From positions 2,232,001 to 2,296,000 of the forward strand of contig NZ_JACHWH010000001.1 in the NCBI RefSeq assembly GCF_014191255.1: a stretch of DNA of 64,000 nt. Direction: 5' to 3'. Both the position numbers and the translations under genes were made by a program. Of the stretch, positions 1-64,000 are shown in pieces. The DNA is from Amycolatopsis bartoniae. Its GTDB lineage: Bacteria; Actinomycetota; Actinomycetes; Mycobacteriales; Pseudonocardiaceae. Positions within the stretch are counted from its first letter, which is position 1; the number at the start of each line of letters is the position of its first letter. The notes beneath the pieces are model-generated. The model saw nothing but the letters and a program-made list of their open reading frames with translations. It made no database searches and was not told the origin of the DNA.

Positions 1-1
1 C

Positions 2-190
2 GCGCACACGTTGCTCGACGAGCTGGACGCAGAGCTTGAGGCGGCAGGACTCGCCGCGCTGGTCCGGGTTCCGCGGTTCCTCGACTCGCGTCGAGCGGGT
101 CGCTCGCGCCGCCGGGTCGACCGGACGGCGTTGCGGTCGCTGCCGACGCGCCTGGACGCCACCGACCTGATGGAGGGAGACGCCGCCTGA
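2..190 (+). CDS. C-terminal part of an unrecognised AICE protein (cut by window edge)
   Basis: An open frame runs from the left edge to a TGA at 188-190. The 62 visible residues are Leu/Ala-rich at first and then strongly basic (Arg clusters around SRRAGRSRRR), compatible with an amphipathic helix followed by a nucleic-acid-binding or cytoplasmic tail. The stop overlaps the ATG of the next small ORF, which marks it as the first visible cistron of the transfer operon. I do not recognise the family and infer no function. Confidence 0.55.
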   Translation, partial: AHTLLDELDAELEAAGLAALVRVPRFLDSRRAGRSRRRVDRTALRSLPTRLDATDLMEGDAA

Positions 191-345
191 TGGTCCGACT
201 CCTGATCACTGACCCCGGCGCGGCGCATCCCGCCAAGAACGCCGCCGCGCCGGGACTCCCCAAGCAGCCAACAAACCGTTCGGAGAGGGGTCTCATGGTA
301 GGCACTTCTGCTTCCCGCGTGCACCACGTCGGGGGTGGCCACTGA
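190..345 (+). CDS. 51-aa micro-ORF bridging two transfer-operon genes
   Basis: An ATG at 190 overlaps the upstream TGA, and its TGA at 343-345 overlaps the ATG of the SsgA-like gene, so ribosomes could pass through the gap without leaving the message. A GGAGGGAG sequence lies about nine bases before the ATG. A second in-frame ATG at 295 has its own GGAGAGGGG and would give a 16-residue peptide. The sequence is low in hydrophobic residues and resembles no family I know. It may be a translational-coupling leader rather than a functional protein. Confidence 0.45.
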   Translation: MVRLLITDPGAAHPAKNAAAPGLPKQPTNRSERGLMVGTSASRVHHVGGGH

Positions 346-770
346 TGTCACTCCACAGCCTGACCCTTCCGCTGTGGGCGGAGTGGGAGGACGCATCCAG
401 CGAGGTGCTTGAGCTGCGCCCGATCCGGGTGAAGTTCCGGTACCGCTCTGATGACCCCTTCGCGATCCTGCTCGACTTCGCTGTCGGCTCCGAGTTGTGG
501 GTTCGCTGGACGATCGCCCGTGAGCTACTGGCTGATGGCCTGGTGCAGGACTCGGGGGAGGGGGATGTGCACATCGCGCCGGACTCGGACCTGTCGTCGC
601 GCGTCTGGCTGGCCTTCTCGACGCCAACCGGCGTCGCGGTGTTCGCCTTCCAGCGCTCGGACCTGGAAACGGCGCTTGCCGAGACCGAAGTGCTCGTACC
701 GATCGGAAGCGAGTCAGCACTCATCGACTGGGACCGCGAGCTGAAGCACCTTCGAGGTGATGCCGCATGA
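345..770 (+). CDS. SsgA-family (SALP) sporulation/cell-division regulator
   Basis: The 141-residue product has the length and motif order of SsgA/SsgB-like proteins: RYRSDDPFA at about 32-40, a VRWTIARELLADGL block at 53-66, GEGDVHIAP at 71-79, and an acidic IDWDREL near the C-terminus. SALPs are small actinobacterial proteins that govern septum placement and spore-wall events; SsgB recruits FtsZ. It lies in an overlapping operon with Spd-like and TraB proteins of a conjugative element. A role in adjusting septation during plasmid spread is my inference. Family assignment is strong, the subgroup is unknown. Confidence 0.88.
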   Translation: MSLHSLTLPLWAEWEDASSEVLELRPIRVKFRYRSDDPFAILLDFAVGSELWVRWTIARELLADGLVQDSGEGDVHIAPDSDLSSRVWLAFSTPTGVAVFAFQRSDLETALAETEVLVPIGSESALIDWDRELKHLRGDAA

Positions 771-1081
771 CTTCCCACTCGGTTCTGTACATCCTCGCCG
801 GACTCGCCGCTGTTGGTCTCTTCTCGACGTGGCGTTCTGGCCGGAAGTCCGCCCTCAAGGCGCGCAACGGGGTCCGCGAAGTCACCCGCATGACCGGCAA
901 CGCCGTTCGGACCTTGCTCACGGCCGCGCTGATCGTCGGCGTGCAATGGCTGGTCATTCGCTTCTGGCACAACACAACCGCGCTGCTCATCGTGCTCATC
1001 GTTCCGGCGCTGTTCGCCGGCGCCGCGGTCGCGCGTCTGCTCGCGGTGACCGAGATCGTCACGACCAGGGGGCACTCATGA
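767..1081 (+). CDS. Small Spd-like membrane protein of the AICE transfer operon
   Basis: This 104-residue protein overlaps its upstream neighbour by four bases (ATGA). It has a short N-terminal hydrophobic segment, a basic stretch near residues 23-45, and two clear membrane helices at about 48-67 and 71-94. Small membrane proteins between the early operon genes and traB are typical of actinomycete conjugative elements, where Spd proteins carry DNA through septal cross-walls after primary transfer. The assignment rests on context and topology, because Spd proteins share little sequence. Confidence 0.65.
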   Translation: MTSHSVLYILAGLAAVGLFSTWRSGRKSALKARNGVREVTRMTGNAVRTLLTAALIVGVQWLVIRFWHNTTALLIVLIVPALFAGAAVARLLAVTEIVTTRGHS

Positions 1082-1896
1082 CAGAGACTCGGGAAGACGT
1101 GCCGTCGACGGCGGACAAGCTGAGGCAGGAGGCCGCTACCGCGGCTCAGGTGCGGGCGCTGTCGAACAACCCGGACGTGGTCGCGCTACGGGTGGAGAAA
1201 GTCCGGTCCTTCGTGGACTCACTGGTGTGGGTTGGGATCTTCCTCGGACTTGCCTTCACGATGGTCAACGTCCAGACCTTCGCGGCCTCCGGTGCCGTCA
1301 CCGGGTCGTTGCCGTGGCTCGCGGCCTGGTTGCTGGACCCGATGGTGTCGCTCGTGCTCGTCGCTGTGCTGCGGGCGGAGCAGATCACCGCTCGATACCA
1401 AGTCCACGTAGGAACGTGGGCGCACCGGACGAAGTGGTTCGCGTTCCTCGCCACGTACGCGATGAACACGTGGCGCTCGTGGACGCGGGTGGACGTGGCC
1501 GGAGTGGTGCTGCACTCGGTTCCGCCGGTGCTGGTCTTCCTGGCAGCCGAGACCGCGCCGGTGCTCCGGGATCGACTCACCGAGGCCGTTGCTCGCGCCG
1601 CTGCTCCGGCGTTCACGGGCGCTCCTGCGGAGACCGTTCACGAGACACGCGAGGAGGCCCCGTCGCGACCGGTCGTTCAGCGGCGCAAGCCGAAGGCGAA
1701 GCCCGGGCGGAAGTTGCGCGCGGACTACCTGGCGGAAGCGCGAGCGGCGTGGACCCCGGGGATCGAGGTCACTCCCGCGTGGGTGCGGTCGGTCTGCCCG
1801 GAGATTTCGCGGGGGACCAGCAAGAACGTCGCGGACGAGTTGCGCGCTGAGGTTGTCAGCGCTCCGACCGACGAGCCACGTGAGGAGGCCGCCTGA
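1078..1896 (+). CDS. DUF2637 / SpdB-like membrane protein
   Basis: The ATG at 1078 overlaps the previous stop (ATGA) and gives 272 residues; a longer frame opens upstream but has no coupling or start signal. Hydrophobic segments lie near 46-70, 76-99, 119-132 and 139-158. They are followed by a Pro/Arg/Lys-rich linker and a C-terminal part (about 205-265, WTPGIEVTPAWVRSVCP) that looks like a small helical DNA-binding domain. DUF2637 proteins are common next to TraB in actinomycete elements and are regarded as spread proteins. Its stop overlaps the traB ATG. Confidence 0.75.
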   Translation: MTETREDVPSTADKLRQEAATAAQVRALSNNPDVVALRVEKVRSFVDSLVWVGIFLGLAFTMVNVQTFAASGAVTGSLPWLAAWLLDPMVSLVLVAVLRAEQITARYQVHVGTWAHRTKWFAFLATYAMNTWRSWTRVDVAGVVLHSVPPVLVFLAAETAPVLRDRLTEAVARAAAPAFTGAPAETVHETREEAPSRPVVQRRKPKAKPGRKLRADYLAEARAAWTPGIEVTPAWVRSVCPEISRGTSKNVADELRAEVVSAPTDEPREEAA

Positions 1897-4142
1897 TGCC
1901 CGCTTCCGACGACCAAGGCCGTGATGACGACTTCCACCGTGAGGAGCCCATGAACACCTCCGATCAGGAGCCCGTGAACACCGGCGACAGCGAGGCCACC
2001 AACGGCAAGGTGCTGCCGTTCACACTGCGTCCGGACAGCGCCTCGACACCGGAAGAGATCCCCGTTCAGGAACGGCGGGATGTCCTCGACGCCGAGGAGG
2101 TCCGGCACCCGGTGTTGGTGGATCTCCCGGTGGCGCGCAAGCCGTCGTGGTGGGAGAGCACGCGGGAGGCGAAGATCCGGCCGTTGCTGCCGGAGTGGGC
2201 GCGCTCGCGCCGGGAGCTGACCGACCGCGTGCGGTGGCTGGCGCTCTACGCCGGACACACGACGGCGTATCACGCGCTGCGGGCTCCGCAGTACGCCGGA
2301 ATCCTGCTCGTGCGCTCCCCGCGTGGCCTGTGGCGGGTGCTGGTCGCGACGCACCGGTGGATCTACGACGCGGAGGGCAAGCCGCTGCGGGCGGCCGCAG
2401 TGACCGCGTCGGAGTACGACAAGTACGTCAAGCTCGCCGAGGTCCGCGCCGAGCGCATCCGCAAGCGCGGCCTGGTGGCGTTCCTGACCCTGCTCGTCGC
2501 AGCCGCCGGGGTCTACCTGCTGGTGTCCTACAGCGACGCGCTGGCCTGGCTGGTCGCGGCCGTCGCGGTCGGGCTGCTGGGCAAGGTCGGCACCCCCGCC
2601 GACAAGCCCGTGCTAGGCCGGGCCGTGGTGACGTCGAAGGCCCCGAAGCTGACCAGTGAGGTGGTGGTGCGCGCCCTGGCAGCGCTCGGGATCTCCGGCA
2701 TCAACCAGGCCGTGGCGAAGGGACCGGGGATCACGTTCCCGGCACCGATCACCCGCGATGGGCCGGGCTGGCGGGCGGAGGTGGACCTGCCGCACGGCGT
2801 GACGGTCACCGATGTGATGGAGCGTCGGGACAAGCTCGCCTCCGGCCTGCGTCGTCCGCTCGGGTGCGTGTGGCCGGAGCCGGTCAGCGAGGAGCACGCG
2901 GGCCGGTTGGTGATCTGGGTGGGGGATCAGGACATGGCCAGGGCCAAGCCCGCCACCTGGCCGCTGGCGAAGTCGGGGGAGGCCGACCTGTTCCAGTCCG
3001 TCCCATTCGGCACGGACCAGCGCGGCCGTCCGGTGGGCGTGGACCTGATGTTCGCGAACATGGTCATCGGCGCCATGCCCCGCATGGGCAAGACGTTCTC
3101 TCTCCGAGTGCTCGTGCTCGCCGCTGCGCTGGATCCGTGGGTGGAGCTGGTGTTGTGGGAGCTGAAGGGCACCGGCGATCTCGGGATGTTCGAGCGGGTC
3201 GCGCACGAGTACGGCTCCGGCGCCGATGACGACACCCTCGAAGGCGCGATGAACTCGCTGCGGCGCCTGTACAAGGAGCTGGAGCGCCGCTCGAAGACCA
3301 TCACCCGCATTGCCAAAGAGAACCGGGCGCTCTGCCCCGAGAACAAGGTCACGCCACAACTCTCGCGGAACCGCAAGCTCGGGTTGCACCCGATCTTCGC
3401 CGCGATCGACGAGTGCCAGGAGCTGTTTTCCCACGAGGACTACAAGGACGAGGCGAAGAAGCTCGCCGAAGGCATCATCAAGCGTGGCCCGGCGATGGGG
3501 ATCATCCTCGTGTTGGCCACGCAGCGGCCGGATGCCCAGTCCTTGCCGCCGGGTGTGAGCGCGAATGCCGGTCTGCGGTTCTGCCTGCGGGTGATGGGGC
3601 AGGTGGAGAACGACATGGTGCTGGGCACGTCAAGCTACAAGAACGGCATCCGGGCCACGACGTTCGGGGCGAAGGACAAGGGGATTGGCTACCTTGTCGG
3701 CGCCACCGACGACCCGCAAATCGTGCGCTCCTACTACATCGACGGCCCCGCTGCGGAAAAGATCGTGGAACGGGCGTGCGCCCTGCGAGGAAGGCACGGC
3801 ACCATCACCGGCCACGCGGCGGGAGAGTCCCTTGTGGACGAGTCAGCGCGGCCGTCGTACTCCCTCATCGCTGACGTGGCCTCAGTAATCCGCGCGGACG
3901 AGGCGAAGATCTGGTCCGAAACGGTGGTGGACCGGCTGGCCGAACTCCGCCCGGAGGTCTACGGCTCGTGGACCGAGCTGGACGGCCGGGCGAAGGCCAA
4001 CCAGCTCGCCGCCGGGCTCAAGCCGTTCGGGATCGAGACCGTGCAGGTCTACGGGCGCACCGAGGACGGCAAGGCCGCCAACCGGCGCGGTGTCGAGCGC
4101 GCCGAGATCTTGTCCGCCGCCCGTTCCCTCAATCGCGACTGA
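1896..4142 (+). CDS. traB: TraB/TraSA-type FtsK/SpoIIIE DNA translocase, conjugal transfer protein
   Basis: This is the single protein that moves double-stranded plasmid DNA between mycelia in actinomycetes. Of 748 residues, about 1-190 are cytoplasmic, two membrane helices span 192-228, a Walker A motif GAMPRMGKT sits at 392-400 and a Walker B FAAIDE near 501-506, with the Q-rich ATPase segment ATQRPDAQS after it. The last 65 residues form a winged-helix-like domain of the kind that reads TRS repeats in the clt locus. The start at 1896 overlaps the upstream stop; an alternative ATG at 1950 follows GAGGAG. The CTAG-rich locus lies immediately downstream. Confidence 0.93.
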   Translation: MPASDDQGRDDDFHREEPMNTSDQEPVNTGDSEATNGKVLPFTLRPDSASTPEEIPVQERRDVLDAEEVRHPVLVDLPVARKPSWWESTREAKIRPLLPEWARSRRELTDRVRWLALYAGHTTAYHALRAPQYAGILLVRSPRGLWRVLVATHRWIYDAEGKPLRAAAVTASEYDKYVKLAEVRAERIRKRGLVAFLTLLVAAAGVYLLVSYSDALAWLVAAVAVGLLGKVGTPADKPVLGRAVVTSKAPKLTSEVVVRALAALGISGINQAVAKGPGITFPAPITRDGPGWRAEVDLPHGVTVTDVMERRDKLASGLRRPLGCVWPEPVSEEHAGRLVIWVGDQDMARAKPATWPLAKSGEADLFQSVPFGTDQRGRPVGVDLMFANMVIGAMPRMGKTFSLRVLVLAAALDPWVELVLWELKGTGDLGMFERVAHEYGSGADDDTLEGAMNSLRRLYKELERRSKTITRIAKENRALCPENKVTPQLSRNRKLGLHPIFAAIDECQELFSHEDYKDEAKKLAEGIIKRGPAMGIILVLATQRPDAQSLPPGVSANAGLRFCLRVMGQVENDMVLGTSSYKNGIRATTFGAKDKGIGYLVGATDDPQIVRSYYIDGPAAEKIVERACALRGRHGTITGHAAGESLVDESARPSYSLIADVASVIRADEAKIWSETVVDRLAELRPEVYGSWTELDGRAKANQLAAGLKPFGIETVQVYGRTEDGKAANRRGVERAEILSAARSLNRD

Positions 4143-4158
4143 TCGACGGAGAGTGACT

Positions 4159-4265
4159 GGTGTGGGGTGCTAGCGATTCCGGTCCGGCTAGCGTCACCCG
4201 ATGCTAGATCTAGCATCCCCGCTAGCGCCCCACACCGTCGCTGAGCTGCGATCTAGCTCCTAGCG
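4159..4265. repeat. CTAG-rich palindromic locus, candidate clt or other cis-acting transfer/replication site
   Basis: Seven CTAG tetranucleotides lie in about 100 bases, although CTAG is normally rare in such DNA. A 17-base arm GGTGTGGGGTGCTAGCG at 4159-4175 is repeated inverted at 4220-4236 with one mismatch. Between the arms is a perfect 18-base palindrome, GATGCTAGATCTAGCATC, at 4200-4217, and another GCTAGCG at 4187-4193. Two more CTAGC copies follow at 4253 and 4260. The locus sits between two converging 3' ends, so it is not an obvious promoter. Its place right after traB suggests clt; this is inference. Confidence 0.7.
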
Positions 4266-4384
4266 TCCACCAGCACAAACACCCCCGAAACCCGCGAAAA
4301 CCCGCCTCGGTGACACCCGCGCTCGGGTTTCGCTGAGGGCTCGGGTGTCCAAAACCAGACACGAAGAGTGATCACATGTGTGGA

Positions 4385-4597
4385 TCAAGAATCGTCCCGA
4401 TCGTGCCGACGCTGGCGCAGGAACTTCCCGACCGGTGCGCCCAGGCCCGGCAGAACACCGAGGAACCCCCACAGCCACGGCTCACTTGCTCCCGTCACGG
4501 AGAAAATCACAACCGCAACCCCGTAAGGCAGGGCCATGCCCAGAGCCCACGGCAATGCATCCGCCACGACTCGGCGCGGGGACCGGCGCTCCGCCAC
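4385..4597 (-). CDS. Small membrane protein, third of a reverse-strand set in the AICE
   Basis: A GTG at 4597, six bases past the stop of the upstream gene, gives 70 residues. One or two hydrophobic segments (WALGMALPYGVAVVIFSV and WLWGFLGVLPGLGAPVG) end in a basic tail KFLRQRRHDRDD. A longer frame runs upstream inside its neighbour but looks like shadow sequence. No family is recognised. Three consecutive small membrane genes opposed to the transfer operon could serve entry exclusion or membrane anchoring of element proteins; this is only a guess. Confidence 0.5.
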   Translation of the reverse strand: MAERRSPRRVVADALPWALGMALPYGVAVVIFSVTGASEPWLWGFLGVLPGLGAPVGKFLRQRRHDRDDS

Positions 4598-4602
4598 GCC
4601 TC

Positions 4603-4821
4603 TCAGTCCCTCTTCCGCGAGGTCTGTCGACGACCGCGGATGAACAGGGTCCACTGCGCCGCAGCCGTGAGCGCCGATCCGGTCGCCGTCAGGATGGGTA
4701 TCCACGGGTGGGTCATCAGGAACGCGAGCACTGCCGCGCTTACCGCGACAGCCGTTGAGGCAAGCGCCAAGAAGAGCGCGTACCGCACCTGTTCGGCACT
4801 CGACCGCTCACGCTCGCCCAT
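4603..4821 (-). CDS. Small two-helix membrane protein in the AICE
   Basis: An ATG at 4821 preceded by GGGAGCGGG gives 72 residues with two predicted helices (ALFLALASTAVAVSAAVLAF and PWIPILTATGSALTAAAQW) and a strongly basic C-terminus, RGRRQTSRKRD. Charge distribution fits both termini inside the cell. It lies 46 bases after the first gene of the set and six before the third, so the three probably share a transcript. No known family is recognised. Confidence 0.55.
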   Translation of the reverse strand: MGERERSSAEQVRYALFLALASTAVAVSAAVLAFLMTHPWIPILTATGSALTAAAQWTLFIRGRRQTSRKRD

Positions 4822-4867
4822 CCCGCTCCCATCTGCCCGTCGGGTTCGGCATCCGCTTCCCGCCTGC

Positions 4868-5104
4868 TCAGTCGCGGTCGCCGTACCGGTTTACCAAGGC
4901 CGCCAAGCCGAAGAGCACCACGCATGCGATCAGTGCCCCCGCCCCGCTGGACAGCGCATCAATCCAGCGAGTGGGCGAGTGCCGAGACGGACCCAACAGC
5001 GCCGCTCCCAGGTACACCGCGACCGGATACGCCACGAGCTGAGCCACCGCCATGCGCCACCACCGCCGCCGACGCGCAGGCGGAGCGGGGTCCTGGTCAT
5101 TCAC
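4868..5104 (-). CDS. Small membrane protein, first of a reverse-strand set in the AICE
   Basis: A GTG at 5104 behind a G-rich GGGCGGG gives 78 residues; a GTG at 5134 would add ten Gly-rich residues but leaves only 24 bases to the divergent gene at 5159. The protein has a basic N-terminus (PPARRRRWWR), a helix AVAQLVAYPVAVYLGAALL, a loop and a second helix GALIACVVLFGLAALV. The topology resembles that of the next gene. Function is unknown, and the start codon is uncertain. Confidence 0.5.
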   Translation of the reverse strand: MNDQDPAPPARRRRWWRMAVAQLVAYPVAVYLGAALLGPSRHSPTRWIDALSSGAGALIACVVLFGLAALVNRYGDRD

Positions 5105-5158
5105 CCCGCCCAGGCTGCCACCCCCACCCTTCACCAGCTAGCCGCCGAAAGGATCAGC

Positions 5159-5683
5159 ATGTCCGCCGCGACCGACGCCCTGACCGACCCTGAACGCGGT
5201 TTCCTCGGCTGCCTCATGCAGCTCCCGGCCGCCGCAGCCCGCCGCCTGCTGGCCGGGATGCGTGCCGACGACATGGCCGGAGCCGTGACCGCCCCCGTGC
5301 TGCGGCTGGCGATCGAACTCGCCGCCGCGGACACGGCCCCCGCGCCGGTCGCGCTCTACGCCCACGCCATCACCACCGGCCGCGCGCCGGGCCGCCAGCG
5401 GCGGGAGTGGCTGTCCGGCTGGCTCATCGACACCTACCGCGACGCACCACCGCCCGCTCTGGCCGACCACCTCAAGACGGCAGTACTGGAGGCGGCGTGG
5501 CGACGCGCCCTCCTCGCGCACACCCAACGGGTCCAGGACGCGGCGGAGACCGCCGACGTGGACAGGCTGCACGAGTTGGCTGACGACACCGACGTGGTCG
5601 ACGAGCTGTGGCAGCGCTACCACGCCGCCCGCGCCGGACAAGTCGGAACCAGTCTCACCGCCCGTCTTGGAGTGGCCGCGTGA
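5159..5683 (+). CDS. DnaB N-terminal-domain-like replication accessory protein
   Basis: The ATG at 5159 follows GAAAGG at a good distance and yields 174 residues. The first 80 (ERGFLGCLMQLP, then RADDM and an AIELAAADTAPAPVALYAHAI block) follow the helical layout of the N-terminal domain of replicative helicase DnaB, but no RecA-type ATPase domain follows. Stand-alone DnaB-N-like proteins are frequent on actinomycete elements, where they probably recruit or load helicase. It begins the replication module and ends overlapping a 26-residue ORF that leads into the DUF3631 gene. Confidence 0.6.
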   Translation: MSAATDALTDPERGFLGCLMQLPAAAARRLLAGMRADDMAGAVTAPVLRLAIELAAADTAPAPVALYAHAITTGRAPGRQRREWLSGWLIDTYRDAPPPALADHLKTAVLEAAWRRALLAHTQRVQDAAETADVDRLHELADDTDVVDELWQRYHAARAGQVGTSLTARLGVAA

Positions 5684-5760
5684 GGAAGCGGATCACTGGC
5701 CGAGGTACGGCCGTCGCCACCGTGACTTGTGCACTCAATCGCCCGGAGGAGGCCGCCTGA
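5680..5760 (+). CDS. 26-aa micro-ORF bridging two replication genes
   Basis: A GTG at 5680 overlaps the upstream TGA (GTGA), and the ORF ends with a TGA whose last base is the A of the next ATG at 5760. The gap is thus spanned by one continuous translated stretch. A GGAG precedes the GTG at a suitable distance, and the SD of the following gene (GGAGGAGG) lies inside it. The peptide is basic and resembles nothing known. It is best read as a possible coupling leader; translation is not proven. Confidence 0.4.
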   Translation: MRKRITGRGTAVATVTCALNRPEEAA

Positions 5761-7139
5761 TGCCTGTACCCGCCGACACCACTACGAACACGCTCGCCGC
5801 GATCGACGACGCAATCGGCGCGGGCGTGGCTGGCGGTCCCGCGACCTGCTGTCAGTGTGGCCGCCCGCTGGGGGAGTCGCCCTCGGACGACTTCTGCTCG
5901 GAGAACTGTCAGCAGGTGTGGCGCTCGGCGAACCGCGTTGTCATGGCCGGGCATGAGGTGCTGGACCGGGTGCGGGATTTTGTGGCGCGGTTCAACGTGT
6001 TCCCGTCCGAGCACTGCGCACCCATGCTCGCGCTCTGGTACGCCCACACCCACGCCGCTGACCACTTCTATGTCACGCCGCGGCTGATCCTGTCCTCTGT
6101 GGAACCCGGGTCCGGCAAGACGCGGGTGCTGGAGGTGGCGCAGTTCCTCGTGCGGGCACCGGAGATGACGTTCTCCGCTACCACGGCCGCGCTGTTCCGC
6201 ATGGTGTCCGAAGGGCCGATCACGATCCTGTTCGATGAGGTGGACACGATCTTCACCGCCAAGGGTGGCAACAACGAAGATCTCCGTGGCCTGCTCAACG
6301 CCGGGTACAAGCGCGGCGCGACCGTCGCCCGTTGTGTCGGTGACGCCAAGGCCATGAAGGTTCAGCGCTTCCCCGTCTTCGCTCCCGCCGCGCTTGCCGG
6401 GATCGCAGGCAACATGCCCGACACCGTGACCACCCGCGCCATCACCGTGCACATGAAACGCCGCCGCCAGGACGAAGAGGTCGAAGAGTTTTGGGAAGAG
6501 GAGGTCGAGGCGGAAGCCGCACCGCTGCGGGACGCGCTCGCGGCTTGGGTGGAATCCGTGATGGACAAGATCAGCAGGGGACGGCCCGCCATGCCGCCCG
6601 GTGTGCGGGACCGCTCCGCCGAGATCTGGCGCCCCCTCATCGCCATCGCCGACGCGGCCGGAGGCCACTGGCCCGACACCGCCCGCGCCGCGTGCGCGCA
6701 CTTCGTCGAAGTCAGCAACGCCGACCGCAACGGCGGCGGGCAGCGCCTCCAGCTCTTGGCCGACCTTCGCGACCTCTACACCGCCCGAGACACCGACAAG
6801 CTCACCACCGACGAGATCCTCGGCGCCTTGCATCAGCTGGACGAATCCCCGTGGGGTGACCTCGACGGCAAACCGCTCGACCCCCGGCGGCTGGCCGGGT
6901 TCCTCAAGCCCTATGGCGTCCGTGCCAGGGACATCAAGCTGCCGGGCGGTGGGGTTCGCAAGGGCTACCGCACCACCGGACCGGACGGCCTCGCCGACGC
7001 CTGGCAGCGCTACCTGCCTCCTGCCGCTACCTCCGCGCGGAGCGCTACCCCGCAGGTCAGAGCGGTAGCGGAAGCCGGGGAGGTAGCGGACACAAGCGCT
7101 ACCTCTGGCGCGTCGCCGCCCCTGACCGACCGCAGGTAG
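5760..7139 (+). CDS. DUF3631-family replication ATPase with N-terminal zinc-finger motif
   Basis: The ATG at 5760 follows GGAGGAGG and is coupled to the micro-ORF; the in-frame ATG at 5667 lies inside the previous gene. Of 459 residues, cysteines at 30/31, 33, 46 and 50 form a compact zinc-ribbon-like motif. A Walker A EPGSGKT is near 115-121 and a Walker B ILFDEVD near 155-162, followed by the DUF3631 core and a C-terminal winged-helix-like segment. DUF3631 proteins act as helicase-like replication proteins on AICEs, often beside a prim-pol primase. The last 44 codons overlap the GGTAGCG repeats. Confidence 0.75.
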   Translation: MPVPADTTTNTLAAIDDAIGAGVAGGPATCCQCGRPLGESPSDDFCSENCQQVWRSANRVVMAGHEVLDRVRDFVARFNVFPSEHCAPMLALWYAHTHAADHFYVTPRLILSSVEPGSGKTRVLEVAQFLVRAPEMTFSATTAALFRMVSEGPITILFDEVDTIFTAKGGNNEDLRGLLNAGYKRGATVARCVGDAKAMKVQRFPVFAPAALAGIAGNMPDTVTTRAITVHMKRRRQDEEVEEFWEEEVEAEAAPLRDALAAWVESVMDKISRGRPAMPPGVRDRSAEIWRPLIAIADAAGGHWPDTARAACAHFVEVSNADRNGGGQRLQLLADLRDLYTARDTDKLTTDEILGALHQLDESPWGDLDGKPLDPRRLAGFLKPYGVRARDIKLPGGGVRKGYRTTGPDGLADAWQRYLPPAATSARSATPQVRAVAEAGEVADTSATSGASPPLTDRR

Positions 7140-7213
7140 CGGACCTAAGCGCTACCCGCGACCCATCCGCTACCCCTCTGAGCAGGCAAGTAGCGAAGGT
7201 CGCGCAGGTAGCG
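7008..7213. repeat. Iteron-like cluster of GGTAGCG/CGCTACC, candidate replication origin
   Basis: Ten exact copies of the 7-mer GGTAGCG (either strand) occur at 7008, 7025, 7043, 7064, 7082, 7097, 7135, 7150, 7168 and 7207, and a variant AGTAGCG lies near 7190. Chance predicts far fewer than one. Several pairs face each other and would form dyads, for example 7082/7097 and 7135/7150. The cluster begins within the 3' end of the DUF3631 gene and continues past its stop, as Rep-binding iterons often do. The origin role is inferred; a TraB-recognised clt is the alternative. Confidence 0.75.
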
Positions 7214-7335
7214 GAAGAAACCAGCCACCAGCAAGCGCGACCAGGAGGACGCCGTGACCCGAGATACAGCACGCACCGAGTCAATGCACGAGTGCGCCTG
7301 ACCGCACCGGCCTCGCGCTGAAAGGTTCCACCAGC

Positions 7336-7635
7336 ATGGCTACCGCCAACGAAATCAGCGAACTCGCCGCCACCCTGGCACAGCTCGCCCGCACCATCGC
7401 GGAACGTGAAACCGAACCGGCAGCACCGCCCGCACGCGTTCTTCCTGAACGCGTGATGCTCACCGCCGAAGAGGCCGCCGAACAGCTCGGCATCGGCCGG
7501 ACGCTGATGTTCAAGCTGCTTCGCACCGGCCAGATCGAATCCGTCCGCATCGGGCGACTCCGTCGCGTTCCTGTCTCCGCCATCCGGGCGTACGCCGCCC
7601 GACTCGTCGACGCCACCACCGCGAACGCCGCCTGA
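7336..7635 (+). CDS. xis: Excisionase (Xis), MerR-like helix-turn-helix
   Basis: This 99-residue basic protein carries a helix_turn_helix_17-type motif: LTAEEAAEQLGIGRTLMFKLLRTGQIESVRIGRLRRVPVSAI spans about 51-92 (here named by its ends, LTAEEAAEQLG to RVPVSAI). That motif is typical of recombination directionality factors that bend att DNA. It follows AAAGG upstream and ends 13 bases before the integrase, the standard xis-int pair of pSAM2-like elements. The 196 bases before it hold the end of the repeat cluster and no further gene. Confidence 0.85.
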   Translation: MATANEISELAATLAQLARTIAERETEPAAPPARVLPERVMLTAEEAAEQLGIGRTLMFKLLRTGQIESVRIGRLRRVPVSAIRAYAARLVDATTANAA

Positions 7636-7648
7636 AAGAGGAAGCTCC

Positions 7649-8995
7649 TTGGCTCGCAAGCGCACTGAAGGAACTCGCGCGCCGAATGGCGCCAGCAGCA
7701 TCTACGTTGGAAAAGACGGTTACTGGCACGGTCGCGTCACGGTCGGAGTGAAGGACAACGGGAAGCCCGACCGACGACATGTCCAGGCCAAGACCGAAGC
7801 GGAGGTCATCAAGAAGGTACGGCAGCTCGAACGGGAACGTGACTCGGGCACCGTTCGGAAGACCGGCCAGGAATGGACGGTCGAGAAGTGGCTGATGCAT
7901 TGGTACGAAACCATCGCCGTGCCAAACGTCCGCTACAAGACGCGCAACTACTACTGGACTGCGGTTAACAAGTACATTGTTCCGGGAATCGGCGCCCACA
8001 AGCTGTCGCGGCTCGAACCAGAGCACATCGAACGCTTCTACGCGCGCCTGCGGAAGGAAGGCGCGAAGTCTGCCACTTTGCAGCAGGTTCACATCGCGCT
8101 TCGCGCGTCGCTCAACGAGGCTGAGCGACGGAACCGGATCACCCGCAACCCCATCCGGGCCGTACGGGCGCCGAAGATCGAAGAAATCGAGATCGAGCCG
8201 TTGACTGTGGACGACGCACGGGCGATCCTCGCCATCGCGCACGGACGCAGGAACGGCGTGCGGTGGGCCATCGCGCTTGCACTCGGTCTGCGGCAGGGTG
8301 AAGCGATCGGCCTCAAGTGGTCCGATCTCAAAGTCGAGTGGCACCACGGATGCTCGGTTGCTCAGCCATGCGGAAAACGTCGCGCGGACGACTGCCCCTC
8401 CCGCCAGGTGACCGCGATGCTGACGGTCCGGCGGGCATTGCAGCGCCAGACCTGGCAGCACGGTTGCGACGGCGGCAAGTGCGGCGGCAAGCGCGGCGCC
8501 GACTGCCCGAAGCGCCACAGCGGTGGTCTCGTGGTGGTCGAACCGAAGTCCCGTGCCGGGCGCCGAGTGCTCAGCGTGCCACCACCGCTCGTGCTCGCTC
8601 TGCTGGAACACCGCGAGGCCCAAGACGTCGAGCGGCAGCAAGCGGCCGACGTGTGGCAGGACGAAGGGTGGATGTTCGCTCAGCCCACCGGCAGGCCAAC
8701 TGATCCGCGGGCGGACTACGGCGAGTGGAAGGACGTCCTCAAGGCCGCCGGTGTCCGCGAGGCACGGCTGCACGACGCGCGGCACACGGCCGCGACGTTC
8801 CTGCTCGTTCTGGGCGTCGCCCAGCGCGCGGTCATGGACGTCATGGGCTGGTCGAAAATCGACATGGCTCAGCGGTACCAACACGTCCCGGACGAGCTAC
8901 GGCAGAACATCGCATCACAGCTCGGCGGGTTGCTCTGGAAGGGACCGGACGAGGAAGACGACGACGGCCCGACAGCCGCTCCCGTACCCGCCTGA
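7649..8995 (+). CDS. int: Tyrosine-type site-specific integrase of the AICE
   Basis: The start is a TTG at 7649 behind AAAGAGGAAG. The 448-residue protein has an SAM-like core-binding domain (about 75-165) and a catalytic domain with R215, H375-x-x-R378, W401 and the nucleophile Y410. Two short Cys-rich inserts interrupt the catalytic domain: C235-x5-C241-x7-C249 and C273-x4-C278-x7-C286, each begun by HGC. They look like paired zinc-binding knuckles. The gene ends 79 bases before the tRNA-Thr that serves as attachment site. It is expected to drive integration alone and excision with Xis. Confidence 0.95.
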   Translation: MARKRTEGTRAPNGASSIYVGKDGYWHGRVTVGVKDNGKPDRRHVQAKTEAEVIKKVRQLERERDSGTVRKTGQEWTVEKWLMHWYETIAVPNVRYKTRNYYWTAVNKYIVPGIGAHKLSRLEPEHIERFYARLRKEGAKSATLQQVHIALRASLNEAERRNRITRNPIRAVRAPKIEEIEIEPLTVDDARAILAIAHGRRNGVRWAIALALGLRQGEAIGLKWSDLKVEWHHGCSVAQPCGKRRADDCPSRQVTAMLTVRRALQRQTWQHGCDGGKCGGKRGADCPKRHSGGLVVVEPKSRAGRRVLSVPPPLVLALLEHREAQDVERQQAADVWQDEGWMFAQPTGRPTDPRADYGEWKDVLKAAGVREARLHDARHTAATFLLVLGVAQRAVMDVMGWSKIDMAQRYQHVPDELRQNIASQLGGLLWKGPDEEDDDGPTAAPVPA

Positions 8996-9029
8996 CCGGT
9001 CAACTGAGACTGAAACTGAGACGAGACAG

Positions 9030-9066
9030 GACCAGGGTGTTCCTCGCTGTCGGGAACACCCTGGTC
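9030..9066. terminator. Strong hairpin after the integrase
   Basis: A perfect 14-base stem, GACCAGGGTGTTCC at 9030-9043 with its complement at 9053-9066, encloses a nine-base loop. It lies between the integrase stop and the 3' end of the opposing tRNA gene, so it could stop transcription from both sides and shield the att region. It has no U tract, as is usual in actinobacteria. Just upstream is a repeated ACTGAGAC motif (9004-9022) that may be an arm-type recombinase site. Confidence 0.75.
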
Positions 9067-9073
9067 AGAGGTG

Positions 9074-9113
9074 AGCCGACTAGGGGACTCGAACCCCTGA
9101 CCTGCTGTTTACA
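9074..9113 (-). other. Probable att junction (tRNA-Thr 3' half)
   Basis: The integrase reads towards the tRNA 3' end, so the crossover core should lie in the segment from the discriminator base to the anticodon region, which the element must restore on integration. No second copy of this segment exists in the window, as expected if the other att is beyond the left edge. Core length is not determinable here. Confidence 0.55.
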
Positions 9114-9146
9114 AGACAGCTGCTCTACCAGCTGAGCTAAGTCGGC
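9074..9146 (-). tRNA. tRNA-Thr (anticodon UGU)
   Basis: Read on the minus strand, the 73 bases fold into a standard cloverleaf: acceptor GCCGACT/AGTCGGC, D stem GCTC/GAGC, anticodon stem GCTGT/ACAGC with loop CTTGTAA (anticodon TGT, reading ACA), and T arm AGGGG-TTCGAAC-CCCTA. The discriminator base is U and CCA is not encoded. The gene is intact although an element is inserted at its 3' end, which is the usual outcome of AICE integration. Confidence 0.95.
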
Positions 9147-9215
9147 CTGTTTCGGTGGCCATCATAGCCAGCGGGTGGAGCCTCGCGGGGGCACCGGGCG
9201 GAGCCGGCGGGCACA

Positions 9216-9252
9216 GCCGGGTGGGGCCACCGAGCCGGTGACCCCACCCGGC
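9216..9252 (-). terminator. Hairpin downstream of the GlsB-like gene
   Basis: GCCGGGTGGGG at 9216-9226 pairs with CCCCACCCGGC at 9242-9252, an 11-base perfect stem with a 15-base loop. It lies just after the stop of the reverse-strand GlsB-like gene and before the tRNA, so it would stop read-through into the tRNA. Confidence 0.6.
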
Positions 9253-9259
9253 GCCACAC

Positions 9260-9580
9260 CTAGTGACCCATCGCGGCGCCGCGGCGGCCGGCGCCGTTGT
9301 GGGAGCGCTTCGGGTACAGCGCCGAGGCGATGGCCACCACGACGATGGAGCCCACGATGTCCAGCACCCAGCGGAACCACGGCAGCCCGCCGTTCGCGTT
9401 GGTGTAGCCGACCCACCCGGCCACGAGGTTGCCGATGAACGCGCCCACGATCCCGGCGAGGATCGTCAGCCACAGCGGGATGCCCTGCTTACCCGGCAGG
9501 ATCGCCTTCGCGATCAGGCCGAACACCAGGCCTGAAACGATCAGCACGATCAGTCCCCACACACCACCGAAGAAACCCAT
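9260..9580 (-). CDS. GlsB/YeaQ/YmgE-family stress-response membrane protein
   Basis: The ATG at 9580 follows a strong AAGGAGGGT and gives 106 residues. Three Gly-rich helices (GVWGLIVLIVSGLVFGLIA, WLTILAGIVGAFIGNLVAGW and WVLDIVGSIVVVAIASAL) and the LPGKQGIP loop are typical of this transglycosylase-associated family. The C-terminus is extended by a basic/Gly tail ending [16 protein letters not shown]. The family is linked to general stress, but its biochemical role is not settled. The 220 bases upstream, shared with the divergent exporter gene, show no further ORF. Confidence 0.85.
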   Translation of the reverse strand: MGFFGGVWGLIVLIVSGLVFGLIAKAILPGKQGIPLWLTILAGIVGAFIGNLVAGWVGYTNANGGLPWFRWVLDIVGSIVVVAIASALYPKRSHNGAGRRGAAMGH

Positions 9581-9800
9581 GTCGACCCTCCTTGGTCTCG
9601 GGCTGTTTCCCTGACCACCTGGGCATACCCGGTCCGGAGGAGCCGAGCAGGTATCGATGGAGTGACGCAGCAGCCTGTCGGGCACTCCTTGCTGGTGGAT
9701 CATCGACGGGGTGGCGGACGCCACTGTTTCTTTCTTGCAACGGCAGGCCATGCCACGGCGATGGTCCCCGGGGATACCCCCTGCGAGGAGGTGAAGGGCC

Positions 9801-11318
9801 ATGAAGAGCAACCAGCGCGCCCGGGCCACGGTGACCCGGCGGCGTGGCTGGCACATCCTGGAAGCGCCCCGGGATCCGTACGTCGAAAGTGAGCACAGGC
9901 GCACCCGCACCACCGGGCCCCGGCGACGGGCCTGGCACATCCTGGAAGCACCCACCGGCCAGTTCCCGGCGCCCGACGCGGGCGCCCAGCACGGCCCGGC
10001 GCTGCCCGACGACACCACCGTCAACTTCGTCCTCGACCTCGTCCTGCGCATCGGCGAGGTGCAGATGGCCAGCGGCGCGGGCGCGTCCGACGTCACCGCG
10101 ACGATCCTCGCGCTGACCTCGGCGCTCGGCCTGCCGCACTGCGAGGTGGACGTCATCTTCACGTCCATCACCGTCACCTGCCACCGCGGCACGGACATGG
10201 CGCCGGTGAGCGCGCTGCGCGTCGTGCGCTCCCGCAGCCTCGACTACACGCGGCTGTCGCAGACCGAGATGCTCGTCCAGCAGATCACCCGCGGCAACAT
10301 GGGCGCCGAGGAGGCGTACGCGGAGCTGCACCGCATCACCACGGCCCCGCACCCGTACCCGCGCTGGGTCGCGACGCTGGCCTGGGGCGGCATGGCCTTC
10401 TTCGTCACGCTGCTCATCGGCGGCGGCTTCGACATCGCGGCCGGTGCGCTCGTCATCTCAGCGCTCGTCGACCGGCTCGGCCGACAGCTGAACAAGTACG
10501 CCCTCCCCTTCTTCTTCCAGCAGGTCGCCGGCGGTCTGGTGGCCACGATCCTCGCCACGGTGGCCGTCGAAACCGGCCTGGTGCCCAGCAGGTTCTCGAC
10601 GCTGGTGGCGGCCGCGGCGATCACCGTGCTGCTGTCCGGGCTGTCCACGGTCTCGGCCGTGCAGGACGCGATCACCGGCTACAACGTCACCGCCGCGGGC
10701 CGCACCATGGAGACGGCGTTGATGAGTGCCGGGCTCATCACCGGCGTCGCGCTCGCGCTGAACATCGCCAAGGCGCTCGGCTTCACCCAGGTCATTCCCG
10801 AACTGCCCGCCCAGACCGCGCTCGGGTTGCCCGTCGTCGTCCTCGCCGGCGCGGGCTCGGCCGCCTGCTTCGCCGTCGGCAGCTACGCCACCCTGCGCTC
10901 GATGCTCGTCGCCGCGGCGGCGGGCGCGATCGGCGCCGGGGTCTACGGCTCACTCGTGCTCGCCGCGTTCGACCCCATCACCTCGTCCGCCGTCGCGGCC
11001 ATGCTGGTCGGGTTCTGCGGCGGCGTGCTGGCCCGGCGGCTGAAGGTCACGCCGCTCGTGGTCGCGGTGTCCGGCATCACGCCGCTCCTGCCCGGTCTCT
11101 CGACTTATCGTGGCCTCTACGAACTGGCAACGCAGGGGAACGGCAACGTCTCTACCCTGATGAAGGCGGTGGCCATCGGACTGGCGCTGGCCGCGGGAGT
11201 GGTGCTCGGCGAGTACCTCGCCCAGCCCGTCCGTACCGGCCTGGGCAGGCTGGAGCGCAAGCTGGCCGGCCCGCGGATGGCCGGTCCGCTGCGGCCGTCG
11301 GAAGGACGGCTGGAGTAG
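9801..11318 (+). CDS. ThrE-family threonine/serine exporter
   Basis: The ATG at 9801 follows GAGGAGGTGAAGG. The 505-residue protein has the ThrE layout: a soluble N-terminal DUF1212 region (about 70-200) and around ten hydrophobic segments in two halves (ThrE and ThrE_2), containing GGFDIAAGALVISALVDRL and SGITPLLPGLSTYRGLY as hallmarks. ThrE of Corynebacterium exports threonine and serine by proton antiport. The first 55 residues are unusual: they repeat RRRxWHILEAP twice, 28 residues apart, and at DNA level a 17-base identical stretch repeats 84 bases apart (9849 and 9933). Confidence 0.85.
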   Translation: MKSNQRARATVTRRRGWHILEAPRDPYVESEHRRTRTTGPRRRAWHILEAPTGQFPAPDAGAQHGPALPDDTTVNFVLDLVLRIGEVQMASGAGASDVTATILALTSALGLPHCEVDVIFTSITVTCHRGTDMAPVSALRVVRSRSLDYTRLSQTEMLVQQITRGNMGAEEAYAELHRITTAPHPYPRWVATLAWGGMAFFVTLLIGGGFDIAAGALVISALVDRLGRQLNKYALPFFFQQVAGGLVATILATVAVETGLVPSRFSTLVAAAAITVLLSGLSTVSAVQDAITGYNVTAAGRTMETALMSAGLITGVALALNIAKALGFTQVIPELPAQTALGLPVVVLAGAGSAACFAVGSYATLRSMLVAAAAGAIGAGVYGSLVLAAFDPITSSAVAAMLVGFCGGVLARRLKVTPLVVAVSGITPLLPGLSTYRGLYELATQGNGNVSTLMKAVAIGLALAAGVVLGEYLAQPVRTGLGRLERKLAGPRMAGPLRPSEGRLE

Positions 11319-11410
11319 GACATTCCAGTCACCGCGCGGTCGATCTTGTCCGGCGGCCACGAGATAGTCTTTCGTGACGCCGCGCCCGGCGAAGCAAGGG
11401 AGCACAGAGC

Positions 11411-12853
11411 GTGAGTGAGCAGGAGATCGGGAACGGCTCGGCGGACTTCGTCGTCGTCGCCAACCGGCTGCCCGTCGACCTCGAACGGGGTCCCGACGGC
11501 TCGCAGCGGTGGACGGCGAGCCCGGGCGGCCTGGTCTCCGCGCTGGAGCCGTTCCTCCGTTCCCGCAAGGGCGCGTGGGTCGGCTGGCCCGGCGTGCCGG
11601 GCGTCGAGGTGGACCCGTTCAGCGACGAGGGCATGGTCCTGTACCCCGTCACGCTGACCGCGGAGGACGTGCGCGACTACTACGAGGGCTTCTCGAACGC
11701 CACGCTGTGGCCGCTCTACCACGACGTCGTCGAGCGGCCGGTGTTCGACCGCGGCTGGTGGGAGAGCTACGTCAAGGTCAACCGCCGGTTCGCCGAGGCC
11801 GCGGCCCAGGTGGCGGCGGGGGGCGCGACCGTGTGGGTGCAGGACTACCAGCTGCAGCTCGTCCCGAGCATGCTCCGCGAGCTGCGGCCCGACCTGCGCA
11901 TCGGCTTCTTCCTGCACATCCCGTTCCCCCCGGTCGAGCTGTTCATGCAGCTGCCGTGGCGCGCGGAGATCGTGCGCGGGCTCATCGGCGCCGACCTGGT
12001 CGGGTTCCACCGGCCGGGCGGCGCGCAGAACTTCCTGTGGCTGGCCCGCACCCTGGTCGGCCTCGAACCGAGCCGCGGCGCGGTCGGCGTCCGGTCCCGG
12101 CCCGGCATGATGCAGGTCGGCAACCGGACGGTCCGCGTCGGCGCGTTCCCGATCTCGATCGACTCCGCCGGGCTCGACAGCCTCGCCCGCTCCAAGCAGG
12201 TGGGCGAGCGCGCCGCCGAGCTCCGCCGCGACCTGGGCAACCCCCGGACGGTGCTGCTCGGCGTGGACCGGCTGGACTACACCAAGGGCATCGACCTGCG
12301 GTTGCAGGCGCTGCACGAGCTGCTCCACGAGGGCCGGGTGAAGCCGGAGGACGTGACGTTCATCCAGCTGGCCACGCCCAGTCGTGAGCGCGTCGAGCAC
12401 TACCAGCGGATGCGCAGCGACATTGAGCAGATGGTGGGCCGCATCAACGGCGAGTTCTCCCGCGTCGGCCACCCGGTGGTGCACTACCTGCACCAGTCGG
12501 TGAGCCGCACCGAGCTGGCCGCGTTCTACTCCGCGGCGGACGTCATGGTCGTGACGCCGCTGCGCGATGGGATGAATCTGGTCTGCAAGGAGTACGTGGC
12601 GTGCCGGCACGATCTGGGCGGCGCGCTGGTGCTGTCCGAGTTCGCCGGCGCGGCCGCCGAGCTGACCAGCGCGTTCCTCGTCAACCCGCACGATCTCGAC
12701 GGGGTGAAGAACGCCCTGGAGGCGGCCATTACGCTCGACCCTGCCGAGGGCAGGCGCCGGATGCGAGCATTGCGGCGCCAGGTCCTCACCCATGACGTTG
12801 ACCGGTGGGCCAGATCGTTCCTGGAAGCGCTCGGAACCGAAACGACTTCCTGA
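11411..12853 (+). CDS. otsA: Trehalose-6-phosphate synthase OtsA (GT20)
   Basis: This enzyme makes trehalose 6-phosphate from a nucleotide glucose and glucose 6-phosphate in the cytosol. The GTG at 11411 follows AAGGGAGC. At 480 residues it has normal length, with the N-terminal [36 protein letters not shown] (20 residues, family block), HIPFPP, the [11 protein letters not shown] loop and the C-terminal sugar-nucleotide site [12 protein letters not shown]. The fused phosphatase gene follows 47 bases later, so synthesis and dephosphorylation steps are adjacent. Promoter-like signals were not obvious. Confidence 0.95.
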
Positions 12854-12900
12854 ATTCAGCCGACTTGTCGACATAAATGCTTTGAGCTCCCAGAGGAGGA

Positions 12901-15456
12901 GTGGTGACCGCCGAGTCCCTGCCCGCCGAGCTGCGCCGTGCGATCGTGCAGATCGCCCGCACGCCGCGACTGCTGGTCGCGTGCGACTACGACGGGACCT
13001 TGGCTCCGATCGTGACCAACCCGGACGAGGCGCGGCCCCTGCCCGAGTCCGTGGGCGCGCTGCGTTCGCTGGCCGGGCTGCACGAGACGACCACCGCGGT
13101 GATCTCCGGCCGCGCGCTGCGGGATCTGGCGACCCTGTCCCGGCTGCCGTCCGAGGTGCACCTGGTCGGCAGCCACGGGTCCGAGTTCGACATCGGCTTC
13201 GTGCACGCGCTCGACGCCGAGGCCCGCGACCTGCACCGCAGGCTGGAGGCCACGCTCGACGAGCTCGTCTCCGGCGTGCCGGGGGTGCAGCTGGAGGTCA
13301 AGCCCGCGAGCATCGCCGTGCACGTGCGGCGCGCCGAGCGGGACGCCGCGCAGCGCGTCCTCGACGACGTCCACAATGGACCGTGCACGTGGGACGGGGT
13401 GACCACCACCGACGGCAAGGAGGTCGTCGAGCTGGCCGTCGTGCAGACCGACAAGGGCCGCGCGCTCGACACCCTGCGCCACCAGGTCGGCGCCACCGCC
13501 GCGGTGTTCCTCGGTGACGACGTCACCGACGAGAAGGCGTTCGCCCGGCTGTCCGGCCCCGACCTCGGGGTGAAGGTCGGCGAGGGGGAGACGCTGGCGG
13601 CGTTCCACGTGCCCGGCACGGAGGACGTCGCGACGGTACTCGCGTTCATCCTCGAAGAGCGGCGCAACTGGCTCTACGGCGAGCAGGCGCCGCCCATCGA
13701 GCGGCTGTCGATGCTGGCCAACGAGCGTTCGGTCGCGCTGGTCACCCCGGACGCCCGGCTGACCTGGATGTGCCACCCCGGCCCCGACGCGCCCGCGGTG
13801 TTCGCGGACCTGCTCGGCGGCACCGGCGCGGGGCACTTCTCGATCCGGCCCGCACGCGGCGACTCGACGCAGCGCAACGGCAACCTGCCGCTGGGCCAGC
13901 GCTACCTGCCCAACACCATGACGGTCGAGACCCGCTGGTCGCGCCTGCTGGTGACGGACTACCTGGAGCCGGAGACGCCCTCGCACCGGACGGACCTCGT
14001 CCGGGTGATCTCGGGATCCACCGCGGCGTCGGTCGTGTTCGCGCCGCGCCCGGAGTTCGGCGCGGTCCCGGTGAGCCTCGTGCCGGAGGAGGACGGCCTG
14101 CGCGTGGTGGGCACGTCGGAGCCGATCGTGCTGCGTGCGCCGGGTGTCCAGTGGGAGATCACCAACGACGGCCTGCACGACACGGCCACGGCGACGGTGC
14201 TGCCGACGCCGGAGCAGCCGGTGGTGCTGGAGCTGCGTTGCGGCACCACCGAGCTGGGTCCGGCGGAGCTGCCCGAGCCGGAGCGGCGAGCGCACGCGGG
14301 CCGGTACTGGAGCGAGTGGGCGTCGGCGCTGAAGCTGCCGAACGTCGAGCCGGAGCTGGTGTCGCGTTCGGCGCTGACCCTGCGCGGGCTGTGCAACACG
14401 GACACCGGTGGCGTGCTGGCGGCGGCCACCACGTCGCTGCCGGAGGAGATCGGTGGCGTCCGGAACTGGGACTACCGGTACTGCTGGATCCGCGACGCGG
14501 CGATGACCGTGCGGGAGCTGGTGGGCCTGGGGTCGCTGGAGGAGGCCGACGGGTACCTCAACTGGCTGCACGGCGTGCTGTCCACGCTGGCGGGCCCGGA
14601 GCGGCTGCACCCGCTGTACACGCTTTCGGGTAACCAGCTGGGCGCGGAAGCCGTCATCGACACCCTTCCGGGGTACGCAGGCTCGCGTCCGGTGCGGGTC
14701 GGCAACCTGGCGAACCACCAGGTGCAGCTGGACGTGTTCGGCCCGGTGGTGGAGTTGGTGTGCGCGCTGGCCGAGGTGCGCGGCGAGCTGCGGGACCAGG
14801 ACTGGCAGATGGTGCGCGCGATGGCCGAGGCCGTGACGCGGCGCTGGTCGGAGGCCGACCACGGCATCTGGGAGGAGCGGCACGTGCCGCGCCACCGGGT
14901 GTACTCGCGGGTCATGTGCTGGGTGACGATCGACCGCGCGATCAAGCTGGGCGAGGTGTACGAGCGCGAAATCCCGGCGGGCTGGCACGAGCTGCGGGAG
15001 GCCATCGCGCGGGACGTGCTGGAGAACGGCTGGAACGACGAGGTCCAGGCGTTCACCACGGCGTACGACGGCACCGATCTGGATGCGGCCTCGCTGTTCG
15101 TGGGGCTGTCGGGCCTGATCGACCCGTCGGACGAGCGGTTCCAGTCCACGGTGACGGCGATCGAGGCCGAGCTGCGCAGCGGGTCGACGGTGTACCGCTA
15201 CCGCCGGGACGACGGCCTGCCGGGCGGCGAGGGCGGGTTCCACCTGTGCGCGGCTTGGCTGATCGAGGCGTACCTGCTGACGGGCCGCCGCACGGAGGCG
15301 GAGGAACTGTTCGAGCAGATGGTCGACGCGGCCGGCCCGACGGGCCTGCTGCCGGAGCAGTACGACCCGATCGCGGAGCGCTCGCTGGGCAACCACCCGC
15401 AGGCGTACTCGCACATCGGCCTCATCCGCTGCGCGAAGCTCCTGGCGGGTCAGTAG
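12901..15456 (+). CDS. otsB: Fusion of trehalose-6-phosphate phosphatase (OtsB) with a GH15 glucoamylase/trehalase-like domain
   Basis: Residues 1 to about 260 form an HAD-type OtsB: nucleophile motif CDYDGTLAP near 28-36, ISGRALRDL, VGSHGSEF, and FLGDDVTDEKAF. Residues from about 270 to 851 are a GH15 domain with RNWDYRYCWIRDAA near 521, GGEGGFHLCAAWLIEAYLL near 774 and LLPEQYDP near 816; both expected catalytic glutamates are present. Actinobacterial GH15 proteins of this type include trehalases, so one chain may both form and cleave trehalose. AGGAGGA at 12894-12900 suits the GTG at 12904 better than the one at 12901. Confidence 0.88.
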   Translation: MVTAESLPAELRRAIVQIARTPRLLVACDYDGTLAPIVTNPDEARPLPESVGALRSLAGLHETTTAVISGRALRDLATLSRLPSEVHLVGSHGSEFDIGFVHALDAEARDLHRRLEATLDELVSGVPGVQLEVKPASIAVHVRRAERDAAQRVLDDVHNGPCTWDGVTTTDGKEVVELAVVQTDKGRALDTLRHQVGATAAVFLGDDVTDEKAFARLSGPDLGVKVGEGETLAAFHVPGTEDVATVLAFILEERRNWLYGEQAPPIERLSMLANERSVALVTPDARLTWMCHPGPDAPAVFADLLGGTGAGHFSIRPARGDSTQRNGNLPLGQRYLPNTMTVETRWSRLLVTDYLEPETPSHRTDLVRVISGSTAASVVFAPRPEFGAVPVSLVPEEDGLRVVGTSEPIVLRAPGVQWEITNDGLHDTATATVLPTPEQPVVLELRCGTTELGPAELPEPERRAHAGRYWSEWASALKLPNVEPELVSRSALTLRGLCNTDTGGVLAAATTSLPEEIGGVRNWDYRYCWIRDAAMTVRELVGLGSLEEADGYLNWLHGVLSTLAGPERLHPLYTLSGNQLGAEAVIDTLPGYAGSRPVRVGNLANHQVQLDVFGPVVELVCALAEVRGELRDQDWQMVRAMAEAVTRRWSEADHGIWEERHVPRHRVYSRVMCWVTIDRAIKLGEVYEREIPAGWHELREAIARDVLENGWNDEVQAFTTAYDGTDLDAASLFVGLSGLIDPSDERFQSTVTAIEAELRSGSTVYRYRRDDGLPGGEGGFHLCAAWLIEAYLLTGRRTEAEELFEQMVDAAGPTGLLPEQYDPIAERSLGNHPQAYSHIGLIRCAKLLAGQ

Positions 15457-15502
15457 GAGCCCGGTATAGTCATTGACAACCGTCCGGTCCGGGAGGTGTG
15501 AG

Positions 15503-16081
15503 TTGACTGCGGAAGCCGTGATCGATCACCCTCTCGGCCCCAATACGGTGGACGACTGGCTGGCGGCCGAGCCGCCCGCTGACGGGTCCCACCTGGAACT
15601 GATCCTGGGGTACCTGCACGTGGCGCCACCTCCATCCGGCTCGCACCAGCACGCCGCGTTCGAACTGGCCGTTCTCCTGCGGAACGCCATCCGTGTCGCG
15701 AAACGGCATGATCTGCACGTGCTGCCCGCGGTCGGTGTCCGGATCAGCAGCTACTTCCGCACCGCGCTGATCCCCGATGTCGTCGTGGTCGACGTGGACG
15801 TGCACCACGTGAGCTTTGCGCCCGAGAACGTCCTTCTGGCCGTCGAGGTGTGGTCGCCCGGCAACACGCGTGCCGAGCGCGAGACCAAAATGGCCGCCTA
15901 CGCGGCCGCGGGTGTTCCCCACGTGTGGATCGTCGAAGCGCCGCGCGGCGAGCCCGTGAAGTTCTGGGGTTACCGTCTCGGGGAGACCGAATACCGCCAG
16001 GAGATCTACGCGGGCAACGGCGAGACCATCACCGCTCCGGGGCCGGTTCCTGTCGAGGTCGACACCTCCGCCCTCACCTAG
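15503..16081 (+). CDS. Uma2-family (DUF820) PD-(D/E)XK nuclease-like protein, copy 1
   Basis: A TTG at 15503 preceded by GGGAGGTG gives 192 residues; the frame opens earlier but lacks a site. The fold signature is complete: LELILGYL, IPDVVVVD, LAVEVWSPGNTRAERETKMAAY, and VPHVWIVE. Uma2 proteins are restriction-endonuclease-like and abundant in actinobacteria and cyanobacteria; what they cut, if anything, is mostly unknown. A second copy follows 105 bases later. The shared PLGPxTVxDWLAA start and ITAPGPVPVE end show a local duplication. Confidence 0.85.
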   Translation: MTAEAVIDHPLGPNTVDDWLAAEPPADGSHLELILGYLHVAPPPSGSHQHAAFELAVLLRNAIRVAKRHDLHVLPAVGVRISSYFRTALIPDVVVVDVDVHHVSFAPENVLLAVEVWSPGNTRAERETKMAAYAAAGVPHVWIVEAPRGEPVKFWGYRLGETEYRQEIYAGNGETITAPGPVPVEVDTSALT

Positions 16082-16186
16082 CGCGGTCGGTCGCGTCCGC
16101 GTGACCAGCCTCTTTCGCCCTGGTGATTCGCTGTGAGCCGGTAAACTCACACCAGGGCGTAAGGCCGGAGGCCAGGGAGGCGCAGC

Positions 16187-16783
16187 ATGACCGCTCAGCT
16201 CGCGTACGACGCTCAGCTCGCGTTCAAGCACCCGCTCGGTCCTGCCACGGTCGAGGACTGGCTGGCAGCGGACACCCCTGTCGACGGTTCACGCCTCGAA
16301 CTGATCCTGGGGTACTTCGCGATGACTCCGCCTCCCACGTCCGGTCACCAGCGGCTGTCCTTCCGGCTGGCCCGGATCGTCGACGATGCGCTTCGAGCTG
16401 CCGGCACGGCTGCGCTGGAAGTGTTGCCTGCGGTCGGCGTGCGGATCAGCACACCGTTCCGCACCGCGCTCATCCCGGACCTCGTTGTGGCCAAGGTCGG
16501 TGACAGTCGTCCGGCCTTCGAGCCCGGCGACGTGCTCCTCGCCGTGGAGGTCTGGTCGCCGGGCAACGGCAAGGGCGAGCGCGAGACCAAGATGGCCTCC
16601 TACGCCCAAGCCGGGATCCCGTACCTCTGGCTCGTCGAAACTCCCGACGGCAAGCCGGTCGCCTTCCGTGGCTACCGGCTCGAAGACGCCAAGTACGTGG
16701 AAGTGATCAGGGCCGACAACGGCGAGACCATCACCGCCCCCGGCCCGGTTCCCGTCGAGATCGACACCTCCGCACTGCCCTAG
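16187..16783 (+). CDS. Uma2-family (DUF820) PD-(D/E)XK nuclease-like protein, copy 2
   Basis: The ATG at 16187 follows GGGAGGCGCAGC; the product has 198 residues and the same motifs as its neighbour: LELILGYF, IPDLVVAK, LAVEVWSPGNGKGERETKMASY and IPYLWLVE. The two differ mainly in the first third. Its stop (TAG at 16781-16783) overlaps the stop of convergent radA in the sequence CTAG. Separate leader sequences suggest each copy can be expressed alone. Activity and target are unknown. Confidence 0.85.
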   Translation: MTAQLAYDAQLAFKHPLGPATVEDWLAADTPVDGSRLELILGYFAMTPPPTSGHQRLSFRLARIVDDALRAAGTAALEVLPAVGVRISTPFRTALIPDLVVAKVGDSRPAFEPGDVLLAVEVWSPGNGKGERETKMASYAQAGIPYLWLVETPDGKPVAFRGYRLEDAKYVEVIRADNGETITAPGPVPVEIDTSALP

Positions 16784-18138
16784 GCCTTCATCGCCGCGTT
16801 CAGTGCGTCCGCCACGTTCGCCACCTCCAGCACCCGGATGCCGTCCGGCAGCTTGCCCGGGTCCGGCGGCACGATCGCGTGCGTGAAGCCCATCCGCGCC
16901 GCCTCCGCGAGCCTGCGGCCCACCCCCGTGACCCGCCGGATCTCCCCCGCCAGCCCGACCTCCCCCAGCGACACCAGCCGCGGCGACAGGGCCACGTCCT
17001 GCACCGACGAGGCGATCGCCAGCACCACCGCCAGATCCACCGCCGGCTCGGTGACCTTCATCCCACCGACCGTCGCCGTGTAGACGTCCTGCTCCCCGAA
17101 CCGCACGCCGCCGCGCTTCTCCAGCACTGCGAGCACCATGCCGACCCGCGCGGAGTCCAGCCCGCTCACCGCGCGCCTCGGCTGCGGCAGGCTCGACTTG
17201 GACACCAGCGCCTGCACCTCGCACAGCAACGGCCGCTTGCCCTCCACCGTCACCGTGATGGCCGTGCCCGGCACGGCGTCCTCGTGCCGGTTCAGGAACA
17301 GCCCCGACGGGTCCGGCACCCCGACGATCCCGTCGTCGCGCAGCTCGAAGCAGCCGATCTCGTCCGCGGGCCCGAACCGGTTCTTCACGCCCCGCACGAG
17401 CCGCAGCGTCGAATGCCTGTCGCCCTCGAAGTGCAGCACCACGTCCACCAGGTGCTCCAGCACCCGCGGCCCGGCGACCGACCCGTCCTTGGTCACGTGC
17501 CCGACCAGCACGATCGGCAGCCCGCGCTCCTTCGCGAGCGCCACCAGCCCCGCCGTGACCGCCCGTACCTGCGTGACCCCGCCGGGCGCGCCCTCGACCT
17601 GCGGCGACGCCATGGTCTGCACCGAGTCGACGATCAGCACGCCAGGATCGACGGCGTCCACGTGCCCCAGGATCGCCGACAGGTCGCTCTCGGCGGCCAG
17701 GAACATGCGCTCGTGCAGGTTCCCCGTCCGCTCGGCCCGCAGCCGGACCTGCCCGGCGGACTCCTCACCCGTCACGTACAGCGCGGGCTTGGCCGCCGTC
17801 ACCGCCCACTGGTAGACCACTTCGAGCAGCAACGTCGACTTGCCGACCCCGGGCTCCCCCGCCAGCAGCACCACCGCGCCGGGCACGAGCCCGCCGCCGA
17901 GCACCCTGTCCAGCTCCGGCACGCCGGTGGCGCGCGCCCGCGCCGATTCGAGGTCGACCTGCCCGATGGGGCGGGCGGGCGCGCTGGGCGCGCCGGCCGC
18001 CACCCTGGCTATCGCCGGCCTGGCGTCACCACGCTCTTCGAGCGTGCCCCACGCCTGGCACTCCGGGCAGCGGCCCACCCATTTCGCGGCCTCGTAGCCG
18101 CACTCCCCACAGCGGTAGCTGATGCCCTTCTTGACCAC
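16780..18138 (-). CDS. radA: DNA repair protein RadA (Sms)
   Basis: RadA is a RecA-like ATPase that drives branch migration of recombination intermediates. The 452-residue protein has an N-terminal zinc finger (C10, C13, C24, C27), Walker A GEPGVGKST, the RadA-specific KNRFG motif and a Lon-protease-like C-terminal domain with TVGGMKVTEPAVDLA. GTG starts it at 18138. The LpqE-like gene lies 33 bases upstream in the same direction, as I recall for M. tuberculosis Rv3584-Rv3585. Unlike there, no disA follows; the next gene is a convergent Uma2 gene. Confidence 0.96.
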   Translation of the reverse strand: MVKKGISYRCGECGYEAAKWVGRCPECQAWGTLEERGDARPAIARVAAGAPSAPARPIGQVDLESARARATGVPELDRVLGGGLVPGAVVLLAGEPGVGKSTLLLEVVYQWAVTAAKPALYVTGEESAGQVRLRAERTGNLHERMFLAAESDLSAILGHVDAVDPGVLIVDSVQTMASPQVEGAPGGVTQVRAVTAGLVALAKERGLPIVLVGHVTKDGSVAGPRVLEHLVDVVLHFEGDRHSTLRLVRGVKNRFGPADEIGCFELRDDGIVGVPDPSGLFLNRHEDAVPGTAITVTVEGKRPLLCEVQALVSKSSLPQPRRAVSGLDSARVGMVLAVLEKRGGVRFGEQDVYTATVGGMKVTEPAVDLAVVLAIASSVQDVALSPRLVSLGEVGLAGEIRRVTGVGRRLAEAARMGFTHAIVPPDPGKLPDGIRVLEVANVADALNAAMKA

Positions 18139-18171
18139 ACCTGCGGACGTTAGCGGGCACCACCGACAGTC

Positions 18172-18867
18172 TCAGTGACCCTCGCCGGTCTGCGTCGGCT
18201 GCGGCTGGCAGCTCAGCACCTGGGTGGGCGCCGCGATGGGCAGCTGGACCGTGATCGGCCCGGCGTTTCGGAAGACGAACGTGACGGGCGTGGTCTGCCC
18301 CGGCCACACGACGGTCTTGATGCCCTGCAGCTCGATCGTGGCGTGCCCGATGGTGCCCGCCTGCCCGACCGGCGTCGGGCTGGTCGAGGAGGACGAAGCC
18401 GAGGACGACGGCGACGAGGAGGCGGACGAGGAGGGCGACGCCGACGACGTCGGGGAAGCCGAGGAGCTCGGCGTGGTGCCCTGCGCGATGGCGCCGGACT
18501 CGGCCGCGGAGCCCTTGCCGATCACGAGGGTGCTGCCGCCGACGATGACCTTCTGGCCCTGGATGGTGGCGCCCGTCGCGTTCGGCGAGGTGACGGAGAG
18601 CAGCTCGTCGTCCTGGCCGCTGGCGTTGGCGATGGTCAGCGTGAGCGGGGCGGTGGAGCCCGGCGCGTACGCCTGCTCGCACTTGTCGGTGTTCTCGAGA
18701 CCGGCGTTCCGCAGCGAGATCGGCCCGGCCTGCGCCAGCGCGCCGTTGACCGCGGGCAGCATGGTGTCCGTCTGGGTGATCTGTCCGGCACCGCACCCGG
18801 CCAGCGCCAGTGCGGCACCGAGGCCCAGCACGCCCGAGGTGAGCACACGACGTTTCTGCAGCCTCAC
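18172..18867 (-). CDS. LpqE-like secreted lipoprotein
   Basis: A GTG behind AGGAGGGA begins a 231-residue protein with a lipoprotein signal: basic MRLQKRR, a hydrophobic core and lipobox ALAGC with C25 as the lipidation site. A beta-rich domain follows (about 30-130), then a low-complexity Ser/Pro/Ala linker (about 132-165), then a second beta-rich part. Position between carD and radA matches M. tuberculosis lpqE (Rv3584). Function is unknown; I do not see the His/Met ligands of copper-binding PCuAC domains. Confidence 0.7.
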   Translation of the reverse strand: MRLQKRRVLTSGVLGLGAALALAGCGAGQITQTDTMLPAVNGALAQAGPISLRNAGLENTDKCEQAYAPGSTAPLTLTIANASGQDDELLSVTSPNATGATIQGQKVIVGGSTLVIGKGSAAESGAIAQGTTPSSSASPTSSASPSSSASSSPSSSASSSSTSPTPVGQAGTIGHATIELQGIKTVVWPGQTTPVTFVFRNAGPITVQLPIAAPTQVLSCQPQPTQTGEGH

Positions 18868-19111
18868 GGTCTTCAGTCCCTCCTAGAGCCCGCGCATTAC
18901 CACTGCGGAGCCTAGCCCGGGCGCTTCCACCCGGCAGAACCCGGTGGGCGCTGCGTCGTGCGAACCGTCCACAGTGGATCCGTGATCAACCGGTGGACCA
19001 CCTGCATGAGCACGCCGAAAGGAGATTTGTCAACCCCCCGGGGAACCCCTTCCAGGCCCCTGACCTGCGAGGACGATCTCGGCCCGCTAGGTGGCCCCCC
19101 TCGCCGCGTGC

Positions 19112-19117
19112 TAAGAT
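19112..19117 (+). promoter_or_regulatory. Candidate -10 element for carD
   Basis: TAAGAT preceded by TGC lies 28 bases before the carD ATG, giving a leader of about 20 bases that contains GAAAGGGGCAGAGG as ribosome site. No good -35 hexamer is visible, which is common for actinobacterial housekeeping promoters with an extended -10. Confidence 0.5.
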
Positions 19118-19144
19118 GGAAACAGCGAAAGGGGCAGAGGACAC

Positions 19145-19636
19145 ATGGTTTTCAAGGTCGGAGAGACCGTCGTCTACCCGCACCACGGTGCCGCACTCAT
19201 CGAAGCCATCGAAACCCGTGTGATCAAGGGCGAGGAAAGGCAGTACCTCGTCCTCAAGGTCGCGCAGGGGGATCTGACGGTGCGCGTTCCCGCCGACAAC
19301 GCCGAGATCGTCGGCGTGCGGGATGTCGTCGGCCAGGACGGGCTGAACCGCGTTTTCGACGTGCTGCGTGCTCCCCACACCGAAGAGCCCACGAACTGGT
19401 CTCGGCGGTACAAGGCCAACCTGGAGAAGCTCGCGTCGGGTGACGTGAACAAGGTGGCCGAAGTGGTGCGCGACCTCTGGCGGCGAGAGAAGGACCGGGG
19501 CCTTTCCGCTGGTGAGAAGCGGATGCTGGCCAAGGCGCGGCAGATCCTGGTGAGCGAACTGGCCCTGGCCGAGGGCACCGACGAGGGCAAGGCGGAGACC
19601 CTCCTCGACGAGGTGCTGGAGACAGCGGCGGTCTAG
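19145..19636 (+). CDS. carD: CarD-family RNA polymerase-binding transcription factor
   Basis: CarD binds RNA polymerase beta and stabilises open promoter complexes, chiefly at rRNA promoters. The 163-residue length equals the mycobacterial protein. The N-terminal polymerase-interaction domain starts [17 protein letters not shown], and the helical C-terminal DNA-binding domain contains [17 protein letters not shown] and [16 protein letters not shown]. It heads a + strand run with ispD, ispF, an HAD gene, cysS and rlmB, the same partners as in M. tuberculosis. Confidence 0.97.
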
Positions 19637-19674
19637 CCGGCACCGGGCGCACCGAGGGTCTGTGGAAGCAGCTC

Positions 19675-20316
19675 ATGAGTACGGCTGCGCTCGTCATCGC
19701 CGACGCCGAGGGCTTGGACGTCGTCGTTCAGGGGAAAACGCTGCTGGCGCACGCCTTGCGGGGCGTGGAGGCCGCCGGTTGCGTGGATTTCCTGGTCGTC
19801 GCCGTTCCAGCGAACCGCCTCGGCAGTTATGAACCGATCGTGCAGGCAAGGCCCGGTACCGGAGAACGGTGCCGGGTCCTGTCGTGCGACGGCACCCGCG
19901 CCGAATCGATCCGGCAGGCGTTCGAAAGCCTGTCCGATACGGCGTTCGACGTCATCCTGCTCTGTGACGCGGCACGCGCGTTCGTGCCGCCCGGAACCGT
20001 CACCGCGGTCGTCGACGCGGTCCGCGCGGGTGCGCCTGCCGCCGTTCCGGTGCTCCCGGTCACCGACACCGTCAAGCTCGTCGACTCCTCCGGCGTGATC
20101 ATCGCCACGGAGGATCGCAGCAGGTTGCGCACTGTTCAGGCGCCGTTCGCCTGCACGCCGTCCGTGCTTCGCGAGGCGTGCGCGCGGGGCCTGGATCTGC
20201 TGACGGAGCTTCCCGGTACGGTCCGCACGGTCGCGGGCCACCAGAACGCGATCCGGCTCACGACGGAGTTCGACGTGAGCGTGGCGGAGGCACTGCTGAA
20301 CGAGGAGCGCGCGTGA
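19675..20316 (+). CDS. ispD: Degenerate IspD-like protein (2-C-methyl-D-erythritol 4-phosphate cytidylyltransferase family)
   Basis: Position between carD and ispF, and blocks [20 protein letters not shown] and LRTVQAPFA, place it with IspD of the non-mevalonate isoprenoid pathway. However, the N-terminal nucleotide loop (usually AAGxGxRxxxxxPK) is reduced to [14 protein letters not shown], losing the Arg and Lys that bind CTP. TPQ is APF, the TDD segment before the C-terminal sheet is missing, and the final catalytic Lys region reads IRLTTEFD. At 213 residues it is short. The frame is intact and coupled to ispF. It may be inactive or have a changed role. Confidence 0.8.
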
Positions 20317-20780
20317 GGGTCGGGACCGGAGTGGACGTCCATCCGATCGAGGTGGGCCGCGAGTGCTGGATCGCGGGCCTGCTCTGGGAAGGCGTCGACG
20401 GCTGTGCCGGGCACTCCGACGGCGACGTGGCGGCCCACGCGCTGTGCGACGCGATGCTCTCCGCCGCCGGGCTCGGGGACCTCGGCGCGGTGTTCGGCAC
20501 CGGCGACCCGCGGTGGGCCGGCGTGCACGGCCCGGAGTTCGTCGCCGAGGTGCGGCAGCGCGTCGAAGCCGCGGGCTGGCGCCTGGCGAACGCATCGGTG
20601 CAGGTCATCGGCAACGCGCCGCGCGTCGGTAAGCGCCGCGAGGAGGCGCAGGACGTGCTGGGCAAGGCGGCGGGCGGCCCCGTCAGCGTCAGCGGCACCA
20701 CCACCGACGGGCTCGGGCTCACCGGCCGCGGCGAGGGCATCGCCGCCGTGGCCACCGCGCTGTTGCTGGCCGCCGAGTAG
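20313..20780 (+). CDS. ispF: 2-C-methyl-D-erythritol 2,4-cyclodiphosphate synthase IspF
   Basis: A GTG at 20313 overlaps the ispD stop and gives 155 residues, the normal length. The metal-binding DVHP motif, the GHSDGDV loop and the C-terminal [14 protein letters not shown] block are all present, and the sequence follows the mycobacterial type closely. The enzyme cyclises CDP-methylerythritol phosphate with release of CMP. Unlike its partner IspD, it appears fully competent. A longer frame opens upstream inside ispD but has no support. Confidence 0.95.
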
Positions 20781-20826
20781 ATCACAAGTCCTGCCGCCGC
20801 CCACGGGTCGCCGTTACGCTTCGAGC

Positions 20827-21513
20827 GTGGCTATCCGGGCGGTAATGTTCGACTTCTCCGGCACCCTGTTCCGGCTGGAACAGAACGAGACGTGGCTGTC
20901 CCACCTCACCGACTCCGACGGCGACCCGCTCGACCTCGAAGCCCAGGCCGAGCTGATGCGCCGGATGACCGCTCCCACCGGGCAGGTCGTGCAGCTGTCC
21001 GAGGAGTACCAGCACGCGTGGGAGAACCGGGACCTCGACCCGGCGCTGCACGAGAAGATCTACCTCGAAGTGCTGCGCAAGTCCGGCGTCTCGCGCGTCG
21101 AGCAGGCCAAGGCCCTCTACAGCCGGCTCGTCGATCCCAGTGAGTGGACGCCGTACCCGGACACCGAGACCGCGCTGAAGGACACCGCGGCCAAGGGCGC
21201 GAAGGTCGGGGTGCTCAGCAACATCGCGTTCGACATCCGGCCCGCGTTCGCCGCCCGCGGTCTCGACCAGTACGTCGACCAGTTCGTGCTGTCGTTCGAG
21301 GAGGGCGTGATCAAGCCCGATCCGGAGATCTTCCGGATCCTGCTCGACCGGCTCGGCGTCGCGCCCGAGGAGGCCCTCATGGTCGGCGACAGCGAGGAAG
21401 CCGACGGCGGCGCCCGTGCGCTGGGGTGCGCGTTCGCACTGGTCGACCCGCTGCCCACAAGCGAGCGGACGGACGCCCTGGTCACCGCTTTGCGCGAGCA
21501 CGGGGTGCTCTAG
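20827..21513 (+). CDS. HAD-superfamily hydrolase
   Basis: A GTG at 20827 begins a 228-residue HAD-IA protein. Motif I reads FDFSGTLF: the nucleophile Asp is there, but the usual second acid is Ser. Motif II is LSNIAFD, the Lys is in [10 protein letters not shown], and motif IV is [11 protein letters not shown]. The replaced acid suggests chemistry other than simple phosphatase action, although this variant occurs in other actinobacterial HAD proteins. It is inserted between ispF and cysS, which are adjacent in M. tuberculosis. Substrate unknown. Confidence 0.85.
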
Positions 21514-21547
21514 CACACGCCACGGGGACGGCCCGTACCATTTCGGG

Positions 21548-22939
21548 GTGGCCTTACACCTCTTCGACACCGCGACCAGGAACGTGCGGGAGTTCCACCC
21601 CGCCCGTAGTGGGACGGCGTCCGTGTACGTGTGTGGGGCCACGGTGCAGGGCGTTCCGCACATCGGGCACGTCCGCGGCGCGCTGAACTACGACGTGTTG
21701 CGCCGCTGGCTCGTCCACAGTGGACTGGACGTGCTGTTCGTGCGCAACGTCACCGACATCGACGACAAGATCCTCACCAAGGCCGCGGACAACGATCGCC
21801 CCTGGTGGGAGTGGGCCTTCACGCACGAGCGCGCGTTCGAGGACGCGTACACCCGGCTCGGCTGCCTGCCGCCCTCGATCGCGCCGCGCGCGACCGGGCA
21901 CGTCACGCAGATGGTGGAGCTGATGCAGCGGCTCATCGACAGCGGGCACGCGTACGCGGCGGGCGGCGACGTGTACTTCGCCGTCAGCACCTTCCCGGGC
22001 TACGGGGAGCTGTCGCGGCAGAAGCTCGACGAGGTCCAGCAGGGCGAGTCGCTCGGCGAGGGCAAGCGCGACCCGCGCGACTTCACGCTGTGGAAGAGCG
22101 CCAAGCCCGGTGAGCCGTCGTGGCCGACGCCGTGGGGTGCCGGTCGCCCCGGCTGGCACCTGGAGTGCTCGGCGATGGCGACGACGTACCTGGGCGCGGA
22201 GTTCGACATCCACGGCGGCGGCGTCGACCTGGTGTTCCCACACCACGAGAACGAGCGGGCCCAGTCGAACGCGGCCGGTGACCCGTTCGCGCGGTACTGG
22301 CTGCACAACGCGTGGGTGACGATGTCGGGCGAGAAGATGTCCAAGTCGCTCGGCAACACCGTGTCCATCGAGGCGATGCTCGGCAACTACCGCGCCGTGG
22401 AGCTGCGGTACTACCTGGTGCAGCCGCACTACCGCTCGACGATCGAGTACTCCGACGGCGCGCTGTCCGAGGCGGCGCAGGGGTACCGGCGGATCGAGCA
22501 GTTCCTGCGCCGGGCCGCGGGGCGGCTCGGCGTCGTACCGCCGGGCGAGCTGGCGCCGGAGTTCACCGCGGCGATGGACGACGACCTGTCCACGCCCGCC
22601 GCGGTCGCCGCCGTGCACAACACCGTCCGCGAGGGCAACGCCGCGCTCGACGGCGGGAACGACGAAGCCACGCGAGTGGCGGCGGGCTCGGTGCGGGCGA
22701 TGATGGGCGTGCTGGGGCTGGACCCGCTGGCGCCCGAATGGGCCGAGAGCGCCAGCACCGAGACACCGTCGCGGCAGGCGTTGAGCGACCTTGTCGAAGG
22801 GATGCTCGCCGAGCGCCAGGAAGCCCGCGCCACGCGCGACTTCGCCCGCGCGGACGCGGTGCGGGATCGCTTGCTCAGGGCCGGAATCTCGGTCGAAGAC
22901 ACACCGGATGGTCCTATGTGGACCGTTAAGGACGCGTAG
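21548..22939 (+). CDS. cysS: Cysteinyl-tRNA synthetase
   Basis: A GTG at 21548 gives 463 residues, the usual size. The class I motifs are PHIGHVRG (HIGH) and EKMSKSLGN (KMSKS); zinc ligands are in [15 protein letters not shown] and [10 protein letters not shown]. Its C-terminal DALR and anticodon-binding helices follow. It lies 34 bases after the HAD gene and six before rlmB. It is named cysS rather than mshC because of its genomic setting and full length. Confidence 0.96.
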
Positions 22940-22945
22940 GAAGTC

Positions 22946-23902
22946 ATGGCAGGGAACTCGAAGCGCCGGGGTGCGATCCGCAATCCCGGTTCGAAGAAGG
23001 GCGCCGTCAAGGGGTCCGGCGGGCAGCGCCGCAAGGGGCTGGAGGGCAAGGGCCCGACGCCGCGGGCGGAGATGCGGCCGGGCCACCCGGCGCAGCGACG
23101 CGCGGTCGCGGCGGCGAAGGCCGAGCGGTCCCGCGAGAAGAAGGCCGAGGGGCCGGAGATCATCGCCGGGCGCAACCCGGTGGTGGAGGCGCTGCGGGCC
23201 GGTGTGCCGGGCACCACGCTGTTCGTCGCGTTGAACATCGAGGCCGACGACAGGGTGAACGAGGCCGTGCGGCTGGCCGCGGACAAGGGCATCTCGATCC
23301 TGGAGATCCCGCGCGAGGAACTGGACCGCAAGACCAACCGGGCGGTGCACCAGGGGCTGGGCCTGCAGGTCCCGCCGTTCGAGTACACCCACCCGGACGA
23401 CCTGCTGGCCACTGCCCGCGATTCGGGTGAGCCGCCGCTGCTGGTGGCGCTGGACGGCGTGACGGACCCGCGGAACCTGGGCGCGGTGGTGCGTTCGGCG
23501 GCGGCGTTCGGGGCGCACGGGGTGCTGCTGCCGGGCCGGCGCAGTGCCGGGATGACGGCGGTGGCGTGGCGCACGAGTGCGGGCACGGCGGCGCGGATGC
23601 CGATCGCGGTGGCCACGAACCTGACGCGCCAGCTGAAGGCGTGGGCCGACGAGGGGCTGATGATCGCGGGCCTCGACGCGGACGGTTCCGTGGACATCGA
23701 CTCGATGGACCTCGCCACCGACCCGCTGGTGATCGTGCTCGGCTCCGAGGGCCGCGGCCTGTCCCGGCTGGTGCGGGAGACGTGCGACGTCACGGTGTCG
23801 ATCCCGATGGCAGCCGGGGTGGAGTCGCTGAACGCCTCCGTGGCGGCGGCCGTGCTACTGGCGGAAGTGGCCCGCCGACGCCGCATCGCGGGCCGGGTGT
23901 AG
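22946..23902 (+). CDS. rlmB: 23S rRNA (guanosine-2'-O-)-methyltransferase RlmB/TrmH family
   Basis: The 318-residue SPOUT methyltransferase has a very basic N-terminal tail of about 70 residues, an L30e-like substrate domain ([15 protein letters not shown]) and the C-terminal knot with [34 protein letters not shown] and [18 protein letters not shown]. It modifies a 23S rRNA guanosine using SAM. The ATG lies six bases past cysS, so the two are co-transcribed. About 205 bases without a gene follow. Confidence 0.93.
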
Positions 23903-24108
23903 CGGGCGGTCCTCGTCGCCGGCAGCCGTGCTCCTGACCGCCTCGGTTTCCGGCGCTCGTGCTCCCGGCGGCAGCCGGTGTGGACGCTCGGGCGCCCGAC
24001 CGAGAGGGCGTCTGGCGGGGCCGGTGCGGGACGCGGGCTTTCACCTCGGCGCGGCGGACCCGTCGGTTAAGGTCAGCAGGCTGATCTCGATGGGGGGCTC
24101 GCGCACCG

Positions 24109-25542
24109 ATGTCGTTCGTCTCGCCGCTGTTCCTGTGGTACTTCATGCCGGCGTTGCTGCTCGCCGTGCTGGTGCTGCCGCGGAGCTGGCGCAACGGCAT
24201 CATCGCGGTGGCGAGCCTGGTTTTCTACGCGAGCGGCGCGGGCGCGTTCACGCTGCTCCTGCTCGCGTGCATGGTGGTGAACTACTTCGTCGGCACCGCG
24301 CTGGAACCCCATGACTGGGACAGGCGCGGCCCGCTGCGCAAGCGGCTGCTGATCGGCGTGATCTGCTTCGACGTGGCGATGCTGGTGGTCTGGAAGTACG
24401 CCGGGTTCGCGACGCAGCAGTTCGACTTCCTGGCGCGGCTGTGCGGCGGCGACTTCCCCGTGGTGCACCTCGCGCTGCCGATCGGGATCTCGTTCTTCAC
24501 CTTCCACCACATCTCGTACGTCGTCGACATCTACCGCGGGGAGCGGCGGGCGCTGCGCAACCCGGTGTCGTTCGTCACGTACATCGCGATGTTCCCGCAG
24601 CTGGTGGCCGGTCCGATCGTGCGGTACCGGGAGATCGCGGACCAGCTGCCGCAGCAGCGTTCGCACCGGCTGGACGACATCGCGGCGGGCTTCCCGCGGT
24701 TCGCGCTGGGACTGTGCAAGAAGACGATCATCGCGGACTCGCTGAACCCGATGGTCGAGGCGTGCTTCTCGACGTCGCCGGACAACATGACTTTCGGCGT
24801 CGCGTGGCTGGGCGCCGTCGGGTACACGCTGCAGCTGTTCTTCGACTTCTCCGGTTACTCGGACATGGCGATCGGGCTGGGGCGGATGCTCGGGTTCCGG
24901 CTGCCGGAGAACTTCGCGCGCCCGTACTCGTCGGTCACGGTGACGGAGTTCTGGCGGCGGTGGCACATGTCGCTGTCACGCTGGTTCCGCGACTACGTGT
25001 ACATCTCCCTCGGCGGCAACCGTCATGGCGCGGCGAAGACGTACCGGAACCTGTGCATCGTGTTCGTGCTGACGGGTTTCTGGCACGGCGCGAACTGGAC
25101 GTTCCTGGTGTGGGGCTGCTACCACGGCGCGCTGCTGATCATCGAGCGCGCGTTCGGCTGGGACACGACGCCCGCCGACCGGCGGCCGCGCGTGGGTCGC
25201 CGGGTGCTGACGCTGGTGCTGGTGGTGTTCGGCTGGGTGTTCTTCCGTGCGCCGGACCTGCACCAGGCGCTGACGATGGTGGGGCACATGTTCCTGCCGG
25301 ACTTCTCGGGCCTGACCGACGTCGTCTCGGCGGCTCTCACCAACCAGCGGCTGGTGATCCTGCTGCTCGCACTGCTGGTGGTGCTCCTGCCGGCGCACCC
25401 GGTGACCGGCCCGCTGCTCGAATCGTCCCGCACCCGCCCGGCGACGACCCTGCGCCTGGGCGTGATGACGGTGGGCCTGCTGTACGCGACGATCCTGGTC
25501 GCGAACGGGACCTTCAGCCCGTTCCTGTACTACCAGTTCTGA
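24109..25542 (+). CDS. MBOAT-family membrane O-acyltransferase (AlgI/DltB-like)
   Basis: This 477-residue multi-pass protein (about ten helices) shows the AlgI signatures: GISFFTFHHISYVVDIYRG (19), FPQLVAGPIVRY, FFDFSGYSDMAIGLGRMLGF (20), FWRRWHMSLSRWFRDYVYI and the catalytic FWHGANWTFLVWG with its His. Such enzymes transfer acyl groups to extracellular polysaccharides or other secreted substrates. No AlgJ/AlgX/DltD-type partner or polymer cluster lies beside it, so the substrate is not predictable. No clear SD precedes the ATG. Confidence 0.9.
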   Translation: MSFVSPLFLWYFMPALLLAVLVLPRSWRNGIIAVASLVFYASGAGAFTLLLLACMVVNYFVGTALEPHDWDRRGPLRKRLLIGVICFDVAMLVVWKYAGFATQQFDFLARLCGGDFPVVHLALPIGISFFTFHHISYVVDIYRGERRALRNPVSFVTYIAMFPQLVAGPIVRYREIADQLPQQRSHRLDDIAAGFPRFALGLCKKTIIADSLNPMVEACFSTSPDNMTFGVAWLGAVGYTLQLFFDFSGYSDMAIGLGRMLGFRLPENFARPYSSVTVTEFWRRWHMSLSRWFRDYVYISLGGNRHGAAKTYRNLCIVFVLTGFWHGANWTFLVWGCYHGALLIIERAFGWDTTPADRRPRVGRRVLTLVLVVFGWVFFRAPDLHQALTMVGHMFLPDFSGLTDVVSAALTNQRLVILLLALLVVLLPAHPVTGPLLESSRTRPATTLRLGVMTVGLLYATILVANGTFSPFLYYQF

Positions 25543-25690
25543 CAGCGGGTTCGCCGGGGCGGGGTGCGGTTTGGCGTTGAAGACGGCGTAGTCACCAGCG
25601 TCCTGATTGGATAGGGAAAGGCACCGCATTTCCGCGAATCGATAGCCAGGCTTTGATGTCGCTTAGTTCTCCCCCGTTCCTGCGATGGCG

Positions 25691-25972
25691 TCATTCCTGT
25701 AGGTTCCAGCCGTACTCGTCGGCGAAATCCGCCACGCAGGTGGAACAGAGCCAGTAGTAAGCGGTGCCCCTCGTCGTGGTGTATCCCTCGGTCAGCGCGT
25801 CGCGATGCTCCAGCGCGGCGTCTAAGGGGACCAACTTGGTGAAGCAGAAGACGCAGTGGTCGTGTTCCCAGCCGGGGCGCGGAGGTCCGTATGCCGTTCG
25901 CACCAAGGTCGTGCCCGGCGGGAGGAACTCCTCCTGTGCCATGCGTCGCCAGTCGTCGGCCGCTGCGTTCAC
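25691..25972 (-). CDS. Small zinc-ribbon-like hypothetical protein
   Basis: This 93-residue protein has two CxxC pairs (CVFC near 40-43 and CSTC near 77-80) that could hold one zinc ion. The rest is hydrophilic and has several Trp/Tyr residues. ATG at 25972 or an internal ATG at MAQEEF could start it. It resembles small actinobacterial hypothetical proteins of immunity-like or regulatory type, but I do not recognise the family. About 150 bases without features separate it from the MBOAT gene. Confidence 0.6.
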   Translation of the reverse strand: MNAAADDWRRMAQEEFLPPGTTLVRTAYGPPRPGWEHDHCVFCFTKLVPLDAALEHRDALTEGYTTTRGTAYYWLCSTCVADFADEYGWNLQE

Positions 25973-26084
25973 GTGGTCGATGCTAGGCGCTTACGCTCGC
26001 CGCGTCGCGTCATCGCCTCGCGCACCTACCGCATCCAGGGGCTTCCGGCGGCGAACATCCCGTCCTAACTCCGACAGCTTCCAG

Positions 26085-26165
26085 ATGACGCTCAAGGCCA
26101 ACCCGAAGGGCGAGTTGTTCCTCATCACGTCCTCGCCGTGCGTCTGGCCCGACGGGACGCCTTAG
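26085..26165 (+). pseudogene. Possible 3' remnant of a lost gene
   Basis: The stretch 25973-26161 holds only a short + strand frame whose last 26 codons, from ATG at 26085, read MTLKANPKGELFLITSSPC and end at a TAG overlapping the convergent VOC gene. The composition is protein-like, unlike the frames around it, and the region before it has other broken pieces. It could be the end of a deleted gene or chance. No function is assigned. Confidence 0.25.
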
Positions 26166-26545
26166 ACCTCCGGCAAGCGCTTGCGCAGCAGGCAGAACTC
26201 GTTGCCCTCCGGGTCTGCCAGGACGTGCCAGCTCTCCTCGCCCGTCTGGCCCACGTCGGCGGGGACCGCGCCCGCCGCGAGTAGGCGGGTCAGCTCCGCC
26301 TCCTGGTCGCGGTCCGTCGGGTTGACGTCGAGGTGCAGGGGCAGCTTGCCGGGCCTCGGTGACTGCACGGGGCTGAGAACCAGCGTCGGTTGCGGGCCAC
26401 CGAAACCGGCACCCGGCGGGCCGATCTCGATGCTTCCGTCGTCCTCGCGGCCGATCTCCACGTAGCCCAGCACCTCGCACCAGAACGCCGCCAGGCGCTC
26501 GGGGTCTCGGGCGTCGAGGACGAGTTCACTGATGCGGCAGGCCAT
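26162..26545 (-). CDS. VOC-family (glyoxalase-like) protein
   Basis: The 127 residues form the beta-alpha-beta-beta-beta repeat of the vicinal oxygen chelate fold: ISELVLDARDPERLAAFWCE, then LPLHLDVNPTDRDQEA, and a terminal VLADPEGNEFCLL. Members of this subgroup (Glyoxalase_6) are mostly uncharacterised and often lack a full metal site. It lies 35 bases upstream of nothing in the same operon; the APC permease gene ends 34 bases before its start. Confidence 0.85.
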   Translation of the reverse strand: MACRISELVLDARDPERLAAFWCEVLGYVEIGREDDGSIEIGPPGAGFGGPQPTLVLSPVQSPRPGKLPLHLDVNPTDRDQEAELTRLLAAGAVPADVGQTGEESWHVLADPEGNEFCLLRKRLPEV

Positions 26546-26579
26546 GCGGGGAACCTACCCCGCACGGCCCGCCCGCACC

Positions 26580-28232
26580 TCAGATCCTCTCCGGCACCAG
26601 CTCTTCGGTCTCCCGCTCGATCGCGGCCCGCACCTTGTCGCCGCTCACCGCCAGGCTGACCGCCCAGTAGAAGATCACCAGGCTGAACACGATGACCGCC
26701 AGCAGGTCCCACCACTCCGGCAGGGCCTTGAGCTCCCCGGTGTCGCCGTAGCGGCCCAGCCAGTCGATCAGCACCATGCCGGCGAGCCAGACCGGCACCC
26801 ACGCCACGGCCTTCCAGTCCACCGGCAGCCGGTCGGCGGGCTTCGTCGTGGCGCGCGCGATCAGGAACAACACGAAGCCCACCACGATCGCGACCATGAT
26901 CTTCCACGTGGTGTCGAAGCCGGTCCAGTAGATGATCAGGTTCGCCGCCGCGAAACCGGCCGGCGCGAGCACGTTGCCCGCCGGCGCGCGGTACGGCCGC
27001 GCCCGCTCCGGGTCGCGCTTGCGCAGCGCGATCATCGACACCGGCGCGAACGCGTACATCAGCGCCGTCGCCGACGTGATCACCTCGACCAGGTCCTGCC
27101 AGCTCGGGAACGGCAGGAACATGATCTCGCCGACCACGAACGACAGCACGATCGACCACACCGGCACGCCTCGCACGCTCAGCTTGCCCAGCTGCTTCGG
27201 CAGCGCCCGCTCCTTGCCCATCGCGTACGAGATCCGCGACGACGTGCCGAGGTACAGCAGCCCGGTGCCCGCCGGGGAGACGAACGCGTCCGCGTACAGG
27301 ATGTACGCCAGCCAGCCCGCGCCGGCGAGCGTCGCCAGCGTCGCGTACGGGCCGAACGAGCCCTGCGTGATCGGGTTGTCCCAGTTCTTCACGATCGACG
27401 CCGGGTCGAGCGCGCCGATGAACGCGATCTCCAGCAGCAGGTAGACGATCGTGCCGATGACCATCGCCGTGATGATCGCGCGCGAGATGTCCTTCTGCGG
27501 GTTGCGCGACTCGCCACCCAGCTGCACGGCCTGCTCGAAGCCCTGCAACGCGAACACGACACCGACCGGCAGCGCGGCGAACACGCCGTGCGCACCGCTC
27601 GGCGCGAACCCGCCGCCCGCACTGAAGTTGCCCGGGTGGAACCGCAGCGACAGCAGCACGACGACCGTCAGCACCGGCACCGCGACCTTCCAGATCACCG
27701 TGGCCGTGTTGCTCTCCGACAGCAGCTTCACGCCGACCAGGTTGATCACCGTGAACACCAGCATCAGCACCGTCGCCCAGGCGAACCCGCTGGCGGTCAA
27801 CGTCTCCGAGCCGCCGGAGTGCAGCAGGTTCAGGTGCTGCTTGACCCACGTGATGTTGTCCAGGTACTGCAGGCTCGCCTCGACCTCGACCGGCGCCAGC
27901 GCGACCGCCTGCAGCCACGCCACCCAGCCGCCCGCGAACCCGCCCAGCACGCCATACGCCAGCGCCGGAAACCGGGCCGTGCCGCCCGCCATCGGGTACG
28001 CGGCGCCCAGCTCGGCGTGAACCAACGCGAGGGTCGCCATGATCACGGCGGTGAGGATCCACGACAGCAGCGACGCGGGGCCGGCGACCTTCGCCGCCTT
28101 CAGCGCCCCGAGCAGCCAGCCGGATCCGATGATCGACCCCAGCGAGACGAACATCAGACCGTAGAAACCGACCGATCTGTGCAGCTGTCGCGTGCCGGAG
28201 CCCGACGTCGCCGATTGGACCCGTTCAGCCAT
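26580..28232 (-). CDS. APC-family amino acid permease
   Basis: Starting at the ATG at 28232 (GAGG eight bases before it) the protein has 550 residues; the frame extends 15 codons further. Around twelve to fourteen membrane segments are present, with the APC hallmark GSIIGSGWLLG in helix 1 and GFEQAVQLGGESRNPQKD after helix 6. The C-terminus is cytoplasmic and acidic. It is expected to import amino acids or amines by proton coupling; specificity cannot be told. No catabolic genes lie nearby. Confidence 0.88.
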   Translation of the reverse strand: MAERVQSATSGSGTRQLHRSVGFYGLMFVSLGSIIGSGWLLGALKAAKVAGPASLLSWILTAVIMATLALVHAELGAAYPMAGGTARFPALAYGVLGGFAGGWVAWLQAVALAPVEVEASLQYLDNITWVKQHLNLLHSGGSETLTASGFAWATVLMLVFTVINLVGVKLLSESNTATVIWKVAVPVLTVVVLLSLRFHPGNFSAGGGFAPSGAHGVFAALPVGVVFALQGFEQAVQLGGESRNPQKDISRAIITAMVIGTIVYLLLEIAFIGALDPASIVKNWDNPITQGSFGPYATLATLAGAGWLAYILYADAFVSPAGTGLLYLGTSSRISYAMGKERALPKQLGKLSVRGVPVWSIVLSFVVGEIMFLPFPSWQDLVEVITSATALMYAFAPVSMIALRKRDPERARPYRAPAGNVLAPAGFAAANLIIYWTGFDTTWKIMVAIVVGFVLFLIARATTKPADRLPVDWKAVAWVPVWLAGMVLIDWLGRYGDTGELKALPEWWDLLAVIVFSLVIFYWAVSLAVSGDKVRAAIERETEELVPERI

Positions 28233-28413
28233 CAAACGCCTCGATCCTGAAATCGCCCGGATTTTGTCCGTGTGCATTCACGACGGATGATGATGGCGAA
28301 CTCTACGGGATCGGGGAACAGCGCAACTGTTACGGGTGAGTTTCGGTCCGCTGAACCGGGCTTATGGTGAATAAGGGACATTTCCAGGTCAACGGGGTCT
28401 TCCGGACAACGAA

Positions 28414-28446
28414 AAGCCGCCTTCCCGCGGTGCGGAAAGGCGGCTT
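28414..28446 (-). terminator. Hairpin terminator of the coiled-coil gene
   Basis: AAGCCGCCTTCCCGC at 28414-28428 pairs with GCGGAAAGGCGGCTT at 28432-28446 except for one mismatch, forming a long stem with a three-base loop flanked by A/T residues. It lies 18 bases after the stop of the reverse-strand coiled-coil gene. The wider gap 28278-28463 holds nothing else visible. Confidence 0.8.
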
Positions 28447-28463
28447 GGGGACGGAATGGAATG

Positions 28464-29471
28464 TCAGGCCGAAACCTTGGGAGAATCCTCCGCGGGCACG
28501 AGTGCCTGCAGCGCCTCCTGCAACGCGGAATGCGTCGCGGTGAGCCGGTCGGTGACCTCGCGCTTGAATTCGAAAGCCTGGGTCCGGTTGTGCTCGGCCT
28601 CGGCCAGCTGGCGCTCGGCGTCCGCGACCAGCGTCGCGGCCCGCTCCTCGGCCGCCCGGGTCTGCTCGGCCAGCCGCTGGTCGGTGTCGGCGACCTTCGC
28701 GGCCAGCGACTCCTCGGTCTCGTTGACCTTCCTGGTCAGCGACTCCTCGGTTTCGCGGACCTTCTTGGCCAGCGACTCCTCGGTGGTCGAGACCTTCGTG
28801 GCGAGCTTCTCCTCGGCGTCGGCGGTCTTGGCCGCCAGCTCCTCCTCGGCCTTGCGCTCGGCTTCGGCCCGGCGCTGTTCCGCCTCGGCGTCGAGCCGGT
28901 TGCGCTCGGCCTCGGCCTCGGCGTCGAGCCGCGCGATCTCGGCGCGGGCGCTCTCGATCAGGTCCTCGTGCTCGGCCTTGAGCTTCGCCGTCAGCGCCTG
29001 GTACTCCGCTTCGAGCTCGTTACGGCGCTCCGCGATCTCGGCCTCCCGCTCGGCGACCCACTTGTCGGTGGCCTTGCGGGTGTCGTTGTCGTACTTCTCG
29101 GCCTCGGCGCGGATCTGCTCGGCCTGCCCCTCGGCCTGCTGACGCAGCTCGGCGATCTCCTCCTCGGCCAGCTGCATCATCGAGCGGACGCGCTCGGTCA
29201 TGGTGGCGGCGCTGTTGGGGTCGCTGGCCATGCGGGACAGGGCGGCCTTGGCCTCGGCCAGCTCCTGTTGCGCGTAGCTGAGCGCCTTGGTCAGCTCGGA
29301 GACCGACGAAACGGCGTCGTCACGGGCCTGGGAGAGCTCCTTCATCTCCGCCGAGAGCTGGTTGAGCTTCTCGTCGACGGGGACGCGGTCGTAGCCGCGG
29401 AAGACCAGCGGGAAGTGGGGGTTACCGACGGACGGCTCCGTCGACTGGATCGGGGACTGGGCTGGTGGCAT
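28464..29471 (-). CDS. DivIVA-like coiled-coil protein with 11-residue repeats
   Basis: With the ATG at 29471 (AAGG at proper distance) the protein has 335 residues. Near 19-39 the FPLVFRGYDRVPVDEKLNQL stretch is a DivIVA-type membrane-targeting start. The rest is almost unbroken coiled coil, very rich in Glu, Ala and Lys. Five consecutive 11-residue units, of form KVxxTEESLAx, lie at 28829-28665. Hendecad coils of this kind occur in polar-growth scaffolds such as Scy/FilP. A role in cell-pole or cytoskeletal organisation is inferred. Confidence 0.75.
   Translation of the reverse strand: MPPAQSPIQSTEPSVGNPHFPLVFRGYDRVPVDEKLNQLSAEMKELSQARDDAVSSVSELTKALSYAQQELAEAKAALSRMASDPNSAATMTERVRSMMQLAEEEIAELRQQAEGQAEQIRAEAEKYDNDTRKATDKWVAEREAEIAERRNELEAEYQALTAKLKAEHEDLIESARAEIARLDAEAEAERNRLDAEAEQRRAEAERKAEEELAAKTADAEEKLATKVSTTEESLAKKVRETEESLTRKVNETEESLAAKVADTDQRLAEQTRAAEERAATLVADAERQLAEAEHNRTQAFEFKREVTDRLTATHSALQEALQALVPAEDSPKVSA
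28665..28829 (-). repeat. Five tandem 33-base units encoding 11-residue repeats
   Basis: Translated units are KTADAEEKLAT, KVSTTEESLAK, KVRETEESLTR, KVNETEESLAA and KVADTDQRLAE. The three central units are nearly identical at protein level. The array lies in the DivIVA-like coiled-coil gene and may vary in copy number between strains. Confidence 0.85.
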
Positions 29472-29618
29472 GCGGGCGACCTTAGTAGCTCCGGTCGCCG
29501 GATTCCATACCGCCATTAGAACGCTTCACTCTGGGTTGAACGGGGGTTCACCGGCAACCGACCAGGGCAGCGGTCCCACGGCCATCACCCGTTACCGTTC
29601 CCGGCGGGAGTCGCGGAG

Positions 29619-30860
29619 GTGGAACGGGTGGACCTGCAGGGGATCGTCGCAGATCTGGGGCGGCACTGGCCGGTCTACGTCACCATGCCGTTCGTCGCCG
29701 CGTTGATCGGCTACGTCACCAAGCGGGTCGCGATCGAGATGATGTTCCGGCCGCTGGAGTTCGTCGGCATCCCCCCGTTCCTGGGCTGGCAGGGCGTGCT
29801 GCCGGCGAACGCCGAGCGGATGGCCGTCACCGCGACGCAGATGCTCACGCGCAACCTCGTCGACCCGAAGGAGATCTTCGCGCGTCTGGACCCGGACGAG
29901 ATCGCGCACGAGATCGAGGTCCCGCTGCTGGAGGTCGTCGAGGACGTCACGCGCGAGGTGATGGAGCAGTACCAGCCGCGGCTGTGGGAGGCGCTGCCCG
30001 ACGGCGCCCGCCGGCTGCTGCTCAACCGCGTGCGCACGGAGTCGCCGAAGGTGATCGCGAAGATCCTGCGCGAGCTCGCCCACGACATCGAGGAGGTGCT
30101 GGACCTCGAACACCTCGTGGTCACCAATCTCGTGCGCGACAAGGCACTGCTCAACCGGCTGATCCGTGACATCTCGCGGCCGGAGCTGCGGTTCATCGCG
30201 CGGTCGGGGCTGGTGTTCGGGTTCGCGCTGGGCATCGTGCAGCTGGTGGTGTGGGCGCTGACGAAGTCGTCGGTGGTGCTGCCGGTGTTCGGCCTCGCCA
30301 TCGGCTGGTTCACCGACTGGCTCGCCCTGAAGATGATCTTCCTGCCACGGGAGCCGCGGGAGTTCTTCGGCCTCTACACCTGGCAGGGCGTGTTCCAGAA
30401 GCGGCGCGACCAGGTGGCCGCCGACTACGGCGACATGATCGCTCGGGAGATCATCACGATTCCGAACCTGCTGGAGGAGGTGCTGCGCGGGCCGCGGTCG
30501 GACCGGCTGTTCCACCTGGTCACGCGGGAGGTGCAGCGCACCATCGACGCGCAGGCGGGCTTCGTGAAGCCGCTCGTCGCGTTCGCCGTCGGCAGCAGGC
30601 GGTTCCAGGAGATGAAGCAGGCGGCGGCCACGAAGGCGGCCGAGCGCGTGCCGGACACGATCCGGTACGCCGAGGATTACGCGACCAACGCACTCGATGT
30701 GCGGAACACGATCGTGGACCGGATGCGGCGGCTGTCGCCGGTGCAGTTCGAGGGGCTGCTGCGCCCGGCCTTCCGGCAGGACGAGTGGAAGCTCATCGCG
30801 GTCGGCGCGGTGATCGGCGGCCTGGTGGGTGAGCTGCAGGTCATGGTCCTGCTGCACTAA
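29619..30860 (+). CDS. DUF445-family membrane protein, copy 1
   Basis: The 413-residue protein has an N-terminal helix (VYVTMPFVAALIGYVTKRVAIE), a long amphipathic helical middle, a central hydrophobic pair (FGFALGIVQLVVWALT, VVLPVFGLAIGWFTDWLALK) and a C-terminal helix. The GWFTDWLALKMIF and MFRPLEFVG blocks are DUF445 hallmarks. The GTG at 29628 has GCGGAGG eight bases before it and may be the true start. Function of the family is unknown. The second copy follows 30 bases later with the same layout. Confidence 0.85.
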   Translation: MERVDLQGIVADLGRHWPVYVTMPFVAALIGYVTKRVAIEMMFRPLEFVGIPPFLGWQGVLPANAERMAVTATQMLTRNLVDPKEIFARLDPDEIAHEIEVPLLEVVEDVTREVMEQYQPRLWEALPDGARRLLLNRVRTESPKVIAKILRELAHDIEEVLDLEHLVVTNLVRDKALLNRLIRDISRPELRFIARSGLVFGFALGIVQLVVWALTKSSVVLPVFGLAIGWFTDWLALKMIFLPREPREFFGLYTWQGVFQKRRDQVAADYGDMIAREIITIPNLLEEVLRGPRSDRLFHLVTREVQRTIDAQAGFVKPLVAFAVGSRRFQEMKQAAATKAAERVPDTIRYAEDYATNALDVRNTIVDRMRRLSPVQFEGLLRPAFRQDEWKLIAVGAVIGGLVGELQVMVLLH

Positions 30861-30890
30861 CCTTCCAGTCCACAGGGAGGGAGGTCGGCA

Positions 30891-32096
30891 GTGGCGCAGG
30901 ACCTCGCCGCGCACTGGCCGCTCTACCTCGCGATCCCGTTCGTCGGCGCGTTGATCGGCTACGTCACCAAGCGCGTCGCGATCGAGATGATGTTCCGCCC
31001 GCTGGAGTTCGTCGGGCTGCGGCCGTGGCTGGGCTGGCAGGGCGTGGTGCCCAAGCACGGCGGCCGGATGGCGGCGATCGCGACCGACCTGCTCACGTCG
31101 AACCTGATCGACCTGCGGGAGGTCTTCGCGCGCGTCGACGCCGACCGGCTGACGGCGGTGGTCGAGCAGCCGCTGCTGCGCGCCATCGACGACATCACCC
31201 GCGACGTGCTGGCGCAGTACCACCCGCGGCTGTGGGAGGCGATGCCCTCCATGGCGCAGGAGCTGGTGGTCAAGCAGGTGCAGGCGGCGGCGCCGCGGCT
31301 GGTGCGCGAGCTGGTGGCCGACCTGCGGGAGAACCTGACCGAGGTGCTCGACGTCAAGCACATGACCGTCCAGCGGCTCACGCGCGACAAGGCGTTGCTG
31401 GTCCGGCTGATCCGCGGCACCACGCGGCCGGAGATGCGGTTCATCGCCCGGTGCGGCATCTACTCCGGCTTCGGCCTGGGAGTCGTGCAGGCGGTGCTGT
31501 GGGCGCTGACGAAGAACCCGTGGGTGCTGCCGGTGTTCGGCGGCTGCATCGGGCTGTTCACCGACTGGCTGGCGATCAAGCTGATCTTCCTGCCGCGCGA
31601 GCCGGTGCGGGTGCTGGGGCTGACGCTGCAGGGCAAGTTCCAGCGCCGCCGCCGGGAGGTCGCGCGCGACTACGGCGAGCTGATCGCGCACGAGGTGCTC
31701 ACCACGCCCAACCTGCTGGAGGCCGTGCTGAGGGGACCGCGGGCCGACCAGGTGGTGACCATGGTGCGGCGGACGGTGTCGCAGGCGGTGGACGAGCAGG
31801 CCGGTCGCCTGGTGGCGCTGACGATCGGCACGGCGCGGCTACGGGAGATGAAGGAGGCGGCCGCCACGCGGGCGCTCGCGCTGCTGCCGGACACCGTCCG
31901 GCACGCCGAGCGCTACCTGACCGAGGCGATGGACGTGGCGCACATGGTGGAGCAGCGAATGCTGGCCCTGACGCCCGTCGAGTACGAGGGCCTGCTGCGC
32001 CCGGCGTTCCGGCAGGAGGAGTGGAAGCTCATCGCGGTGGGCGGGGTGATCGGTTTCGTGGTCGGCGAGCTGCAGGTTCTGCTGATGCTTCACTGA
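30891..32096 (+). CDS. DUF445-family membrane protein, copy 2
   Basis: A GTG behind GGAGGGAGG begins 401 residues clearly paralogous to copy 1: RVAIEMMFRPLEFVG is identical, and both end with RPAFRQ-EWKLIAVG followed by a helix and a Leu-rich tail. The two may form a hetero-oligomer in the membrane. Its last seven bases overlap the stop of convergent znuB. Confidence 0.85.
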   Translation: MAQDLAAHWPLYLAIPFVGALIGYVTKRVAIEMMFRPLEFVGLRPWLGWQGVVPKHGGRMAAIATDLLTSNLIDLREVFARVDADRLTAVVEQPLLRAIDDITRDVLAQYHPRLWEAMPSMAQELVVKQVQAAAPRLVRELVADLRENLTEVLDVKHMTVQRLTRDKALLVRLIRGTTRPEMRFIARCGIYSGFGLGVVQAVLWALTKNPWVLPVFGGCIGLFTDWLAIKLIFLPREPVRVLGLTLQGKFQRRRREVARDYGELIAHEVLTTPNLLEAVLRGPRADQVVTMVRRTVSQAVDEQAGRLVALTIGTARLREMKEAAATRALALLPDTVRHAERYLTEAMDVAHMVEQRMLALTPVEYEGLLRPAFRQEEWKLIAVGGVIGFVVGELQVLLMLH

Positions 32097-32974
32097 CCGA
32101 CTGCGGTCGGCGCCGGAGCGAGGTCCGGTGCCGTGACCTTCCCCGCTCGGGAGCGGCGGTGCGCCACCACCCGGCAGGTGAGGTAGATCAGGAACGAGAT
32201 CGCCGTCACGAAGGCGCTCACCGGGACGCCCGGGGCCAGCGACAGGATGATGCCGCCCACGGCGGCGACCTCCGCGAACACCACGGCCAGCACCGTCGCG
32301 CGCCAGGGGCTCGCCGTGACCCGCACCGCGGCCGCCGCGGGGGTCACCATCAGCGACACCACCAGCAGCGAGCCCACGATCTGCACGCCCAGCGCCGTCG
32401 CGATGCCCACCAGCACCGCGAACACGACCGACAGCAGCCTGGCCGGCACGCCGCGCGCCGCGGCGACGTGCGGGTCCACGCTGGCGAACAGCAGCGGCCG
32501 GTAGATCGCGCCCAGCACCAGCAGCACCACCACCGCCGCGGCGACCAGCACCACGATGTTCGTCGTGTCGATCGACACGATCTGCCCGATCAGGATGCCG
32601 AACTTGTTCGACGTCCGTCCCGGGTAGAACGTCAGCAGCAGCACACCGAGACCCAGCCCGAACGACAGGATCACGCCGATCACCGAGTCGCGTTCGGACT
32701 CACGCCCGCCCAGCAGGCCCAGCAGCAACGCCGCGAGCACCGACCCGGCCAGCGCGCCGTACTCCACGCCGATGCCCAGCAGCAACGCGCCCGCCGCGCC
32801 GGTGAACGCCAGCTCCGCCGTGCCGTGCACCGCGAACGACATCCGCCGCGTCACGACGAGCGGGCCGAGCACCCCGGCGACCAGCCCCAGCACCGCCGCG
32901 GCCAGCAGCGCCGTCAGCACGAACGGCTGGCCGAGCAGCTGCGCGGTCAGCCCGAAGTCGAACAGCCGGTCCAC
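32090..32974 (-). CDS. znuB: Zinc/manganese ABC transporter permease ZnuB
   Basis: The 294-residue protein has about eight helices of the ABC-3 family, with LGLVAGVLGPLVVTRRMSF, AFTGAAGALLLGIG and the coupling-type ALGVQIVGSLLVVSLMVTP block. It forms the membrane channel of the zinc uptake system. It begins exactly where znuC ends, as part of znuA-znuC-znuB. The product ends in an Ala/Pro-rich tail after RVVAHRRSRAG. Confidence 0.92.
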   Translation of the reverse strand: MDRLFDFGLTAQLLGQPFVLTALLAAAVLGLVAGVLGPLVVTRRMSFAVHGTAELAFTGAAGALLLGIGVEYGALAGSVLAALLLGLLGGRESERDSVIGVILSFGLGLGVLLLTFYPGRTSNKFGILIGQIVSIDTTNIVVLVAAAVVVLLVLGAIYRPLLFASVDPHVAAARGVPARLLSVVFAVLVGIATALGVQIVGSLLVVSLMVTPAAAAVRVTASPWRATVLAVVFAEVAAVGGIILSLAPGVPVSAFVTAISFLIYLTCRVVAHRRSRAGKVTAPDLAPAPTAVGQ

Positions 32975-33775
32975 TCAGGACACCCGCTCTTCCGGTTCGA
33001 GGTGGTGCGGCTCGTCCTCGCACAACGCGCTGCGCTGGCCCGCGACGTGGATCTGGCCGCCCACGCGCAGCACCTCGACCTTCGTCCGGTACAGCTCCGA
33101 CAACGTCTTCGAGTTCATCACCTCTTCGGGCGTGCCGATCCGGAACCGGCCTTCGACCAGGTACAACACCCGATCCACATAGGACAGGACCGGGTTGAGC
33201 TCGTGGGTCACGAACAGCACGGCGGTGCCCGCCTCGCGGCGGCGCCGGTCGATCAGCGCGCTCACCGCCCGCTGGTGCCCGAGGTCCAGCGACAACAGCG
33301 GCTCGTCGCACAAGAGCACGTCGGGGTCGCCGATCAGCGCCTGCGCCACCCGCAGCCGCTGCTGCTCGCCACCCGACAGGCGCCCGACCGGCGACTTCGC
33401 GTACGCCTGGGCGCCCACCGACTCGATCGCGGCCGCGACGCGCCGCCGCCGTTCCCGCAGCCCACGCAGGCCGACACCCCAGCGGTGCCCGTCGAGTCCG
33501 AGCCCGACCAGGTCGACACCGCGGAGCGTGAGCGCCTCGTGCATCGCGCGCTGCTGCGGCACGTACCCGACCGGGCGATCGCTGGCGATCCGCCACGATC
33601 CGGCGGACAGCGACTGCAGCCCCAGCAGCACCTTCACCAGGCTCGTCTTGCCGGACCCGTTCGGCCCGAGGATGGCCAGGAACTCACCGGGCTCGACGTT
33701 CAGGTCCAGCCCGGACCACAGCGTCCGCCCGCCGAAGGCCAGGCTCGCGCCGGAGATCTCGACTGCGGGGCTCAA
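32975..33775 (-). CDS. znuC: Zinc/manganese ABC transporter ATP-binding protein ZnuC
   Basis: The 266-residue ATPase has Walker A GPNGSGKTS, signature LSGGEQQRL, Walker B VLLCDEPLLSLD and an H-loop VTHELNP. A TTG start overlaps the znuA stop (TTGA). About 30 C-terminal residues beyond the core (RVGGQIHVAGQRSALCEDEPHHLEPE) are His/Glu-rich and could sense metal. It energises import of Zn or Mn through ZnuB. Confidence 0.93.
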   Translation of the reverse strand: MSPAVEISGASLAFGGRTLWSGLDLNVEPGEFLAILGPNGSGKTSLVKVLLGLQSLSAGSWRIASDRPVGYVPQQRAMHEALTLRGVDLVGLGLDGHRWGVGLRGLRERRRRVAAAIESVGAQAYAKSPVGRLSGGEQQRLRVAQALIGDPDVLLCDEPLLSLDLGHQRAVSALIDRRRREAGTAVLFVTHELNPVLSYVDRVLYLVEGRFRIGTPEEVMNSKTLSELYRTKVEVLRVGGQIHVAGQRSALCEDEPHHLEPEERVS

Positions 33776-34674
33776 GAGTTCAGTGCTCCTGCCAGTGCGT
33801 CGACTTCGCTGGTCATCCAGGAAATGTAGTCCGTGGCGCCCGCGGGCAGCGTTTCGGTCACGTCCACGACGGGCAGTCCGGCCCCCTTCGCGGCGTCCAC
33901 CACCTGCTGCGTCGTCGGCGTGACCGTCTGCGCGTTGTCCACGACGGCCTTCACCTGCTTGCCCGCGATGATCGCGTTCACCTCGGCGACCGCGGCCGCG
34001 GGCACGTCGCTCTCGTTCTCGACCGCCTCGGAGAACTCGTGCGGGGTCGCGTCGGTGACCTTCGCGGTCTCCAGCAGGTAGTGCGCGACCGGTTCGGTGG
34101 CGAGCACCTTGCTGCCCGGGTGCGCGGCGCCCGCCTGCTCGGCCTTCGTCTGCAACTCGGTGACCTTCGCCTTGAACGCGGCGGCGTTGGCGGTGAACGT
34201 CTGCGCGTCGGCGGGGCGCAGCTGCCCCAGCTCGGCGGCGACCTGGTCGGCCACCTTCTGCACGGTGGCGAAGCTGTACCAGACGTGCTCGTTCTCGTCA
34301 CCGGTCGCGCCGATGTCGTAGGCCACCAGCTTCTTCGCGTTCGGCGCCTGGTCCGCGAGCTTCGTGAAGAAGTCGTCGTAGCCGCCGCCGTTGGCCAGCG
34401 TCAGCTGGGCCCGCTGCGCGGCGAGCGCGTCCTGCGGGGTGGTCTCGTACGAGTGCGGGTCGGCCGCGGGGTCATGGATGATCGACGTGACCTGCACCTC
34501 GTCACCCCCGACAGCGGTGAGCACGCTGCCCCACACGTCGGTGGACGCGACGGCCGCGATCTTCCCGCTGCTGTCCCCGGCGGTGTTACCACCACCACAT
34601 CCGGTGAGGCCCAGTACCAGGGCGGTGGCGGCTGAAGCCAGGCCGATCAGGCGCGGCGAACGGCTGGAACGCAT
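33772..34674 (-). CDS. znuA: Metal-binding lipoprotein ZnuA (cluster A-I substrate-binding protein)
   Basis: The ATG at 34674 follows GGGAGAG and gives 300 residues. The signal ends in lipobox LTGC with C26 for lipidation. Metal ligands of the family are in DPHSYE, ENEHVWY and EPVAHYLL, with an acid near DVTETLPAG. The His-rich loop of high-affinity zinc binders is absent and the protein could bind Zn or Mn. The frame extends upstream but includes no signal. A candidate Zur box lies 48 bases before the ATG. Confidence 0.92.
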   Translation of the reverse strand: MRSSRSPRLIGLASAATALVLGLTGCGGGNTAGDSSGKIAAVASTDVWGSVLTAVGGDEVQVTSIIHDPAADPHSYETTPQDALAAQRAQLTLANGGGYDDFFTKLADQAPNAKKLVAYDIGATGDENEHVWYSFATVQKVADQVAAELGQLRPADAQTFTANAAAFKAKVTELQTKAEQAGAAHPGSKVLATEPVAHYLLETAKVTDATPHEFSEAVENESDVPAAAVAEVNAIIAGKQVKAVVDNAQTVTPTTQQVVDAAKGAGLPVVDVTETLPAGATDYISWMTSEVDALAGALNS

Positions 34675-34721
34675 CACGATCTCTCCCGAAAGTGGCAGGT
34701 AGAAGCACCGTCTGTAGTTAT

Positions 34722-34736
34722 TGGAAACGGTTTTCG
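34722..34736. promoter_or_regulatory. Candidate Zur box upstream of znuA
   Basis: TGGAAACGGTTTTCG agrees at 11 of 15 places with the actinobacterial Zur operator as I recall it (TGAAAATGATTTTCA). It lies 48 bases upstream of the znuA start, where a repressor would block the promoter, which supports zinc-controlled expression of znuACB. Confidence 0.6.
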
Positions 34737-34853
34737 AGTTCACCTTACGCTACCGGGTGATGATCTTGCCAAGACGGGTTACGGGCACCTGAACGTCGCG
34801 TTGCGGGCTGCCATCGGGGCGGCAGACCCGCTTCGACTTCTGGAATCCGAACT

Positions 34854-34868
34854 GAACCGTTACGGTTC
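34854..34868. promoter_or_regulatory. Palindromic operator before the LacI-family gene
   Basis: GAACCGTTACGGTTC is a perfect 7-1-7 inverted repeat ending five bases before the ATG at 34873. Operators of this size and symmetry are typical for LacI-family proteins, so autoregulation is likely. It leaves no room for an SD, so the mRNA may be leaderless. Confidence 0.65.
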
Positions 34869-34872
34869 CCTC

Positions 34873-35973
34873 ATGGGGCGTCCTATGCGCATGAGGCGAC
34901 AGGCGACGTTGGCGTCGCTCGCCGCGGAACTCGGCGTGTCCAGGACCACGGTGTCCAACGCCTACAACCGGCCCGACCAGCTCTCCCCCGAACTCCGCCG
35001 CCGCGTCCTCGAGACCGCGCGGCGGCTCGGCTACCCCGGCCCGGACCCGGTCGCGCGCTCGCTGCGCACGCGCAAGGCGGGCGCGGTCGGGCTGCTGCTC
35101 ACGGAGAACCTGTCGTACGCCTTCCGCGACCCGGCGGCGATCGGCGTGCTCGAAGGGCTCGCCCTCGCCTGCGAGGACGCGGGCGTGGGCCTGCACCTGG
35201 TGCCCGCGAGCCCGGGCCGTGACGACGTGGCGGCCGTGCACCGCGCCGGTGTCGACGGTTTCGTCGTCTACTCCGTGCCCGACGACGACCCGCACCTGGC
35301 CGCCGTGCTGGCCCGGCCGGTGCCCACGGTGATCATCGACCAGCCCCAGGTCGACGGCCTCGACCGCGTCGGCCCCGACGACGCGTCGGCGATCACGAAG
35401 CTCGCCGAGCACCTCGTCGGCCTTGGCCACCGGCAGGTCGGCGTGCTGTGCATGCGGCTCGCCCGCGACCGCAACGACGACTTCGCGTCGCTGGAACGCC
35501 AGCGCACCGCGCACTTCCACGTGCAGCGCACCCGGCTGGAGGCGCTGGCCACGGCGTTCGGCAAGGCCGGGGTGGACTGGGCGACCGTCCCCGTCGTCGA
35601 GCGCTTCGACCACACCGTCGACGAGGGCGCCTCCGCCGCCCGCCAGCTGCTCGGTGCCTACCCCCAGGTGACGGCCCTCATCTGCACCTCCGACATCCTC
35701 GCGCTCGGCGCGCTCGCCGAAGCCGAACGCCGCGGGCTGCGCGTCCCGGCGGACCTGACGGTGACGGGCTTCGACGGCATCGCCGAGGCCGAGCGGCTCG
35801 GGCTCACCACCGTGCACCAGCCGGTGCTGGAAAAGGGCCGCGCGGCGGGAAAGCTGCTGCTCGCGTCGGGTGACCACGTCAACCCGCGGGTCATCACGCT
35901 CGACACCGACCTGAGGATCGGCACCACGTCCGCCCCACCGCGGACGATGGAGGAGCACTGGTTCGGACCGTGA
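34873..35973 (+). CDS. LacI-family transcriptional regulator
   Basis: From the ATG at 34873 the protein has 366 residues: an N-terminal LacI helix-turn-helix (ATLASLAAELGVSRTTVSNAY) and a periplasmic-binding-protein-like effector domain (VGLLLTENLSY, TAFGKAGVDW, FDGIAEAERLGLTTV). The frame runs on upstream but would absorb the palindrome. No sugar transport or catabolic genes are adjacent; znuACB is divergent but probably under Zur. The ligand is unknown. Confidence 0.9.
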   Translation: MGRPMRMRRQATLASLAAELGVSRTTVSNAYNRPDQLSPELRRRVLETARRLGYPGPDPVARSLRTRKAGAVGLLLTENLSYAFRDPAAIGVLEGLALACEDAGVGLHLVPASPGRDDVAAVHRAGVDGFVVYSVPDDDPHLAAVLARPVPTVIIDQPQVDGLDRVGPDDASAITKLAEHLVGLGHRQVGVLCMRLARDRNDDFASLERQRTAHFHVQRTRLEALATAFGKAGVDWATVPVVERFDHTVDEGASAARQLLGAYPQVTALICTSDILALGALAEAERRGLRVPADLTVTGFDGIAEAERLGLTTVHQPVLEKGRAAGKLLLASGDHVNPRVITLDTDLRIGTTSAPPRTMEEHWFGP

Positions 35974-36052
35974 TCCTCGTCCACCCCGATTGCCGGTCGG
36001 CCGTCCGCCAGGTCAAATAGAGCAGGCCGACACCGCTGCCGGGAGGAGAAGG

Positions 36053-36538
36053 ATGACCGCGATCGAGGAGCTGCTCAAGCGCCACCAGGAGCAGGACAGG
36101 GTGACCAGGGAGACCCCTGCCCCGCCCGCACTTCACGTGGTGATCCTCACCTGCATGGACGCGCGCATCAATCCCGCCGAGGTCTTCGGCCTGCAGCACG
36201 GCGAGGCGCACGTCCTGCGCAACGCCGGCGGCGTGGTCACCGACGACGTGATCCGCTCGCTCGCGCTCTCCCAGCACGCGCTCGGCACCACCGAAGTGAT
36301 CGTCATGCAGCACACCTCGTGTGGCGTGTCCACGGTCACCGAAGACGGCTTCAAGGACCAGCTGGAGCAGTCCTGCGGACTGCGGCCGACGTGGTCGGTC
36401 GAGGCGTTCCGCGACGTCACGGACAGCGTGCGCACCTCGGTACAGCGGGTGAAGCGCAGCCCGTACCTGCCGCACACCGACAACGTGCGCGGCTTCGTCT
36501 ACGACATCCAGACCGGGGACCTCACCGAGGTCCAGTAG
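36053..36538 (+). CDS. Beta-carbonic anhydrase, short CanA-type
   Basis: The ATG at 36053 follows GGGAGGAGAAGG. The 161-residue enzyme has zinc ligands C34, H87 and C90, and the Asp-Arg pair in CMDAR. It interconverts CO2 and bicarbonate. Length and blocks such as HVLRNAGGVVTDDVIRSLA fit M. tuberculosis Rv1284 (CanA) better than CanB (Rv3588c), although CanB is the one I recall next to mutY there. It ends nine bases before mutY and is probably co-transcribed. Confidence 0.9.
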   Translation: MTAIEELLKRHQEQDRVTRETPAPPALHVVILTCMDARINPAEVFGLQHGEAHVLRNAGGVVTDDVIRSLALSQHALGTTEVIVMQHTSCGVSTVTEDGFKDQLEQSCGLRPTWSVEAFRDVTDSVRTSVQRVKRSPYLPHTDNVRGFVYDIQTGDLTEVQ

Positions 36539-36547
36539 CTTGTCCGG

Positions 36548-37435
36548 GTGCCCATCGACGCCGAGACCCTGATCGACTGGTTCGACCGCACGGCGCGCGA
36601 CCTGCCGTGGCGGCGGCCCGAGTGCACCGGCTGGGGCGTGCTGGTCAGCGAGATCATGCTGCAGCAGACGCCCGTCGTGCGGGTGCAGCCCATCTGGGAG
36701 GAGTGGCTCGCGCGCTGGCCCGTGCCGTCCGCGCTGGCCGCCGAAAGCCAGGGCGAGGTGCTGCGGGCGTGGGGCAAGCTCGGCTACCCGCGGCGCGCGC
36801 TGCGCCTGCACGCGGCGGCGGCCGTGATCGCCGCCGAGCACGGCGATGTCGTACCGTCCGATGTGGACACACTGCTCGCGCTGCCGGGGATCGGCGCGTA
36901 CACCGCGCGGGCGGTGGCGACGTTCGCGTACGGCAAGCGGGCGCCGGTGGTGGACACGAACGTGCGGCGCGTGGTCGCCCGCGCGGTGCACGGCTCGGGC
37001 GACGCGGGGCCGCCGTCGACCACCCGGGACCTGGCGGACGTCGAGGTGCTGCTGCCCGCCGAAGAGGCGCGGGCCGCGCGGTTCTCCGCCGCGCTGATGG
37101 AGCTGGGCGCGCTCGTGTGCACCGCGCGTGCGCCCAAGTGCGCCGACTGCCCGATCTACGACACGTGCGCGTGGCAGCGTGCCGGGCGCCCGGCGTACGC
37201 GGGACCGGCCAAGGCGGTGCAGAAGTTCGCGGGCACCGACCGGCAGATCCGCGGCCGGCTGCTGGACGTGCTGCGCGGCACGCCCGAGCCGGTGTGGAAG
37301 GACAAGCTGGACGTGGTGTGGCCGCAGGACGCGGGCCGCCGCGACCGCTGCCTGGCGTCCCTGCTCACCGACGGCCTGGTGGAGCAGATTCCCGACGGCC
37401 GCTTCGCCCTCCCCGGCGAGCACTCTGCGAACTAA
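36548..37435 (+). CDS. mutY: A/G-specific adenine glycosylase MutY
   Basis: MutY removes adenine opposite 8-oxoguanine. The 295-residue protein has E35 in SEIMLQQTP, the helix-hairpin-helix LPGIGAYTARA, the catalytic Asp near 136 in VVDTNVRR, and four cysteines C-x6-C-x2-C-x5-C for a 4Fe-4S cluster (CTARAPKCADCPIYDTC). The C-terminal MutT-like domain is short compared with E. coli, as in mycobacteria. GTG start. Its stop overlaps that of the convergent SDR remnant. Confidence 0.95.
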   Translation: MPIDAETLIDWFDRTARDLPWRRPECTGWGVLVSEIMLQQTPVVRVQPIWEEWLARWPVPSALAAESQGEVLRAWGKLGYPRRALRLHAAAAVIAAEHGDVVPSDVDTLLALPGIGAYTARAVATFAYGKRAPVVDTNVRRVVARAVHGSGDAGPPSTTRDLADVEVLLPAEEARAARFSAALMELGALVCTARAPKCADCPIYDTCAWQRAGRPAYAGPAKAVQKFAGTDRQIRGRLLDVLRGTPEPVWKDKLDVVWPQDAGRRDRCLASLLTDGLVEQIPDGRFALPGEHSAN

Positions 37436-38061
37436 CCCTCCCGGAGCACGGATTCGGTGAGGCGCCGGGCCGCGGCGGCCAGTTCAGGCGTGAGCGGAGC
37501 GGTCAGCGCGTCGGCGGGTGCGAGGTCGGGGCCGAAGACCGTGCCGGTTTCGAGACCCGGAGCGGTCGCGGCGTGGACGATCGAGCCGATGGCCTCCCGC
37601 ACGGGTCGTTGCACCCCCTGCCGCACGGCGTCCCAGTGCGGACGCAGCGGCGGGGGCAGGATCTCCGGCTCCATCTCCGCGGCATTGGGTGTCGCGGCGG
37701 CGCCGGGATCCGCGGCGAACACCGAGATCCCCGTGTCCCGCAGGCGCTCGGCCAGTTCGAGCACGGCGGCCAGGTGCGCCAGTTTGGCCCGGCCCGAAAC
37801 CGCCATCCCGCCCACGTTGTTGACCAGCAGCCGCAACGGTCCCTGCGCCGCGAGCCGGGCACCGAGCGTCCGGACCTCCTCCAGCGACGACAGGTCCGCC
37901 CGCACGAACAAGGCGTCCGCGCCGATGCTCTCGGCGGCTTCCGCGCCGCGCCGCTCGTCGCGTCCGACCACGGTCACCGCATACCCCCGTCGCGCCAGCT
38001 CCCGCGCGACTTCCAAACCGATGCCGCCAGTGCCCGCGGTGACGACAGCCCTGTCCTTCAT
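37432..38061 (-). pseudogene. SDR-family oxidoreductase with an internal deletion
   Basis: The 209-codon frame begins with a normal Rossmann start (VVTAGTGGIGLEVAREL) and reaches NNVGGM at 81-86. It then passes at once to SGRAKLAH at 89-96, which corresponds to the SKLAN stretch following the catalytic Tyr in retinol-dehydrogenase-like SDRs. Some 60-70 residues with the Ser and probably the Tyr are missing, yet the frame is kept. It should be inactive. The divergent LysR gene beside it is broken too, suggesting a decayed regulator-target pair. Confidence 0.75.
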
Positions 38062-38181
38062 GCACGTCCTCGATCTCCGGTGGCCGGCTCGTCCGGCCCT
38101 CGGGGACCAGCTCACCGGCGCGGCCGGAAAAGGACAAAGGCCCTGCGGGCATCGTGCGGTGCCGCCACGGCATGGCAGGTC

Positions 38182-38932
38182 ATGGCGGTCGCCGAGGAGC
38201 GCAACTTCACCCGCGCCGCGGCCCGGCTCGGCATGACCCAGCCCGCGTTGTCCCGCGCCATCCGGTTCCTCGAAGACTCCATCGGTGTGGCGTTGTTCGT
38301 GTCTCGGCGGTGAAGCGCCGCATCTGCGGATTTCGTCGCTGGGCTGCGAGGCCGACCGGCTCCAGCTGCTGGTGAGCTCCTACAACGAAGATCACCCGGA
38401 TCAGGTGCCTGCCAAGGGGGTCTTCGCCGACCGGCGGGAACAGGTCGGCGACATACACAGCGGCTCGGTCGACGTCACGTTGCTGCGGACGCCGTTCGAC
38501 AACCGCGGGCTGGACAGCGATCGCCTGTGGACGGACGACTACGTGGCGCTGCTGGGAGGAGGGCACCGGCTGGCCGGACGCACCGTCGTCGAGCGGGAGG
38601 AGCTCGCCGGGGAGGTGCATCCGGTCTGGTCGGTCGGGCCGACGGCCCCGGTTCCCGGCGCGCGCTGGACCGGTCCCGACACCTCGTTGCTGGACTGGAA
38701 GCCCGGTCCGGTGGTGCACGACACCGGCCAGTACCTCAGTGCCATCAGGCTGGGGGAGGCGATCGGGCTGGCCCCGCGGACGGTGGTGTCCGCGGCCTCT
38801 CCCGAGGGCATCAACGTGGTTCCGGTCGTGGGGCTCCCGCCGAGCGAGCTCCACGTGGCGTGGCTCGCGACGGCGACCTCCCCCGACCTCGCCCGGTTCG
38901 TCCGGCACGCCGGGCAGCTGGCGGACCACTAG
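38182..38932 (+). pseudogene. Broken LysR-family transcriptional regulator
   Basis: The first frame encodes only the LysR helix-turn-helix (VAEERNFTRAAARLGMTQPA to GVALFVSRR) and stops at 38313. The second frame, about 38330-38932, encodes the effector-binding domain (from RLQLLVSSYNEDHP to RHAGQL). About 60 residues of the linker region are missing between them. A deletion with frameshift explains this. A complete LysR would have about 300 residues. It is divergent from the deleted SDR gene, a typical LysR-target arrangement. Confidence 0.8.
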
Positions 38933-39674
38933 CGACCCAGCACCTCCGACAGGAACGCCTCCACGGCACCGCGGTACTCCTCCGGCGCGTCGTCGTGCAC
39001 CACGTGGCCCGCGCCCTCGACCACGACGTGCCTTCCCCGCGGCACGCGGGCGGCCAGCTCGGCCTGCTGTCCGGCGGGCATCGCCGTGTCGCCCGCCTCG
39101 ACCACCAGCAACGGGCACTTCACACCGTCCACAAAGGACCAGTACTCCCGGCGGCCCCACTCGGCCGCGATCTCGTACAGGTCCTCCAGATCGGCCATCA
39201 GGTGGTAGCCGTCCGCGCGCTCGACCACGCACTCGGCGAAGTAGTTCCCGGTGCTGCCGAAGAACTTCCGCACATGCGCGAGCGACTGGAACGGCACCGG
39301 CCACGAGTCGAAGTACCCGCGCCAGGTGTCCACGGTGCGGCCGCGCTGGTCCGGCGCCATGTCCTCGACCACCACGGCACGCACGAGCTCCGGATGCGTC
39401 GCGGCCGTCGCCCACGCGTGCAGGCCGCCCATCGAGTGTCCGATCAGCACGGCCGGTTCGTCGAAGGTGCGCAGCAGGGCAGCGATGTCCTCGACGAACT
39501 GCTCGGTGGTCCACGGCCCGGTGCGCTCGGCGCGACCGTGGCCGCGGGCATCGAGCCCCACGACGTGCCCGTAGGGCAGCAGCCACTGGGCGACCTCCCA
39601 CCACGTCCTGGCGCGCCCCATCAACCCGTGCAGCAGCACGATCGGCTGCCCCCGCCCGCCGAAGTCCACGGTGC

Positions 39675-39678
<4 letters not shown>
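38929..39678 (-). CDS. Alpha/beta-hydrolase (Rv3591c-like)
   Basis: The 249-residue protein has the lipid/ester hydrolase layout: oxyanion region VLLHGLMG, nucleophile GHSMGG, an acid in VVEAGDTAMP and the catalytic His in EGAGHVVHDD. Place and size match M. tuberculosis Rv3591c between mutY and mhuD. It overlaps the AAA ATPase gene by four bases, so both share a transcript. The substrate is unknown. Confidence 0.88.
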
Positions 39679-41069
<1,391 letters not shown>

Positions 41070-41102
41070 CTGCCCAGGGTGCCACGAAGTAGGGTGGGGC
41101 TC

Positions 41103-41402
41103 ATGGCAGTCGTGAAGATCAATGCGATCGAGGTGCCCGAGGGCGCCGGCCCGGAACTCGAGAAGCGCTTCGCCGCCCGGAAGCACGCCGTGGACTCGCA
41201 GCCCGGCTTCCTCGGCTTCGAGCTGCTGCGCCCGGTCTCCGGCGAGAACCGCTACTTCGTCTACACCAAGTGGGAGACGGAGGAGCACTTCAAGGCGTGG
41301 GCCGAGGGCCCGTCGCGCGAGGCGCACTCCGGTGAGCGGGCCAAGCCCGTGGCCAGCGGGGCCAACCTGCTGGAGTTCGAGGTCGTCGACCTCGACGGGT
41401 GA
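41103..41402 (+). CDS. mhuD: Heme-degrading monooxygenase MhuD (IsdG/ABM family)
   Basis: The 99-residue protein is strongly similar to M. tuberculosis MhuD (Rv3592), and the key residues fall at the same numbers: Asn7 in VKINAIEV, Trp66 in FKAWAEGP and His75 in SREAHSG, the haem ligand. MhuD opens haem to release iron without carbon monoxide. The surrounding gene order also agrees. The final bases overlap the GTG of a sirtuin gene, so the two are translationally coupled. Confidence 0.93.
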   Translation: MAVVKINAIEVPEGAGPELEKRFAARKHAVDSQPGFLGFELLRPVSGENRYFVYTKWETEEHFKAWAEGPSREAHSGERAKPVASGANLLEFEVVDLDG

Positions 41403-42220
41403 GCGGGGCGCTGGAATCGGCGGCCCGGTTGATCGAAGCCGCCGACGCCCTGCTGGTGTGCGCCGGCGCGGGCATGGGCGTCGACTCCGGCCTGCCCGAC
41501 TTCCGCGGCGACGAGGGGTTCTGGCGCGCCTACCCGCCCTACGAGCGGCTCGGCCTGCGCTTCGCGGAGCTGGCCGACCCACGCCACTTCGCCGATGACC
41601 CGTCGCTCGCCTGGGGTTTCTACGGGCACCGGCTGGAGCTGTACCGCGCGACGGTGCCGCACGAGGGCTTCGCCCTGCTGCGCAAGTGGGGCGAGGCCAA
41701 GCCCGGCGGTGCCGCCGTGTTCACGTCCAATGTAGACGGTCAGTTCCAGAAGGCGGGCTTCGCGCTCGTCGCCGAGGTGCACGGCTCGATCCACCACCTG
41801 CAGTGCACCGTGCCCTGCGGCCCGGACATCTGGGCCGCCACCGATGTCCACCCGCAGGTCGACGAGAAGACCATGCGAGCCGCCGAACCGCTGCCGGAAT
41901 GCCGGAACTGCGGTCAGCTCGCCCGCCCGAACATCCTCATGTTCGGCGACTTCGACTGGCTCTCCGCCCGCAGCGACGAACAGCTGCGCGCGGTCAACGA
42001 CTGGCGGCGGGCGCACCCGAACCTCGTGGTGGTGGAACTGGGCGCGGGCAGCGCGGTGCCCACCGTCCGCCGCTACTCCGAGCTCGCCAGCGCCGCCACC
42101 GGCGCGCTTGTCCGCATCAACCCTCGGGAACCGGCCGTCCGGCACGGGCGCGGCGTGTCCCTGCCCCACGGCGCGCTGGACACGCTCACCGCGCTCGACG
42201 AGCTGCTCACGGGAGGGTGA
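41399..42220 (+). CDS. Sir2-family NAD-dependent protein deacylase (sirtuin)
   Basis: A GTG overlaps the mhuD stop (GTGA). Of 273 residues, the NAD site reads GAGMGVDSGLPDFRG, followed by TSNVDGQFQKAG, the catalytic His in VHGSIHHLQC, and zinc cysteines CTVPC and CRNC. The GMGVDSG and the Gln in place of the usual His of LHxxAG mark it as a divergent sirtuin group. It should remove acyl groups from lysines with NAD. Coupling to a haem oxygenase hints at iron- or redox-linked control; this is inferred. Confidence 0.88.
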   Translation: MSGALESAARLIEAADALLVCAGAGMGVDSGLPDFRGDEGFWRAYPPYERLGLRFAELADPRHFADDPSLAWGFYGHRLELYRATVPHEGFALLRKWGEAKPGGAAVFTSNVDGQFQKAGFALVAEVHGSIHHLQCTVPCGPDIWAATDVHPQVDEKTMRAAEPLPECRNCGQLARPNILMFGDFDWLSARSDEQLRAVNDWRRAHPNLVVVELGAGSAVPTVRRYSELASAATGALVRINPREPAVRHGRGVSLPHGALDTLTALDELLTGG

Positions 42221-43193
42221 GCTCGGCCAGCACCGCGTGGTGGTCGGAGTCCGGCACGTCGAGCACCCGGTAGGAGTCCACCGCGACCCGCGGGTCGACG
42301 AGGACGTGGTCGATCGTCACCGGCGGCGGGAAGAACGACGACGGCCAGGTGGACGTGAAGCCCGAGCCCGTGGTGAGCCCCGCGTCGGTGTACCCCGTGC
42401 CGAGCACCTTCCGGAACGCCGCGTGGTCGACGGTGGAGTTGAAGTCGCCCGCGAGCACCCGCACCGCGCCGTGCTGGTCCGGCTTCGGCAGCCCGGCCAG
42501 CTCCTTCTTCCACTCGTCCGCGTCGGTCGTCGGCGGGATCGGGTGCACCGCGACGACCTCGACCGGCGTGCCGTGCACGTCGACGCGGGCGCTCGGCTGC
42601 TTCATGCGTGACGGCCCCGCCAGTGACAGCTCCGTCAGCGGGTAGCGCGACGCGATGCCGGAGCCCGCTCCCCCGGAAACGGGCTTGAACACCCGGTACG
42701 GCAGCAGCTCGAACAGGCCCGCCTGCTCGAACTCGGTGACCTCGCGCGGCGTCAGCTCCAGCAGGTTCAGCACGTCCACCTGGTTCTCCCGGACCAGCCG
42801 CACGATCGACTGCACGTCGGCGCGGCCCAGGTACTGGTTCGACGACATCACCCGCAGCTTCGCGCCGTGCGCGGCGGGCTGCGCGGAGGCGAACGTGCGG
42901 GGCAGCAGCATCCCGACCAGCGCGAGCGCGACCACCAGCACGATCCCGCCGATCCACCAGTGCCGCAACGCGAGCGACACCCCGCCCAGCACCAGACCGG
43001 CGGCCGTGACGTACGGGGTCAGCGCGATCAGGGCCGCGGTGACCTTGTTGCCGTCGAAGCCGAGCAGCCGCATCACGGCGATCTCGAGGAAGCCGAGCGC
43101 CAGCACAGCGAGCACGATCACGCGGAGATTGTTGCTCCGCGAGCTGGTCGCGGGCTGGGCGGTGGCTGTGCCGGGGCTGTCAGCGAGGTGCAC
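42207..43193 (-). CDS. Membrane-anchored endonuclease/exonuclease/phosphatase-family protein
   Basis: The first 110 residues hold three hydrophobic segments, the next 215 an EEP catalytic domain outside the membrane: MSSNQYLG, LLELTP, LAGDFNST, TIDHVLVD and the terminal SDHHAVLAEL with the essential His. Members cleave phosphodiesters in nucleic acids or lipids. The 3' end overlaps the sirtuin 3' end by 14 bases. A TGTCAG palindrome lies between its start and the ABC exporter. Confidence 0.88.
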   Translation of the reverse strand: MHLADSPGTATAQPATSSRSNNLRVIVLAVLALGFLEIAVMRLLGFDGNKVTAALIALTPYVTAAGLVLGGVSLALRHWWIGGIVLVVALALVGMLLPRTFASAQPAAHGAKLRVMSSNQYLGRADVQSIVRLVRENQVDVLNLLELTPREVTEFEQAGLFELLPYRVFKPVSGGAGSGIASRYPLTELSLAGPSRMKQPSARVDVHGTPVEVVAVHPIPPTTDADEWKKELAGLPKPDQHGAVRVLAGDFNSTVDHAAFRKVLGTGYTDAGLTTGSGFTSTWPSSFFPPPVTIDHVLVDPRVAVDSYRVLDVPDSDHHAVLAELTLP

Positions 43194-43227
43194 AAGATCA
43201 GTTGTACGCGACGCCCTGCCAAGGCCG

Positions 43228-43242
43228 TGTCAGGTGCTGACA
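43228..43242. promoter_or_regulatory. Palindrome TGTCAG-GTG-CTGACA between divergent genes
   Basis: A perfect 6-3-6 inverted repeat lies 35 bases before the EEP-protein start and 69 before the ABC ATPase start. Further TGTCAGCG half sites lie close by (near 43177 and 43260). It has the shape of a repressor operator for one or both genes. The cognate regulator is not adjacent. Confidence 0.5.
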
Positions 43243-43310
43243 GCGCGCTGTGCGCGGCCTGTCAGCGCGGCCGGGCAGGTTGTCCCCGTGCGACTACAAG
43301 GGAGGAACTC

Positions 43311-44261
43311 ATGTCGCTGGCGATCCAGGCGGAAGGCCTGGTCAAACGCTTCGGGGAGACGGTCGCGCTGAACGGTGTCGACCTGCAGGTCCCCACGGGC
43401 AAGGTGGTCGGCGTGCTCGGCCCGAACGGGGCGGGCAAGACCACGGCCGTCCGGATACTGGCCACGCTGCTGCTCCCCGACGGCGGGCACGCCACCGTCG
43501 GCGGGTACGACGTGGTGAAGGAGCCGGTGCGGGTGCGCTCGCTAATCGGCCTGACCGGGCAGTACGCGTCGGTGGACGAGGACCTGTCGGGCACCGAGAA
43601 CCTGGTGCTCATCGGCCGGTTGCTGGGCCTGTCCCGGCCGGACTCGAAGGCCAGGGCGGCCGAGCTGCTGGAGCAGTTCGAGCTGACTGACGCCGCGGGC
43701 CGCGCGGCGAAGACCTACTCCGGTGGGATGCGGCGGCGCCTCGACCTGGCGGCGAGCCTCGTCGGGCGGCCGCAGGTGCTCTACCTCGACGAGCCGACCA
43801 CCGGGCTCGACCCGCACGCGCGCAACGAGGTGTGGGGCGTGGTCCGGCGGCTCGTCGCGGACGGCGCGACGGTGCTGCTGACCACGCAGTACCTCGACGA
43901 GGCCGACCAGCTCGCCGACTCGATCACGGTCGTCGACCACGGCCGCGTCGTCGCCGACGGGCGGCCGGACGAGCTCAAGCGGCGCGTCGGCGGGCAGACC
44001 ATGCTGGTGCGCCCGACGTCGCTCGCGGACCTGGACACCGTGTCCCGGATCCTGGCGGACCTCACCGGTGTCGACCCGCTGCGCGACGACGACACGGGCC
44101 TGCTCAGCGCACCCGTGTCCGACCCCGTTCTGCTGTCCACTTTGGTCAGGAAGCTCGACGACGCCGGCATCGTCGCCGACGAGGTGGCGTTGCGGCTGCC
44201 GAGCCTCGACGAGGTCTTCCTGGCGCTGACCGGAAAACCCGCTGAGGAGGTGGTCTCATGA
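43311..44261 (+). CDS. ABC exporter ATP-binding protein (DrrA-like)
   Basis: The ATG at 43311 follows GGAGGAACTC. The 316-residue protein has Walker A GPNGAGKTT at 37-45, signature YSGGMRRRL, Walker B VLYLDEPTTGLD, and the C-terminal DrrA-type extension ending with LPSLDEVFLALTGKPAEE. It pairs with the ABC-2 permease downstream. DrrAB-type systems export antibiotics or other hydrophobic molecules. Its stop overlaps a 29-codon ORF that spans to the permease. Confidence 0.93.
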   Translation: MSLAIQAEGLVKRFGETVALNGVDLQVPTGKVVGVLGPNGAGKTTAVRILATLLLPDGGHATVGGYDVVKEPVRVRSLIGLTGQYASVDEDLSGTENLVLIGRLLGLSRPDSKARAAELLEQFELTDAAGRAAKTYSGGMRRRLDLAASLVGRPQVLYLDEPTTGLDPHARNEVWGVVRRLVADGATVLLTTQYLDEADQLADSITVVDHGRVVADGRPDELKRRVGGQTMLVRPTSLADLDTVSRILADLTGVDPLRDDDTGLLSAPVSDPVLLSTLVRKLDDAGIVADEVALRLPSLDEVFLALTGKPAEEVVS

Positions 44262-44347
44262 GGACTGCTTGCAGGTCCGAATCATCAGACGCCATGCTCG
44301 CCAATAACACAGCCGCGGCTTGCCGCGTCCGACAGGAGGCGGCATGA
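44258..44347 (+). CDS. 29-aa micro-ORF bridging the ABC ATPase and permease genes
   Basis: The ATG at 44258 overlaps the upstream TGA (ATGA) and has GAGGAGG seven bases before it. The TGA at 44345-44347 overlaps the ATG of the permease. Thus an 82-base gap is fully spanned by a frame with its own good ribosome site. The peptide is unremarkable (starts MRTACRSESSDAM). It probably serves to couple translation of the two subunits; translation is not proven. Confidence 0.5.
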   Translation: MRTACRSESSDAMLANNTAAACRVRQEAA

Positions 44348-45144
44348 CGACCGCGGTTCTGGCGCCGCCGCGCCACATCAACCCCGCACAGGCACTGCAG
44401 CACGGTTTCTCGCTCGCGTGGCGGGGCGTGCTCAAGATCCGCAAGAACCCCGAGCAGCTGATCGACGTGACGATCCAGCCGATCCTGTTCCTGGTCCTGT
44501 TCGTGTACCTGTTCGGTGGCGCGATCTCCGGCAGCACGGGCGCCTACCTGCAGGCGCTGGCACCGGGCCTGCTGGTACAGAACACGATCATGGCCAGTCT
44601 GTCGGCGGGCGTGGCGCTGAACACCGACGTCAGCAAGGGCGTGTTCGACCGGTTCCGCAGCATGCCGATCGCCCGGTCAGCACCGCTGGTGGGCGCGGTG
44701 CTCGCCGACGTCGTGCGCTACCTGGTCGCGATCTTCGTGCTGCTGGTGATGGCGACGATCATGGGTTTCCGCATCCACACCAACCCGCTGGCCGTGCTCG
44801 GCGCCGTCGCGCTGATGGTGGTGGCGGGCCTGTGCTTCTGCTGGATCGCGGTGTTCGTCGGCATGCTCGTCGAGAACCCGGGCTCGGTGCAGGGCATCAT
44901 GATCGCCTTCATCTTCCCGATCACCTTCGGCAGCAACGTGTTCGTGCCGAGCACGACGATGCCCGGCTGGCTGCACGCGTGGTCCGACATCAGCCCGGTG
45001 AGCCTGCTCGCCAACGCGATGCGCGGACTGCTCGTGGGCGGTGACGTCGCGGGACCACTGCTCGGCAGCCTCGCGTGGCTGGCCGGGGTGGTCGTGGTGT
45101 TCTTCCCGCTCGCGATGCGCGCCTACCGGCGCCGCGTGGGCTGA
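44344..45144 (+). CDS. ABC-2 type exporter permease (DrrB-like)
   Basis: The ATG at 44344 follows AGGAGGCGGC. The 266-residue protein has six helices and the ABC-2 hallmark ALNTDVSKGVFDRFRSMPI and SNVFVPSTTMPGWLHA. It forms the membrane part of the exporter with the ATPase upstream. A strong hairpin follows the stop. The large SARP-type regulator converges on it from the other side. Confidence 0.92.
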   Translation: MTTAVLAPPRHINPAQALQHGFSLAWRGVLKIRKNPEQLIDVTIQPILFLVLFVYLFGGAISGSTGAYLQALAPGLLVQNTIMASLSAGVALNTDVSKGVFDRFRSMPIARSAPLVGAVLADVVRYLVAIFVLLVMATIMGFRIHTNPLAVLGAVALMVVAGLCFCWIAVFVGMLVENPGSVQGIMIAFIFPITFGSNVFVPSTTMPGWLHAWSDISPVSLLANAMRGLLVGGDVAGPLLGSLAWLAGVVVVFFPLAMRAYRRRVG

Positions 45145-45156
45145 CCCAGGGGGTGC

Positions 45157-45191
45157 GGGCGGCCGGTCTCTTCGGGGGAGACCGGCCGCCC
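45157..45191. terminator. Bidirectional hairpin between the ABC exporter and the SARP regulator
   Basis: GGGCGGCCGGTCTC at 45157-45170 pairs perfectly with its complement at 45178-45191; the loop is seven bases (TTCGGGG). It lies between two converging stops and can serve both transcripts. Confidence 0.85.
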
Positions 45192-45201
45192 ACCGTCGTG
45201 C

Positions 45202-48200
45202 TCAGTCCACGAACTCCGCGCGCAGCCCGGCGATGGCCTCTTCCTTGCCCAGGCTCGCCCCTGCGTCGAAAGCGTCCTGGAAACCCTTGTCGCCCAACGC
45301 TTCCTTGAGCTTGACCACCAGCTCACGCAGCTCCGGGTCACCCTCGTCGAACGCGCCACGCGCCGCGCGGCTCACGCCGAGCGTCCACGCCGATCGCTCG
45401 AATTTTCCTTCCAGCGCAAGCAGTCTGGCGCCGACCTGCGCCGCGATGGCGACGTCCGGCATGTCGCGCCGCTCCCCGGACGACGAAACCGCGACGGGCA
45501 GCCGCTCGCGCGCCGTGGCAGCGTCCCCTTCGGACACCGCCAGCGAGGCGGCGAACATCGACACCCACTCCTCGGCCATCCGCATCGGGAACGGCAGCCG
45601 GTCCGCCACCGACACCAGCCAGTCGAGCACCTCGTGCGCCCGCGCGAAGTCCCCGTCGCAGCGGGCCAGGTCGAGCACGGTGAACCGCACGAGCGCCTGG
45701 TGTTCGAGCTCGCCGTCCTCGTCGGCGAGCCGGAGCCCCTCTTCGAGGTCGCGCCACGCGCCCTCGACGTCCCCGGACCGGTACCGCTCGTTCGCGAGCC
45801 TGGTCAGCTGCTGGACGGCGTCCTCCGCCGACGACAGCTCCCGCGCCAGTTCCAGCCCCTGCTCGTAGCCCGCGATCGCCTCGGCGTGCCTGCCCCGCAG
45901 CGAGTGCGAGCTGGCCTGCATGGCGACGGTCATCGAGACGCCCCAGCGGTCGCCCACCTCGCGGAACCCCGCCAGCGCCTCCGCCCGTGCCCGTTCGCTG
46001 CCGTCGAGGTCCCCGGCGCCGTCGAGCATGAAGCCTCGCACCCACTGCGCCGCCGAGCGGGCCCACCGCTCGGGCCGGGCGAGCGCGCGTTGCAGCTCCC
46101 GCTCGACGAGCTCCTCGTCATGGCTCATGAAGGCCAACATCGGCACGCCGAGCGCGAGGATGGGAAAGCGCTCCAGCGCGTTCGTCCTGGCGCAGTCCTC
46201 CACCAGTTGCCGCAGGTTCTCCGGGTGCCCGAACATCGGTGCCGCCTGGATGAGAGCGTTCATGATCGAGAAGGCGGCCCGCGCGTCGGCCGGCACCTCC
46301 TCACCGAACGCGAGGACGTCGGTCAGGAACGCGAGGGGCTGCTCGTTCAGCCCGCGGATCACCCAGAACCAGCAGAGCGCGGCCACGAACCGGTACGACG
46401 TCTCGGCGTCTCCGGCGTCGATGGCCCGGCGCAGGGCGGTGAGCATGTTGTCGTGCTCGGCATGGAACGTCCGGATCGCGGCCAGCTGGTCGAACGTCCG
46501 CAGCAGTGGCTCGTTCTCCTCGGCCAGGCGCAGGAAGTACGCACCGAACCGGCGGGTCACCAGCTCGCGCTCCGCGGCCTCGTCGAGCCGTTCCTCGCCG
46601 TAGGCCCGGATCGTCTCCAGCATCCGGTACCGCGGCTCCACGCCCTCGACGGCGTCCACAATAGACTTCTCGACCAGCGAGCCGAGCACGTACAGCACGT
46701 CCTCGACCGGCAGCAGCTCGTCCCCGCAGATCTCTTCGACGGCCGAGATCGTGGCGCCACCGGGGAAGATCGACAGGCGGCGGGCCAGCACGCGCTCCGG
46801 CTTCTCCAGCAGGTCCCAGCTCCACTCGACCACCGCGCGCAACGTCCGCTGCCGCGGTAGCGCGACCCTGCTGCCGTTGGTGAGCAGCCGGAACCGGTCG
46901 TCGAGCCGCTTCGCGATCTGCTGCACCGGCATCGACCGCAACCGCGCGGCGGCCAGCTCCAGCGCCAGCGGCATCCCGTCGAGGCGGCGGCAGATCTCGC
47001 GCACCGGCTCCGTGGTGGCCTCGTCCAGCACGAAGCCCGGACGTACGGTCGCGGCGCGCTCGGCGAACAGGCGCATCGCCTCCGGGTCCTCCAGCGGCCC
47101 GAGCTGGCACAGCAGCTCACCGGTGATCGCGAGCGGCTCCCGGCTGGTGGCCAGGATCCGCAGGTTCGGCAACCGGGTGAGCAGGTCGTGGGCCAGCTCG
47201 GCGGCGGCGGCGACCAAGTGCTCGCAGTTGTCGAGCACGAGCAGCCCCTCACCGCTGCCCGCCAGCTCCGCGATGCGGTCGAGCGGTTCGACGACCTGCA
47301 GCGACGGTGCCGAGTTGAGCACCCGCATGTCCAGCGAGCCGAGCGCGGCGAGCACGGCCGCAGTGACGTCACCGGCGTCGCGCACGGCGGCGAGCGCCAC
47401 GAACCAGACGCGCCCGCGTTCGGCGGCCGGATGCCGGACGGCGGCCTCCGTGGCCAGTCGCGTCTTGCCCGCGCCACCCGGACCGGCGAGGGTGACCAGG
47501 CGGGACGACGCGAGCGAGCGCGCGAGGAGGTCCAGTTCCCGCTGCCGCCCGACGAAACTGGTCAGCCGCACCGGCAGGTGGTCGTTGACGGGCCGGGGCT
47601 TCGCCAGCTCTCCGCGTAGCACCGCGAGGTGGACCTGCTGCAGCTCCGCGGAGGGGTCCACGCCCAGCTCGTCGGCGAGGGTGGCGCGCGTGCGCTCGTA
47701 GACCGCCAGCGCGTCCGACTGGCGCCCGGCGGCGTACAGGGCACGCATCCGCAGGCCCGCCAGGCGTTCGCGCAACGGCTGTGCGGCCCCGGCGGTTTCG
47801 AGATCGGGGAGGACGTCGGCGTGACGGCCCAGCTCCAGCTCGGCCTCGAACCGGTCCTCCCGCGCCGAAGCCAGCAGGTCGGCGAGGCGGGCGGCGGGGG
47901 CCTGGGCAAACGGCGCGTCGAGCACGTCGGAAAGCGCTTCCCCGCGCCACAGGGCCAGCGCCTCGGTCAGCGTGGCCGACGCGGCGGAGTGGTGCCCCGC
48001 CGCCAGCTCACGCCGGCCGCGCGCGGCCAGCTCCTCGAAGCGGGCGGCGTCGGTCTCTTCGGCCTTGAGCACGTACCCGCCGTTGGTCGAAGAGACGCGG
48101 GAGGCGTCGCCGAGCGCCCGGCGCAGGCGGGAGACGAGGGACTGCAACGCGTTCGCCGCGTCCGCGGGCGGCTCGGCCCCCCACAACCCGTCGACGAGGG

Positions 48201-48333
48201 CTTCCACGGTGACCGGCCGGTTGGCGTCCAGCGCGAGCCGGGCCACGAGCATGCGCAACCGCGCACCGCCGATGTCGATCGGCGCGCCGTCGTCCCCGAG
48301 GACCCGGACCGGCCCCAGCACACACACCCGCAC
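45202..48333 (-). CDS. Large SARP/AfsR-type regulator (winged helix, BTAD, NB-ARC ATPase, TPR)
   Basis: A GTG at 48333 gives 1043 residues. Residues 1-95 are an OmpR-like winged helix (LGPVRVLGDDGAPIDIG), about 100-245 the bacterial transcriptional activator domain (DVLDAPFAQAPAARL, AVYERTRATLADELGVDPSAE), 255-560 an NB-ARC domain with P-loop AGPGGAGKT at 283-291 and LLVLDNCEHL, then TPR-like helices. This is the AfsR/SARP plan, normally controlling secondary metabolism. No biosynthetic cluster is in the window; the adjoining exporter may be a target. Frame extends upstream without an SD. Confidence 0.9.
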   Translation of the reverse strand: MRVCVLGPVRVLGDDGAPIDIGGARLRMLVARLALDANRPVTVEALVDGLWGAEPPADAANALQSLVSRLRRALGDASRVSSTNGGYVLKAEETDAARFEELAARGRRELAAGHHSAASATLTEALALWRGEALSDVLDAPFAQAPAARLADLLASAREDRFEAELELGRHADVLPDLETAGAAQPLRERLAGLRMRALYAAGRQSDALAVYERTRATLADELGVDPSAELQQVHLAVLRGELAKPRPVNDHLPVRLTSFVGRQRELDLLARSLASSRLVTLAGPGGAGKTRLATEAAVRHPAAERGRVWFVALAAVRDAGDVTAAVLAALGSLDMRVLNSAPSLQVVEPLDRIAELAGSGEGLLVLDNCEHLVAAAAELAHDLLTRLPNLRILATSREPLAITGELLCQLGPLEDPEAMRLFAERAATVRPGFVLDEATTEPVREICRRLDGMPLALELAAARLRSMPVQQIAKRLDDRFRLLTNGSRVALPRQRTLRAVVEWSWDLLEKPERVLARRLSIFPGGATISAVEEICGDELLPVEDVLYVLGSLVEKSIVDAVEGVEPRYRMLETIRAYGEERLDEAAERELVTRRFGAYFLRLAEENEPLLRTFDQLAAIRTFHAEHDNMLTALRRAIDAGDAETSYRFVAALCWFWVIRGLNEQPLAFLTDVLAFGEEVPADARAAFSIMNALIQAAPMFGHPENLRQLVEDCARTNALERFPILALGVPMLAFMSHDEELVERELQRALARPERWARSAAQWVRGFMLDGAGDLDGSERARAEALAGFREVGDRWGVSMTVAMQASSHSLRGRHAEAIAGYEQGLELARELSSAEDAVQQLTRLANERYRSGDVEGAWRDLEEGLRLADEDGELEHQALVRFTVLDLARCDGDFARAHEVLDWLVSVADRLPFPMRMAEEWVSMFAASLAVSEGDAATARERLPVAVSSSGERRDMPDVAIAAQVGARLLALEGKFERSAWTLGVSRAARGAFDEGDPELRELVVKLKEALGDKGFQDAFDAGASLGKEEAIAGLRAEFVD

Positions 48334-48381
48334 GGATCCAGCTTCCCAGATTCCCCCGGCGAGGGTCCGGGAAATACGAAC

Positions 48382-48403
48382 GCCCCCGGGAAGTCCCGGG
48401 GGC
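48382..48403. terminator. Short hairpin between the SARP regulator and clpC
   Basis: GCCCCCGGGA at 48382-48391 pairs with TCCCGGGGGC at 48394-48403, a tight ten-base stem. It lies downstream of clpC and upstream of the regulator on the minus strand, ending the clpC message. The 135 bases between it and clpC contain a 13-base repeat CTGATCAGTCGTT (48421 and 48536). Confidence 0.65.
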
Positions 48404-48538
48404 ATTCGCAGACCTGGCTGCTGATCAGTCGTTTCTCAGAAGCGGCGGAGCCACTTGCTGTGGGCCGTCAGCTTGCACCGCTGCGGGTTCAGGTTCCGCT
48501 ACCCGCACCGGCACGCAAGCCCGTGAAACACTCCCTGA

Positions 48539-51091
48539 TCAGTCGTTCTCGGACTCGTGCCGGGGGTCGTTGCCGGCGCCGATGGAGACGGGCGGGGCGT
48601 CCGGCACCTCCAGCGGCTTGGGCTCGCCGCGGAAGGTGAAGTGCGCCTGGTCGTCCTTGTCCTCGGGGTCGCCACTCCACCCCTCGACGTCGACGATGAT
48701 GATCTGACCCGGCTGCACCTCGCCGAACAGGATCTTCTCGGACAGCTGGTCCTCGATCTCCCGCTGGATGGTCCGGCGCAGCGGACGGGCACCGAGCACC
48801 GGGTCGAAGCCACGCTTCGCCAGCAGCGCCTTCGCCTTGTCGGTCAGCTCGAGAGCCATGTCCTTGGCCTTCAGCTGGGTCTCCACCCGGGACGCCATCA
48901 GGTCCACCATCTGGATGATCTGCTCCTGCGTGAGCTGGTGGAAGACGATGATGTCGTCGATCCGGTTGAGGAACTCCGGCCGGAAGTGCTTCTTCATCTC
49001 CTCGTTGACCTTCTGCTTCATCTTGTCGTAGCGGTTCGCCTGGTCGCTACCGGAAGAGAAGCCGAGGCTGACGGACTTGGAGATGTCCGACGTCCCCAGG
49101 TTCGAGGTGAAGATCAGCACCGTGTTCTTGAAGTCGACCGTGCGGCCCTGACCGTCGGTGAGGCGCCCGTCCTCCAACACCTGCAGCAGCGTGTTGTAGA
49201 TCTCCTGGTGCGCCTTCTCGATCTCGTCGAACAGCACCACCGAGAACGGCTTGCGCCGCACCTTCTCGGTGAGCTGGCCGCCCTCCTCGTAACCGACGTA
49301 CCCGGGAGGGGCACCGAACAGCCGCGAGGCGGTGTAGCGGTCGTGGAACTCGCCCATGTCGATCTGGATGAGCGCGTCGTCCTCGCCGAACAGGAACGCC
49401 GCCAGCGCCTTGGACAGCTCGGTCTTACCGACACCGGACGGGCCGGCGAAGATGAACGAGCCGGACGGGCGCTTCGGGTCCTTCAGGCCGGCGCGGGTGC
49501 GGCGGATGGCCTGCGAGACCGCCTTGACGGCGTCCTCCTGGCCGATGATCCGCTTGTGCAGCTCGTCCTCCATGCGGAGCAGACGCGTGGTCTCCTCCTC
49601 GGTGAGCTTGAACACCGGGATACCGGTCCAGTTGGCCAGGACCTCGGCGATCTGCTCGTCGTCGACCTCCGCGACGACGTCCAGGTCACCGTCCTTCCAC
49701 TGCTTCTCCCGCTCGGACTTCTGGCCCAGCAGGGTCTTCTCCTCGTCGCGCAGCCGCGCGGCGCGCTCGAAGTCCTGCGCGTCGATCGCCGACTCCTTGT
49801 CGCGGCGGACCGCGGCGATCTTCTCGTCGAACTCGCGCAGGTCCGGCGGCGCGGTCATGCGGCGGATGCGCATGCGGGCGCCGGCCTCGTCGATCAGGTC
49901 GATCGCCTTGTCCGGCAGGAACCGGTCGTTGATGTAGCGGTCGGCCAGGGTGGCCGCCGCGACCAGCGCGGAGTCGGTGATCGACACGCGGTGGTGCGCC
50001 TCGTACCGGTCCCGCAGGCCCTTGAGGATCTCGATGGTGTGCTCGAGCGACGGCTCGCCGACCTGGATCGGCTGGAAGCGGCGCTCCAGCGCGGCGTCCT
50101 TCTCGATGTACTTGCGGTACTCCTCGAGCGTGGTGGCGCCGATGGTCTGCAGCTCGCCGCGGGCCAGCATCGGCTTCAGGATCGAGGCCGCGTCGATGGC
50201 GCCCTCGGCGGCACCCGCCCCGACCAGCGTGTGCAGCTCGTCGATGAACAGGATGATGTCGCCGCGGGTCTTGATCTCCTTGAGCACCTTCTTCAGGCGC
50301 TCTTCGAAGTCACCGCGGTACCGGGAGCCGGCGACCAGCGACCCGAGGTCCAGGGTGTAGAGCTGCTTGTCCTTCAGCGTCTCGGGCACCTCGCCCTTGA
50401 CGATGTTCTGGGCCAGTCCCTCGACGACGGCGGTCTTGCCGACGCCCGGCTCGCCGATGAGGACCGGGTTGTTCTTGGTGCGGCGCGACAGCACCTGCAT
50501 GACCCGCTCGATCTCCTTGCTGCGCCCGATGACCGGGTCGAGCTTGCCCTCGCGGGCGGAGACCGTCAGGTTGCGGCCGAACTGGTCGAGCACCAGCGAC
50601 GAGGACGGCGTGCCCTCGCCACGGCCGGCACCGGCCTCGGCCGGCTCCTTGCCCTGGTAGCCGGACAGCAGCTGCAGCACCTGCTGGCGCACGCGGTTGA
50701 GATCCGCGCCGAGCTTGACGAGCACCTGCGCCGCCACGCCCTCGCCCTCGCGGATCAGCCCGAGCAGGATGTGCTCGGTGCCGATGTAGTTGTGGCCGAG
50801 CTGCAGCGCCTCGCGCAACGACAGCTCGAGTACCTTCTTGGCCCGCGGGGTGAAGGGGATGTGCCCGCTCGGAGCCTGCTGGCCCTGGCCGATGATCTCC
50901 TCGACCTGCTGGCGGACGCCCTCCAGCGCGATGCCCAACGATTCGAGCGCCTTGGCGGCGACACCCTCACCCTCGTGGATCAAGCCCAGGAGGATGTGCT
51001 CGGTGCCGATGTAGTTGTGGTTGAGCATCCTGGCCTCTTCCTGGGCCAGGACGACCACCCGCCTCGCGCGGTCGGTGAACCTCTCGAACAT
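48539..51091 (-). CDS. clpC: ATP-dependent Clp protease ATPase subunit ClpC
   Basis: The ATG at 51091 gives 850 residues of the ClpC1 type: N-terminal repeats ([20 protein letters not shown], 1-145), AAA-1 with GEPGVGKT, a middle UVR coiled coil ([20 protein letters not shown]), AAA-2 with GPSGVGKT, the VGF-type loop and a C-terminal tail. It unfolds substrates for ClpP and is essential in mycobacteria. It lies next to lsr2 and lysS as there, but with an FhuF-like gene inserted. A candidate ClgR box lies upstream. Confidence 0.97.
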
Positions 51092-51319
51092 TCCCACTCC
51101 CTCGACTGCTGCGCCGGCGGTGAGCCTCCACGCCGCGGTGGGCGATGGATTCAGCACCGTGAGTCCACTGTAGTAGCCGACGGCTTCCACCGGGCCACCA
51201 CTGGGGCGAATCAGGTCACAGAAGTCAGTACGTCGGCCCTTGCCGGCCGTGCATTTTCCCTGCTTGCTGACACCTTTCCCAACGCGCGCCCACCCCGCGG
51301 GATTCCGTCGGACGCCGTT

Positions 51320-51336
51320 GTCCGCTCACCGCGAAC
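51320..51336. promoter_or_regulatory. Candidate ClgR box upstream of clpC
   Basis: GTCCGC-TCACC-GCGAAC is an inverted repeat with one mismatch from the symmetrical GTTCGC-N5-GCGAAC form recognised by ClgR, the known activator of clp genes in actinobacteria. It lies 229 bases before the clpC start and 85 before the divergent FhuF-like gene. Distance to clpC is rather long. Confidence 0.4.
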
Positions 51337-51376
51337 AGGGCCCGGATACCCCGGTGGCGCCCCCGCCAAAAGCCGC

Positions 51377-51395
51377 TAAGGTAAGGCAGACCTAA
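51377..51395. promoter_or_regulatory. Iron box (IdeR/DmdR1 operator) of the FhuF-like gene
   Basis: TAAGGTAAGGCAGACCTAA matches 15 of 19 positions of the consensus iron box (TTAGGTTAGGCTAACCTAA, as I recall it). It lies 26 bases before the ATG at 51421, so iron-loaded repressor would block transcription or early elongation. This supports a siderophore-iron role of the gene. Confidence 0.8.
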
Positions 51396-51420
51396 CACCC
51401 GAACGGAGCAGCGGGAGGGC

Positions 51421-52218
51421 ATGATCGACACCGTGCGGCGGCGCCGGGCCGCGCCCGGCCTCGCCGCCTCCGTGACCAGGGTGGCGCCACTGCAGCAGCG
51501 CGTCGAGTTCCGTCCTGACCTGCCCGAAGCCGACGGGTGGCGGCGTTGCGCGGACCTGCTCGGCGACCCGGCGCGCTTCGCGGAGTGGCGCACCCGGCTC
51601 GGCGGCTGGCTCCACGACCGGTTCGGAGAAGCACCCGCACGGACGACAGCCGGTTACGTGATGTCGTGGTACCTCCACGTGCCCGCCTACGCGGCGGCTC
51701 TGTTGTTGCACCACGAACGGCGGGTACCGCTGCTCCATCCGGAGGAGCTCGCCTTTCGCCTCGGCCCCGACCGCCCGCACCCGGACGGGATCGCCGTACT
51801 CGGGACCGACTTCCACTGCCCGCCGGACGACCCGGCGGCGGGCTGCCCCGAGGCGACGGTGGTGCCGGACGAGCGCGCGCTCGCAGCCGTACTGCGCGCC
51901 CGCTACCTCACCCACGCGACGCGGTTCGTCCAGGCGTACGCGCCCACCTGCCGGCTGGGCCGCCGGATGCTGTGGGCCGGCGCGACCGACGCACTGGACA
52001 ACGCGCTGTGGTGGGTAGGCCGCCAGGGCGGGGACGAAGGCGCGGGCGTCGCGGACGCGGCACTGGTCCTCGACGCGCGGTACCCGCCCCTCACGGCAGC
52101 CTCGGCACTGCGGCTGACCGGCCGGACGTGGACCCGGCGACGAGAGAGCTGCTGCTTCTCGTACCTGTTGCCGGACGAGGCGGAGTGCGCCGAGTGCCCT
52201 CGACTGCGGGGGCAGTGA
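51421..52218 (+). CDS. FhuF-like (2Fe-2S) ferric siderophore reductase
   Basis: The ATG follows GGGAGGGC. Of 265 residues, the C-terminus has the FhuF signature C244-C245-x10-C256-x2-C259 (ESCCFSYLLPDEAECAEC) that binds a 2Fe-2S cluster, and the body is the FhuF/IucA-type helical domain. These proteins release iron from ferric siderophores in the cytosol. The iron box directly upstream agrees. It is inserted between clpC and lsr2 compared with M. tuberculosis. Confidence 0.87.
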   Translation: MIDTVRRRRAAPGLAASVTRVAPLQQRVEFRPDLPEADGWRRCADLLGDPARFAEWRTRLGGWLHDRFGEAPARTTAGYVMSWYLHVPAYAAALLLHHERRVPLLHPEELAFRLGPDRPHPDGIAVLGTDFHCPPDDPAAGCPEATVVPDERALAAVLRARYLTHATRFVQAYAPTCRLGRRMLWAGATDALDNALWWVGRQGGDEGAGVADAALVLDARYPPLTAASALRLTGRTWTRRRESCCFSYLLPDEAECAECPRLRGQ

Positions 52219-52546
52219 GGAAAGCAATCGCACAAGAGTGACGTTCGCCACTTCCGCTGGTCTTCACCGGATCGGATAACCCACGCAAGTGTTGAACAGT
52301 GAACAAAGAGGACGGCCGAAAAGTTCGTCGGAATGAGTCATCCGTCGCACGGGCGTCTCGTCGCGACTCGTGATCGAGGAATCGATTGCCGGCAGCCGGT
52401 GATCACACCTCGGAGCCGCAAGTTGCAGTCCGGAAATTCAAAGCTGCGCGAAAAAGCCCAAAAGAGCCCGGAGGCACGCGCGCCGGGGCACCCGCGAGAG
52501 GCTCCCAGAGCAGTAGAACACAGTTCAAGAATGCGAGCACGTGAAC
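52219..52546. other. Gene-free interval between the FhuF-like gene and the lsr2 terminator
   Basis: Some 330 bases hold no supportable ORF. The stretch is less GC-rich than its surroundings (for example AACAGTGAACAAAGAGGAC near 52285-52303 and AAAAAGCCCAAAAGAGCCCG near 52452). It may be the relic of a lost gene or a nucleoid-protein-rich spacer; no promoter or RNA gene is evident. Confidence 0.5.
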
Positions 52547-52577
52547 GGGGCCGCCAGGAACGAATCCTGGCGGCCCC
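52547..52577 (-). terminator. Terminator of lsr2
   Basis: GGGGCCGCCAGGA at 52547-52559 and its exact complement at 52565-52577 form a 13-base stem with loop ACGAA. It lies 26 bases after the lsr2 stop. Confidence 0.85.
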
Positions 52578-52602
52578 GTGCGCGGCTATTGGACCCGGAA
52601 GG

Positions 52603-52947
52603 TCAGTTCTTCTTGTGGTAGGCCTCGACGACCTCGGACGGGATACGACCGCGGTCGGAAACCTGGAAGCCGTTCTTGCGAGCCCACGCGCGAATGGCCT
52701 GGTTCTGCTCGCGGTCCACCGAAGCGGAGCTGGCAGCGGGCTTGGCCGACGGGCGGCCCGCACGCTTGCGTCCCCCGGCGCGACGCGCGTGCTCGACGTA
52801 CTGAGCGAGCGCGTCCCGCAGCTCTTCCGCGTTTTCGCTGGACAGGTCGATCTGGTAGTTGATCCCGTCCAAACCGAACTCGACGGTCTCGTCCGCCTCC
52901 GAGCCGTCGAGGTCGTCCACGAGGGAGACCAGCACCTTCTGTGCCAT
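52603..52947 (-). CDS. lsr2: Lsr2, H-NS-like nucleoid-associated protein
   Basis: The ATG at 52947 follows AGGAGGAAACTG and gives 114 residues, similar to mycobacterial Lsr2. The N-terminal dimerisation domain starts [15 protein letters not shown]; the C-terminal domain has the AT-hook-like RGR in VSDRGRIP and [11 protein letters not shown]. Lsr2 coats AT-rich and acquired DNA and silences it, so it may act on the AICE in this window. The frame opens upstream, but those residues lack any start signal. Confidence 0.96.
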
Positions 52948-53095
52948 CAGTTTCCTCCTGTTTTGAACTAGCCGCAAATGTCTGGGTAGGGCGAGTGCCC
53001 CGGTCAGAAGCCATTGACTAGGGACATTAATACCCGGAATCCGCGCACAACGCAAACTTCGTTTGCATTGCGCGTGTGTGCGAGCCGACGGCCAA

Positions 53096-54613
53096 CTATT
53101 CCGGACGCACGAGCGGGAACAGGATCGTCTCCCGGATACCGAGGCCGGTCAGGGCCATCAGCAACCGGTCGATGCCCATTCCCACACCACCGGATGGTGG
53201 CATTCCGTACTCCAGGGCCCGGAGGAAATCTTCGTCCAGCCGCATGGCCTCGCTATCGCCGGCCGCCGCCAAACGGGACTGCGCCGTCAGCCTTTCGCGC
53301 TCGACGACCGGGTCGACCAGCTCCGAGTAACCCGTGGCCAGCTCGAATCCTCGCACGTAGAGGTCCCACTTCTCGGCCACGCCGGGCTTGCTGCGGTGCT
53401 GCCGCGTCAACGGCGAGGTCTCGATCGGGAAATCCCGCACGAATGTCGGCTCGTGCAGGTGATCGCCTACCAGATGCTCCCACAGTTCCTCGACGAGCTT
53501 GCCGTGCCCCAGTTTCGGGTCCGGCTCCAGCCCGCGCGCCTGCGCGAAGCCCCGCAACTTTTCGGCAGGCGTCTCGGGCGTGACCTCCTCGCCGAGCGCT
53601 TCGGACAACGAGCCGTACATCGTCAGCGTCGTCCACTCGCCCGACAGGTCGTAGGGCGTTCCGTCCGCGAGTGTCACTTCCAGGCCGCCGAATACCGCCT
53701 GCGCGGCTTCCTGGATGAGCTCACGGGTCATCACCGCGTTGGTGTCGTACGTGGCGTACGCCTCGTAGAACTCCAGCATGGCGAATTCCGGCGAATGCGA
53801 AGAGTCGCTGCCCTCGTTCCGGAAGTTGCGGTTGATCTCGAAGACCTTCTCGATCCCGCCGACCACGCAGCGCTTGAGGTACAGCTCCGGCGCGATCCGC
53901 AGAAACAGGTCGATGTCGAACGCGTTGGAGTGCGTGACGAATGGCCGCGCCGCCGCACCGCCGTGCAGCGTCTGCAGCATCGGCGTCTCGACCTCGGTGA
54001 AGCCCCGGCTGTCGAAGGAATTGCGCAGCGAGCGCACGACCGCGGCCCGGGTCCGCACCGTGTCCCGCGCCTTCGAGCGCAGGATCAGGTCGACATAACG
54101 CTGCCGGATCCGCGTTTCCTCGGCCAGCTCCTTGTGCGCGACCGGCAGCGGGCGCAGCGCTTTCGAGGTGATCTGCCAGCGGTCGGCCATCACCGACAGC
54201 TCGCCGCGGCGGGAGGTGATGACCTCACCGTGCACGAAAACGTGGTCGCCGAGGTCGACATCCGATTTCCAGGCCGCGAGCGACTCCTCGCCGACACCGG
54301 CGAGGCTGAGCATCGCCTGCAACTCCGTGCCGTCGCCTTCGCGCAGAGTGGCGAAACACAGTTTCCCCGTGTTGCGCACGAACAGCACCCGGCCGGTGAC
54401 GCCCACGATCTCACCCGTCGCGGTGTCCGCGGGCAGCTCCGAATACTTCGCCCGGATCTCGGCGAGGGTGTGCGTGCGCGGGACCTCGACCGGATACGGA
54501 TCGGCCCCTTCCGCCATTATCCGGTCGCGCTTGGCCCGGCGAACCCGCATCTGTTCCGGCAGGTCTTCATCGGGTAGGGGGCGCTCGGAGGCGGCGGAAT
54601 CCGTCATACGCAC
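53096..54613 (-). CDS. lysS: Lysyl-tRNA synthetase (class II)
   Basis: The 505-residue enzyme has the N-terminal OB-fold ([20 protein letters not shown]), class II motif 1 ([12 protein letters not shown]), motif 2 ([11 protein letters not shown]) and motif 3 ([13 protein letters not shown]). The start is GTG at 54613 or, two codons on, ATG at 54607. It lies upstream of lsr2 by 148 bases in the same direction. The methyltransferase is divergent with 66 bases between. Confidence 0.95.
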
Positions 54614-54679
54614 AGGGTACGAACCCGGCCGGACGCTAGGCCAACCGGATTACCTTTCCCCGCGAATAGTATCGATCGC

Positions 54680-55441
54680 GTGACCGATCCCACTTCCGCA
54701 GACCAGGAACTGCGCGCGCGGCGGGCCCTCTCGTTCGGCCCGCACGCCGCCCAGTACGCCGAGCACCGGCCCGACTACCCATTGCCCGCTTTGCGCTGGG
54801 GTCTGCCCGAAAGGGCCGATTCGGTGCTGGATCTCGGCGCGGGCACCGGCAAGCTCACCGAAGGGCTGCTGGCACTCGGCCTCCGGGTCGCGGCGGTCGA
54901 ACCCGATCCCGGAATGCGCGCCGAGCTCGCCCGCCGTCAGCCGGAGGTGCCCGTGCACGCGGGCACGGCGGAGGAGATCCCGTTCGGCGACGGCGAGTTC
55001 GACGCCGTGCTCGCCGGACAGGCGTTCCACTGGTTCGACCTCGACCCGGCGCTGACGGAGATCGCCCGCGTCACCCGGTCCGGTGGCACGGTGGTCGCGC
55101 TGTGGAACCACGACGACGAAACCGTGCCGTGGGTGGCCGAGTTCAACCGGCTCGCCCGCTCCGGCGTCAGCCGCCGGTGGCTCTCCCAGCAGGCCGAGCT
55201 GCCGGCGCACCCGGACTTCGGGCCGTTCGAGCGCATGCAGTTCCCGCACGCGCACCGGCGAACCGCGCGGACCCTGGTGGACACGATCGCCACGCATTCG
55301 TACCTGCTGACGGCCCCCGCCGAGGAGCGGGAGGCGATGCTCGACCGCCTCCGCGACTTCCTGGAGCGCACGCCCGAGACCTCGAACGGCGAGTTCGACC
55401 TGCCGATCGTGACGACGGTCCTGCGGGCGGTGCGGCGCTAG
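54680..55441 (+). CDS. Class I SAM-dependent methyltransferase
   Basis: A GTG begins 253 residues with SAM-binding motifs [42 protein letters not shown] and [15 protein letters not shown]. The FHWF motif is frequent in small-molecule methyltransferases of the type-11 group. The substrate is unknown. It is divergent from lysS and overlaps the 3' end of coaX by four bases, inserted in the lysS-coaX interval. Confidence 0.88.
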
Positions 55442-56205
55442 CGGGTCTGGCGCTCGAAGGCGAGCCGCAGCCCGAGCAGCGTCAGGTCCGGGACGTGGTC
55501 GGTGATCGTCTCCGACTCGGAGATCACCAGCGGGGCCAGGCCGCCGGTGGCCAGCACCGCCACCGGCCCGTCGCCGGACAGCTCCTTCACGATCCGCCGC
55601 ACCAGGCCGTCGACCTGGCCGGCGAACCCGTAGAGGATGCCGGACTGCAGGCACTCCACGGTGTTCTTGCCGATCACCGACCGCGGCGGCACCAGCTCGA
55701 CCTTGCGCAGCGCCGCGGCGCGCGACGCGAGCGCGTCGACCGAGATCTCGATCCCCGGGGCGAAGGCGCCGCCGAGGAACTCACCCTTCGCGGAGATCGC
55801 GTCGACGTTCGTGGAGGTGCCGAAGTCGACCACCACACACGCCGTGCGGTGCAGGTGGTGCGCGGCCAGCGTGTTCACCAGCCTGTCGGCCCCCACCTCG
55901 CGCGGGTTGTCGACCAGCAGCGGCACACCGGTGCGCACGCCCGGCTCCACCACGACCTTCGGCACGCGCGCGTAGTAGCGGCCCAGCATCACCCGCAGCT
56001 CGCGCAGCACCGCGGGCACCGTGGACAGCGCGCTGATGCCGGTGACGGCGTCGGCGTGCGGGCCGAGCAGACCGCGCATGGTGAGCGCGAGCTCGTCGGC
56101 GGTCATCTGCGCGTCGGTCCGCATCCGCCAGTCACCGGTCAGCTCTTCGCCGTCGTAGAGCCCGAGCACGATGTTGGTGTTGCCGACGTCGATGGCCAGC
56201 AACAC
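55438..56205 (-). CDS. coaX: Type III pantothenate kinase CoaX
   Basis: CoaX phosphorylates pantothenate, the first step from pantothenate to coenzyme A. The 255-residue protein has the type III motifs [33 protein letters not shown] and GGAFAPGI. It starts on the base before the panD stop region, so the last three genes form panC-panD-coaX, supplying and using pantothenate in order. Confidence 0.95.
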
Positions 56206-56691
56206 CTAGCTCTCCGCGTGCAGCAGTGCGTCGAGCCGGGCGGCGTCGACGGTCTCCGCGACCGGGAACTCGGTCTGGCCGAGCGAAACCGTGCCGCTGA
56301 TCAGGCCGGAGCCCTCGGGCGCGTACGCGGCGTCGGAGCCCTCGTGCTTGATCCGGTTGTCCGCATCGACGAACACGATGCGCGGGCGGAACGAGACCGC
56401 CTCGGCCGCGTCCATCTGCGCGTACGAGATCAGGATGACCAGGTCGCCGGGGTGCACCAGGTGCGCGGCGGCGCCGTTGATGCCGATGACCCCGCTGCCA
56501 CGCTCGCCCGTGATCACGTAGGTCTCCAGCCGCGCGCCGTTCGTGACGTCCACAATGGACACCTGCTCGCCCGGCAGCAGGTCGGCCGCCTCCATCAGGT
56601 CCTCGTCGACCGTCACCGAGCCGACGTAGTGCAGGTCGGCCTGCGTGACGGTCGCACGGTGGATCTTCGACTTGAGCATCGTGCGGTACAT
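56206..56691 (-). CDS. panD: Aspartate 1-decarboxylase PanD
   Basis: PanD makes beta-alanine from aspartate and uses a pyruvoyl group formed by self-cleavage. The cleavage site Gly24-Ser25 is in [10 protein letters not shown] and Lys9 is present. Conserved [18 protein letters not shown] and [10 protein letters not shown] follow. At 161 residues it is longer than usual (about 126-139), with an Ala/Glu-rich C-terminal tail; such tails occur in mycobacterial PanD, where they affect stability. It is directly adjacent to coaX and 13 bases after panC. Confidence 0.95.
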
Positions 56692-56704
56692 GTGCAGTTC
56701 CCTC

Positions 56705-57586
56705 TCATTCCCCTGCGGCGCCGAGCAGGACGGGCACGTTGTCGATCAGGCGGGTCGGCCCGACCCGTGCGGCGACCAGCAGCCGTGCCTCCCCATCGAC
56801 GGGCGCGGGACCCAGATCGGTTCCACGGAGTTCGAGATAGTCCACGGCGACCTCCGGCCGGGCCGCCAGTGTCTGCCGCGCCATCGACAGCACGGCTTCC
56901 GCGCCCTGGCTGCCGACGTGCGCACCGGCGGCCAGCGCCGCGGACAGCACTCCGGCCTCCTCGCGCTGCTGTTCGCCGAGGTAGACGTTGCGCGAGGACA
57001 GCGCCAGCCCGTCGTGCTCGCGCACGGTGGGCACGCCGATCACCCGCACCGGGAAGTTCAGGTCGCGCACCATCCGCTTGACCAGCACCAGCTGCTGGTA
57101 GTCCTTCTCGCCGAAGAACGCGTAGTCCGGGCGCACGATGTTGAACAGCTTCGACACGACGGTGAGCACGCCGCCGAAATGCCCGGGCCGGGCCGCGCCC
57201 TCCAGCTCGTCGCCGAGCGGACCGGGGTGCACGGTGACCGCGTGGCCCTCGGCGTACAGGTCACCGGCCTTGGGCACGAACGCCAGCTCGACGCCGGCGT
57301 CGGCCAGCACTTCGAGGTCGCGGTCGAGCGGGCGCGGGTACGCCTCGAAGTCCTCGCCCTCGCCGAACTGCAGCGGGTTCACGAAGATCGAGGCGGCGAC
57401 GACGGTGTTGGGCAGCCGCTTCGCGCGGCGCAGCAGCTCGCGGTGTCCGGCGTGCAGCGCGCCCATGGTGGGCACCAGCGCGACCTTGCGGCCGACCGCG
57501 TGCAGGGCCGAGGTGACGCGGAAGATGTCGTCCGGGGTCTGGAAGGTGTTGAGCTGCCCGCGGGTGAACTTCGGGGTGGGGGTCAC
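56705..57586 (-). CDS. panC: Pantothenate synthetase PanC
   Basis: PanC joins pantoate and beta-alanine using ATP. The 293-residue protein has [11 protein letters not shown] (HIGH-type), [28 protein letters not shown] and the KMSKS-like LSSRNVYLG. The GTG start overlaps the stop of the upstream DUF2520 gene by four bases. Position before panD and coaX completes a pantothenate/CoA operon. Confidence 0.96.
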
Positions 57587-58470
57587 GGTCGTTCGGGTCC
57601 TTCGAGGAGTTCGGTGAGTTCGGCGGCGGCGTCCGCGCCGAGCAGGCCGGCCGCCCGGGCTCGTTCGGCCGTCCGCCGGGCGAGCGCGGTGTAGCAGGGG
57701 CGGACCTGCGGCGCCTCGGCGCCCAGCACCGCCAGGTGTTTGCGCACCGTTCCCGCGTCACCGCGGGCCACCGGGCCGGTGAGGGCGCGGTCGCCGTGGC
57801 GCAGCGTGTTGTCCAGTGCGGCCGACAGCAGCGGGCCGAGCATCCGCTCGCCGTTCGGGATGCCCGCGCCGGCCAGCAGGTCCAGACAGTCTGCCACCAG
57901 TGTCGCGAGGTGGTTCGCACCGTGTGCCAGTGCGGCGTGGTACAGCGGGCGGGCGGCCTCGGGCACGCGCACCGCCTCGCCGCCCATCTCGACGGTCAGC
58001 GCTTCGCCGACGTGCCAGGCGACCTCGTCGCCCGCGGTGACCCCGACGCTGCACGCGGCCATGCGCTGCAGATCCTCCTCGCGGCCGGTGAAGGTCATCA
58101 CCGGGTGCAGTGCGAGCGGGAGCGCGCCGGCCTCGGCGGCGGGAGCCAGCACGTCGAGCCCGTGCGCGCCCGAGGTGTGGATGACGATCTGGCCGCTGCG
58201 CCAGGTGCCGGTGGCGGCGAGCCCGGACACGAGCCCGGCCAGCTCGTCGTCGGGCACGGCCAGCAGCACCAGGTCGGCGGCGGTCACGACCTCGTCCGGC
58301 GGTCGCAGCGGAACGCCGGGCAGCAGGCGTTCGGCCCGGTCGTGGGAGGCGGCGGAGATCCCGGACGCGGCGACGACGGTGTGCCCGGCTCGGCTGAGCG
58401 CGGCGCCCAGCACACTGCCGACGCGGCCCGCGGAAACGACCCCGACCGCGAGCCTCGCGGGCCGGTTCAT
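57583..58470 (-). CDS. DUF2520 Rossmann-fold protein (ketopantoate-reductase-like, Rv3603c-like)
   Basis: The 295-residue protein starts with an NAD(P)-binding segment [22 protein letters not shown], continues with [11 protein letters not shown] and the HPVMTFTG block, and ends with a helical DUF2520 domain ([16 protein letters not shown]). The group resembles ketopantoate reductases and is fused to the pan operon by overlap, so a role in pantoate formation (PanE/PanG-like) is plausible but unproven. M. tuberculosis has Rv3603c at the same place. Confidence 0.88.
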
Positions 58471-58614
58471 GGCGTGCCCCGGTGGACGCTCATGGCAAAA
58501 GCTCCTCGTTTCGTTCCAGTCCCGCCCTTCGCGCGGGTACCGGACGACGGCGCGAGAGTAGCCCGGACAGCGGCGATTAATCCGGCCTTGGTGACTAGCT
58601 TCACCCGACCCGGG

Positions 58615-59736
58615 TCACGCATCTCCCGCCAGCCGCACGGCTTCCGCGCGAGACGCCCGCAGCGTGCGCAGCAGCTCCTCCTCACGTTCGCGGGTCTGCG
58701 CGGTGTCCTTGGCGCGCTTGAGGAACGCGAGCTCGGTCACGGCGTTCTGGTAGTCCGCGACGGCCTTCGCGGCCCGCCGTCCGGACTGCCGCCGCGCCTG
58801 CCGCCGCCACTCGCGGCGGCCGGGCAGGCTCGCCAGCAGCTCGACCTCCGACGCGGCGATCCACCGGGCGCGGACCATGCCCGGCAGCGCGGCCTCGACG
58901 ATCCGCTGCTCGTGCCGCCGCTGCAGCACGATGACCAGCACAACGGCGATGAAGATCGGCACCATGACCAGGAAGTACACGTTCAGGAACGTCTTCGCCC
59001 CGCCGAGCGTCGCCGCACCGTTCCACAGCGCGTGCAGGCACACCGCGCCGAGGTAACCGCCGAGCGGCGCGAGGACCTTCACCACCCCGGCGGGCGCCCG
59101 CGCGGCGACCCCGATGCCGACGCCGGTCATGGCCGTGAACAGCGGGTGCGTGAACGGCGAGAGCACCCCACGCAGCACGAACGCGGCGATCACGCCCGCG
59201 CTGGTGCCGTCGCCGAAGCCGTAGTCCGCGAACGCGCGGCCGAAGTAGTAGATGTTCTCGGTGAAGGCGAACCCGGCCGCGGCGAGCCCGGCGTAGACGA
59301 TGCCGTCGATGATCCCGTCGAACTCGTCGCGCCGGCGCAGGAAGACGAACAGCACGAACGCGCCCTTCGCCGCCTCCTCCACCAGCGGTGCGGACACCAG
59401 CGCGCTCAGCCTGCTGCCGTTGCCCCTGCCCAGCAACAGGTCCCCGACGGTCTCGGCGGTGTTGTTGATGAGCAGGGCCGTGATGGTCGCGATGCACGCC
59501 CCCCACGCGAACGCGAGCAGCAGCAGCTTCGCCGGTTCCGGCTCCCAGCGGTCGACCCACAGCACGGCGGCGACCACGACGGCGACCGGGACCAGCGCGG
59601 CGGCCACGCCGATCACCACGGCCAGCGGGCCGACGCGGACCGTGGCGAGCGCGAGCAGGGTCAGTCCGCACACCGCCACCACGACGAGGCCGAGCACGGG
59701 CAGCAGCACGGTGAGCCTGCGGGGAGCCGTCGTCAC
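58615..59736 (-). CDS. PrsW-family intramembrane metalloprotease
   Basis: The 373-residue protein has about nine helices and the PrsW motifs: VEEAAKGAFVLF (two glutamates), GFAFTENIYYF, HPLFTAMTG and HALWN with the metal ligands. PrsW of Bacillus cuts anti-sigma factors under stress. No anti-sigma gene lies near. The basic C-terminal tail of about 100 residues is cytoplasmic and helical. It lies between pan genes and the DUF6779 gene, where M. tuberculosis has nothing. Confidence 0.88.
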   Translation of the reverse strand: MTTAPRRLTVLLPVLGLVVVAVCGLTLLALATVRVGPLAVVIGVAAALVPVAVVVAAVLWVDRWEPEPAKLLLLAFAWGACIATITALLINNTAETVGDLLLGRGNGSRLSALVSAPLVEEAAKGAFVLFVFLRRRDEFDGIIDGIVYAGLAAAGFAFTENIYYFGRAFADYGFGDGTSAGVIAAFVLRGVLSPFTHPLFTAMTGVGIGVAARAPAGVVKVLAPLGGYLGAVCLHALWNGAATLGGAKTFLNVYFLVMVPIFIAVVLVIVLQRRHEQRIVEAALPGMVRARWIAASEVELLASLPGRREWRRQARRQSGRRAAKAVADYQNAVTELAFLKRAKDTAQTREREEELLRTLRASRAEAVRLAGDA

Positions 59737-59789
59737 AGCCCGAAACTCTACGGTGACGCGTCAGCGCGACAGAAGGGACGTATGAGGGG

Positions 59790-61508
59790 TCAGTCCTCGG
59801 CGCGACGGCGGCGCCGGGGGATGGCGTCGGTGGTGCCGTGGGCCGCCAGCAGGTCGCTCACCGAGCGGCCCGCGGAGTGCGAGCCGCCCTCTTCGACGGC
59901 CGCGCGGCGGCCGGTCGACTCCGCGGAACGGCGGCCACCGGTCTCCGGCTCGGGCTTCGCGTGACTGCCGGTGCGGGTCGGCGCCAGCCAGGACGGCGGC
60001 TCGCCCTCGGGCCGGTGGCGGCGGCCGGAGGACTGCTCGACCTGCGGCTCGTCCTCCGCGCGACGGCGGCGGCCGCCGGGGCGGCCCTCCTGCGCGAGCC
60101 TGCGGACCTCGTCGGGCAGCGTCGGATTGGACGCCATGGGCAGCTCTTCCACCACCGGGGGCGGCGGTGCCACGGGTTCCGGTTCCAGCCGCGCCTGGAT
60201 CGGCTCCGGCTCGGCCGGGCGCACGGGCTCCATCTGGGGTCGCGAACCCTCGAACCGGGGCTTCACCGCCTCCATCCGCGGCCGCGAACCCTCGAAGCGC
60301 GGCTTCACCGGCTCGATCCGGGAGCGCGAGGTCTCGCCACGCCGCTGGACCGGCTCCATCCGGGAGCGTGAACTCTCACCACGCGAACGGGCGGGTTCAA
60401 AGCGTGGGCGGGACTCCTCCGCGCGAGACCGGGCGGGCTCCATGCGCGGCCGCGAACGCTCCGCGCGGCGCGGCTGTTCCGGCTCGGACGGCAGGGCGAC
60501 GGCAGGCGGTTCCGGGGTGGCGGGGGCGGTGTTGCCCGGCGCGGACCGCTCACCGCCGGGCTTCTTGTCCCAGGCCGCGGTCCAGTCGGCGTCCACCGGC
60601 TTCGCCAGCTGCGTCGGCTCGTCGGCCGGATCGGGTTTCGCGGGCGGGACCGGCTGGCGACGGCGCTCCGAAGGACTGAAAGCGGGCCGCGTGGCCTCGA
60701 CCGGAGACGTGAAACGGGTCGGCGGCTCCTGCTGCCGCGGCGGAGGCTGGTTCACCCTGGTCTGCTGGGCACGCGCCTCAGCGGCGGCCTTCGCGACGCT
60801 GGACGCGGCGTGCCCGCCCGGCTGCCGCTGGGCGGGTTCGGCGGGCGGCACCCGACGGGGTGGCAGGTCGAGCGAACGTTCCGGGCGGCGGGGTTCCGGC
60901 GCGGCCGGACGCCCGGCAGGCCGCGCCTGCTGTTTTTCCCGGACGCGGTCGACCATCTCCGTCGGTCTCTCCGGCCCGCGGCCCGCGGTCAGCTGCGCGG
61001 GGTCGTGGCCGTTGCTCCCGCCCTCGACGATCCGCTGCTCCTCCCGCAGCGCCCGCATCCGGGTGGCCTGCGCGGTCAACGCGAACCGCTCCAGCAGGAC
61101 CTCGCCGCCGAACAACGCCTGCAGGTTGTCCCGCAGCGCCGCCACCTCGGCCCGCAGCGAGTCCAGCTCCTCGCGCGAGTCGGCCTGCACCTTCGCGCGC
61201 ATGTCGTTCTCGACTTCGAGCTCGTACTCGCGCCGGGCGGCGACCTCGCGTTCCAGTTCCAGCTCGTAGACCTCTTGCGCCTGCGCGATCGCGTCCTCCG
61301 TGCCGGCGGCCTGCTTGCGGTACTTCACCGCGAGGAAGGCGCCCACCAGTGCGGCCCACAACGCCGCGACGATGCCCAGCCGCAGGTAGCGGATGTCGTC
61401 CGCCAGCACGAGCGCCAGTGTCGCGGCCAGGGCGAGGGCCAAGCCGACGACGAACCACGGCCTGCCAAGGAGGCGGCCGCGCGAGTCGTCGTCACCCACG
61501 CCAGTCAT
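59790..61508 (-). CDS. DUF6779 membrane protein with long repetitive tail (Rv3604c-like)
   Basis: Starting at MTGVGDDD (61508) the protein has 572 residues. Two helices lie at about 18-56 (RPWFVVGLALALAATLALVL, LRLGIVAALWAALVGAFLAV), a coiled coil (70-135) follows, then about 420 residues of disordered Pro/Arg/Glu-rich sequence. That tail includes six perfect-length 14-residue units. The second half is rich in Arg and Glu and could bind nucleic acid or proteins. The M. tuberculosis neighbour Rv3604c has a similar plan. Function unknown. Confidence 0.82.
   Translation of the reverse strand: MTGVGDDDSRGRLLGRPWFVVGLALALAATLALVLADDIRYLRLGIVAALWAALVGAFLAVKYRKQAAGTEDAIAQAQEVYELELEREVAARREYELEVENDMRAKVQADSREELDSLRAEVAALRDNLQALFGGEVLLERFALTAQATRMRALREEQRIVEGGSNGHDPAQLTAGRGPERPTEMVDRVREKQQARPAGRPAAPEPRRPERSLDLPPRRVPPAEPAQRQPGGHAASSVAKAAAEARAQQTRVNQPPPRQQEPPTRFTSPVEATRPAFSPSERRRQPVPPAKPDPADEPTQLAKPVDADWTAAWDKKPGGERSAPGNTAPATPEPPAVALPSEPEQPRRAERSRPRMEPARSRAEESRPRFEPARSRGESSRSRMEPVQRRGETSRSRIEPVKPRFEGSRPRMEAVKPRFEGSRPQMEPVRPAEPEPIQARLEPEPVAPPPPVVEELPMASNPTLPDEVRRLAQEGRPGGRRRRAEDEPQVEQSSGRRHRPEGEPPSWLAPTRTGSHAKPEPETGGRRSAESTGRRAAVEEGGSHSAGRSVSDLLAAHGTTDAIPRRRRRAED
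60213..60464 (-). repeat. Six tandem 42-base units encoding 14-residue repeats
   Basis: The units translate as AERSRPRMEPARSR, AEESRPRFEPARSR, GESSRSRMEPVQRR, GETSRSRIEPVKPR, FEGSRPRMEAVKPR and FEGSRPQMEPVRPA. The common pattern is xExSRxRxEPxxxR. Period and frame are constant across all six, inside the DUF6779 gene. Confidence 0.9.
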
Positions 61509-61577
61509 GCCGAACACCGTACCCTCTAGTTATCCATCTGAGACCTAGCCGGTACTTCGAACGGTCGGTTCTCAGCG

Positions 61578-62048
61578 TTAACCGGTCGGGTGATCGTCGC
61601 GGTCCTGATCACGTGTCTCCGGTGTGCGGCAGCAGTGTTCGAGCCACAGTGCGGCGGCGATCAGCACCACCGCGCAGACCGCGCCGATGATCGCGCTGCG
61701 CACGTCGTTCGCGGCCGCGGCCACCTCGTCGGCACGCGGCAGCAGTGCGGCCAGCGCACCCAGCCACGCCCCCAGCATCAGCGCCCCGAGCAGCGAAGAA
61801 GCCTTCGCGAGCGCGACCGCTCGCGCGACGCCGATGGCACCGGTCAACCGTCCACTTCGGATCCGCGCGCGGACGGAGAAGGCCAGCACCGCCTCGACGA
61901 CGGCGAGCACCAGGAGCGTGACCCCCGCGTAGCGCGGCAGCGGGGGCAGCGAGCCGTAGGCGAACCGGAAGACGAGGTAGGCCAGCACGAGGCCGACCAG
62001 CCCGGCGGTCACCAGCTCGCGCGGCCGCGTGAAGTGCATGACGCCCAC
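61578..62048 (-). CDS. DUF3180 membrane protein (Rv3605c-like)
   Basis: The 156-residue protein has four hydrophobic segments in two pairs (VTAGLVGLVLAYLVFRFAYG, YAGVTLLVLAVVEAVLAF, ASSLLGALMLGAWLGALAALL and SAIIGAVCAVVLIAAALWL) and ends with a hydrophilic tail. The start is ATG at 62048, or three codons later. DUF3180 is always found next to the folate genes in actinobacteria, here separated by a divergent MerR gene. Function is unknown. Confidence 0.87.
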   Translation of the reverse strand: MGVMHFTRPRELVTAGLVGLVLAYLVFRFAYGSLPPLPRYAGVTLLVLAVVEAVLAFSVRARIRSGRLTGAIGVARAVALAKASSLLGALMLGAWLGALAALLPRADEVAAAANDVRSAIIGAVCAVVLIAAALWLEHCCRTPETRDQDRDDHPTG

Positions 62049-62069
62049 GGTACCGTGCGAGGCTTGACC

Positions 62070-62084
62070 CTCCAGTGACTGGAG
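62070..62084. promoter_or_regulatory. MerR-type operator CTCCAGT-G-ACTGGAG
   Basis: A perfect 7-1-7 palindrome lies right after a TTGACC (62064-62069) and nine bases before the ATG at 62093. MerR-family proteins bind such dyads in the spacer of over-spaced promoters, often their own. The promoter would give a nearly leaderless message. Confidence 0.7.
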
Positions 62085-62092
62085 ACAGCAGC

Positions 62093-62992
62093 ATGGCTTC
62101 CGTGAGCAGGACGTTCACCATCGGGGAGCTGGCACGCCGCACGGGCCTGCCGGTCAAGACCATCCGGTTCTACTCCGACGAGGGACTGCTCCCGCCCACC
62201 GACCGCACCTCCGCCGGGTACCGCCTGTACGACACGCGGTCCCTGGCCCGGCTCGAACTGATCAGGACGCTGCGTGAGCTGGGCCTCGGCCTGGACGACG
62301 TGGCGAAGGTGCTCGCGTCGCGCGCCAGCGTGCCGCAGCTCGCGGCCCGCCACCTGGAGGCGCTCGACGAGCAGATCCGCAGGCTCCGGCTGCGCCGGGC
62401 GGTGCTGCGTGCGGTCGTCAAGAGGAAGTCCGAACTGGAGGAAGTGAAGCTGATGAACAAGCTGGCGGCGATGTCCGATGAGGAACGGGCCCGGCTGGTC
62501 GACCGGTTCTGGGACGAGATGGTCGAGGGACTGGCCGTCGACGAGGCGTTCTACGGGTGGATGCGCTCGGCGAAACCGTCCCTCCCGGACGATCCCTCAC
62601 CCGAACAGGTGGAGGCGTGGGTGGAGTTCGCGGAGCTGATCCAGGACCCGTCGTTCCGGGCGCTGATCCGCGGGATGAGCGAGCGCCACGCCGGACGCGG
62701 GGACGGCGGGGCGTGGGAAGCGTCGCGGGAGCAGTGGGCCGACTGGTCCGAACGGGCACAGGGGTTCCTGGACGCCGGGCTCGCTCCGTCCTCGGCGGAG
62801 GGACAGGCACTGGCCGCGGAGCTGGTCGAGGCGTCCGGCCTCGACCGCGCCGCGCTGGCCCAGCAGATAGACCAGGGCAACGACGCCCGTGCCGAGCGGT
62901 ACTGGCAGCTGATGGCCGTGATGAACGGCTGGCCGCCGGTCCCGACACGCTATCCCGCGGTGAACTGGCTGGTGGCGGCGCTGCGGGCGTGA
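62093..62992 (+). CDS. MerR-family transcriptional regulator
   Basis: From the ATG at 62093 the protein has 299 residues. The N-terminal MerR domain (FTIGELARRTGLPVKTIRFY, YRLYDTRSLARLELIRTLRE) is followed by a dimerisation helix and a long helical effector domain of about 190 residues with several Trp residues, which could bind a hydrophobic ligand. It is divergent from the DUF3180 gene and probably autoregulated through the palindrome. Ligand and targets are unknown. Confidence 0.9.
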   Translation: MASVSRTFTIGELARRTGLPVKTIRFYSDEGLLPPTDRTSAGYRLYDTRSLARLELIRTLRELGLGLDDVAKVLASRASVPQLAARHLEALDEQIRRLRLRRAVLRAVVKRKSELEEVKLMNKLAAMSDEERARLVDRFWDEMVEGLAVDEAFYGWMRSAKPSLPDDPSPEQVEAWVEFAELIQDPSFRALIRGMSERHAGRGDGGAWEASREQWADWSERAQGFLDAGLAPSSAEGQALAAELVEASGLDRAALAQQIDQGNDARAERYWQLMAVMNGWPPVPTRYPAVNWLVAALRA

Positions 62993-62993
62993 C

Positions 62994-63485
62994 TCAGAGC
63001 CGGAGGTCGGGCCGGGCGACGACGCCCGCCCGCTCGGCCTCCGGCAGTGCGGCCAGCAGGTCGGCGATCGGACCGTGTCCCGGCAGGATGGCGCCGGGCT
63101 CGATCTCGTGCCACGGCACCAGGACGCTGGCGCGCTCGGGCGTGCCGGGGTGCGGCAGCAGCAGCGCGGGGTCGTCCGAACGCACGCCGTCCACCGTCAC
63201 CACGTCCACATCGAGCGTCCGCGGACCCCAGCGCAGCTCGCGCACCCGGCCCGCGGCCTGCTCCAGCGCCTGGCCCGTCCGCAGCCACGCCCAGGAGTCC
63301 CGCGCGGGATCGTCCACAATGCACACCGCGTTGAGGAAGTCCGGCTGGTCGGTGACGCCCCACGGCTTCGTCTCGTACACCGTGGACACCCGCACCAGCG
63401 CGTCCCCGAGCCCGGTGACGACGGAACGCAGGTGGCCCAGCCTGTCGTCCAGGTTGGACCCGAGCGACAGGACGGCGCGGCTCAC
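62994..63485 (-). CDS. folK: 2-amino-4-hydroxy-6-hydroxymethyldihydropteridine pyrophosphokinase FolK
   Basis: FolK transfers pyrophosphate from ATP to the pterin in folate synthesis. The GTG at 63485 overlaps the folB stop (GTGA) and gives 163 residues. [29 protein letters not shown] and [16 protein letters not shown] are the family blocks. A longer frame runs through folB but is a shadow. It is last of the visible folP-folB-folK order. Confidence 0.95.
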
Positions 63486-63841
63486 CGTTCCCGCCGGACG
63501 GTGACGGCGACGTCGTCGAAGGTGAGCGGGATCGGCGCGGAGGGCTTGTGGACGGTCACTTCGACCGCGCTCAGCCGTTCGTCGCGGATGACCTCGTCCG
63601 CGATCCGGCCCGCGACGCTCTCGATGAGGTCGTACGGCTCGCCGCCGACGATTCCGGCGGCGAGCTGCGCGAGCTCGCCGTAGTGGAGGGTCTGCTTGAG
63701 GTCGTCGGTCTCGGCCGCCGGTGTCAGGTCCAACCACACGGTGACGTCCACGACGAACTCCTGTCCGTCGCGCTTCTCGTGCTCGAACACGCCGTGCCTG
63801 CCGAAGACGCGCAGGCCGGTGAGCGTGATCCGGTCACTCAT
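63482..63841 (-). CDS. folB: Dihydroneopterin aldolase FolB
   Basis: FolB cleaves 7,8-dihydroneopterin to the hydroxymethylpterin. The protein (119 residues from ATG at 63841, or 121 from 63847) has [21 protein letters not shown], the family's [21 protein letters not shown] and VHKPSAPIP. It overlaps folP by eight bases and folK by four, so all three are translationally coupled. Confidence 0.95.
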
Positions 63842-64000
63842 GCCCACGCTGCCAGGCCGCGGCGACGGTCACGGCGTCCAGCGACGCCCCGACCGAGTGC
63901 ACCCTGACTCCCCACGCGCCGGCCGCGGCGGCCAGTGCGGACACCGCCGCGGTGGCGTCCTCGCGGCCCGACGGCGGGCGCGGCTCGCCCTGCTCGTCGG
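63834..64000 (-). CDS. folP: Dihydropteroate synthase FolP, C-terminal part (cut by window edge)
   Basis: About 54 C-terminal codons are visible on the minus strand. They end [20 protein letters not shown] and a short tail, the typical last helix of dihydropteroate synthase with the RVHxVxAS motif that binds pterin pyrophosphate. FolP joins that pterin to 4-aminobenzoate. Place upstream of folB and folK agrees. The remaining gene lies beyond the right edge. Confidence 0.85.

Follow-up and report, generated by a model that had tools for sequence, protein, structure and literature searches.

An SsgA-like protein encoded between a conserved hairpin and TraB in the transfer operon of an Amycolatopsis integrative element

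The 64,000-nucleotide stretch of Amycolatopsis bartoniae DNA analyzed here (the window) reaches into a 17.4-kb AICE, integrated in tRNA-Thr, that bears an operon of a SALP (SsgA-family protein), membrane proteins, and TraB. A tyrosine integrase (7649..8995), an excisionase-type HTH protein (7336..7635), and a direct repeat of 43 bp in tRNA-Thr mark the region as an integrated element. One copy of the repeat, attR, occupies 9073..9115 inside tRNA-Thr(tgt) (9073-9146), and its partner, attL, falls beyond the window, at L005:5738-5780. The integrase with its site-specific repeat in a tRNA gene and an FtsK/SpoIIIE-like TraB (PF01580, 32.6 bits against a cut-off of 24) place it among the AICEs. The element also encodes a 174-aa AICE protein (5159..5683) whose relatives occur in related elements and a DUF3631 protein (5760..7139), possibly part of a replication module and the only candidate replication protein of the AICE. 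All protein-coding genes of the element described here are on the + strand, as is the hairpin.

The 3' end of a gene for a 119-aa product (2..190; start outside the window at L005:13831), with relatives in loci L060 and L079, precedes a hairpin leader that matches our covariance model R1 (206..269; arms 214-225 and 243-254). A Shine-Dalgarno-like GGAG (282-285) and an ATG (295-297) follow the hairpin at conserved spacing (282..297), leading into a 16-codon ORF (295..345) that is longer in some relatives and whose stop overlaps the SALP start (TGATG). The sequence-only reading had placed a SALP gene (345-770), two Spd-like genes, and traB in overlapping series within 345-4142, and this arrangement stands: the SALP (141 aa, 345..770), a 104-aa membrane protein (767..1081), a 272-aa membrane protein (1078..1896), and the FtsK/SpoIIIE-type DNA translocase TraB (1896..4142) are joined in that order by ATGA, ATGA, and TGATG overlaps. 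AICEs of the pSAM2, pMEA300, and SLP1 kind have a tRNA site, an integrase, an excisionase, an FtsK-like TraB, and membrane proteins beside traB. The window element shares all of these and differs from that kind in the SALP within the operon and the hairpin leader.

The assignment of the 345..770 product to the SsgA family was borne out by a PF04686 score of 94 bits (gathering cut-off 25) and by a predicted SsgB fold (pLDDT 86.9; Foldseek match to 3cm1, E 1.2e-11, TM 0.79), with 3cm1 and 6slc as its best PDB matches. By profile and predicted structure, the SALP is thus a true SsgA-family member. According to the accessible portion of one report, substitutions at SsgB W51, L57, V115, G118, and E120 upset sporulation septation, and R55 holds E120 (PMC8061694). 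SsgB W51, R55, L57, V115, G118, and E120 correspond to SALP W55, R59, L61, V118, G121, and E123, all identical, and the SALP differs from SsgB at further septation-critical positions (Y35F, V37I, L96V, and L97F). Streptomyces SsgA-SsgG (PF04686) resemble it in Pfam family, length, predicted fold, and key SsgB residues; unlike them, it is encoded in a transfer operon, does not score as the SsgD equivalog (NF052496, 79.5 bits against a cut-off of 185), and falls outside the sampled chromosomal SALPs. In a tree with 32 chromosomal rows, it did not cluster with chromosomal SALPs, and 13 of the 16 AICE SALPs formed one group (98/90) apart from those rows. Judged from sequence comparison, the SsgA-like protein of the AICE transfer operon forms a lineage of its own. 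Among 11 of the 16 AICE-type SALPs, dN/dS stayed under 1 in all 55 pairs and rose to 0.92 in the most distant ones, where dS is unreliable. Lower-scoring, host-type SALPs are also held by 19 of 19 same-genus genomes.

The two middle genes had been read as Spd-like. Their position and the three membrane spans that hydropathy predicts for each support that label, which we keep for these reasons. Comparison with known Spd families gave nothing significant: no Pfam or NCBIfam family passed its threshold with either protein, the profile comparison of the middle membrane proteins with a DUF2637 protein was not significant (hhalign E 0.13), and neither were the links of the 272-aa profile to other Spd-like proteins. 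The Spd/Tra spread modules of pIJ101, pSVH1, and pJV1 likewise have small membrane-protein genes adjoining the translocase gene; the window operon differs from them in its added SALP and in membrane proteins that match no known Spd family by sequence. Three elements have a TraB with 51-52% identity to the window TraB; in these, identity is 55-65% for the SALP, 77-85% for the 104-aa protein, and 77-80% for the 272-aa protein, values that match those in elements with 87% TraB identity. The SALP and membrane-protein identities stay at this level despite the divergent TraB, and by these comparisons the SALP has travelled with the spd-like genes and not with traB in this one set of elements. The second and third element lineages combine the SALP with different membrane genes, which show no significant relation to those of the window.

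A SALP lies upstream of traB on the same strand in 12 of the 101 traB loci examined. It was not found in the other 89, and 58 loci of other named families likewise yielded none; we write "not found" because some loci stop short of the full flank. The sample consists of 100 loci fetched among the TraB matches listed, with at most three candidates scored per genome: 80 taken down the ranking, plus 20 that are more distant and were selected by eye. The G221 copy of the G203 locus, the contig-end locus G051, and the second G203/G221 locus were left out. A SALP-profile search of 297 family genomes with model A2, itself constructed on 12 of the 16 loci it went on to recover, gave 16 AICE-type SALPs, all of them 1.1-2.6 kb upstream of a traB. 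The four further ones, found without regard to TraB, all sit upstream of traB, and the TraBs beside four of the 16 are only 21-27% identical to the window TraB. The SALP-before-traB order thus recurs beside two other TraB lineages (three in all), and on a TraB tree of 81 loci (bits >=380, length >=550), the trait needs at least four changes. The SALP is an accessory gene of traB loci, and because its order recurs in 12 of 101 loci and beside two other TraB lineages, its link to traB is not due to chance, in agreement with the non-random placement asked about after the first reading. That none was found in the 89 loci and in the 58 of other families indicates that spread does not generally need a SALP.

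SALPs also occur on plasmids. In six examined of 49 plasmid records with a SALP, we found neither an annotated transfer gene adjoining it nor a TraB relative. A Pseudonocardia plasmid and the third element lineage both pair the SALP with a WhiB-family gene. We considered as a TraB candidate the large AAA-domain protein that precedes the WhiB-SALP pair on plasmid pBCI2-2 and set it aside when no relation was found.

The hairpin upstream of the operon combines a conserved loop (CATCCCGCCAAGAACGC, then CUCCCC, in the window copy) with stem pairs that covary strongly, and it holds a fixed position ahead of a start codon with its ribosome-binding site; it is present in 70 of 100 traB loci, other families included. 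It had no Rfam 15 match at gathering score in window positions 1-1200 or six whole loci, no published description in the literature searched, and no exact match to the leader pattern in a scan of viral contigs. The window copy folded alone by RNAfold is unremarkable against shuffles (z -0.85), so the case for the hairpin rests on comparison. Loop matches taken without choosing on the stem reached a helix score of at least 9 in 46 of 53 cases with a downstream ribosome site and start (shuffled, 0 of 53) and in 15 of 106 without them (shuffled, 2). For alignment A4, 48 rows were selected by eye out of 82 pattern matches with the folds already visible, and its share of paired cells therefore leans upward; alignment A5 was fitted to the model. 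CUCC after the stem and GGAG occur together in 53 of 78 matches, singly in 14, and neither in 11 (Fisher p 6e-5, relatedness of loci ignored), which is only suggestive of pairing between the two. We had also considered a conserved small protein in this region (motif GAAHPAKNAAAPGLP) and dropped it, as it is the nucleotides and stem pairing that are conserved.

The hairpin could instead work at the level of DNA, as a site bound by TraB or another protein or as a point of strand initiation; long inverted repeats can serve as DNA sites. Streptomyces plasmids have a known palindrome (sps) that a protein binds, and the word GACCCGGA, which TraB of pSVH1 recognizes according to an excerpt of the published work, is GC-rich and not unlike the first arm. 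The accessible part of the pIJ101 report on sps/SpdA2 describes a conserved palindrome near spread genes, similar in that respect to the hairpin, with sps as a 12-bp DNA-binding site in or near spdA; its sequence differs from the hairpin, and that part describes no long conserved loop (PMC4170104). The conserved loop of the hairpin is asymmetric, 76 of 78 matches are on the traB strand (the remaining two overlap a match that is), a ribosome-binding motif and start codon follow 75 of 78, where random places gave a mean of 6.0 of 78, and five of the six matches in one element stop 19-23 nt short of a predicted gene start. With these observations pointing to an RNA leader, we consider a DNA site unlikely.

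Because the SALP shares an operon with DNA-transfer genes, the arrangement suggests that a mobile element adjusts host cross-walls during its spread by means of its own cell-division protein. For the SALP itself, we infer that it either marks septa for spread or controls septation in the host. Spd proteins are reported, in the available text of one study, to assemble with TraB in vegetative septa (PMC5133688). We tentatively favor the SALP as a wall-site landmark for the Spd-TraB DNA pump, with expression influenced by the hairpin, while granting that this may well prove wrong. The SALP would be located at cross-walls or growing tips, directly or via host SsgB and FtsZ, and would render these wall sites receptive to the pump, so that the element could pass between compartments of its new host mycelium. 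The hairpin, placed ahead of the ribosome-binding site for the ORF leading into the SALP, would probably set expression of the operon in part. We counted for the landmark role the SsgA family, the SsgB fold, the matching SsgB residues, the position in the traB operon, the movement with membrane genes, the AICE SALP group, dN/dS below 1, and the leader data. Counted against it were the traB loci in which no SALP was found, the unmatched Spd candidates, the other membrane genes in lineages 2 and 3, the lack of an annotated transfer gene beside the SALP in the six plasmid records examined, and dN/dS up to 0.92.

The SALP might act on the host instead, rivaling or mimicking SsgB/SsgA and delaying or altering septation or sporulation so that hyphae stay open or growing. 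Host-type SALPs to compete with are present in each of the 19 same-genus genomes, and the WhiB-family partner in the third lineage and the Pseudonocardia plasmid would suit such a role, as would the NsdA- and WhiB-like regulators noted on Frankia AICEs (PMC3218068, in the portion available) and the delay of recipient mycelium development and sporulation reported for spreading (PMC9513070, likewise in part). The gene overlaps and the co-movement with membrane genes in one set fit part of a transfer machine better than a free regulator, and we regard action on the host as somewhat improbable. A role at sporulation, in which the SALP promotes septation or segregation and excised copies reach spores, would serve stability and not transfer; pIJ101 spdA2, a spread-type gene, acts on segregational stability according to the accessible text of PMC4170104, yet the place of the SALP within the traB operon speaks against this role, which seems to us quite unlikely. 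Its accessory distribution would also suit a passenger, host cargo captured by chance with no role in the element. We hold that to be very unlikely in view of the same place beside three TraB lineages, a SALP group separate from the chromosomal ones sampled, dN/dS below 1, and the retained gene overlaps.

Taken further, the landmark reading would mean that the elements of Amycolatopsis and its relatives evolved their own class of septation protein to couple Spd-TraB to cross-walls, in an operon under a new class of RNA-hairpin leader, a combined proposal that we hold with considerable doubt. The mechanism by which plasmid DNA passes across septa within a mycelium is not settled, and we know of no described link from Spd proteins to the division machinery. 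A SALP, a division-site protein found repeatedly in a transfer operon, is a direct candidate for that link, and if the hairpin acts as RNA, many conjugative elements of actinomycetes would share in it a regulatory element that is new.

The sequence-only reading placed four overlapping genes in series, and this layout was borne out. The gene for the SsgA-family protein (SALP; 345-770, + strand, 141 aa) is followed by ORFs of 104 aa (767-1081) and 272 aa (1078-1896) and by traB (1896-4142), with ATGA overlaps at 767-770 and 1078-1081 and a TGATG overlap at 1896. Because the ORFs overlap, we infer that the four genes are probably translationally coupled. The family assignment of the SALP also held, with 94 bits to PF04686 (cut-off 25). 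Its only solved relatives by sequence were 3cm1 (E 5e-19) and 6slc (E 1e-17), and its AlphaFold2 model (mean pLDDT 86.9) had 3cm1, 6slc, and 6suj as top structural matches. TraB matched the FtsK/SpoIIIE family. The 104-aa and 272-aa proteins matched no family above cut-off, and hydropathy predicted three membrane spans in each.

A 43-bp repeat within tRNA-Thr (9073-9115) is paired with a copy left of the window (L005:5738-5780); the element is therefore about 17.4 kb long, and the window starts within it, not at its edge. Its part in the window encodes an integrase, an excisionase-type protein, and a DUF3631 protein; the part to the left has GntR, HTH, IrrE-like, APH-type, and pentapeptide-repeat genes. 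Besides the SALP gene, three SsgA-family genes are present elsewhere in the genome, four in all. A further TraB locus in this genome (L125, G000:C1:1963256-1982150) is more distant, with 39% identity, and neither a SALP nor a match to the leader described below was found in it.

The proposed tie between SALP and traB recurs across elements. When 297 family genomes were searched for TraB, 217 had a match, and 100 of the loci were fetched; with our own element added, a SALP gene precedes traB in the same orientation in 12 of 101 loci. A profile search for SALPs, run irrespective of TraB (A2; E 1e-33), found 16 AICE-type SALPs in the 297 genomes, of which 12 were already known and had been used to build the profile. 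Each of the four new ones (G130, G198, G113, and G049) lies upstream of a traB, whose product has 26-27% identity to the window TraB in three cases and 21%, a weak match, in one. All 16 AICE-type SALPs are upstream of traB, their genes ending 1.1-2.6 kb before it. In 11 of 19 same-genus genomes, A2 separated AICE-type SALPs (184-243 bits) from other SALPs (≤112 bits). Class-wide, it found our own copy only (1 of 394 genomes) at E 1e-34, a threshold that would miss other SALP subfamilies. Among 80 named traB loci, seven had a SALP, all repeats of loci already counted; none was found in the 58 of them from other named families, eight of which had <3 kb upstream.

An unrooted tree was made from 55 SsgA-family domains. 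Thirteen of its AICE SALPs, namely those of types I and II and of G028, form one group (support 98/90) apart from the 32 chromosomal rows, which are a sample. The G049 SALP joins this group at 95/73; the SALPs of G254 and G018 lie together outside it, with G018 on a very long branch. On the TraB tree (81 rows), the SALP trait needs at least four changes, compared with a shuffled mean of 11.4. The G092 SALP clusters with those of G146, G106, and G175 (95/87), yet the respective TraBs are far apart. Relative to our element, G026, G257, and G092 have identities of 55-65% (SALP), 77-85% (104-aa), 77-80% (272-aa), and 51-52% (TraB), versus 63-67%, 81-83%, 79-81%, and 87% in G146, G106, and G175; therefore, the SALP travelled with the membrane-protein genes in these elements. 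In types II and III, element lineages with a SALP beside other TraBs, different membrane proteins occupy the place beside it. For 11 SALPs compared pairwise, dN/dS was 0.07-0.92 in all 55 pairs; dS is unreliable in such GC-rich DNA.

Upstream of the SALP gene is an apparently undescribed leader hairpin (206-269, + strand). The arms of its perfect 12-bp stem (214-225/243-254) flank CATCCCGCCAAGAACGC; after the stem come CUCCCC, GGAG (282-285), and an ATG at 295. From this ATG runs an ORF of 16 codons, the stop of which overlaps with the start of the SALP gene. In an alignment of 48 copies, both sides changed in 10 of the 13 pairs and 93.3% of cells pair (≤48.3% in slid controls); among 78 model matches, the values were 12 of 13 and 93.6%. 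Both sets lean towards the stem, and a separate control was made without choosing on it: helix scores reached ≥9 in 46 of 53 loop matches with a ribosome site and start downstream (shuffled, 0) and in 15 of 106 without them (shuffled, 2). The leader had no Rfam match, and our search of the open-access literature listed no description of one like it.

The 78 matches, at 76 places, came from 70 of 100 sources (our own and 99 fetched loci). All but two were on the traB strand upstream of traB, and those two overlap one of the others. A start codon with a ribosome-binding motif followed 18-31 nt downstream in 75 of 78 (mean 6.0, maximum 12, at random places), and GGAG and ATG at strict spacing in 57 (0.56 at random places). 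One element (L135, 3813-8314) has six matches; for five, a predicted gene begins 19-23 nt after the match ends, and the sixth has an ATG downstream where no gene is predicted. A further 85 sources gave 42 matches, including repeats of earlier ones, with those from other families weaker. Among class genomes, 12 of 246 had a match, and our own had one. In Streptomyces and relatives, several matches lie downstream of traB.

Other genes accompany SALPs on mobile DNA. A WhiB-family gene lies directly 5' of the SALP gene on Pseudonocardia plasmid pBCI2-2, as annotated (L139:5537-6387), and in the G049 element (L292:5331-6055); these are paired developmental regulators on mobile DNA. Three AICEs have a PycTM-type (Pycsar effector) membrane-protein gene upstream of the SALP (L079:5296-5763, L060:13808-14275, and L066:13134-13598; 39.0, 39.3, and 35.2 bits, cut-off 27.2). 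An RRQRL-motif zinc-binding protein gene lies between the SALP and 104-aa genes in L060 (12256-12819; NF041638, 118.6 bits), with similar genes, by likeness, in L043, L044, L066, and L079, and such a protein is annotated near a SALP on a Pseudonocardia plasmid. Streptomyces phage Ankus also carries a SALP (L144:3935-4291, PP171438.1; PF04686 57.5 bits, cut-off 25).

According to passages of PMC8061694, SsgB recruits FtsZ, and SsgB substitutions rotate or block septa. In our alignment, the AICE SALP keeps SsgB residues W51, R55, L57, V115, G118, and E120, which makes a septum role possible; Y35 (F), V37 (I), L96 (V), and L97 (F) are changed. One reading is that the SALP controls host septation, and passages of PMC9513070 report that spread delays recipient sporulation; we consider this reading rather unlikely, though it follows close behind the one we prefer. 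We tentatively favor, at somewhat short of even chances, a SALP that would serve as a landmark, because its gene stands in one operon with the membrane-protein genes and their histories are partly shared. Parts of the literature place SsgA at wall-remodelling sites (PMC4255298, PMC3814722), TraB assembly at hyphal tips, and Spd proteins with TraB at vegetative septa (both PMC5133688). Titles and abstract openings of the literature searched gave no link of SALPs to AICEs, and the word SsgA is absent from the main text of PMC3218068 and PMC9513070. The AICE transfer operon is of a known kind, and its variant with an added SALP is genuine and recurs.
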